Shown here: positions 1 to 35,811 of the stretch, piece after piece
Layout: every line of letters starts with the position of its first letter
Numbering within the stretch: the first letter of the stretch is position 1
From: Microcaldota archaeon
Lineage (GTDB): Archaea; Micrarchaeota; Micrarchaeia; Micrarchaeales; Micrarchaeaceae
Direction: 5' to 3'
Assembly: GCA_027365735.1 (NCBI GenBank)
Contig: DAHXLY010000023.1
Span: 1-35,811, forward strand
DNA length: 35,811 bases
The notes under the pieces: generated by a model
Told to the model about the DNA's origin: nothing
The model's input: only the letters and a program-made list of their open reading frames with translations
Databases searched by the model: none
Made by a program: the position numbers and the translations under genes

Positions 1-831
1 AATTGTTGTCTGGATTCTTGTCTCAGCCGGATAAAACTTGATGAGCGTTTCGTTTATCTTAAACCTGTTCTTTTTGTTTCCGAACTTCTTCGTGTCGATC
101 ATGAATTTTCCTGTCACGTCGTTCCAAAGTCCCATTTCACCCTCGAATATTGGCGCCGGGCCGGTCATTCCTTCCTTTGCAAGCATCGCAGCAAAGATTG
201 CATTCCTCGCCGAGTTTGCGAACACTGGTGCCTTCCACATCGAAAGTTCCCCTGCCCTTACCTGTCTCATAGTCATGTGTGAACTGAGGGCGATGTTTAT
301 TGCATGTGCTGTTTCGGGGATCGTGAGCCCCATCAGTTTTGACGATGCCGCAGCAACAGAAACAAGACCATATATTACGTGGTCCCACCCGTGCTTCCAA
401 AGGCACGCCGCATCGGCGAGCCTTGCCTGTATCTCGTACGCAAGCACCACGGCAAGAAGCGCGTCCTTCCCACTCTTTTTCTCCGCCTCCGCCACCGCAA
501 GGATTGGAAATATATTGTCGCTCGGGTGCGAGAACTCCTTCCCGTCGTATGTGTCGTTGTAATCGAAGTATCTTGACATCGTCCCATTTGCGAACGCTGC
601 CAGGTACGGTGTGGTTTTGTAATAAGTCCCCAGAACGGAGGCAGAATAACTGGTCTCTATGCCTGTGGCGACCTCTCTTACTATCCTGCACGGCTTTTCC
701 TGTGATGCTCCAATCGCGCATCCCATTGTGTCGATTATCCTCAGCTTTGCTGAATGGATTGTCTCTTTCGAAAGGTCAAAGTAGTCGGTGAAGTGAACGT
801 ATTTTGCTATGTCCTCTGCAATTGTCGCCAT
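1..831 (-). CDS. MmgE/PrpD family protein (2-methylcitrate/citrate dehydratase-like), 3' end truncated by window edge
   Basis: Not in the ORF track because its stop lies outside the window. Reverse-strand reading from ATG at 829-831 gives MATIAEDIAKYVHFTDYFDLSKETIHSAKLRIIDTMGCAIGAS...GTMSRYFDYNDTYDGKEFSHPSDNIFP, typical of MmgE/PrpD. It abuts the stop of the isocitrate DH gene. Confidence 0.88.
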   Translation of the reverse strand, partial: MATIAEDIAKYVHFTDYFDLSKETIHSAKLRIIDTMGCAIGASQEKPCRIVREVATGIETSYSASVLGTYYKTTPYLAAFANGTMSRYFDYNDTYDGKEFSHPSDNIFPILAVAEAEKKSGKDALLAVVLAYEIQARLADAACLWKHGWDHVIYGLVSVAAASSKLMGLTIPETAHAINIALSSHMTMRQVRAGELSMWKAPVFANSARNAIFAAMLAKEGMTGPAPIFEGEMGLWNDVTGKFMIDTKKFGNKKNRFKINETLIKFYPAETRIQTTI

Positions 832-1920
832 TTATTTCCCTATTTTGCTTATTATTTCGCTGGTCATCCTCTTTGTCCCCACCGGTTTGCCTGTTGCTAT
901 ATCGTACGTCACGAATTTATTCTCTTTTATCACACCCAGCACAGCATCCTCTAAGTCCTTCGCCGCCTTTTTCTCTCCAATATGCGATAGCATCAGCACC
1001 GCGCTGAGTATGCATGCGGTTGGATTGGCCTCGTCCTTTCCCGCATGCTTCGGCGCGCTGCCATGGACCGGCTCAAACACCGCGCAATCCTTTCCGATGT
1101 TTGCGCTCGGTGCGATCCCCAACCCGCCGGCTAGCCCGGCACAAAGGTCGGAGATTATGTCTCCATAGAGGTTCGGGCAGACAAGCACGTCATAGTCCTC
1201 CGGTTTCGTGACGAGGTGCATGCACATGTTGTCTACTATCATGTCCTCGAACTGCATCTTTGGGTATTTTTTCGCCACCCGCTGCGCGCATTTCAGGAAC
1301 AGTCCGTCCGTGAACTTCATTATGTTGGCCTTGTGGACCGCAGTGACCTTCTTCCTTTTCTCGTCCTTCGCATAATCAAATGCGAACTTGACTATCCTCT
1401 CGCTTGCGGTCTTTGATATTGGCTTCAACGTAATGGCGCTGTCCCTCCTTATTTTCTTGCCCAACTTTGATTTCACAAATCTTATCAGCTGACCAGCGCT
1501 GCGCGTGCCCTCGTCAAACTCTATTCCAGCATAAAGGTCCTCGGTGTTTTCCCTAACGACTACGAGATCCACCTTACCATATCTGGATTTTATCCCCTCG
1601 AAGTGCTTTGCCGGCCTGAGGTTCGCAAAAAGGTCGAGTCTTTGTCGCAACTCCACGTTCACACTCCTGAACCCCTCCGAAATCGGCGTTGTAAGCGGCC
1701 CTTTCAGCGCGACTTTATTTTTCTTTATCGATTCCAGCGTTGACTTTGGGAGCACAGAGCCGAATTTTTTCTCCGCCGTTTCACCGGCGAGGGCTATCTC
1801 CCACTTTACTTCAAAGCCGTGCCTCTTCGCCGCCGCGTCCACGCACCTGCGCGCGGCATCGCTGACCTCCGGCCCTATCCCGTCCCCGGGAATCAGGGTT
1901 ATTGTGTACTTCATAATCAT
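832..1920 (-). CDS. icd: Isocitrate/isopropylmalate dehydrogenase family, probable isocitrate dehydrogenase
   Basis: N-terminal ITLIPGDGIGPEV, NMCMHLVTKPEDYDVLVCPNLYGDIISDL, and EPVHGSAPKHAGKDEANPTA. Sits next to citrate synthase and MDH. Confidence 0.88.
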   Translation of the reverse strand: MIMKYTITLIPGDGIGPEVSDAARRCVDAAAKRHGFEVKWEIALAGETAEKKFGSVLPKSTLESIKKNKVALKGPLTTPISEGFRSVNVELRQRLDLFANLRPAKHFEGIKSRYGKVDLVVVRENTEDLYAGIEFDEGTRSAGQLIRFVKSKLGKKIRRDSAITLKPISKTASERIVKFAFDYAKDEKRKKVTAVHKANIMKFTDGLFLKCAQRVAKKYPKMQFEDMIVDNMCMHLVTKPEDYDVLVCPNLYGDIISDLCAGLAGGLGIAPSANIGKDCAVFEPVHGSAPKHAGKDEANPTACILSAVLMLSHIGEKKAAKDLEDAVLGVIKENKFVTYDIATGKPVGTKRMTSEIISKIGK

Positions 1921-1926
1921 AAGCCG

Positions 1927-3075
1927 TTATTTCCTCTTGTCAATCGGCACGAACTTCAGGTCCATCGGACCGGTGTACCACTCGAGCGGCCTTATCAGCC
2001 TGTTGTCGTCGTACTGCTCGAGCGCATGGGCGGTCCATCCTGAAATCCTCGCCAGCGCGAATATCGGCGAGTCGAGCTCTATCGGGAGCCCTAGGTCGCT
2101 GTAGACTATCGCAGAGAAGAAGTCCACGTTCGGATACAGCCCCTTCTCGCTTATCATTATCTTCTCGATCCGCTCGGCGATGTTGTACCAGGTCATGTCC
2201 CCTTCTATCTCGCTGAACTTCTTCGCCTCCTTCTTCAATATCTTTGCACGGGGATCCCATGTCTTGTAGACCCTGTGGCCTATCCCCATCATCTTCCCGT
2301 GATTTGCAAGCGTCTCCTTCACATATTTCTCGGCTTTCTGCGGCGTTCCTATCGCTTTGAGCTGCGCGATCACCGCCTCCGCCGCGCCTCCGTGGAGCGG
2401 CCCCTTCAGCACGCCGATTCCCGTCGTCATGGCAGAGTACATGTCGCTCAGCGTCGACACGGTGGTCCTGACGGCGAATGTGGATGCGTTGAATCCGTGT
2501 TCTGCGTGAAGGACCATGTCCATATCCATCGCCTTCGTCTCGACGTCGTTCGGCTCCTTGCCCTTGACCATGTAGAGGAAGTTGGCAGCAAGCCCAAGCT
2601 TCGGGTTTGGCCTTACTAGCTCGAGCTTTTTCTCTATCCTGTAACAGTAAGCGACGATTGTCGGGAACTTCGCGATCAGGGACTTGCCGATTGCGATGTG
2701 GTAGTCGGTCTTTATGTCCTTTATATCATCGTCCCCGCCTGCCAGCGCCGACACTGCGGTACGGAGCGCCTCCATCGGTGTGGTTTTTGGCACGACCTTC
2801 TCGAGTATTTCCACAACATAGTTCGGAAGGTTCCTCATCCTCGAAAGCTCCTTGTTGAATTGGTCCAGCTCTTTCCTGTTTGGGAGCTTTCCGTAAAGAA
2901 GGAGGTAGCTCGTCTCTTCAAATGTGCAGTTCTCGGCTAGGTCTTCTATTTTGTAACCTCTGTAGTACAGCCTCCCTTTTTGGCCGTCGATTTTGCAGAT
3001 CTTCGACTCCGCCGCGATTATGTCCTCCAAACCCTTCTTGAAACCTTCCGGCAACCCATTTTCCTTCACCATCAT
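1927..3075 (-). CDS. gltA: Citrate synthase (possibly 2-methylcitrate synthase)
   Basis: GLEDIIAAESKICKIDGQKGRLYYRGYKIEDLA, GPLHGGAAEAV, MGIGHRVYKTWDPRAKIL, and SPIFALARISGWTAHALEQ. Confidence 0.95.
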   Translation of the reverse strand: MMVKENGLPEGFKKGLEDIIAAESKICKIDGQKGRLYYRGYKIEDLAENCTFEETSYLLLYGKLPNRKELDQFNKELSRMRNLPNYVVEILEKVVPKTTPMEALRTAVSALAGGDDDIKDIKTDYHIAIGKSLIAKFPTIVAYCYRIEKKLELVRPNPKLGLAANFLYMVKGKEPNDVETKAMDMDMVLHAEHGFNASTFAVRTTVSTLSDMYSAMTTGIGVLKGPLHGGAAEAVIAQLKAIGTPQKAEKYVKETLANHGKMMGIGHRVYKTWDPRAKILKKEAKKFSEIEGDMTWYNIAERIEKIMISEKGLYPNVDFFSAIVYSDLGLPIELDSPIFALARISGWTAHALEQYDDNRLIRPLEWYTGPMDLKFVPIDKRK

Positions 3076-3090
3076 ATCACCCGATAATCT

Positions 3091-4017
3091 TCACATCAGC
3101 TGCTTCAGCGAGTCTTTCACTTTCGCTGCCGATTCCATTAGGAGCCTCTTCTCGCCCTTATTGAGTTCGAGCTCCACGATCTTCTCCGCGCCCTTTGCAC
3201 CCAGAACAACCGGAACGCCCATGAAGATGCCCTTTATTCCATATTCGCCGTCAAGGTATGCTGCGCAGGGAAGTATCATCTTCTTGTCCTTTAGTATCGA
3301 TTCGACCATCCTCACAAGCGAGTAGTCGGGTGCGTAGAACGCGCTGCTGTCCTTTTCCAGTTTTATTATTTCCGCTCCGGCATCCCTTGTCCTCGCAACG
3401 AGTGCGTCAATTTTCTTTTTCTGCATCAGCTCGGTAACTGGAATTCCGGCAACACTGGTGTATCTCGGCAGTGGAACCATGAAGTCTCCGTGTCCTCCGA
3501 GCACTACGCTTGAAACCTGCTCAACAGCTCGCCCTAGTTCTGTCGCCACAAAATAGCTGAACCTTGATGAATCCAATACTCCTGCCTGCCCAACAACCCT
3601 GTTCTTCGGGAAGCCGGTCACCTTCTTTGCAAGGTAGACCATCGAGTCGAGCGGGTTTGTCATCACAATGAGAACGCAATTCGGGGCGTATCTCTTCACT
3701 TGTGCGCAGGTGCTTTTGATCACCTCGGCGTTCACAGCGAGCAGGTCCTCGCGGGACATTCCCTCTTTCCTCGGGACACCTGCAGTGATTATTACCACGT
3801 CGCTGTCCTTTATGTCGGAATAATCGCCCGTACCTTTGATCTTCAGGTCGAACTGCTCTATCAGCGCGCTCTCCTCGATGTCCAATGCCACTCCCTGCGC
3901 CTTGCCGGCGGTCCTGTTCCAGAGCACTATGTCTCCGAGTTCTTTGTACGCAAGGAGCTGTGCAAGCGTAGAACCAACCTTCCCTGCGCCTATGATGGAG
4001 ATTTTCGCCCTCGCCAT
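3091..4017 (-). CDS. mdh: Malate dehydrogenase (LDH/MDH superfamily)
   Basis: IIGAGKVGSTLAQ Rossmann motif; AGVPRKEGMSREDLL with the MDH-type Arg; MTNPLDSMVYLAKKVTGFPKNRVVGQAGVLDSSRF; GGHGD. Confidence 0.93.
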   Translation of the reverse strand: MARAKISIIGAGKVGSTLAQLLAYKELGDIVLWNRTAGKAQGVALDIEESALIEQFDLKIKGTGDYSDIKDSDVVIITAGVPRKEGMSREDLLAVNAEVIKSTCAQVKRYAPNCVLIVMTNPLDSMVYLAKKVTGFPKNRVVGQAGVLDSSRFSYFVATELGRAVEQVSSVVLGGHGDFMVPLPRYTSVAGIPVTELMQKKKIDALVARTRDAGAEIIKLEKDSSAFYAPDYSLVRMVESILKDKKMILPCAAYLDGEYGIKGIFMGVPVVLGAKGAEKIVELELNKGEKRLLMESAAKVKDSLKQLM

Positions 4018-4059
4018 GATAAGCAGAAGGAACTAAATTATAAAAGGTTTGGCTTATGC

Positions 4060-4782
4060 TTAGTAATTGTGCTTCGAGGGTATACCGGACCTTAGTAGAA
4101 GTCGGTTCTTAGAAATACCTTTCTGCTCCTCAGCAAGTTCCTCCGCCTTCCTCTCGCTTCTGATTCTCTCGAGCTCTGCCATAGCGAAGTGAACCTGTCT
4201 AACCTGGTACCTGCCAAGCTTTTCGGCGTATATCTCAGCGTCCTCATATATTTCCTGCGCGTGGTGGAAGTCCTGCTGCTGTATCTTTGCCATCGCCTTC
4301 TCCCCAAGCAAGACCATGAGCGCAGGTCCATACTCCCGCATAGTGTGGTCTGCCCACTGGTAGCCTGACTTTGCCATGGTCTCTGCAAGTTCTACTCCCT
4401 GCTTGAGGTAGAACTCTCGCTGTTCCGCCCTTTCAGCTCTTGCATAAAATTCTTCCTTTCTCTTTCGTTCAGCCTCAACCGTTTCATGAATATCTGCGGC
4501 CACGCGGAGCTGTTCCGCCTCGGTTGGCATAGGCCTGGTTTCCTGCCTCGGTTCTATTGCCAGGAGGCTAGAGCTAAAGATTACATGAAGGTCTTGCAAT
4601 CTTTTCTCAGTGGTCCGGTTCGCCCAATCTCTTTGCCTTTCCTCCTCCTTTCCGGCCTCATGCCAGTAGGTTGCTGTCGGGCCCTGGGGCACCATAGTGC
4701 CGTCGATCATCTTCTGGAGATCGCTCTTCTTCTCTTCCTGCACCGCAGCTTGTGTTCTTGTAGTTCCGATTGCCATAACCAC
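4060..4782 (-). CDS. Uncharacterised alpha-helical/coiled-coil (TPR-like?) protein
   Basis: Open frame of 240 aa with a strongly helical, charged composition and its own upstream TATA-like element (4806-4813, read on the minus strand). No recognised family. Confidence 0.7.
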   Translation of the reverse strand: MVMAIGTTRTQAAVQEEKKSDLQKMIDGTMVPQGPTATYWHEAGKEEERQRDWANRTTEKRLQDLHVIFSSSLLAIEPRQETRPMPTEAEQLRVAADIHETVEAERKRKEEFYARAERAEQREFYLKQGVELAETMAKSGYQWADHTMREYGPALMVLLGEKAMAKIQQQDFHHAQEIYEDAEIYAEKLGRYQVRQVHFAMAELERIRSERKAEELAEEQKGISKNRLLLRSGIPSKHNY

Positions 4783-4805
4783 ACCGGAGTACCTCAGCTC
4801 AAGCT

Positions 4806-4850
4806 TCTATATAAGACTTTCTGCGAAGCATCCAGAAAGTTATAAATAAA
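4806..4850. promoter_or_regulatory. Divergent promoter region with an 8-bp inverted repeat ACTTTCTG-9nt-CAGAAAGT between two TATA-like boxes
   Basis: 4816-4823 ACTTTCTG and 4833-4840 CAGAAAGT are perfect reverse complements. They are flanked by TATATA (4808-4813) and TATAAATA (4841-4848), upstream of the divergent genes 4060..4782(-) and 4880..6037(+). Confidence 0.6.
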
Positions 4851-4879
4851 CGACTTCTGAAGCCCTAACGGGTGTATGC

Positions 4880-6037
4880 ATGAACAGAGCGGGAATGTGT
4901 CTGGTTTTGGTTATGGCGGTGTTGCTTGTCGGAAGCGCCAGCGCGCAGTTCTGGCAGTCCACGACTCAGTACCCGCAGCCGATAAAGCAGGAATCATGCA
5001 ATTATTACAGCGGTTACATCTACTGCCTCGGTGGAACAACAACATCCGGAACATCGCGTTCGGTTTATTCCGCGCAGGTAACATCCACTGGCGTCGGAAC
5101 CTGGACATCCGAGACTGGATATCCATCACTTATACTTAAACAGTCATGCGCAGCCGGTAGCGGCTACCTCTATTGTGTCGGAGGACAGAACGTTTACACG
5201 TCGTATTATGCCCCGATAAGCAACGGCAATGTCGGCAACTGGACGGCTACGACAAACTATCCGCTCAAGGTGTATTACCATACGTGCTCGATAAGCAATG
5301 GATACATTTACTGCGTCGGAGGTTACAACGGCTATGCGGGAGTGCAGAATGTCTACTATGCATCAGTCAACTCAACTGGAATCGGCGCATGGCAAGCCAC
5401 GAGCGGATATCCAATCCTGATTAACGGGCAGAGCTGCGCCATCAGCGGAGGATACATCTACTGCGTAGGAGGGCTGTTGCAGAACGGCAACCCGACAAAC
5501 CAGACCTACTATGCGTCGGTGTCTGGCGGCGGAGTCGGGCAGTGGTACAGTACTACCCCTTATCCAAACGCCATGGCGTTCGGAAGCTGCAACGTCGCTA
5601 ACGGACAGCTTTACTGCGTGCCGGGAAGCGGGTCCAATGTCACTTATTATGCAAGCCTTACTGGTTCGGGGATAGGAAAGTGGCAGGCCTCCCCGAGTTA
5701 TCCGGCATCCGGGACGACCGACATAAGTTGTACATCCTCGGGGTCCGCGATATACTGCATCGGAGGCAACGGCAACCCCCTGCTGCAGAGCGTGTACTAC
5801 GCTGCCGTCTCACTGAGCGGCGGTGGGAGCGGTTCCACGTCTGTTGTCTCGTCCGGAGGGGGGTACAACACCACCACCTCCGTGAATAACAACGGTGGAG
5901 GATCCAGCGGAACAGGTGGCTCAAGCAGCGGTGGGATAAGCACAACTACGGTTATACTGGTTGTGGTGATAGTAATCCTCGCAGGCGTGCTTGCGTGGAA
6001 AATGATGCTGCCCCAGATCAGGAAGCAGAAGAAGTAG
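4880..6037 (+). CDS. Secreted, C-terminally anchored Kelch-like/beta-propeller surface protein with six Cys-paired repeats
   Basis: N-terminal hydrophobic signal MCLVLVMAVLLVGSASA; six repeats of W..T..YP...SC....GYIYCVGG...YYA.VS..G.G; Gly/Ser linker; C-terminal TM STTTVILVVVIVILAGVLAW followed by basic residues. Confidence 0.85.
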   Translation: MNRAGMCLVLVMAVLLVGSASAQFWQSTTQYPQPIKQESCNYYSGYIYCLGGTTTSGTSRSVYSAQVTSTGVGTWTSETGYPSLILKQSCAAGSGYLYCVGGQNVYTSYYAPISNGNVGNWTATTNYPLKVYYHTCSISNGYIYCVGGYNGYAGVQNVYYASVNSTGIGAWQATSGYPILINGQSCAISGGYIYCVGGLLQNGNPTNQTYYASVSGGGVGQWYSTTPYPNAMAFGSCNVANGQLYCVPGSGSNVTYYASLTGSGIGKWQASPSYPASGTTDISCTSSGSAIYCIGGNGNPLLQSVYYAAVSLSGGGSGSTSVVSSGGGYNTTTSVNNNGGGSSGTGGSSSGGISTTTVILVVVIVILAGVLAWKMMLPQIRKQKK

Positions 6038-6135
6038 CTCCCCTGCCGAGAGCCGCAAAAACCAAAGATTTTAATAGGTTCCCGACATAATACTGACTGT
6101 AAAGCTCATTTCTAATTGCTGTTTCTACAGCCAAT

Positions 6136-6570
6136 TTGGGAGATGTAATGGCTAATGTATTCGATGTAAAGGGATCCGAACTGGTCAGGCTGGCAGCTGA
6201 GAAGCTGAAGGGGCAGATCAAGAAGCCGGATTACATAAACTATGTGAAGTCAGGCGCCGACAAGGAGCGCCCACCGGAGGACCCGGACTTCTATTACTTC
6301 AGGAGCGCCTCGATACTCAGGCAGGTGTATCTGAACGGCCCGCTCGGCGTATCACGCCTGAGGACCAGATATGGATCAGGGAAGGAGCACAACGGCATGC
6401 ACCGCCACCACCACGTAAAGGCCGGAGGGAGCATCATCCGTGACGCGTTCGCCTCGCTGGAGGGATTGGATTATATTAAGAAGACGAAGAAGGGGCGCGT
6501 AATAACCCCGAAGGGAAGGTCGTTCCTCGACAGGCTCAGCAGGGAGCTGAAGAACGCCCAACCGGCATAA
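6136..6570 (+). CDS. rps19e: 30S ribosomal protein S19e
   Basis: RPPEDPDFYYFRSASILRQVYLNGPLGVSRLRTRYG...GSIIRDAFASLEGLDYIKKTKKGRVITPKGRSFLD. Confidence 0.95.
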   Translation: MGDVMANVFDVKGSELVRLAAEKLKGQIKKPDYINYVKSGADKERPPEDPDFYYFRSASILRQVYLNGPLGVSRLRTRYGSGKEHNGMHRHHHVKAGGSIIRDAFASLEGLDYIKKTKKGRVITPKGRSFLDRLSRELKNAQPA

Positions 6571-6578
6571 GTGTCCGC

Positions 6579-6881
6579 ATGTCCGAAGAAGAGAGCGAAC
6601 AAAAAAGAATGCAGAAGGCGCTGATGGAGCGCCAGAAAATGATATTGGCTGAAAGGCAAAGGAAGGATGCGATGTTGCGCCTTCTCGAACCCGCCGCGTA
6701 TGAAAGGCTGATGAATGTAAGGATATCCAACACGGAACTTTACCAACAGTTGGTCAACCTCATAATCTCGCTCGCACAGCAAAACAGGATCAACGGAAAG
6801 CTGACGGAAAAGCAGCTCCTCCAGATATTGGAGCGCGCCACTGTCACACCGGAAACAAAGATAGAATACAAGCACAAATGA
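6579..6881 (+). CDS. PDCD5-related DNA-binding protein
   Basis: ILAERQRKDAMLRLLEPAAYERLMNVRISNTELYQQLVNLIISLAQQNRINGKLTEKQLLQIL. Position between S19e and L39e is a conserved archaeal neighbourhood. Confidence 0.92.
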   Translation: MSEEESEQKRMQKALMERQKMILAERQRKDAMLRLLEPAAYERLMNVRISNTELYQQLVNLIISLAQQNRINGKLTEKQLLQILERATVTPETKIEYKHK

Positions 6882-6891
6882 AATGATGTTC

Positions 6892-7059
6892 ATGTCCAAG
6901 AAAACCAGAACGCTGAAGATGAAGCTCGGAAAGAGGATGAAGCAATCCAGAAAGTTACCGTTCATCGCGAGGATAAGGACGCACCAACGGCTGCAATTCA
7001 ACGTCTTCAAGCGCGACTGGAGGAGGACGAAGATGAGGATACCGAACAAGGATGAGTAA
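6892..7059 (+). CDS. rpl39e: 50S ribosomal protein L39e
   Basis: Read directly (too short for the ORF track): MSKKTRTLKMKLGKRMKQSRKLPFIARIRTHQRLQFNVFKRDWRRTKMRIPNKDE*. ATG at 6886 is an alternative start. Confidence 0.92.
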   Translation: MSKKTRTLKMKLGKRMKQSRKLPFIARIRTHQRLQFNVFKRDWRRTKMRIPNKDE

Positions 7060-7473
7060 ATGGCAGAAAGACTCCTAACCCTAAACATCAGGAAGTACCT
7101 GGTAACCCAGCCACGCACGAAGCGTGCCCGGAAGGCGGTGAAGTTCGTGAGGGAGAGGGTCGCTCATTACACGAAGATCAAGGAGGAAAACGTCAAGATC
7201 GCATACACGCTCAACAACCTTATCTTCAAGCACTATGCGAAGAGCATGCTACCTCTTAAGTTAAGGGTGAAAATAGGCACCGACACCGCCGACGTGCTTC
7301 CGTTCTCCGAACCAAAAAAGGAGGAGCCGAAGCAGCAGGCAGCCGGGCAGAAACAGGAAAAGAAAGGGCTGTTCTCGATAGGCAAGAAGGAGCAGCTGCC
7401 AGCTGTCGAGAAGAAGGAGGAAACCAAGCCGATGGCCCAGTCGCACAAGGCCGCCCCGCCCGCCAAGAAGTGA
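7060..7473 (+). CDS. rpl31e: 50S ribosomal protein L31e with Lys/Glu/Ala-rich C-terminal extension
   Basis: LTLNIRKYLVTQPRTKRARKAVKFVRERVAHYTK...VKIAYTLNNLIF, directly after L39e. The tail after ADVLPFSEP is low complexity. Confidence 0.93.
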   Translation: MAERLLTLNIRKYLVTQPRTKRARKAVKFVRERVAHYTKIKEENVKIAYTLNNLIFKHYAKSMLPLKLRVKIGTDTADVLPFSEPKKEEPKQQAAGQKQEKKGLFSIGKKEQLPAVEKKEETKPMAQSHKAAPPAKK

Positions 7474-7520
7474 GCGAACGGAAGGCAGTTAAATATTAAG
7501 TCTGATTATTTCGTGATGCA

Positions 7521-8195
7521 ATGGGCGCAGCCAAATGTGCAATCAAGGGCAGCGACTATATCGGCGTTTTCGGAAGCGCGACGGACAAGTACGTATTCTT
7601 CGGGTACGGAGTCAACCAAAGCATATGTGGCATGATATGCAACAACCTAAAGGTGGACCCCGTGGAGCTGTCCGTGTTCGGTACCGACATGGTTGGCCTT
7701 TTCGTAAGGGGTAACTCTAATGGCGTGCTTATCTCCAGCCTAGTGGAGGACTACGAGGTAGAGCGCCTCAAATCGATGAAGTTGGGGATCAACATCGCAG
7801 TGATAGACAGCGGACTCAATGCAGTCGGGAACAACATAATCGCAAACGACAAGCTTGCAATCATCAACCCCGAGTACTCACATGAGGCGGTCAGGCAGAT
7901 CGGCGACATCCTCGGAGTCGAGGTGATCCGGTACGACGTGGGGGGATTTAAAACAGTAGGGGCTAATAATATACTTACCAACAAAGGCCTGGTCGTGAAC
8001 AACCGCGCCTCCGATGAGCAGAAGGAGAAGTTGGACAAGACATCGGGGTTCGAATCGACCAGCACCACCGCCAACACCGGATCGCTCAGCATCGGACTGG
8101 CGACGATATCAAACAGCAAGGGCCTGATAGCCGGGGAGAGCACGACCGGCTACGAGCTCAACAGGCTCGTCGAAGGGTTGGATGTCGGGGATTGA
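7521..8195 (+). CDS. eif6: Translation initiation factor aIF6
   Basis: GSDYIGVFGSATDKYVFFGYG...VDPVELSVFGTDMVGLFVRGNSNGVLIS; eIF6 pseudo-repeats. Confidence 0.95.
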   Translation: MGAAKCAIKGSDYIGVFGSATDKYVFFGYGVNQSICGMICNNLKVDPVELSVFGTDMVGLFVRGNSNGVLISSLVEDYEVERLKSMKLGINIAVIDSGLNAVGNNIIANDKLAIINPEYSHEAVRQIGDILGVEVIRYDVGGFKTVGANNILTNKGLVVNNRASDEQKEKLDKTSGFESTSTTANTGSLSIGLATISNSKGLIAGESTTGYELNRLVEGLDVGD

Positions 8196-8210
8196 TACTA
8201 AAGTGATTTC

Positions 8211-8378
8211 ATGAAGTTCCATATAGAGGGAAACATAAGAGAAAGGAAGTTCAGCCTCGAGGTCGAGGCGAGGAGCGCAAAGCACGCGAGGGAGCTGGCG
8301 CTCGTAAGCCTGGGCAGCAAGGAGGGAGTTAGCGGGCTGCAGGTCCAGATAACCAAGGTCGAGGAGCAGAAGAAGTGA
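8211..8378 (+). CDS. rplX: 50S ribosomal protein L18a/LX
   Basis: Read directly (short): MKFHIEGNIRERKFSLEVEARSAKHARELALVSLGSKEGVSGLQVQITKVEEQKK*, between aIF6 and prefoldin alpha, its usual archaeal position. Confidence 0.88.
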   Translation: MKFHIEGNIRERKFSLEVEARSAKHARELALVSLGSKEGVSGLQVQITKVEEQKK

Positions 8379-8382
8379 TGTT

Positions 8383-8835
8383 ATGGCCGACAAGAAACCT
8401 TCAGCACCAAGCACGCCCCAGCAGGATGCAGAGGCAAGGGAAGGGACTATGGAGGAGCTGAGGTACATCCAGCAGATGTACAACAACCAGTACATGAGCC
8501 TTGCTAACGAGGTCAACGCAAGGTTGGAGCTGTTGAAGGACTGCGAGACGGCGCAGAAGACGCTTGAGAATGTCAGTGAGATCAAGGACAAGAACACTAT
8601 GCAGCCGATCGGGCACGGGGTGTTCGCGAGCGGCAAGATAACCAATGACAAGACCTTTGTCGTTGCCGTCGGAGCGGGATTCTTCGTAGAGAAGGACATA
8701 AACGGCGCAAAGGCGTTCATTGCAAAAGAGATGGAAGAAGAGCAGCAGCACCTCAACCGTCTGGGCAGGACGAAGAGGGAGCTCGAGGCTGCATTGATGG
8801 AGATTTCGTACAAGATAAACGAGCTCTCCCACTGA
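8383..8835 (+). CDS. pfdA: Prefoldin alpha subunit
   Basis: Coiled-coil ends around a MQPIGHGVFASGKITNDKTFVVAVGAGFFVEKD core; adjacent to LX and FtsY. Confidence 0.9.
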   Translation: MADKKPSAPSTPQQDAEAREGTMEELRYIQQMYNNQYMSLANEVNARLELLKDCETAQKTLENVSEIKDKNTMQPIGHGVFASGKITNDKTFVVAVGAGFFVEKDINGAKAFIAKEMEEEQQHLNRLGRTKRELEAALMEISYKINELSH

Positions 8836-8846
8836 TTGTGGTATGA

Positions 8847-10106
8847 ATGTTCGAGGGTTTAAGGAAGAAGCTTTCCGAGGCCGTAAAGGGATTCATAAAG
8901 CACGAGGAAAAGGCGGTCGCCGAGGAGAAAAAGGAGGAGCAGTGGGAACAGAAGCAGGAGGAAAAGGCCCCGCCAGAACCTGAACCGGCAAAAGAGGAGA
9001 AAAAGGAGGAAAAGAAGGAGGAAAAACCGCCCGAGCCTAAGGCCGAAAAGAAATTAGAGGCAAAGGAGGAGAAAAGGCACGAAGAGCTGAGGCCGGAACC
9101 GAAGAAGGAAGAGAAAAAGGAGGAGAAAAAGCCCGAAGAAAGAAAGCAGGGGCCAAAAAGAGAAGAGCACAAAGAGAAAAGGGAGGAAAAACCGGAGCCG
9201 CTAATAAAATTATCCCTTACAACGAAGATCAAGAGCGTTTTCATCCCCACCGTCAAGCTGAACGAGGTGGAGGTGAGCAACTTCCTTGAGAACATCCGTG
9301 TTTCCATGCTGGAGTCTGATGTGTCGTTCGACACCACCGATGCATTCACCGAAAGCCTTAGGGAGCGACTGACCACAGCAAAGGTAAACGCCCGCAACCT
9401 CCAGCCGGAACTGGTAAAGATGGTAAGGGATTCGCTGTTTGAGATACTTTCAAAGAGCGGTGCGGGGGTAAACATCTACAACCTTGCAAAGGAAAGGGCC
9501 GGAAAAGAGCCGTTGAAGATACTATTCCTCGGTCCGAACGGCACGGGCAAGACCACGACCATGGCAAAGATTGCCCACCGCCTGAAGAAGGAGGGAATCA
9601 CGAGCGTCCTTTCGGCGAGCGACACCTTCAGGGCAGCTGCGATAGAACAGACTGAACATCATGCGAACAAGGTCGGAGTGCCTGTGATCAAAAGCGCTTA
9701 CGGAGCCGATCCTGCAAGCATAGCATTCGACGCAATTGCATACGCAAAGGCTCATAACATAAACGTAGTGTTGATTGATAGCGCCGGAAGGCAGGAGACA
9801 AACAAAAACCTCATCAAAGAGATGGAGAAGATGGTTCGAGTTGCAAAGCCTGACATTATACTTTTTGTTGGAGAGAGCACCGCGGGCAACCGCCTGTCGG
9901 AGCAGATAAAGGAGTTCAACAAGGCGATGAAGATTGATGGGATCGTCCTGACGAAGCTGGATTGCGACGCAAAGGGTGGGAATGCAATATCCATCGCCCA
10001 CACCACAGGCATACCAATACTGTTCATTGGCACGGGAGAGTCATACGATGCATTGATTCCATACACTCCGGAGTTCATAGTCAACGCAATCGTCCCTAAT
10101 AACTGA
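8847..10106 (+). CDS. ftsY: Signal recognition particle receptor FtsY
   Basis: SRP GTPase motifs GPNGTGKTTTMAKIA, DTFRAAAIEQ, DSAGRQETN and TKLDCDAKGG. Long K/E-rich N-terminal region. Confidence 0.95.
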   Translation: MFEGLRKKLSEAVKGFIKHEEKAVAEEKKEEQWEQKQEEKAPPEPEPAKEEKKEEKKEEKPPEPKAEKKLEAKEEKRHEELRPEPKKEEKKEEKKPEERKQGPKREEHKEKREEKPEPLIKLSLTTKIKSVFIPTVKLNEVEVSNFLENIRVSMLESDVSFDTTDAFTESLRERLTTAKVNARNLQPELVKMVRDSLFEILSKSGAGVNIYNLAKERAGKEPLKILFLGPNGTGKTTTMAKIAHRLKKEGITSVLSASDTFRAAAIEQTEHHANKVGVPVIKSAYGADPASIAFDAIAYAKAHNINVVLIDSAGRQETNKNLIKEMEKMVRVAKPDIILFVGESTAGNRLSEQIKEFNKAMKIDGIVLTKLDCDAKGGNAISIAHTTGIPILFIGTGESYDALIPYTPEFIVNAIVPNN

Positions 10107-10143
10107 TTTTTATTCCTTTCCAACCATACATAAACCGACATTT

Positions 10144-11469
10144 ATGGCGCTCAGTGACAAGCTTATCAGGCTAGAGGACCAGATTCTCGAGAGGTTGGTT
10201 GGCAAATTCGTGGAAGTTACCGACATGGAGAAGAGGAAGACCCTTGTCTATCAGACGGCCAGGGGGCTTAGCCCGAACACGACCAACGAAGAGATAGAGC
10301 AGATACTGCAGGATGTATACGACATGGGCCCGATAGCTCCATTCGTACTGGACTCATCAAAGGTCGAGGACATAATGGTCAATAACACAGAAAATGTCTT
10401 CATCTACGAATCCGGCGTGGGTTACAGGAAGCTGCCAGACAAGTTTTCCGACAGGGACGAGCTTGATCGGTTCGTTAACAAACTGAAGTTATGGGCGACC
10501 AATCAGGCAGCGAAGGGCAATATCATGGATGTCCACATGGAATCGGGCAGCAGGGCGAACATAATCACATCCCCGCTTGGGTATGATGTCACAATCCGAA
10601 ATTTCAGGACAAAGCCAATCAGCATGATCGACCTGATAAACCTCAGGACTCTGGATTACAAAATCGCCGCCAGACTCTGGTTGTACACCGATGGCTTCAG
10701 GGTAAGGCCTGCAAACCTGCTAATCGGCGGGGTTCCAGCGGCGGGGAAGACCACACTTCTAAATGCAATGTTTTCATTCTTCAGGCCCGACCAAAGAATA
10801 GTAACGATAGAAGAAACCTACGAACTCAATTCACAATATCACGAAAATACTGTCAGGCTGGAGACCAGCGAGGACCTTACAATGGAGGATCTTGTAAAGA
10901 ACGCCCTCAGGATGAGACCTGATATGCTAATAGTCGGAGAAGTCAGGGGAGCTGAGGCCAACGATATGATATCGGCGATGAATGTCGGAAAGATATCGAT
11001 GGCGACGATCCACGCATCATCGACAAGGGACATAATCAACAGACTCGAGCATGCGCCAATGGACGTGCCGAAGGATATCATCCCTGTGATAGATGCGTTG
11101 ATGATTTCGTCCGTCGTCTTTGAGAACGGAGTGCCACACAGGAAGATTATCCAGATATCGGAAATATCCGGGATAGAAACGCAGGTTCTGCTATCGGATA
11201 TTTACAAGTTCGACTACAAGACTCACCAAGCGGCACCAATCCTGCCGAGCGTCCAGTACCGAGACCTGCTTTCAAGGCTATTGGGAATCACCCCGCCTGA
11301 CCTGCTCGCAGAGGAGGCGGTCAGGGCGAAGGTGCTCGAGCAGCTCAACAAGCTCGGCAAGCGCGATATGGCGAGCATCAGCTCTGCAGTCCAGGAGTAT
11401 TATGCGGATCCAGATGCGCTCCTGAAGAAGATTGGTTTGCCACAGCTGTCTGCAGTGATAAGAGTATGA
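10144..11469 (+). CDS. Type II/IV secretion system ATPase (VirB11/TadA/PilB-like)
   Basis: Walker A GGVPAAGKTTLLNA, Walker B DMLIVGEVRGAEANDM, His box MATIHASSTRDIINRL. Confidence 0.93.
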   Translation: MALSDKLIRLEDQILERLVGKFVEVTDMEKRKTLVYQTARGLSPNTTNEEIEQILQDVYDMGPIAPFVLDSSKVEDIMVNNTENVFIYESGVGYRKLPDKFSDRDELDRFVNKLKLWATNQAAKGNIMDVHMESGSRANIITSPLGYDVTIRNFRTKPISMIDLINLRTLDYKIAARLWLYTDGFRVRPANLLIGGVPAAGKTTLLNAMFSFFRPDQRIVTIEETYELNSQYHENTVRLETSEDLTMEDLVKNALRMRPDMLIVGEVRGAEANDMISAMNVGKISMATIHASSTRDIINRLEHAPMDVPKDIIPVIDALMISSVVFENGVPHRKIIQISEISGIETQVLLSDIYKFDYKTHQAAPILPSVQYRDLLSRLLGITPPDLLAEEAVRAKVLEQLNKLGKRDMASISSAVQEYYADPDALLKKIGLPQLSAVIRV

Positions 11470-11478
11470 AGAGTATGA

Positions 11479-12600
11479 TTAGGGCAGCCAGTTCTTCTCC
11501 TTTATCTTCTCACGGATGTAGTCTCCGACGAAGGTGAGCCTCGGCCCCTGGAGGGTGTCTTGCTCAAGCTTCTGCTTAAGCTTTAGTACCTGCTTCAGCT
11601 CGCCGACCCACTCCTTATGTCGGTTTATCCATGGATAGTCCAGCATTTCTTGCGCCCTCTTCAGGTCCACCTCGTTGGCCTTGAGGGTCATCTTCTTCAG
11701 GAACTCGTATTTCTCAAGATCCGCCATTGTTATCCCTAGGAACTTCGCCTCCGGTGTGGCAATGTCTCCCCCTATATAAGCGAGGTTTATGCTTCCGGTC
11801 TTTATGGTCCAGTAGATGTACCAGCCCCACGCATCCCCGTCGTTGAACACATATACTGGCAGCCCCATATCCGCGAACTTCCTGATTATCCTTCTTGTTC
11901 CCCTTGTGGCCTGGCCCTGCGGTGAAAGGAGTATGCAGTTCTCCTTCTTCCAGAACCCGTCCTCATTAAGCCTCTGCCAGATAGCGTCCTTCTCCACCAC
12001 CAGTACGTACTTCGCTTTGACGTCCACGAACTTTATGTCATTATCCACATCGCTAGGTATCGCCCACCCCGACCTACCCATCTTGCTGGTGTCTATCTCT
12101 ATCCTTTCATTGCCGAAGGTGTCCATCACCTTCATGTTGCCCGCAAGCACGCCCCTTCTCGTGGCGTTGAGGTTGAGGTCCTCCCTCCTCACTCCGAGCG
12201 AGGCTTCAATGTCCTCGATCAGCGGATTGGATTCTGACTGCTCGTTGAATATATTCTCGTCTATGTCTTCTCCCAGCGCGTACTTCAGCTGGTAAAACAA
12301 CCCCCTGATGGACGTGTGAAGGTTTTCCTTTATGAACTTGTGGCACTTTGTTGCTATCGCCACGGTCTGCATGAACCTCTTTGTCTGGGCGATGTTAAGG
12401 AACGCTCTTTCCTCCATGTTCCTTCCGACGGTGAGGAAGCCTTTCTTCTCGTCAAAAATGATGTTGGATCTGGTCCTCGCCACAGTCTTGAACTTCGGCG
12501 GCTTCTGGGCCTTCACGTCACGCGCGATCTCCACGCCAAACTCCTCTATGAGCTTTTCCGGTTTAGAGTCGTTCTTCTCCTTCTTGTCGTCCTTTGCCAT
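11479..12600 (-). CDS. top6A: DNA topoisomerase VI subunit A (Spo11 family)
   Basis: TSIRGLFYQLKYAL (catalytic Tyr context), VVEKDAIWQRL and VYVFNDGDAWGWYIYWTIKTGS toprim-like motifs. Confidence 0.95.
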   Translation of the reverse strand: MAKDDKKEKNDSKPEKLIEEFGVEIARDVKAQKPPKFKTVARTRSNIIFDEKKGFLTVGRNMEERAFLNIAQTKRFMQTVAIATKCHKFIKENLHTSIRGLFYQLKYALGEDIDENIFNEQSESNPLIEDIEASLGVRREDLNLNATRRGVLAGNMKVMDTFGNERIEIDTSKMGRSGWAIPSDVDNDIKFVDVKAKYVLVVEKDAIWQRLNEDGFWKKENCILLSPQGQATRGTRRIIRKFADMGLPVYVFNDGDAWGWYIYWTIKTGSINLAYIGGDIATPEAKFLGITMADLEKYEFLKKMTLKANEVDLKRAQEMLDYPWINRHKEWVGELKQVLKLKQKLEQDTLQGPRLTFVGDYIREKIKEKNWLP

Positions 12601-12620
12601 TCTTTCACTTTCTGGTCGCC

Positions 12621-14663
12621 TTATCCTGCCACGCCGTGTTGGAATTTGTTCAGTTCCTTTATTATTTGTTCCCTTCTTGCGCTCGGTTTGAGGGAATACT
12701 GTATTACCTCAGCAAGGTTCTTCACAGCCACTATCTTGACCTTCTTCATCAGGTCCTTGTTAAGATAAACGTCATCCAGGTTCCGGGACGGGACTATCAC
12801 AGTCTTTATTCCCTCTGCTATCGCCGCCTCTACCTTGCTGGTCGCACCGCCTATCGGCAGAACCTCGCCTCTGACTGTCAGGGAACCGGTCATCGCCACG
12901 GATTGGTCGACAGGTATGCTTTCCATCGCCGATATTATGCTGACCGCCACCGACACGCTTGCACTGTCCCCTTCCACTCCCTCCGGAGTGCCGACGAACT
13001 GCACGTGCATGTCATAATCGGCCACGTCCTTGCCAAGGTGCTTCTTGATTATGGCACTGACATTCTTCACCGCTTCCGATGCGATCTTCCCGAGTCTTCC
13101 TGTAGGAATGAACTTCCCTTCGGCACGGGATCCTGCCGGGGTTACCTCTGCGACTATTGGCAGCACAACTCCCGATGTGAGCGTGCCGGCCATCCCGCCC
13201 ACGACCGCAAGGCCATTTACCTTTCCGATCGCGAATCCTCGCGTGCTGAACAGCTTGTAGTCCTTCTTGTACTCGACAGCTTTCTCTATCACCTGTGCCT
13301 CTATCGGGTTCGCGAGCCTCCTCGCGCCAATCACGTCCTCCTTTGTGACGAGGTGGTGACCCTTTTCTACTGCTATGTCGCCAGCTGCCCTAACGAGACC
13401 GCCAAGGTCCCTAAGTATAAGTGTAAGCTTGCCCTTCCTGCCGCTCCTTCTCCTTGATTCTTCGACTATCTCCTCAATCGCATCCCTGTCAAACGCGGGA
13501 ATCTTCCCGTCCTTCTTTATTTCCTGTGCGACAAAGCGTATGATCTTCTCCCTGTTCATTTCGTTGTCAGATATTTCAGAGTCCATGTAGACCTCGTAGC
13601 CGTATCCTCTTATCCTGGACCTCAGTGCGGGATGCATGTTTTGTATGTCCTGAAGGTTGCCCGCCGCCACAAGGACGAAGTCGCATGGCACGGGTTCCGT
13701 TTTTACCAACGCACCCGACGACATCTCGCTCTGTCCGGTGATTGAGAATTTCTTTTCCTGCATTGCCGTAAGGAGGTCCTGCTGCGCCTTCGGGTCAAGC
13801 CTGGATATCTCGTCAATGAAAAGTACTCCCTTGTTCGCCTTGTGGATCGCCCCGCTTTCAACTCTCAGGTGGGCTGGAGTCCCAAGGCCGCCCGTCTGCA
13901 ACGGATCGTGCCGGCAGTCGCCGAAGAGCGCCCCCGCCTTTGTTCCTGTCGCATCTATGAATGGAGCATGTGTCTGGCCGGTGTTGTCTACTATCAGCTT
14001 AGGTTCCGAAGAGTCCATCAGGCCTGGCATCATCCCCACCCTCCTTGTGAGTCCCGAAGTGAAGAGCGCCACGGATCCGAATACCATTATGCCAAGTATA
14101 AGCGCAGCGATGAGCAGTATCTGGTATCCCGACACGAGACCGCTGAACGATAATGCAATGAGGCCTATCACCAATATCGCGACAAGAGGGGTCACGATCG
14201 ATGTGCCCTTGTTGATTGCCATACGGTTCTTCATTCTTTCCTTCTGGAGCATCATCCTCCCAGCCCCGTCCCCTAGTTTTCCATCCACCGGCGGGTTTGG
14301 GTAGGTCTTCATCGACTTGACCATCGGAGCGTTCTCATCGTTCGGGTTCCTGTATACCAGGATGTCCTCAAGCTCCGTACCTGGAAGGAGTTCCGCCATC
14401 GCTTGAGCCAGCATCGTCTTGCCCGTTCCGGGAGCGCCGATCAGCAGCACATGCCTTCTCTGCTTCGCCGCCTTTCTGATTATGTCAACCGCATTCTTCT
14501 GCCCGACGACCTGCTCGATAAGCGGTCCAGGTATCTGGATGTCGTCGGTCGACTTGAGGCGCTTCATTTGCGCGGTCATGCCATGCAGATGGGCTTCTAT
14601 CTTTTCTGCCGCTGTGGCCCTCGCCTTCGCTGCCTTGGCTGGTTTAGCCCTTCGTTTAGCCAT
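12621..14663 (-). CDS. lonB: Archaeal membrane-bound Lon protease (LonB)
   Basis: AAA+ Walker [16 protein letters not shown], two adjacent TM segments inserted in the AAA+ module, catalytic [16 protein letters not shown] and [10 protein letters not shown]. Confidence 0.95.
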
Positions 14664-14764
14664 ATGAACCGCGTATAGAATGCGATATAAATCATTATAA
14701 AGGTTATCTGGTCGTTGCGGTTTTTCGGCTAAAGGTATTTAAGGCGTCATGCGCAAATGTCTCC

Positions 14765-15088
14765 ATGCGAACGCCGAAAATGGGTCTACTGCTCAAGATG
14801 CTAGGCGTGATAGTGGCTATAATGATAGTCATTATCGCAGCCTCCCTAATACTAAAGACCAACCTTATCGGAATTTCAGCGATAATCCCGATAGGGCTTA
14901 TAGCCTTCATTATCTGGAAGTTTGGCAAGAAGGGCACCGTAACTCTACTGATCTTCTTTGGCCTGTTTGCTTTACTAGTTGAGGTTATACAATTGTCATT
15001 CTCCATTGCCATTACGGTGGTCGGGGCGCTCCTAATTGCGATCGGCATACTCCTGATGAAAAAATGGGGCTTAAAAAGCCTGAAGTGA
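14765..15088 (+). CDS. Small multi-pass membrane protein of unknown function
   Basis: 107 aa, three or four hydrophobic stretches (MLGVIVAIMIVIIAASLIL, IIPIGLIAFIIWKF, VTLLIFFGLFALLVEVIQL, ITVVGALLIAIGILL) and a positive C-terminus. Upstream AT-rich element GGTATTTAAGG. Confidence 0.65.
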   Translation: MRTPKMGLLLKMLGVIVAIMIVIIAASLILKTNLIGISAIIPIGLIAFIIWKFGKKGTVTLLIFFGLFALLVEVIQLSFSIAITVVGALLIAIGILLMKKWGLKSLK

Positions 15089-15157
15089 CCGATTCCACAG
15101 ATAGCTTTTTATATCTAAATCCACACTAAGTAATCACTTCTTAGTAAGGTGTTTTGA

Positions 15158-15355
15158 ATAAAGAAAAGAGACATAAGGGCATTGCCTGATTCTGCTCTGA
15201 AAACGCGACTGGGCGAACTCCAGCTTGAGCTTGGCATCGAGAGGAGGAAGGTCGCCGCGACCGGGGTGGCGAGCAAGGTCACCAAGGCAAAGAACATAAA
15301 GAAGACCATCGCGAGGATACTTACGATCCTGAACGAGAGGGGTGTCAAACTCTAA
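15158..15355 (+). CDS. rpmC: 50S ribosomal protein L29, apparent AUA start codon
   Basis: Read directly: (I/M)KKRDIRALPDSALKTRLGELQLELGIERRKVAATGVASKVTKAKNIKKTIARILTILNERGVKL*. In-frame TGA immediately upstream (15155-15157); GGTG Shine-Dalgarno at 15148-15151. Stop overlaps the SUI1 start (TAATG). Confidence 0.82.
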   Translation: MKKRDIRALPDSALKTRLGELQLELGIERRKVAATGVASKVTKAKNIKKTIARILTILNERGVKL

Positions 15356-15660
15356 TGGCCGATACTTGCCCGAGATGTGGCCTTCCGCTGGAACTCTGCG
15401 TATGCAAGGTACTGGACCGCGAGACCGAGTCGAAGATCAAGGTCTTCCAGAAGAAGGCGAAGTTCGATAAGTACATGACCGTCATTGAGGGGGTGAGCCA
15501 GGATGAGATCGAGCGCACCGCAAAGGAATTGAAGCGCGCTCTCGCATGCGGCGGTACCGTAAGAGACGGGACAATCGAACTCCAAGGCGAACACAAGGGC
15601 GACGTCAAGAAGGTGCTCGCCAAGCTCGGCTTCAAGGAGTCGAACGTGGACATCGCTTAA
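15355..15660 (+). CDS. sui1: Translation initiation factor aSUI1/eIF1
   Basis: CPRCGLPLELCVCKVLDRE...LKRALACGGTVRDGTIELQGEHKGDVKKVLAKLGF. Confidence 0.95.
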   Translation: MADTCPRCGLPLELCVCKVLDRETESKIKVFQKKAKFDKYMTVIEGVSQDEIERTAKELKRALACGGTVRDGTIELQGEHKGDVKKVLAKLGFKESNVDIA

Positions 15661-15687
15661 ATAACTGCTCGGTCTATTTGTGATTAT

Positions 15688-16668
15688 ATGGCGATTTTGG
15701 GGATTGAGAGTAGCGCCCACACTCTTGGAGTGGGGATTGTCGAGAACGGCAAGGTCCTCTCCAATGAGAAAGTAATGTACGAGATCGGCACGACCGGAAT
15801 AATCCCTGCGAAGGCTGCCGACCAGCACGCCGGAAACATCGGAACTGTTATCCGGGCTGCGCTTTCAAAAGCTAACCTGAAGATGGGTGACATAGAGGGG
15901 GTCGGGTACACGAAGGGACCGGGACTTGGGCCGTGTTTGAGGGTCGGCCAGCTTGCCGCAAGGACCATCTCTCTGGAAAATAAGATACCGATTGTTACTG
16001 TCAATCATGCCGTTGCCCACATCGAGGCAACGCGGCACATCGCAAATGCAAAGGACCCTATTGTCCTTTACGTGAGCGGCGGAAATTCGCAGATACTCGG
16101 GATAATCGATGAGCCATTCAGGCATTACCATGTCTTCGGCGAAACGTTCGATATCGGAGTCGGGAACATGCTCGACGGCTTTGCAAGGGAGGCAAAGCTC
16201 AATCCAGCTTGGGGATCGAGCGTCGCAAAACTCGCTGAGGGTGGAAAATACATCGAGATGCCATACACCGTCAAGGGAATGGACTTCACATTCACCGGAT
16301 TGTTAACCAATGCTGTGAGAATGCTGAAGGCGGGGGTCAATTCCAAGGACATCGCTTTCTCTATACAGGAAACCTCATTTGCGATGCTATGCGAGGCGGC
16401 GGAGCGCGCGCTTCTCCTTGCGAGGAAAAAGGAAATCCTACTCTCCGGCGGCGTAGCGCAGAGCAAGAGGCTCAGCGAAATGATGAAGATGATGGGCAAG
16501 TCACACGGCGCTGATGTGTTTGTTGCTCCGAACGACCTGAATGCCGACAACGGTGCGATGATTGCGATAGTCGCGGAAAAGAAACTCGAGCACGGAATGA
16601 ACGACACGCTTGACAGATGCGACATCGATCAGAAGTTTAGGGCAGACAAGGCGGAAATAAAGTGGTAA
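15688..16668 (+). CDS. kae1: tRNA N6-threonylcarbamoyladenosine synthase subunit Kae1/TsaD
   Basis: LGIESSAHTLGVGIV, YTKGPGLGPCLRVG, NHAVAHIEATR, VLYVSGGNSQI, GETFDIGVGNMLDGFAR. Confidence 0.95.
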   Translation: MAILGIESSAHTLGVGIVENGKVLSNEKVMYEIGTTGIIPAKAADQHAGNIGTVIRAALSKANLKMGDIEGVGYTKGPGLGPCLRVGQLAARTISLENKIPIVTVNHAVAHIEATRHIANAKDPIVLYVSGGNSQILGIIDEPFRHYHVFGETFDIGVGNMLDGFAREAKLNPAWGSSVAKLAEGGKYIEMPYTVKGMDFTFTGLLTNAVRMLKAGVNSKDIAFSIQETSFAMLCEAAERALLLARKKEILLSGGVAQSKRLSEMMKMMGKSHGADVFVAPNDLNADNGAMIAIVAEKKLEHGMNDTLDRCDIDQKFRADKAEIKW

Positions 16669-16669
16669 T

Positions 16670-17290
16670 ATGGAGAAAAAGGTAGCGGAGGGCGCAGAGG
16701 CTGACATCTTCGCCGGAGAAGTCGCCGGAATCCCTGCAATAATAAAGGATAGGATAAAAAAGGACTATCGTGCCGAACAGCTTGACACTGCAATCAGGTC
16801 GCAGCGCACAAAATCAGAGGCGAAGATCACCGCGCACGCCAAAATGGCCGGAGTAAACGTCCCAACCCTCCTATTGGTCAGCGGAAACAGGCTTTATGCG
16901 AGCAGGATAGACGGCGAGACGCTCAACCATCTGATGTTGGCAAAGAAGGAAAGCCAGTTCACAGGTGCGATAGAGGACGCAGCGGGGCAGTTGGCGCTGA
17001 TCCATAGCAAGGACCTAGTGCATGGGGACTACACTCCAGCGAACTTGATGCTCGACAAACAGAACAGGCTGTGGGTGATTGACTTCGGCCTCGGCGAGTT
17101 CACCAATTCGGTCGAGGAAAAGGCGCTGGACGTGCTGTTGATGAAGCGCTCGATAAGTCCTTCACTGTACAAAAAGTTCGAGCACGCATACCTCTATTCA
17201 GACTGGAAGTATACCAAGCATGTGATTGCAAAGCTTGCGGAGATAGAACGCCGCGGAAGATACCAGACCCGCACCCTGATGACCGGATAA
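16670..17290 (+). CDS. bud32: Kae1-associated kinase Bud32
   Basis: EGAEADIF, IKDRIKKDYR, HGDYTPANLMLDKQNRLWVIDFGLGEFT. Directly follows kae1. Confidence 0.94.
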   Translation: MEKKVAEGAEADIFAGEVAGIPAIIKDRIKKDYRAEQLDTAIRSQRTKSEAKITAHAKMAGVNVPTLLLVSGNRLYASRIDGETLNHLMLAKKESQFTGAIEDAAGQLALIHSKDLVHGDYTPANLMLDKQNRLWVIDFGLGEFTNSVEEKALDVLLMKRSISPSLYKKFEHAYLYSDWKYTKHVIAKLAEIERRGRYQTRTLMTG

Positions 17291-18412
17291 TCACAGCGAC
17301 TTAGGTATCAGCGTCTCCAACGGCCCCGTGCTCATCTTTTCATTCTCTTCTTCGAGCGTCTCGTAAGCCACCCTTGAATATGCCAGCGAGATGAGTGCGG
17401 AGAACGACAGTACCGCTACGGCCGCCAGATAAGGTTGCTGTGTGTTGAGGAACTCGTAGCTGAACAGCAACACCGTTAACAGCCCGACGAGAGTGCTGAA
17501 CCTGAAGCTTATGCGAGTGCTGGCGATGACTAATATCGCATTGACGAATGAGAGCAGCGCCAGGATTGACTCCGCAAACAGAATTTCTGTTTGTGCGCCG
17601 ATATTTGAAAGGAATACGCGGAGCCCGCTCTGTGCCATTGCGATGAATACCGTGTGTATCTGGCCGTAGTTGTAGTAGACGACTATCAGGAACACGAACA
17701 TGAAGAACACCGCGGATATGAGGCTGAGGCGGCTGTACCTGACCACTTCCGCGGTCCTCATTTCCTGTGGGACCTTATCTATGTCATCGAGGCAGTAGTA
17801 TGTGCCGTCGTGCTCGATAATGTCCTCATAACAAAAAGGTCTCTTGCAGTAGTCGCAGATTGCGTACCCCTTCCTCCACGGATGAAGCTCGCACGCCATG
17901 TGCTCCGCGATCTTTTTAGATTCCTTCCTGCTGAGCTTTTTCTCCGGCTTAATAACAGAGTAGCCGATCGTGGCCTCCTCAGCAGCCTCCGCATCGATTC
18001 CGTAAACGTTCATTTCAACCTGCGGCGGTTCAGCGATTATCTTCGCCACCTTTGCTATGCTCTCGGGGCTTACGGCTGGCGCTGGCGGCGCGGGCTCTGG
18101 ATTTTGCATCTGCGGCTGTACCTCTCCCCCAGGCGATACTATAGGTTTAGCTTTTGCCCTCTGCTGGACATGTCGAGGTTGTGGTTGGGGCTTTGGTCGG
18201 GGTTGAGGCTGCTGGACGACCTGCGGTTTTGATTGTTGCTGCGGAAATGCCATTAGTTTAGGAGTTGTCTGTGGTTGGACCGGAGGTGCCTCCACATTTG
18301 CCGGCTGCGGCGCGGGCGGCGCTGCCTGCGGCTGGAGCTGTTTCTTCTTCTTGGCACCAGACTTCTCCCCCCTCGCCCTGAAGATAAGGAGGTCGTCCGG
18401 GCTCATCACCAT
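17291..18412 (-). CDS. Pro/Gln-rich, zinc-finger (B-box-like) multi-pass membrane protein, uncharacterised
   Basis: Long P/Q-rich N-terminus, then CELHPWRKGYAICDYCKRPFCYEDIIEHDGTYYCLDDI, then about four TM segments. Confidence 0.75.
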   Translation of the reverse strand: MVMSPDDLLIFRARGEKSGAKKKKQLQPQAAPPAPQPANVEAPPVQPQTTPKLMAFPQQQSKPQVVQQPQPRPKPQPQPRHVQQRAKAKPIVSPGGEVQPQMQNPEPAPPAPAVSPESIAKVAKIIAEPPQVEMNVYGIDAEAAEEATIGYSVIKPEKKLSRKESKKIAEHMACELHPWRKGYAICDYCKRPFCYEDIIEHDGTYYCLDDIDKVPQEMRTAEVVRYSRLSLISAVFFMFVFLIVVYYNYGQIHTVFIAMAQSGLRVFLSNIGAQTEILFAESILALLSFVNAILVIASTRISFRFSTLVGLLTVLLFSYEFLNTQQPYLAAVAVLSFSALISLAYSRVAYETLEEENEKMSTGPLETLIPKSL

Positions 18413-18416
18413 AGAA

Positions 18417-18677
18417 TCACGGCTTCGGGCCTTGCGGGTTGAATGCGGGCCGGTTTGCGTCGCGGATTGCCTGTGCCTTCTTCTTCTCGAAGATTCCCCT
18501 GTGCTTTGCGCAGCTTATGCAGTACCAGATCTTCCGCCTCTCGAAGAAACGGACGTCGTTGGTGTTCTGCATCCCAGTGTTGAAGCTTATCGCCTTCTCG
18601 AACTGGACCCCTTTGTTCCTGGGGACTTTCCTTCCGCATTGGTCGCACACGACCTGGGTTTCTGATCCTCTTGACAA
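18417..18677 (-). CDS. S26e-like ribosomal protein (zinc-binding), TTG start
   Basis: VVCDQCGRKVPRNKGV ... IWYCISCAKHRGI resembles the S26e CxxCxRxVPxxKA ... YCxSCAxH signature. SD AGGTG upstream of TTG (18675-18677). Confidence 0.65.
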   Translation of the reverse strand: MSRGSETQVVCDQCGRKVPRNKGVQFEKAISFNTGMQNTNDVRFFERRKIWYCISCAKHRGIFEKKKAQAIRDANRPAFNPQGPKP

Positions 18678-18734
18678 AATTACACCTCTGTATTATAGGG
18701 TTTGTGCCCTAAGCATATATAAGCGTTGGGGACG

Positions 18735-18749
18735 GGTATTAATAGCTTT
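18735..18749 (+). promoter_or_regulatory. GGTATTAATAGCTTT, candidate core promoter element
   Basis: Identical 15-mer recurs at 20203-20217. Each copy lies about 25-35 nt upstream of the ATG of a plus-strand gene. Confidence 0.45.
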
Positions 18750-18772
18750 CTTCCCGATATCTAGCGACACAC

Positions 18773-20179
18773 ATGACCAATCTAAGGCTCCAGAGTGCTG
18801 TGGAATACCTAACCACCTATGGGTGGGCTATAATCCTTGTTGCTGTAATACTAGCTGCACTTTATCAATTAGGATTCTTTAGTGGTACAAATTTCATAAC
18901 AACATCATGCATAGCAGAGTCCGGGTTCAACTGCCAGCAGCCGGTTATGAATATCACTGGTTATGTGGAATTTAATCTCGGCCAAATCAGTAATGGAACC
19001 ATAACTGTTACTGGAGTGGCGTGTACAAACACTACTGCAAATCCAACCTTTACCGGTGTATTCGCCAATGGTTCTTCTACCGGTCTGTTGCAGCCTGAAC
19101 AAACCTCTTCAATGGTCGTTCAGTGCCCAGGCATTGGCAGTTCCGGAAAGATCGGTTCATCATTTAGGGGCTACATATGGATTCAATATACCTCTAATGG
19201 CCAGAGCGGTCTGATTGCTCAGATTGCGGTACTTTCTGCAGTTGCAACAACCCCTTCCGCTTTTTTACCTACAGCCGGCACCATCTATTGTGTAGGGGCA
19301 ACAACTGCGCCTTATGGCCTGAGCTATTATGCAGCAATATCTGCTGGTAATGTGAAAACCTGGAAATCAACAACAAGTTTTCCAATAACGCCGGATACCG
19401 CAGGATGCTCCATCTACAACGGTGATATATTCTGTTTTGGCGACCAGGCTTCTGCGCCAAAAAATGTTGTCTACTATGCTCCGATTTCTAGCAGTGGTAT
19501 AGGCACGTGGGTATTTGCCGGGAACTTTCTGAATCCCGGTGGCAGTTGTGAGATTTTAGGTGGCTATATATATTGCGAGGGTCAGTTTGGTGCAACACCC
19601 TCTAATGTACTTTATTCTGCGCAGATTAACAACAATGAGATAGGTTCGTGGTCATACGTGGGAAATGCACCAAATATTTTCGTTAACGGCATACCTGAGG
19701 TTCCATGCACTACATATTCTGGCAGTGATGTTTATTGCCTCTCTAGTTTTTTGGGCCCGTCTTACAATGGGGCTTACTATTCACCAATAAGCTCCGGAAC
19801 TTTTGGATCATGGTCACCGATAGATCTGCCAGCGGAGGGTACTGGAATAATGAGTTTTAACATCTATGGTGGATATATCTATGTGACTGGAGTATCACAG
19901 GAATACTATGCACCAATTTCAAGCACTGGCATTGGGACATGGACGCATGAAGGGGCATATCCGCTTGATTTGCGATATTCTGGTTGTGTTACATACCAAG
20001 GTTATCTGTATTGTGTGGGTACCCAGTATGGCGATACAAAAAACATCTACACTGCACCAATTTCCGCTGCAGGAATAGGCTCATGGCAAGCACAGGCTGA
20101 CTATCCGATAGCCTTTTATGACATTGGAGGGTGTGCCGTAAGCGGTGAAACGGGCGGATTGTGGAGTACCGGGACCTAA
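18773..20179 (+). CDS. Class III signal peptide (archaeal pilin-like) protein with C-terminal Kelch-like/beta-propeller domain
   Basis: N-terminus LRLQSAVEYLTTYGWAIILVAVILAALYQLGFF; C-terminal repeats with YYAPISS.GIGTW and GC....GYIYCVG matching the 4880..6037 protein. Confidence 0.85.
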   Translation: MTNLRLQSAVEYLTTYGWAIILVAVILAALYQLGFFSGTNFITTSCIAESGFNCQQPVMNITGYVEFNLGQISNGTITVTGVACTNTTANPTFTGVFANGSSTGLLQPEQTSSMVVQCPGIGSSGKIGSSFRGYIWIQYTSNGQSGLIAQIAVLSAVATTPSAFLPTAGTIYCVGATTAPYGLSYYAAISAGNVKTWKSTTSFPITPDTAGCSIYNGDIFCFGDQASAPKNVVYYAPISSSGIGTWVFAGNFLNPGGSCEILGGYIYCEGQFGATPSNVLYSAQINNNEIGSWSYVGNAPNIFVNGIPEVPCTTYSGSDVYCLSSFLGPSYNGAYYSPISSGTFGSWSPIDLPAEGTGIMSFNIYGGYIYVTGVSQEYYAPISSTGIGTWTHEGAYPLDLRYSGCVTYQGYLYCVGTQYGDTKNIYTAPISAAGIGSWQAQADYPIAFYDIGGCAVSGETGGLWSTGT

Positions 20180-20202
20180 AAGCATAATACACCGCTTAAG
20201 CA

Positions 20203-20217
20203 GGTATTAATAGCTTT
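20203..20217 (+). promoter_or_regulatory. GGTATTAATAGCTTT, second copy of candidate promoter element
   Basis: Exact match to 18735-18749; upstream of 20251..20883. Confidence 0.45.
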
Positions 20218-20250
20218 TTCCACCAGTTTATACTGTAAAACGGTGTTTTC

Positions 20251-20883
20251 ATGAGGGTATACATTATCAGCGACAATATTGATTACGGCATAGCTGCATC
20301 CAACATGCTCTCCGGAGGGGGGAGCAGCGTGATAATAAGTGAGCTCAGGAGCAACGACGTCAAAGATCTACTGACTGACCTGAAGGGCAGCGCTGGGTCG
20401 TATGACATGACCGTTATGATATGCACCAACGCGCGCGACAACGCCATCTCGGCGAACAAGCTCCCGGGCGTCAGGGCGGTCGTATGCAAGGACTATGAGG
20501 ACGCGAGCGAGGCGGTCGCAAACACGCGCGCGAATGTGGTGGTGGTAGATTCAACAAAGCTCACGAAGAAGGCCCTGTCCGATATAGCTAGCGGTCTGCT
20601 TGAACAGCAGGCTCCCGCTCCGGCCGCAACCCCTGCACGCGCAAGGGCCAAGGCACCAACCCAGCCTGCTCCCATGCCGCCGCAGCAGATGCAGGGCCAT
20701 GGTTCGTTGTTGTCGAGCATAAAGCAGGACATATCCAAGGGGGTCAGCAGCATAAGGAAACCCTCGGTGCCGCAGGCGAGCCAGGGCCAGGCCGGGTCTG
20801 GGCTGCTGTCCGACATAAAGAAGAAGGGAGCGAAGAAGGCGATCCAGGACGCGCTCGGCCTCGGCGACGACCAGGGACAATAA
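20251..20883 (+). CDS. RpiB/LacA/LacB-fold protein with Ala/Pro/Gln-rich C-terminal tail
   Basis: MRVYIISDNIDYGIAASNML..., YDMTVMICTNARDNAISANKLPGVRAVVCKDYEDASEAVANTRANVVVV parallels the RpiB core ([23 protein letters not shown]...ANVL), followed by a low-complexity tail. Confidence 0.7.
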   Translation: MRVYIISDNIDYGIAASNMLSGGGSSVIISELRSNDVKDLLTDLKGSAGSYDMTVMICTNARDNAISANKLPGVRAVVCKDYEDASEAVANTRANVVVVDSTKLTKKALSDIASGLLEQQAPAPAATPARARAKAPTQPAPMPPQQMQGHGSLLSSIKQDISKGVSSIRKPSVPQASQGQAGSGLLSDIKKKGAKKAIQDALGLGDDQGQ

Positions 20884-21203
20884 TGTACACGAGCTGCGAT
20901 GAGGTTTTCAAGCTCACTATCCCCGCTGTGCGAATATCCGTTGCGAAGGTCCTGAAGCGGAAGTACGGTATGAACCAGCTCGAGATTGCGCGCGCATTAG
21001 GGATAACACAGGCCGCCGCGAGCAAATATCTCAGTGGCAGGCACTCGGCAAAAATAATAAAGCTGGAGAAACTAATCCACTCAAAAAAGCTTGACGACCA
21101 AGTTGCTACTGAGATAAAAAAGGACAGAAGGTCCGCATCAAAGAGGTTCGATGAGCTTGCATCGAGCGGTTTCCTGGTCAGCAACGCGATGAAGATCCTG
21201 TGA
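20883..21203 (+). CDS. Predicted HTH transcriptional regulator (XRE-like)
   Basis: GMNQLEIARALGITQAAASKYLSGRHSAKI helix-turn-helix; start overlaps the previous stop (TAATG). Confidence 0.85.
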   Translation: MYTSCDEVFKLTIPAVRISVAKVLKRKYGMNQLEIARALGITQAAASKYLSGRHSAKIIKLEKLIHSKKLDDQVATEIKKDRRSASKRFDELASSGFLVSNAMKIL

Positions 21204-21776
21204 TCATCGCCTATTTCTGAAAGAGAGTATCTCGCTCCCCGCGGTTTCGATCTGTATCCTCGCCACATCCTGCTTCTTCCTAAACCCTCCAAGCACCGCT
21301 TCAGCGAAACGCAGGCTGCGCGTGCTGTCGTATATCGCCTTCATGGTATCTAGATAAAACTCCGCCTCCTTAATTTTCTCCGCCCTGAGCGATTCGAGTA
21401 TCTCCCTCTTCAGCTCCCCAACCACATCCATCAGCCCCATGAGGTAGCCCTCTTCATCCACTCCAGTTTCCTTGAGCGGCGGGATTATTTTCTTTGTCTT
21501 TATCCCGTGGAAGATGAAAGCCTCCGCGTATTCCTGATAAGCCTGCGATGTGTTGTACTTGAACCGTGCATCGATTTTGTTGAGCTGTTTTATCATTTCA
21601 CCCATGGCAGTCAGTTTTTCGCCCGCCCTTTCGACTTCGTTGTTGTGCATGAGCGTTATCGTCTGCCCTGCCTCCCTAATTATCTCCCTGTTCGCCTGCA
21701 TTACCCTGTCAAAGTCCTCCTGCTTCTTTGCAAGCAGTCTAGATATTTTCTCGACATCCGGTTCTAGTTCTTTCAT
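21204..21776 (-). CDS. Translin family RNA/DNA-binding protein
   Basis: DVVGELKREILESLRAEKIKEAEFYLDTMKAIYDSTRSLRFAEAVLGGFRKKQDVARIQIE is characteristic of archaeal translin. Start set at MKELEPD (21776), which removes the overlap with the upstream gene; the ORF itself extends to 21860. Confidence 0.87.
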   Translation of the reverse strand: MKELEPDVEKISRLLAKKQEDFDRVMQANREIIREAGQTITLMHNNEVERAGEKLTAMGEMIKQLNKIDARFKYNTSQAYQEYAEAFIFHGIKTKKIIPPLKETGVDEEGYLMGLMDVVGELKREILESLRAEKIKEAEFYLDTMKAIYDSTRSLRFAEAVLGGFRKKQDVARIQIETAGSEILSFRNRR

Positions 21777-21780
21777 TCGA

Positions 21781-22665
21781 TCACGACATTCTTTCTTTGT
21801 GAAATAGATATTGGTTTGCATACCCTTGGAAGTTCCCCCACCTATCATCTGCAAGGTCATGTATTTTTCCCATTTTCATCTTCTTACCCTTGAAGTAGAG
21901 GTTCTCCATGCTGCGCTTTATATGAACGTCTATCGGGAATGCATTCAGGTTGCCGTAGCCCATCAGCGCTATGCAGTCGGCTACCTTGTCCCCTACCCCG
22001 TTTATCTCCATGAGCGTTTCCTTCAGTGCCTCGTACTTGCCTGGGTTGAGTTTGTAAAGGTCAAGGTTGTTGGTGCAATACTCGGCAGCATGTTGGATGT
22101 ACTTCGCCCTGAAGCCTGTTCCGCATTTCATTAGGTCCTTGGCGTTGGCGGCAATCAGATTTTCCGGCCGCGGGAAAGATTTTAGCACACCTTTCCCGTC
22201 GGCGGCAGGAATTTCGCTTCCATATGCGTCGATAAGGTTCTTGACTATCAGCCTTATCCTTTTGACGTTGTTGAATTGCGATATTATAAAGCACAAGGTC
22301 GTTTCCCAAGGGTCGTTCAGCGTTACGCGCATGCCTTTGTACTTGTTTATCGCGTCGTTGATGTGGTCATCAGTGCTTATTCTCTTGTAGATTTTGTTCA
22401 GGTCATCTGCGAGCCTGAATCTTCTTGCGACTTCATGCGTTGCAAACTTCACGTCGCTGCTCACAACCATCAGAGTCTTACCTTCGCCAGGCTGGCCCAC
22501 GTTTACCATCCTTCCATCTGCTGTGTAGATTAGACTGTTCGTGTTGCGGTCGTAATCCCCATGGAAGGTCAGCGGGCATCCGCTCTCGAACGTATGCCTG
22601 AGGTCAAAAAGGGGAGAGCTGATTTTTGCTGCCTGCAGTTGTTCGTATATCATTTGCCCTACCAT
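21781..22665 (-). CDS. ogg: 8-oxoguanine DNA glycosylase, HhH-GPD superfamily (OGG1-like)
   Basis: DPWETTLCFIISQFNNVKRI, FRAKYIQHAAEY, LMEINGVGDKVADCIALMGYGNLNAFPIDVHIKR (HhH with catalytic Lys and downstream Asp). Confidence 0.92.
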   Translation of the reverse strand: MVGQMIYEQLQAAKISSPLFDLRHTFESGCPLTFHGDYDRNTNSLIYTADGRMVNVGQPGEGKTLMVVSSDVKFATHEVARRFRLADDLNKIYKRISTDDHINDAINKYKGMRVTLNDPWETTLCFIISQFNNVKRIRLIVKNLIDAYGSEIPAADGKGVLKSFPRPENLIAANAKDLMKCGTGFRAKYIQHAAEYCTNNLDLYKLNPGKYEALKETLMEINGVGDKVADCIALMGYGNLNAFPIDVHIKRSMENLYFKGKKMKMGKIHDLADDRWGNFQGYANQYLFHKERMS

Positions 22666-22716
22666 TGATGAATCAGAAGTTTAGGATATATAAATCCCCT
22701 GTTCCGACACTATACT

Positions 22717-23319
22717 ATGAGGGACTATTACCTTCCTGGCGAGGAAAGGTTTGGTTTTATCACATCGCGGATGTATTTCATTGCCGCGCAATTGCCGCTG
22801 CTAAAGAAGTTTTACAACTTCATCACAGACGACATGCTTAAAACCCGCGCGAAGAGGATCCTTGACGTAGGCACTGGACCCGGTGACATACCGCTCGCTC
22901 TCGCAAGGCTCAGCCGCGTCAAGAGAAAGATATATGCGATAGACCCTTCCAGCGAAATGGTGGGCATTGCAAAATGGCACGCCGGTAGTGACAGTAAGAC
23001 TATTTTTTCGGTCGGGTCAAGCAGGCACGTTCCATTTGCTGGAAAGTTCGATATCATTTTCACATGTGCGTCATACCACCACTGGCAAGACAAGGCTGGC
23101 TCGCTCAAGTATCTAAAGCGCCTTCTTAACAAGGGAGGGGAAATAAGGATATACGAGAGCAACAGGGAAAAGTTGAATTGGCTTGACAGGCATATTGTTG
23201 CGGGGCACACCCTTGACCTGAAGCCGCTCTACAAGACCGCCGGCCATGCAGGACTAAAGATTTCTGGGACACATAGAGCAGGGAGGTACATAAGGGTCTC
23301 GCTGAAGCCTAAGCGCTGA
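22717..23319 (+). CDS. SAM-dependent class I methyltransferase
   Basis: ILDVGTGPGDIPLALARL, AIDPSSEMVGIAK, FDIIFTCASYHHWQD, LKRLLNKGGEIRIYE. Confidence 0.87.
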   Translation: MRDYYLPGEERFGFITSRMYFIAAQLPLLKKFYNFITDDMLKTRAKRILDVGTGPGDIPLALARLSRVKRKIYAIDPSSEMVGIAKWHAGSDSKTIFSVGSSRHVPFAGKFDIIFTCASYHHWQDKAGSLKYLKRLLNKGGEIRIYESNREKLNWLDRHIVAGHTLDLKPLYKTAGHAGLKISGTHRAGRYIRVSLKPKR

Positions 23320-23354
23320 TTTATAAAACCATCAATCGTTATAAGTTTGATTTC

Positions 23355-24056
23355 ATGAGCAAAAAGATGGAGGCGATACATGAGATGCACGCGAAGTCGA
23401 ACTTCCTTTCCGACTTCATCCTCGGAAGCCAGGACGGGCTTGTCAACGTTCTCGGCATAATACTGGGCGTGACTGCCGCGTCCGTTAGCATCCAGATAGT
23501 TTTCATCGCCTCCCTCGCCGCGCTTGTTGCGGAATCAATATCCATGGGGGCGGTTGCCTACACGTCGACCTCTGCAAGGAGGAAACAATACCTGAAGGAA
23601 GTAGAGCGTGAAAAGTTCGAGATGCGCACCATGCCACAGATGGAGCGCGCAGAGGTCAAGGAGATTTTCAGGGAATGGGGATACAAGGGCAGCAAACTGG
23701 AAAAGGTGACGGATGACATCACCTCCAACCCAAAGGCATGGCTTGAGTTCATGATGGCTCATGAATTGAAATTGGCCCCCGTCGCAAAGGGACAGCCGCT
23801 CCGCAGCGGCGTGCTGGTCGGCCTCGCCTCAGTGGTCGGGTCCGCCATACCATTGGTGCCTTTCATATTCACGTCAAACATCCCAACCGGAGTGATGTGG
23901 TCCATCGCCGTCAGCGGCGTTGCCCTGTTCCTTATCGGCGTCTACGAGGCCAAGACCACGGTCGGATCGCTTTGGGCAAGTGGCATTAGGATGGCGATAA
24001 TCGGGCTGGTCGCGGGAATCGGCGGCTATCTTGTCGGAAGATTGCTCGGTGCGTAG
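23355..24056 (+). CDS. VIT1/CCC1 family iron/manganese transporter
   Basis: SDFILGSQDGLVNVLGIILGVTAAS, SISMGAVAYTSTSARRKQY, three TM segments at the C-terminus. Confidence 0.9.
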   Translation: MSKKMEAIHEMHAKSNFLSDFILGSQDGLVNVLGIILGVTAASVSIQIVFIASLAALVAESISMGAVAYTSTSARRKQYLKEVEREKFEMRTMPQMERAEVKEIFREWGYKGSKLEKVTDDITSNPKAWLEFMMAHELKLAPVAKGQPLRSGVLVGLASVVGSAIPLVPFIFTSNIPTGVMWSIAVSGVALFLIGVYEAKTTVGSLWASGIRMAIIGLVAGIGGYLVGRLLGA

Positions 24057-24059
24057 TCC

Positions 24060-25226
24060 ATGAAAGAAGACAAAGCATTCCTTGCGTTTGCCGCACTGAT
24101 GTTCTTCAGCCTGCTTAGTGAAAGGATACTCTTCGTGGTGTTTCCCGTTTACCTGCTGAGCCTGCACTTCAATGCGGAGCAGATAGGCCTCGTTTTCTCG
24201 ATAGCTGGAGCGCTGCTACTTATCACAAGACCGTTCATAGGCCGGCTTTCCGACACGGTGGGCAGGAAGGTGGTCATGTCGTTCGGGCTTGTCACGCAGG
24301 CCGTCGCCGTGTCCGCGTATGCGTTTGCCAACACCTTCCTTGCGTTCTCCATCGTGAAGAGCGTGGAACAAATCAGCGATACCCTGAACGCCTCTGTGGA
24401 CAACGCCCTGCTCGGTGACACCTACAAAAAGGGCGTCCGCGCGAAGGTGATATCAAAGCTCGGCATCTGGTACACGTACGCTCGCCTCATCACAATAATC
24501 ATAGGGTTCATCACGTCGACATACCTCGCCCTGTCGAGCAACTTCTTTGTGGCTGCCCTGGCCGCGCTGCTGTCCCTGTTTGTTGTGAACTTCATGCTCA
24601 GCGAGAAAAACAAGACGTCAGCATCCGTGGAAAAGAGGCCGCCCCTGCTGAAATCGATGCTGGGCTACTCCACTAACTTCAAAAAGATGCTGGTCGTCGG
24701 CTTCCTTTCGGAGAGCGCGTACAACTTCGTTTACGTGCCTGCGTTTTTCGTACTCGCGGTGAACATCGGCATGCAGGCGAGCACGATATTCCTTTACCTT
24801 TTCGTGTCATACGTGATAAACAGCACGATATTCTATTTCCTCGGCAAGAGAAAAGTCAACCTCGGAACTAAGACGGTCTGCATGCTGGGATTCGTCGTGT
24901 ATGGGTTGGCGCTCGCATCATACGCGCTTGCCTCGCAGCAGCTGCAGATCCTCGTGATAATCCCGTTCGTGACGCTTGGATTCTACCTGTACAGGATTGG
25001 AAACCAGAGGATCCTGCTCGACATGACAAAGACCAAGACCCGCGGGGAGCAGGTTGGAATCTACCAGACGTTGGTCAGCCTGTCGGACGTTGTTATACCC
25101 GCTGTGGCGGGGTACATGATAACCGCCGTGTCCATCACCTCCGTTTTCATAACCGGCGGCGCATGCGCGATGGGGGCGGCGCTGGCCATCTATCTGATAA
25201 GGGATGGCGGAGGTGCACGGCGCTGA
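24060..25226 (+). CDS. MFS transporter
   Basis: About 12 hydrophobic segments; GRLSDTVGRKVVM signature loop. Confidence 0.9.
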   Translation: MKEDKAFLAFAALMFFSLLSERILFVVFPVYLLSLHFNAEQIGLVFSIAGALLLITRPFIGRLSDTVGRKVVMSFGLVTQAVAVSAYAFANTFLAFSIVKSVEQISDTLNASVDNALLGDTYKKGVRAKVISKLGIWYTYARLITIIIGFITSTYLALSSNFFVAALAALLSLFVVNFMLSEKNKTSASVEKRPPLLKSMLGYSTNFKKMLVVGFLSESAYNFVYVPAFFVLAVNIGMQASTIFLYLFVSYVINSTIFYFLGKRKVNLGTKTVCMLGFVVYGLALASYALASQQLQILVIIPFVTLGFYLYRIGNQRILLDMTKTKTRGEQVGIYQTLVSLSDVVIPAVAGYMITAVSITSVFITGGACAMGAALAIYLIRDGGGARR

Positions 25227-25320
25227 GCTCAAGTTATTTATACCTTCATCGCCCAAGCCTATCATACAATCCGAAGTATATTCGGAACACAACAAAACAA
25301 CCACAGTACAGGGTGATACA

Positions 25321-25593
25321 ATGTCGGGGGATAACAAGAATCTAGAGGAGTCGATAGGGCACATCGTCAAGAAAATGGACATGCTCATCAGCGACACCTC
25401 CGTTCCAAAGAACGTGCGCAGCGCCGTTGGCGAGGCGCGCACCAAGCTCACAGCCGCGGGGGACTACACCGTCCGGATATCCGGCGCTATCTACAACATA
25501 GATGAGGTGAGCAACGACATCAACCTACCACCACAGGCACGAACGGTAATTTGGAACATCCTCAGCGATCTCGAGTCGCTGAAGGAGCAATGA
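25321..25593 (+). CDS. UPF0147 family protein
   Basis: ISDTSVPKNVRSAVGEARTKL...SGAIYNIDEVSNDINLPPQARTVIWNILSDLESLKEQ. ATG at 25321 preferred over the track's 25204. Confidence 0.88.
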   Translation: MSGDNKNLEESIGHIVKKMDMLISDTSVPKNVRSAVGEARTKLTAAGDYTVRISGAIYNIDEVSNDINLPPQARTVIWNILSDLESLKEQ

Positions 25594-25605
25594 CCGCGTG
25601 CGCGT

Positions 25606-27123
25606 ATGGCGGATGAAACCACCGTCAAGGAACTCGTCAGAGTGCTTTCTCAGTCTAGGATTGTCCTTTCAGGGCAGATCACTCCATCCCACATCGAGGG
25701 GATAGACGTGGATCTCCTTGCCTCAAGGATAATCGAGACCACCGGGAGCGGGCTGGAGCTCAGAATCATAACCGCCGATGAGGTAAGGAGGATAATCGAG
25801 AACACCAAAGTTGAGAAGGCGCCAGTTCCTATCGAGGTAATCAGATCGAGCGACTTCAAGCCCATTGCAAACGAGTACGATGCAACATACAAAGTCCTGA
25901 ACAAGCCGATCGAGCGCACCGAAGGAACGACGCAGAACTTCGTCGACTACTTCAGGAGCAGGATGCGAAGGATAAAGATGATAATCGAGGACCATCGCCC
26001 CGACGTGGGGCTGGTCCCGCGGCTTGAGGTTTTGAACTCCATGACCACCGGCAGGGAGGTCACCATCGTGGGGATGGTATCGTCAAAGTTTGTCACGAAG
26101 AAGGGAAACCTGATGGTCAACCTAGAGGATGAGACCGGTGAGGCGAAGGTGATATTCTCAAGCAGCGGTATGTCACAGCAATCAAAAGCGCTATTCAAAA
26201 AGGCAGCCAACATAATAAACGATGAGGTCATCGCGATAAAGGGCAAAGTCTCCCCGCCGTTCGTATTCGCTACCGAGGTTCTATGGCCCGACGTTCCGTT
26301 CAAACAGAAAAAACAGACAGAAGAAGATATAGCAATCGCATTCATGTCCGACATTCACGTGGGCAGCAAGAGGTTCATGGAAAAGAACTTCTCAAACATG
26401 ATTCAGTGGCTCAACGGTAACGTCGACAGCAACAAAGAACTAGCGGGGAAGATAAAGTACATCGTCATGGCCGGCGACGTGGTGGATGGCGTAGGAATAT
26501 ATCCTGGCCAGGATCGCGACCTTTCGATACTGGACGTCTACACCCAATACCGCGAACTGTTCAATTTCATAGATGCGATACCGGACTACATACATGTCTT
26601 CGTCCTTCCAGGGAATCACGATGCGGTGCAGCTTGCCGAACCACAACCGCCGCTTACCGCTGACCTGCTGAAGGATTTCAAGAAAGACAACGTACACATC
26701 CTTTCGAATCCTGGCAACGCCACGCTCCACGGATTCGATGTTTTAGCTTATCATGGGAGGTCTCTGGACTCGATGATAGCAGAAGTGCCCGGGCTTAGCT
26801 ACTCCCAACCGGAGAAGGCGATGATCGAACTTCTAAAGAGGCGGCACATAGCCCCGATTTATGGCAACAACGTCAGTGCGGTGTTTGTCCCGAGCAAGGA
26901 GGACAACCTCGTGATAGAGAAAGTTCCAGACATACTGCACATGGGCCACGTCCACAAGAACGGGATCGCGAATTATCACGGAGTGGAGGTGGTCAACAGC
27001 GGAACCTGGCAGGCAAGGACCGACTTCCAGATAAAGCAGGGCCACATCCCGACTCCGTGCCTCCTTCCGGTGTATGAGACAAAGAGGAACAGCTTCACAT
27101 CAGTCAACTTCGCGGGCGAATGA
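25606..27123 (+). CDS. polB: DNA polymerase II (PolD) small subunit DP1
   Basis: OB fold plus calcineurin-like phosphoesterase motifs SDIHVGSKRF, GDVVDGVG, PGNHDAVQ, YHGRSLD, GHVHKNG. Confidence 0.96.
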   Translation: MADETTVKELVRVLSQSRIVLSGQITPSHIEGIDVDLLASRIIETTGSGLELRIITADEVRRIIENTKVEKAPVPIEVIRSSDFKPIANEYDATYKVLNKPIERTEGTTQNFVDYFRSRMRRIKMIIEDHRPDVGLVPRLEVLNSMTTGREVTIVGMVSSKFVTKKGNLMVNLEDETGEAKVIFSSSGMSQQSKALFKKAANIINDEVIAIKGKVSPPFVFATEVLWPDVPFKQKKQTEEDIAIAFMSDIHVGSKRFMEKNFSNMIQWLNGNVDSNKELAGKIKYIVMAGDVVDGVGIYPGQDRDLSILDVYTQYRELFNFIDAIPDYIHVFVLPGNHDAVQLAEPQPPLTADLLKDFKKDNVHILSNPGNATLHGFDVLAYHGRSLDSMIAEVPGLSYSQPEKAMIELLKRRHIAPIYGNNVSAVFVPSKEDNLVIEKVPDILHMGHVHKNGIANYHGVEVVNSGTWQARTDFQIKQGHIPTPCLLPVYETKRNSFTSVNFAGE

Positions 27124-30100
27124 TTATGGAAATCGAGGAATACAAGGCGGAATTCATGAAAAACTTCGAGGCTGCCAATGCTGTGGCAATCGCAGCGCGA
27201 GCAAAGGGCTTCGATCCAGAAACTGCAGTGGAAATAAGGGCAGCCCCTGACCTTGCATCAAGGGTGGAGGGGATAATTGCGATAGACGGCATAGCAGAGC
27301 TGATCAAACAGCGGTCTGCATCGGCCAAATCGCGGCAGGAGCTCGCGTTCGATATAACAAAGGAAATATGCACCAATCCCCGCTTTTCAAATCTTGAAAA
27401 GCAGAAACTCCTAACCCTTGCAGTGAGGGTCGGGTTGTGCATACTCACTGAAGGGGTGCTTGTGGCACCAACGGAGGGGATGCAAGGTGTCGAGCTTCAT
27501 AAGAACCCCGACGGCACAGACTACATAGCCGTTGTCTACGCAGGACCAATCAGGGGAGCCGGAGGGACCAGCGCCGCACTTTCAGTCGCGCTTGCTGACC
27601 TTGCCAGAAAGACCTTGGGGATAGGGGTGTACAGGCCAAGCCAAACAGAGGTGGAAAGATATGTTGAGGAAATGCTCCTCTATCATGCAAGATGCGCGAG
27701 GCTTCAGTACCTACCAAGCGAAGCCGATATGCGCCTGCTCGCTGAAAACTGCCCCGTCTGTGTGGACAGCATACCGACCGAGGATTTCGAGGTTGGAATC
27801 CACAGAAACATGAAGCGGCTCGACGCAACCGGCAAGGAACAGCCGATAACCAACAAGATCAGAGGGGGTATGCCGCTGGTGATGTGCGAGGGCATCGCCC
27901 AGAAAGCCAAGAGCGTCCTGAAGTACACGAAGGGGGCAGGTCTCGACTGGGACTGGCTCAATAAGATAATCAGGGTCGACAAGGCAACCAGCGGAGGGGC
28001 GCAGACAAAGGAGGAGAAGGAGGACAAGAACGCCGTGTTCCTGCAGGAGCTCGTCGCAGGTAGGCCGGTGCTCGCGTACCCCGGGCACAAGGGAAGCTTC
28101 AGGCTCAGGTACGGAAGGTCCAGGATGACCGGCATCGCCGCAAAAGGTTTCAATCCTGCGTCCATGCTGTTGCTCGGCACGTATATCGCCACCGGCACCC
28201 AGCTCAAAGTCGAAAAACCGGGAAAAGGGTGCATCGCCACTCCGGTGGACAGCATCGAGGGGCCGTTTGTCAAATTGAAATCAGGCGAAGCGCTCCGTGT
28301 CAACACCGCAGAACACGCTGAGGCGGTGATGAACAATATCGCAAAGATACTTTCCGTCGGCGACATACTCGCAACATACGGAGACTTCAAGAAATCCAAC
28401 ACACCGCTCGCCCCAACGAGTTACGTGGAGGAGTATTGGCAAGAGCAACTGAAGGCTGCCGGGTACAACGGCAGCTTCGACACTGTGCCGTCTTTCCATG
28501 ACGCTTACAACCTTTCAACCACCTACAAGGTGCCGATGCACCCGCGTTATATTTATGACTATGCGGAGGTGAGCGTAGACGAGCTGAAGCGCCTCGCGCT
28601 TGCGATGCTGACCGCGGAGGTGCACAGCACCGGCGAAACGTTGTCCGATGTGAGCGAGGTGTTGATCCGTGCCGACGCGCATGTGCGCGATACGGTCGAG
28701 AAGATGTGCATCCCGCACTTCGATGACGGTTCCACAATCACCATAAAGGATTATGACGCACGCAGCCTGCTCGCGTCGCTCGGTTTTGTAAAGCATGAAA
28801 AGCTGGACATCTCCGAGTCTGTCGTCGGCGGATACGACGCATCGAAAGGTTCGCTTGAGATGCTCAACGCCGTTGCACCGTTCAGGATAATGAAGAGGGC
28901 AACGCGCATCGGTGCAAGGATAGGCAGGCCAGAAAAGGCGAAAGAAAGGCTGATGAAACCCGCGCCGCATATGCTATTCCCGATATCGGAGTACGGGGGG
29001 AAGGAAAGAAGCCTTTACAAGGCATACGTAGAGGACAAAAGAAGGTTCGGCACTCCGTTCGTGGAAGTGGAGATCGCAAAGTACAAGTGCTCGGTCGGAA
29101 AGGAGCGCATCGTATCCCCATACTGCTCAGAGCACAACGCCCGCGGCATGGTCGAAAAGGTGTGCAAGGTCTGTGGCCGCTCCAGCTACAAGAACACGTG
29201 CCCGGGGTGCGGGAACAAGACATTCGGATTCGACGTGATGAAGGTCAACCTGCCAGGAGAAATGGAAAGATCGATGAAGAACATCGGCATGCAGACGATG
29301 CCGAAGGCGTTCAAGGGCGTGAAGGGGCTTGTCAGTCGTGACAAGATTGCCGAGCCGCTCGAAAAGGGGCTACTGAGAGCCATGCATGGTATTTACATAT
29401 TCAAGGACGGCACCTCGAGATTCGACGCGACCGACACGCCGATGACGCATTTCTACCCCAAGGAGATAAAAACAAGCGTCGAAAGGCTCAGGGAGTTGGG
29501 ATACACCGCCGATTACCAAGGAAAACCGTTGGAGAACGACGATCAGCTCGTTGAAATGCGGCACCAGGACGTGGTGATCAACCGGCGCGGGGCGGAATAC
29601 CTCCTGAAGGTCGCGAAGTTCGTCGACGACCTGCTGGTGAGGTTCTACAAGCTTGAGCCGTTCTACAAGATAAACACCACCGACGAGCTGATCGGCCAGT
29701 CGGTAATCACGCTTTCCCCGCACACATCGTGCGGGGTGCTTGGCAGGATAATCGGCTTCACTGAAGCTCACGTGGGATTCGCCCACCCCTACACAATCAC
29801 CGCAAGAAGGAGGAACTGCGATGGGGACGAGGACACTACAATGCTCCTGCTTGACGCGCTGGTCAACTTCTCAAGAAAGTACCTGCCCGTCACGATAGGG
29901 GGGACGATGGACGCACCGCTGATTCTTACGATAAACATCCTTCCGGAGGAGGTGGACGACGAGGTGCACGACATGGAGGTGGTCCAGAACTATGGACTTG
30001 CGTTTTATGATAAGACGATGGCGAGCCCGAGCGCCGCTCCCTCTGAAGTAACGCTCGAACTGGTGAGAAACCGACTGGGAAAGCGCACCGTTTACCAGGG

Positions 30101-30590
30101 ATTATCTTTTACTCACCACGCCGGCCCTGGCGCAGTCGAAAGTGCGCCGCTTAGAAGCGTATACACCACTCTCAAGACGATGCAGGACAAGATCGATAAG
30201 CAGTTTGAACTGATGGATCGGCTGTGCACTATCGATAAAGCCGACACGGCTAGGAGGTTGCTTATGAGTCACTTCATACCAGACCTGATTGGAAACCTCC
30301 ACTCATTCTCGAAGCAAACATTTAGGTGCGTGGCGTGCAACGCCAAGTACCGACGCGTACCGCTGTCGGGCAAGTGTGGGAAATGTACTGGCAAGTTGGT
30401 GCTCACAATATCTAAGGGAGGAATAGAGAAATATCTGAACTCCGCGACCAACCTTGCGGACAGGTACAACCTCGAGCCGTACATAAAGCAGAGGATAATG
30501 CTGATAAGGATGGAGATAGAGGCGGTGTTTGGCGGAGTGGGCGGCGGCGAACGACCGCAGGGCCAGTTCAACCTCGCGAACTACGTCTGA
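27120..30590 (+). CDS. polC: DNA polymerase II (PolD) large subunit DP2, no intein visible
   Basis: GPIRGAGGTSAALSVALAD, GGAQTKEEKEDKNAVFLQELVAGRPV, zinc motifs CKVCGRSSYKNTCPGCG and CVACNAKYRRVPLSGKCGKC. Starts inside the DP1 stop (ATGA overlap). Confidence 0.97.
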   Translation: MIMEIEEYKAEFMKNFEAANAVAIAARAKGFDPETAVEIRAAPDLASRVEGIIAIDGIAELIKQRSASAKSRQELAFDITKEICTNPRFSNLEKQKLLTLAVRVGLCILTEGVLVAPTEGMQGVELHKNPDGTDYIAVVYAGPIRGAGGTSAALSVALADLARKTLGIGVYRPSQTEVERYVEEMLLYHARCARLQYLPSEADMRLLAENCPVCVDSIPTEDFEVGIHRNMKRLDATGKEQPITNKIRGGMPLVMCEGIAQKAKSVLKYTKGAGLDWDWLNKIIRVDKATSGGAQTKEEKEDKNAVFLQELVAGRPVLAYPGHKGSFRLRYGRSRMTGIAAKGFNPASMLLLGTYIATGTQLKVEKPGKGCIATPVDSIEGPFVKLKSGEALRVNTAEHAEAVMNNIAKILSVGDILATYGDFKKSNTPLAPTSYVEEYWQEQLKAAGYNGSFDTVPSFHDAYNLSTTYKVPMHPRYIYDYAEVSVDELKRLALAMLTAEVHSTGETLSDVSEVLIRADAHVRDTVEKMCIPHFDDGSTITIKDYDARSLLASLGFVKHEKLDISESVVGGYDASKGSLEMLNAVAPFRIMKRATRIGARIGRPEKAKERLMKPAPHMLFPISEYGGKERSLYKAYVEDKRRFGTPFVEVEIAKYKCSVGKERIVSPYCSEHNARGMVEKVCKVCGRSSYKNTCPGCGNKTFGFDVMKVNLPGEMERSMKNIGMQTMPKAFKGVKGLVSRDKIAEPLEKGLLRAMHGIYIFKDGTSRFDATDTPMTHFYPKEIKTSVERLRELGYTADYQGKPLENDDQLVEMRHQDVVINRRGAEYLLKVAKFVDDLLVRFYKLEPFYKINTTDELIGQSVITLSPHTSCGVLGRIIGFTEAHVGFAHPYTITARRRNCDGDEDTTMLLLDALVNFSRKYLPVTIGGTMDAPLILTINILPEEVDDEVHDMEVVQNYGLAFYDKTMASPSAAPSEVTLELVRNRLGKRTVYQGLSFTHHAGPGAVESAPLRSVYTTLKTMQDKIDKQFELMDRLCTIDKADTARRLLMSHFIPDLIGNLHSFSKQTFRCVACNAKYRRVPLSGKCGKCTGKLVLTISKGGIEKYLNSATNLADRYNLEPYIKQRIMLIRMEIEAVFGGVGGGERPQGQFNLANYV

Positions 30591-31010
30591 TCATTTTGTG
30601 CTCTCAGCCGGACCGTCATTAGCTATGATAATCGGAGAGCCACGCCTCCTCATGAGGTAGTCATGCACCTGCCTGCCCTTTGACGTGAATGATACATTTT
30701 CCCCTTCGCCAGGCCTGGTCTGCCCTGGCTTAATCTCTAGCTGCAGAAAACCGTCCCTTACGAGCTCGTCTATGCACTTTGCCGCATCCTCTATATCGCT
30801 GCATATTGTCTTTCTGTTGTTCTTGTTCGCAAGTTGGAGTGCGAGCTGCCATCTATTTACTGGTCTGTTGATATAACCGACTATGTTCGCCTTCTTTTCC
30901 CCGAGCCGTACAAGCATCGGTTTGAAAATGTCATCAACCCTGGCCAATCTTGGAAGGTCCCATGACCTTACTTGCGTAATGTCGACGATCGATACAGGAG
31001 TAGTCTCCAT
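30591..31010 (-). CDS. Predicted winged-helix transcriptional regulator
   Basis: 139 aa; NRWQLALQLANKNNRKTICSDIEDAAKCIDELVRDGFLQL...SFTSKGRQVHDYL has a wHTH-like pattern. Confidence 0.65.
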   Translation of the reverse strand: METTPVSIVDITQVRSWDLPRLARVDDIFKPMLVRLGEKKANIVGYINRPVNRWQLALQLANKNNRKTICSDIEDAAKCIDELVRDGFLQLEIKPGQTRPGEGENVSFTSKGRQVHDYLMRRRGSPIIIANDGPAESTK

Positions 31011-31041
31011 ACAACCGGTTCGATTCGGTCGGTCCTGGTAT

Positions 31042-32781
31042 TTATCTCTTTCCTATCAACTTTCGGAGCTTGTCGAGGGGCATCGCGTTGAGGATCCGGT
31101 CCTTGGTCAGCCACCCGCGCCTTGCTGTGCCAACTCCGTAGCGCATAAGCATGTAGTTCTGTGTCCTGTGTGCGTCGGTTGCGATCGAGTACAATATCTT
31201 GTATTTGCTTGTTAACATAATGTTCGTATCGTTAAGGTCCATCCTGTTAGAGGCGTTTATCTCCAGGGCCACGTTGTTCCGCTCGGCTACCTCCGCAACT
31301 TTTTCGAGGTCTATCTGGAACTGCTCCCTTTCGCCGATTATTCTTCCGGTGGGGTGGGCTAGGACGTGAACAAGTCCTGTATCCATCGCCTTGATCGCAC
31401 GGTCTGTCATCGTCTCCTTTCCGACGTCCACCTGCGCCAACCTCGAATGTGTCGCTCCAACGACGCAATCCATCTCCTTCAGTATGTTTTTGTCGAGGTC
31501 AAGCTTTCCGTTGCGGAGTATGTCGACCTCGGCACCCTTCAGGATTGTCAGTTCGCCATTTAGGTCGTCGTTAAGCTTGTCTACGCGCTTGAAGTATTCT
31601 ATGAATCCCTTTTCGTCCATTCCCTTCGCTATCACCAGGCTCTTGGTGTGGTTGGTGGTGGCAATGTACTTGTAACCGAGGCCCACCGCGGCTGCCGCCA
31701 TCTCCTGTATGCTGTTCGCTCCGTCCGTTTCTTTGGTATGGGTGTGGAGGTCCCCTTTTATGTCAGACATTTCTACAAGTTTCGGTATCTTGTGCCTTAG
31801 TGCCAGCTCTACTTCTCCCCTTGCCTCTCGCATCTCGGGCGGCATCCACTGCATCCCCAGCTTTTCATAAATGCTTTCCTCCTCCACACCTCCAACGTTT
31901 TTGTTTTTTCTGTCGAATAGCCCGTACTCATTGAGCTTGTAGCCCAACTTGACTGCAATCGTTCTCACTTGCACGTTGTGGTCCCTGCTGCCTGTGAAAT
32001 ATTGCACCGCTGCACCAAAACTTTCGGGTTCCAGCGCACGGAGGTCGCACTGGATTCCCATTTTCAGCCATACCGTCGCCTTGGTCGGGCCTTGTGAAAG
32101 AATTGATTCAACTTCAGGAAGGCTGGTGAAGAACCTCATTACCTCAGGAGCTTTTTTCGATATTGCGAGTATGTCCATATCCCCAACCGTCTCCCTCATC
32201 CTCCTCGCGGAACCGGCTATCATCACCTTCTCCACGAGCCCGCTCTTCCTGAGCTTTTCGACTATTGCCTCCGCCGCGGGGAGCGCGTCGATTATCAGCA
32301 TCCTTCCCTTGCTGGACTCCTTCATCTCGAGCCCGTGCTTTATCACCTCCTCGCTCTTCTCCCCAAAACCCTCGAGCTTGCTGACCTTGTGGGTGTCTAT
32401 CGCCCTCTTGAGGTCGTCTATGTTGCGAACCCCGAGCTTTTTGTAGAGCGTCAGTGCCTTCTTTGCCCCCAGCCCAGTCACGGCAGTGAGGTTCCTCATA
32501 TCGAACGGGTACTTCTTCTTCATCATCTCGTACTTCTTCGACTTACCTGTCTTGAGATACTCCTCAATCAGCCCAGCTATGGACTTTCCGACCCCTGGTA
32601 GCTCCATCAATGCGGCTGTGCCGCCCTTGTTGTATACCTCTTCAATCGGCTCTTGTAGTGTTTCAATCGTAAGTGCCGCCTTTTTGTAGGCCCTGACCTC
32701 AAACCTGGCTGTGGGAAAGTCCTCAAGCCCCAAAAAGTCAGCTATCTCGTACAGTATTTCAGAGATGGCCTTGTTCTCCAT
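31042..32781 (-). CDS. polX: DNA polymerase X family with C-terminal PHP domain
   Basis: HhH GLGAKKALTLYKKLGVRNI, polymerase GSARRMRETVGDMDIL, PHP motifs GDLHTHTKETDG, TNHTKSL, GATHSR, HPTGR, ATDAH. Confidence 0.95.
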   Translation of the reverse strand: MENKAISEILYEIADFLGLEDFPTARFEVRAYKKAALTIETLQEPIEEVYNKGGTAALMELPGVGKSIAGLIEEYLKTGKSKKYEMMKKKYPFDMRNLTAVTGLGAKKALTLYKKLGVRNIDDLKRAIDTHKVSKLEGFGEKSEEVIKHGLEMKESSKGRMLIIDALPAAEAIVEKLRKSGLVEKVMIAGSARRMRETVGDMDILAISKKAPEVMRFFTSLPEVESILSQGPTKATVWLKMGIQCDLRALEPESFGAAVQYFTGSRDHNVQVRTIAVKLGYKLNEYGLFDRKNKNVGGVEEESIYEKLGMQWMPPEMREARGEVELALRHKIPKLVEMSDIKGDLHTHTKETDGANSIQEMAAAAVGLGYKYIATTNHTKSLVIAKGMDEKGFIEYFKRVDKLNDDLNGELTILKGAEVDILRNGKLDLDKNILKEMDCVVGATHSRLAQVDVGKETMTDRAIKAMDTGLVHVLAHPTGRIIGEREQFQIDLEKVAEVAERNNVALEINASNRMDLNDTNIMLTSKYKILYSIATDAHRTQNYMLMRYGVGTARRGWLTKDRILNAMPLDKLRKLIGKR

Positions 32782-32789
32782 GCTAAAAG

Positions 32790-32993
32790 TTAAGCAGGGT
32801 CTTTATAAAAAACTAGCAGCTTTGTTGCGTCCTCCGGAACCCTGACGCGTATGACTTTCCTGAGCATGTCGCCGTAACTCCTGGCAAACGCCGCAAGGTC
32901 GTTTATGTCGTTCCTAAGCATGCTGCCGCATGAAATCCACCTTTTTCTCTCGAAAATGGATATCATCTCCTCTGAAGTCCGCACGATTGCCAT
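32790..32993 (-). CDS. Small uncharacterised protein upstream of polX
   Basis: 67 aa ORF, same strand, 8 nt upstream of the polX start. Overlaps only the unlikely upstream extension of 33079..33669. Confidence 0.55.
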   Translation of the reverse strand: MAIVRTSEEMISIFERKRWISCGSMLRNDINDLAAFARSYGDMLRKVIRVRVPEDATKLLVFYKDPA

Positions 32994-33078
32994 ATGGGAA
33001 CTTTTCCAGCCAAATATTAATACTTTGCCTATACGGCAGATATTTTACCCTTTCGATACCAATATTATTGGGGTGGAT

Positions 33079-33669
33079 GTGTCGGACGACAAAGACAAAG
33101 GTACTCTCGACAGGGAGATGAGGCTCAACCAGCTTTACCTCGCCATAATCTCCCGCTACAGGGAGTACATCGAGGAGAAAGAGCACATATCAGTAGCTGA
33201 GCTTCCTACCATGGTGCTTCCGAAGAACCAGAGGGTGCTCGGGAAGGCGGAGGAGATCAAGTCGTCCTTCGGGATGTATTCGTACAAAAGCCACTTCTAC
33301 GAGGCGAGCATAAACGCCTTCTATTTCGTCAAGAAGAACGTGGATGACGTGGTAATGCCCCTGCAGTTCTGGCTAACGCCCGAGGACACGTTAAACTTCG
33401 GAGTGGGCGACCTGCTCGATCGGAACGTGCTTCTCTGCAGTTTGATGATAGCTCTCGGCAATCCATCGGCGAAGGTGCTGGTCCACATAATCGGAGGCAC
33501 GAGGAGGGTGTTCACCTACTATGAATTTGAAGGCCACGCCTATATGCTGGATTTCAGCAGCGGTTTCAAGAAGTTCGAGAACAGGGATGCGCTGATAAAA
33601 TCGCTGGGCATAGATGATGAGACGATCGCCTACGAGTTCAACGATAAGATGTACGTGGAGATAAGCTGA
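33079..33669 (+). CDS. Transglutaminase-like (Cys-His-Asp) superfamily protein, probable GTG start
   Basis: DRNVLLCSLMIALGNPSAKVLVHIIGG...YYEFEGHAYMLDFSSGF. TATA-like ATATTAATACTTT at about 33014 makes the track start at 32905 unlikely. In-frame GTG at 33073 or 33079. Confidence 0.6.
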   Translation: MSDDKDKGTLDREMRLNQLYLAIISRYREYIEEKEHISVAELPTMVLPKNQRVLGKAEEIKSSFGMYSYKSHFYEASINAFYFVKKNVDDVVMPLQFWLTPEDTLNFGVGDLLDRNVLLCSLMIALGNPSAKVLVHIIGGTRRVFTYYEFEGHAYMLDFSSGFKKFENRDALIKSLGIDDETIAYEFNDKMYVEIS

Positions 33670-33694
33670 TTGTGCGTTATCCGCGCAGGGAAGG

Positions 33695-34948
33695 TTAGGC
33701 CGCGGGCATCTGGGCCCGAGTTTCCCGTTTCACCACAACTTTTGTTCTGGCGATAAGCACGCTCGCTATTATGTTTGTAAGTATTATCACCATGAAGCAG
33801 ATGTAAAATATGTCGCTAAAGTAGATCCCGCCGATGGAGAACAGTATCGCGGCAAGCACGGCAACAACCGTGCCCCTCTGCATGAGCGCAAATGCAATGT
33901 CGCGGTATCCCTTTTTACTGTCCAGCACGTACTTCACCTCAATGAACCTGATCGCGCACAGGATGGCTGTTACTAATATCGCATACAGGAAAAACTTCAA
34001 TGAGAGCAGCGCAATCATCCCTATGAAGACAAAAAAGAACGTTATTATGAGGAACTCTATGTCGCGCTCGACCGCATTTCTTTCGCTGACTTCTATCTTC
34101 TTTGCGTTCATCTTGAAGCCGAAGAAGTTTGCTATGGGCTTGTAGTTCCCAAGTATTATTGCAAAGATGAGCACGGATATTGCGGCGGCCCCGTTGAAAA
34201 GGTCAACGATTCCGTAGAGCAGTATCGCCATCGCAAGAGTTGCCAAATAGCCCCGCGCCCCCTTTATGTAGTTCTGCACCATGAGCCACAAGAGCCCCGC
34301 CACTAAGCCGAAGACTATGGAAACGCTGATGTAGTCTATCGCTATGTTGGCGAAGCCGCTCGCGGTAAGCGCATTGCCGTTTGTGAAAGAGAGCAAGAGG
34401 GTGAAAAACAGTATCGCAAACACCGAGTTTAACGTCGCCTCGAGCAAAAGCGACCCATAAATCTCAGCGGGCAGTTTTATCTTCTTGATGAGCGGCACCA
34501 CAATCACAGTAGATGTTTCACCAAGTATCGCGCCGAGAAGCGCCCCGTACAAAATGGGCCATCCGAAGACCGCCCACATTAGGACCGCCAGCACGACCAT
34601 CGGGATAAACGTATCGAGGAATCCGAGCGACAGGCCCCTAGTGTTGCTCAGCAGCTCTTTATTGGCGACTATCACTTTGCCGCCGTTGTACATTATCACG
34701 ACAAGCGCAAGGTCGCCGAATATGGCGGCAAGCGACCTGAGGAAGTTGACGGCGTTCTGGGAGAGAAGGTGCCCCACCGGGCCAAGCAGAATGCCTATCG
34801 CTATCAATATGAGCGCCTCCGGTATTTTTGTCCTATTGAATATCGCCCGCGCTATGTAGCCTATGATTATTATCGCCGCGACGGCTATAAGCACAGGTAC
34901 CGATGAAATGTCCGCCTGAAGAATACCAGAGTAAATCATGTATCCCAT
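33695..34948 (-). CDS. Cation/proton antiporter (CPA superfamily)
   Basis: About 12 TM segments; RTKIPEALILIAIGILLGPVGHLL at the N-terminus; GAILGETSTVIVVPLI mid-protein. Confidence 0.88.
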   Translation of the reverse strand: MGYMIYSGILQADISSVPVLIAVAAIIIIGYIARAIFNRTKIPEALILIAIGILLGPVGHLLSQNAVNFLRSLAAIFGDLALVVIMYNGGKVIVANKELLSNTRGLSLGFLDTFIPMVVLAVLMWAVFGWPILYGALLGAILGETSTVIVVPLIKKIKLPAEIYGSLLLEATLNSVFAILFFTLLLSFTNGNALTASGFANIAIDYISVSIVFGLVAGLLWLMVQNYIKGARGYLATLAMAILLYGIVDLFNGAAAISVLIFAIILGNYKPIANFFGFKMNAKKIEVSERNAVERDIEFLIITFFFVFIGMIALLSLKFFLYAILVTAILCAIRFIEVKYVLDSKKGYRDIAFALMQRGTVVAVLAAILFSIGGIYFSDIFYICFMVIILTNIIASVLIARTKVVVKRETRAQMPAA

Positions 34949-35061
34949 TAGGTAATTGATGACAGGGTTTTTATTTTTGCCTGATTGCCGTCAAAATCGT
35001 TGTAATGAAAAATGGAATAGTGCCATGGGCCCGACACAAGATGTATGTGGAGCTCGGCTGA

Positions 35062-35490
35062 CTATTTGTCCTTTCGGCGCGGAAGCGCCTCGATGTAGTC
35101 AATGATGTCCTTGTGGGTCTTCGCCCCTGCCTTCTTCGCCTCCCTCTCAAGCTGTTCGTCGCTCATTCCCATGCTTGTGAGCAGTTCCCTGAACACCTCC
35201 GTAGTTTTTTCTTTTGCCTCTCTGTCGGCCTCCTTTATGACCTGCGCGCGTGTAACTCCGCCTTTTGGGACCTTGTTGCCTATCTCGAAAGTGTACCTTT
35301 CAATGTGGGATCCGCCCAGTATATGCTTCGCTTCGTTCTCCGCGCTCTCGCTGTTCTTCCGAAGTAGTATCACGACGTCAATGCCCCTGGCGAACACACC
35401 GTTGACCTCGGGAGCCCTTCTCATTATCTCAGCAGCATACCTCTTGACCCAACCCGTTACCAATGTGTTGTTTTCTACCATGTTAAACAC
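35062..35490 (-). CDS. Uncharacterised protein
   Basis: 142 aa open frame; directly downstream of the 35500..35811 frame on the same strand. Confidence 0.6.
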   Translation of the reverse strand: MFNMVENNTLVTGWVKRYAAEIMRRAPEVNGVFARGIDVVILLRKNSESAENEAKHILGGSHIERYTFEIGNKVPKGGVTRAQVIKEADREAKEKTTEVFRELLTSMGMSDEQLEREAKKAGAKTHKDIIDYIEALPRRKDK

Positions 35491-35499
35491 CGACAGTCA

Positions 35500-35811
35500 T
35501 CAGAACCTCATCAACTCGACATGCTCATGCACTCCAACGCGTGACAGCGTCTCTCTGACCGCCATCTCTACGGTATTGCCCTTTCCATCCTTGAGCTCCA
35601 GCACATCCGGCATCGTGAGTGCGCGCATCGCAACCTCTTGGAATCCAACCGCCACATGCGCGACTGTTTTCCCATTCTCGTCCCTGAGCGAAAGGATTGC
35701 TGGCTTCTCTAAAGCTTTCCATGCTGCAAGTCTATTGCCACTGACTAGATAGTGAGCGACCGTGGTCTTGTGTGCATTACAAATAAATTCCTGCGTCTCT
35801 ATCGGTAACAT
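35500..35811 (-). CDS. Ankyrin-like repeat protein (possibly truncated by the window edge)
   Basis: SLRDENGKTVAHVAVGFQEVAMRALTMPDVLELKDGKGNTVEMAV resembles degenerate ankyrin repeats. The frame reaches the window end. Confidence 0.55.
   Translation of the reverse strand: MLPIETQEFICNAHKTTVAHYLVSGNRLAAWKALEKPAILSLRDENGKTVAHVAVGFQEVAMRALTMPDVLELKDGKGNTVEMAVRETLSRVGVHEHVELMRF

Follow-up and report, generated by a model that had tools for sequence, protein, structure and literature searches.

In Streptococcus sanguinis, PilB and PilC each carry, grafted onto a pilin module, a binding module (vWA; ConA-like lectin) that is presented at the pilus tip, and the survey of such modular pilins covered bacteria, the word "archaea" never appearing in its text (PMC8179133). 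A related arrangement is found in an ultra-small episymbiont, Saccharibacteria TM7x (Nanosynbacter lyticus), where the minor pilin PilX2 carries a C-terminal seven-bladed propeller and is required for normal host binding, which is lowered by its deletion (PMC12206443). Among archaea, class III signals are known on the PibD-processed sugar-binding proteins of the Sulfolobus bindosome, GlcS and AraS; a Gly residue at position −1 is critical for FlaK acting on archaellins, whereas PibD is more flexible (PMC4187195). For Mia14, from the same phylum as the organism studied here, the available part of the published account describes Kelch/YVTN surface proteins, an expansion of LamG proteins, two pilus systems and a single FlaK-like peptidase (PMC5498576). 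The means by which the very small, host-dependent archaea of the DPANN group recognise and retain their hosts are still an open question. The window analysed, a stretch of 35,811 nucleotides, contains a gene whose product (P0001) we consider a rather probable modular type IV pilin-type adhesin with a Kelch head, handled by the pilus machine and binding a partner cell or matrix.

Results

Architecture of P0001

The window corresponds to contig C17 of a Micrarchaeota source genome (G000) of 562 kb that is 53% complete, and its features are collected in Table 1. The first-pass annotation had described a class III/pilin-like start, a beta-rich spacer and six W-containing repeats in P0001, and this reading held: the N-terminus is MTNLRL-QSAVEYLTTYGWAIILVAVILAALYQLGFF, a beta-rich stem extends to about residue 160, and six W-containing repeats follow. 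The stem is, however, no mere spacer, since it belongs to a conserved family with invariant or nearly invariant columns and two cysteine pairs. Neither Pfam nor NCBIfam returned a family for P0001.

Table 1. Coordinates of the features discussed (window positions unless a contig is given).
Feature	Position	Strand	Remarks
Paralogous six-blade Kelch protein (P0002)	4880..6037	+	Sec-type signal peptide; C-terminal Gly/Ser stalk, TM helix, basic tail (topology predicted from sequence)
Secretion/pilus assembly ATPase (T2SSE; FlaI/TadA-like)	10144..11469	+	Family match
Left conserved neighbour, ribosomal protein S26e-like	18417..18677	-	Adjoins the 20251 gene in relatives without the insert
15-bp direct repeat GGTATTAATAGCTTT, left copy	18735..18749	+	Upstream of the P0001 gene
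P0001 coding sequence, 468 aa	18773..20179	+	Pilin-type stem, then six-bladed Kelch-type propeller
Putative class III leader MTNLRL	18773..18790	+	Predicted cut before Q7; L(-1), R(-2), E(+5)
Hydrophobic N-terminal helix, residues 6-32	18788..18868	+	AlphaFold2 models
Stem beta-sandwich, residues 45-159	18905..19249	+	Cysteine pairs C46/C54 and C84/C118
Kelch-type propeller, six blades	19274..20152	+	Circularly permuted (strand b to strand a)
15-bp direct repeat, second copy	20203..20217	+	Downstream of the P0001 gene, upstream of the next gene
Right conserved neighbour, RpiB/LacAB-like segment	20251..20883	+	Pro/Ala-rich tail
~85-bp repeat, five copies	C27:21772-21856, C27:22824-22908, C23:4623-4706, C1:265-349, C33:5042-5123		

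The putative class III-type start of P0001 reads RL/QSAVEYL (the slash marking the predicted cut), with the Glu residue at +5. The Pfam model for class III signals (PF04021) gave no score for P0001, which was counted against a pilin-adhesin reading, and the assignment therefore rests on K/R at −2, Q at +1, E at +5, the modelled helix and the pilin-like fold. Among 142 members of the stem family, in which Q at +1 was imposed by the search pattern, position −2 was K or R in 134, and position +5 was acidic in every case (E in 138, D in 4). Position −1 was more variable (L in 65, S in 38, A in 26 and G in 11), and the Leu found there in P0001, atypical of prepilin sites, was also held against the pilin-adhesin reading.

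The stem alone was modelled by AlphaFold2 with a pLDDT of 88. Comparison of this model with the PDB using Foldseek placed the archaeal type IV pilus of Pyrobaculum calidifontis (8fk7) first, as the sole match at E<0.001, and the AAP pilus of S. acidocaldarius (8q30) third, with low TM-scores of about 0.35. These data give moderate support to the presence in the stem of an N-terminal helix followed by a beta-sandwich, as in solved archaeal pili. By sequence, the stem had no match among solved structures; Pfam left it unmatched, the matches obtained for 68 stems included no pilin family, and no bacterial IPR012902 pilin module was recognised in the P0001 stem. Cysteines C46 and C54 were both present in 67 of the 68 rows of the stem alignment and both missing in the other one, and the same perfect coupling was observed for C84 and C118 (both present in 58 rows, both missing in 10). 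A viral spike was also considered as a source of the stem, and was left unsupported by the search for viral homologues, which found none.

The Kelch propeller and its cysteines

When the whole of P0001 was modelled by AlphaFold2 from a 45-row alignment, helix 6-32 and a confident beta domain were recovered, followed by a propeller region with pLDDT values of about 60-80. Its best Foldseek matches in the PDB were six-bladed Kelch domains, namely the designed SAKe6, KLHL12 and Keap1 (E about 1e-8; TM-score by target about 0.7). The C-terminus is thus modelled as a Kelch propeller of six four-stranded blades arranged in a ring, and failure to model as a propeller, named beforehand as an outcome that would count against the first-pass annotation, was not what we obtained; the combination of a pilin-type N-terminus with a propeller is supported. 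By sequence, the P0001 propeller had no match among solved structures. The Pfam cut-offs were passed by the P0002 paralogue (Kelch_1 and Kelch_6) and by a sister stem protein, L038 (Kelch_1). The proposed match between the repeats of P0001 and those of P0002 was confirmed by BLASTP (E=7e-26, 31% identity across 282 aa). No ligand-binding residues were identified in P0001, a result counted against an adhesin.

Relative to P0002, the propeller of P0001 is circularly permuted, beginning at strand b (TIYCVG) and finishing at strand a (GGCAVSG), and the ring runs in this same order in L002, L003, L004 and L038. A truncated C-terminus of P0001 was rejected, given that the sister proteins likewise finish at strand a, which fits closure of the ring.

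A blade profile was built and searched with the cysteines masked, yielding 179 distinct blades in which the cysteine positions of strands a and b were both aligned. Both cysteines were present in 166 of these blades and neither in 5, while 8 had only that of strand b and none only that of strand a (Fisher p about 9e-7). Of the eight blades with the strand-b cysteine alone, five or more resemble first blades, for which strand a is expected from the C-terminus of the protein, and in P0001 itself both cysteines are missing from the same blade (SFNIYGGYIYVTG). This presence or absence as pairs points to one disulfide joining strands a and b in each blade. Since the ring begins at strand b and finishes at strand a, a disulfide in the closing blade would then tie the two ends of the propeller together; we infer that this link probably exists in P0001, at the spot where the model is weakest.

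The two paralogues were described as using different anchoring modes, and they do, with a pilin-type N-terminus in P0001 and, in P0002, a Sec signal together with a stalk and a TM helix. A third mode was found on contig C27 (L012), in which an N-terminal TM segment and a Ser/Thr stalk precede the Kelch repeats.

A stem shared by many heads

A search of the genome contigs with P0001 returned nothing, and the stem alignment was then used as query. Further proteins combining the putative signal with a propeller, whose search the first-pass annotation had recommended, were found in the source genome as additional stem-Kelch type genes, for instance on contigs C27 and C1. The stem profile had matches in all 60 relatives searched, at 7-39 copies each, and in 159 of 165 genomes of the phylum. 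Stems occur alone or joined to unrelated heads: Kelch, lactonase/NHL-type propeller, Laminin_G_3, Gly_rich_2 and others without a family. In near-complete genomes the ratio of headed to stand-alone stems, as judged by open-frame length, was about 27:3 (G006), 16:5 (G021) and 8:4 (G020). In the source genome, a stem on contig C26 is 63% identical to that of the window, yet it bears an unrelated head. A stem tree of 138 rows, quickly built and with many weak branches, required at least 30 changes of head type, and for Kelch heads the starred branches alone imposed at least 4 changes. On these sequence comparisons, the tree provides evidence of head exchange or of repeated gain and loss. The first-pass annotation was supported on the anatomy and the anchoring modes, and overlooked a stem common to many heads; its suggestion that the head sits on a filament and binds sugar is a possible reading.

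Several other arrangements of the family were observed. One stem-Kelch protein of contig C27 (L141:6958-7809) has only two near-identical blade equivalents, reflecting either repeats that collapsed during assembly or a short form that would depend on oligomerisation. In a single-contig relative, about ten ORFs that contain a stem and measure 292-312 aa, many of them 0.9-2 kb apart, lie in a run (G021:C1:581304-603725) that looks as if tandem-amplified. Contig C8 encodes a protein (L139:11608-12285, + strand) that begins with a winged-helix HTH and has a single TM helix; its ectodomain shows homology to the pilin stem (about 30% identity, E about 1e-10). Full-length relatives of this protein occur in G008 (L182) and G006 (L183), and its sequence predicts a regulator that is bound to the membrane and has an ectodomain of the pilin type. 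A large set of HTH-TM proteins of about 540-620 aa with other ectodomains (L185-L192) is present in relatives and possibly represents a wider class of membrane-bound regulators.

Pilus machinery in the source genome

Absence of a prepilin peptidase and of pilus platform genes had been named as evidence that would refute a pilin-borne propeller; a prepilin peptidase and a platform protein were both found in the source genome, as were two assembly ATPases. Besides the ATPase encoded in the window, a cluster on contig C12 comprises a second T2SSE ATPase along with two TadC-like halves and a class III pilin matched by PF04021. The platform protein was missed by a genome-scale search with PF00482 and recovered by scanning the C12 ORF, one TadC-like half being just over the T2SSF cut-off when its ORF was scanned singly. 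The prepilin peptidase, on contig C1 (L138:365-1237), was matched at E=1e-5, below the Pfam cut-off, while those of relatives are mostly above the family cut-off. Its GxGD motif reads GAAD, versus GFGD, GGGD or GAGD in relatives, with which it shares both catalytic Asp residues; by sequence, it had no match among solved structures. The sub-cut-off match and the GAAD motif weigh against the pilin-adhesin reading, as do the low TM-scores of the stem, the location of the P0001 gene outside any pilus operon and the 53% completeness of the genome. The peptidase gene begins about 0.2 kb downstream of the tail of a further stem-Kelch type gene.

Genomic context and flanking repeats

The P0001 gene lies between two conserved neighbours, the left one of which we take, from its sequence, to be S26e-like. 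The right neighbour was found in 23 of the 25 genomes searched, mostly adjoining the S26e-like gene. In the 17 relatives in which both were found they lie next to each other in divergent orientation, with 33-119 bp between them in 14 relatives and 310, 381 and 942 bp in the other three; the window has 1573 bp between them, including the P0001 gene. These data indicate that the gene was gained in this lineage, at a site between neighbours that are both conserved.

The gene is flanked by an exact 15-bp repeat, present in two copies versus 0.07 expected in the window. Its flank-repeat score was the second among 121 genes, at 33 versus a background of 30, and a stem-Kelch gene of contig C27 scored 111. 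Four of the five copies of a repeat of about 85 bp lie beside stem-Kelch type genes, and the two copies on C27 flank this C27 gene as direct repeats. Given the weak score in the window and the strong score and 85-bp flanks on C27, repeat-mediated gain is likely for the C27 gene and merely suggested for the P0001 gene. The idea that every stem gene is a cassette lying between repeats was rejected, since only C27 stands out and the genes on C4, C8, C22 and C29 show nothing of the kind.

Discussion

From the computed anatomy, folds, coupled cysteines, machinery genes, interchangeable heads and lineage-specific insertion, we infer cleavage, filament incorporation, adhesion and a ligand as follows. 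A FlaK-like prepilin peptidase would trim the short leader at the membrane, and the hydrophobic helix and stem would make the protein a client of a type IV pilus machine made of the T2SSE ATPase and the TadC-like platform. Outside the cell, the stem would then present a six-bladed Kelch propeller stapled by disulfides, either at the tip of a pilus built from stand-alone stem pilins or along its side, where the propeller may bind to a partner cell or to matrix by way of a protein or a glycan there.

The class III stem could instead merely anchor and order the propeller in the envelope, tethered to the membrane as in a bindosome and forming no long filament, which we regard as possible but improbable. 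The signals of GlcS and AraS provide a precedent (PMC4187195), headed copies far exceed stand-alone stems in G006, which is odd for rare tip adhesins, and the window ATPase also resembles BasE, far below the BasE cut-off. The stem nevertheless has a pilin-like beta-sandwich and a near-invariant E5, and a bindosome combines a solute-binding protein, an ABC transporter and Bas proteins, whereas P0001 bears a Kelch head and its gene has no ABC transporter beside it. It is unlikely that P0001 is a surface-layer or general envelope protein whose propellers serve as coat or spacer parts with no specific ligand: although the Kelch and YVTN propeller proteins of Mia14 were assigned to the surface layer in the available part of that account (PMC5498576), and relatives carry the same Kelch repeats in giant proteins (open frames of 1300-2800 aa), many divergent low-copy heads on one kind of pilin stem are ill-suited to a paracrystalline coat, and Foldseek relates the stem to pilins. 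Finally, Kelch oxidases and epimerases exist, but an enzymatic role for the propeller, with the pilin part as a secreted anchor, seems very improbable, as Pfam and NCBIfam gave no enzyme family match and what the propeller matched in the PDB were binding domains and designed propellers.

Returning to the pilin-type adhesin, the many heads carried by the same stem in relatives are probably for gripping or recognising other cells. A broader proposal, which we advance tentatively, is that one pilin stem with swappable heads may constitute a combinatorial host-recognition repertoire of Micrarchaeales, spread over gene cassettes that are gained and lost (some of them between direct repeats with promoter-like sequence within), and that the related stem ectodomains on membrane-bound HTH regulators could sense the state of the pilus or of contact. 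Pilin stems with different binding heads, present across the phylum, provide specific candidates for proteins of host contact, open to testing in the Micrarchaeota co-cultures that already exist.

We found no archaeal description of this stem-head family in the open-licence literature searched. Solved archaeal type IV pili (8fk7, 8q30) share the helix and beta-sandwich of the stem; they lack a C-terminal head, and their sequence similarity to the stem is undetectable. GlcS and AraS carry class III signals, as P0001 may do, and differ in being solute-binding proteins for uptake with no propellers, a shared pilin stem with swappable heads being unreported in the available part of that work (PMC4187195). 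Mia14 has the same head folds (Kelch/YVTN propellers, LamG), with LamG genes linked to pilus loci; in the portion of the account available, these are described as surface-layer or LamG proteins and a shared pilin stem is unmentioned (PMC5498576). PilB and PilC differ in having bacterial IPR012902 pilins and heads other than Kelch propellers, and P0001, as modelled, has the layout of such modular pilins, with a pilin module and a C-terminal module joined by a short linker. PilX2 is encoded by a single gene, in contrast to the large paralogous family described here, and belongs to a bacterial type IVa pilus with a seven-bladed RCC1 propeller; the stem-propeller family looks like a convergent counterpart to the propeller-tipped pili of bacterial episymbionts. 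Modular pilins were known from bacteria, and what is new is a probable archaeal form with a Kelch head that is predicted to be stapled by disulfides.
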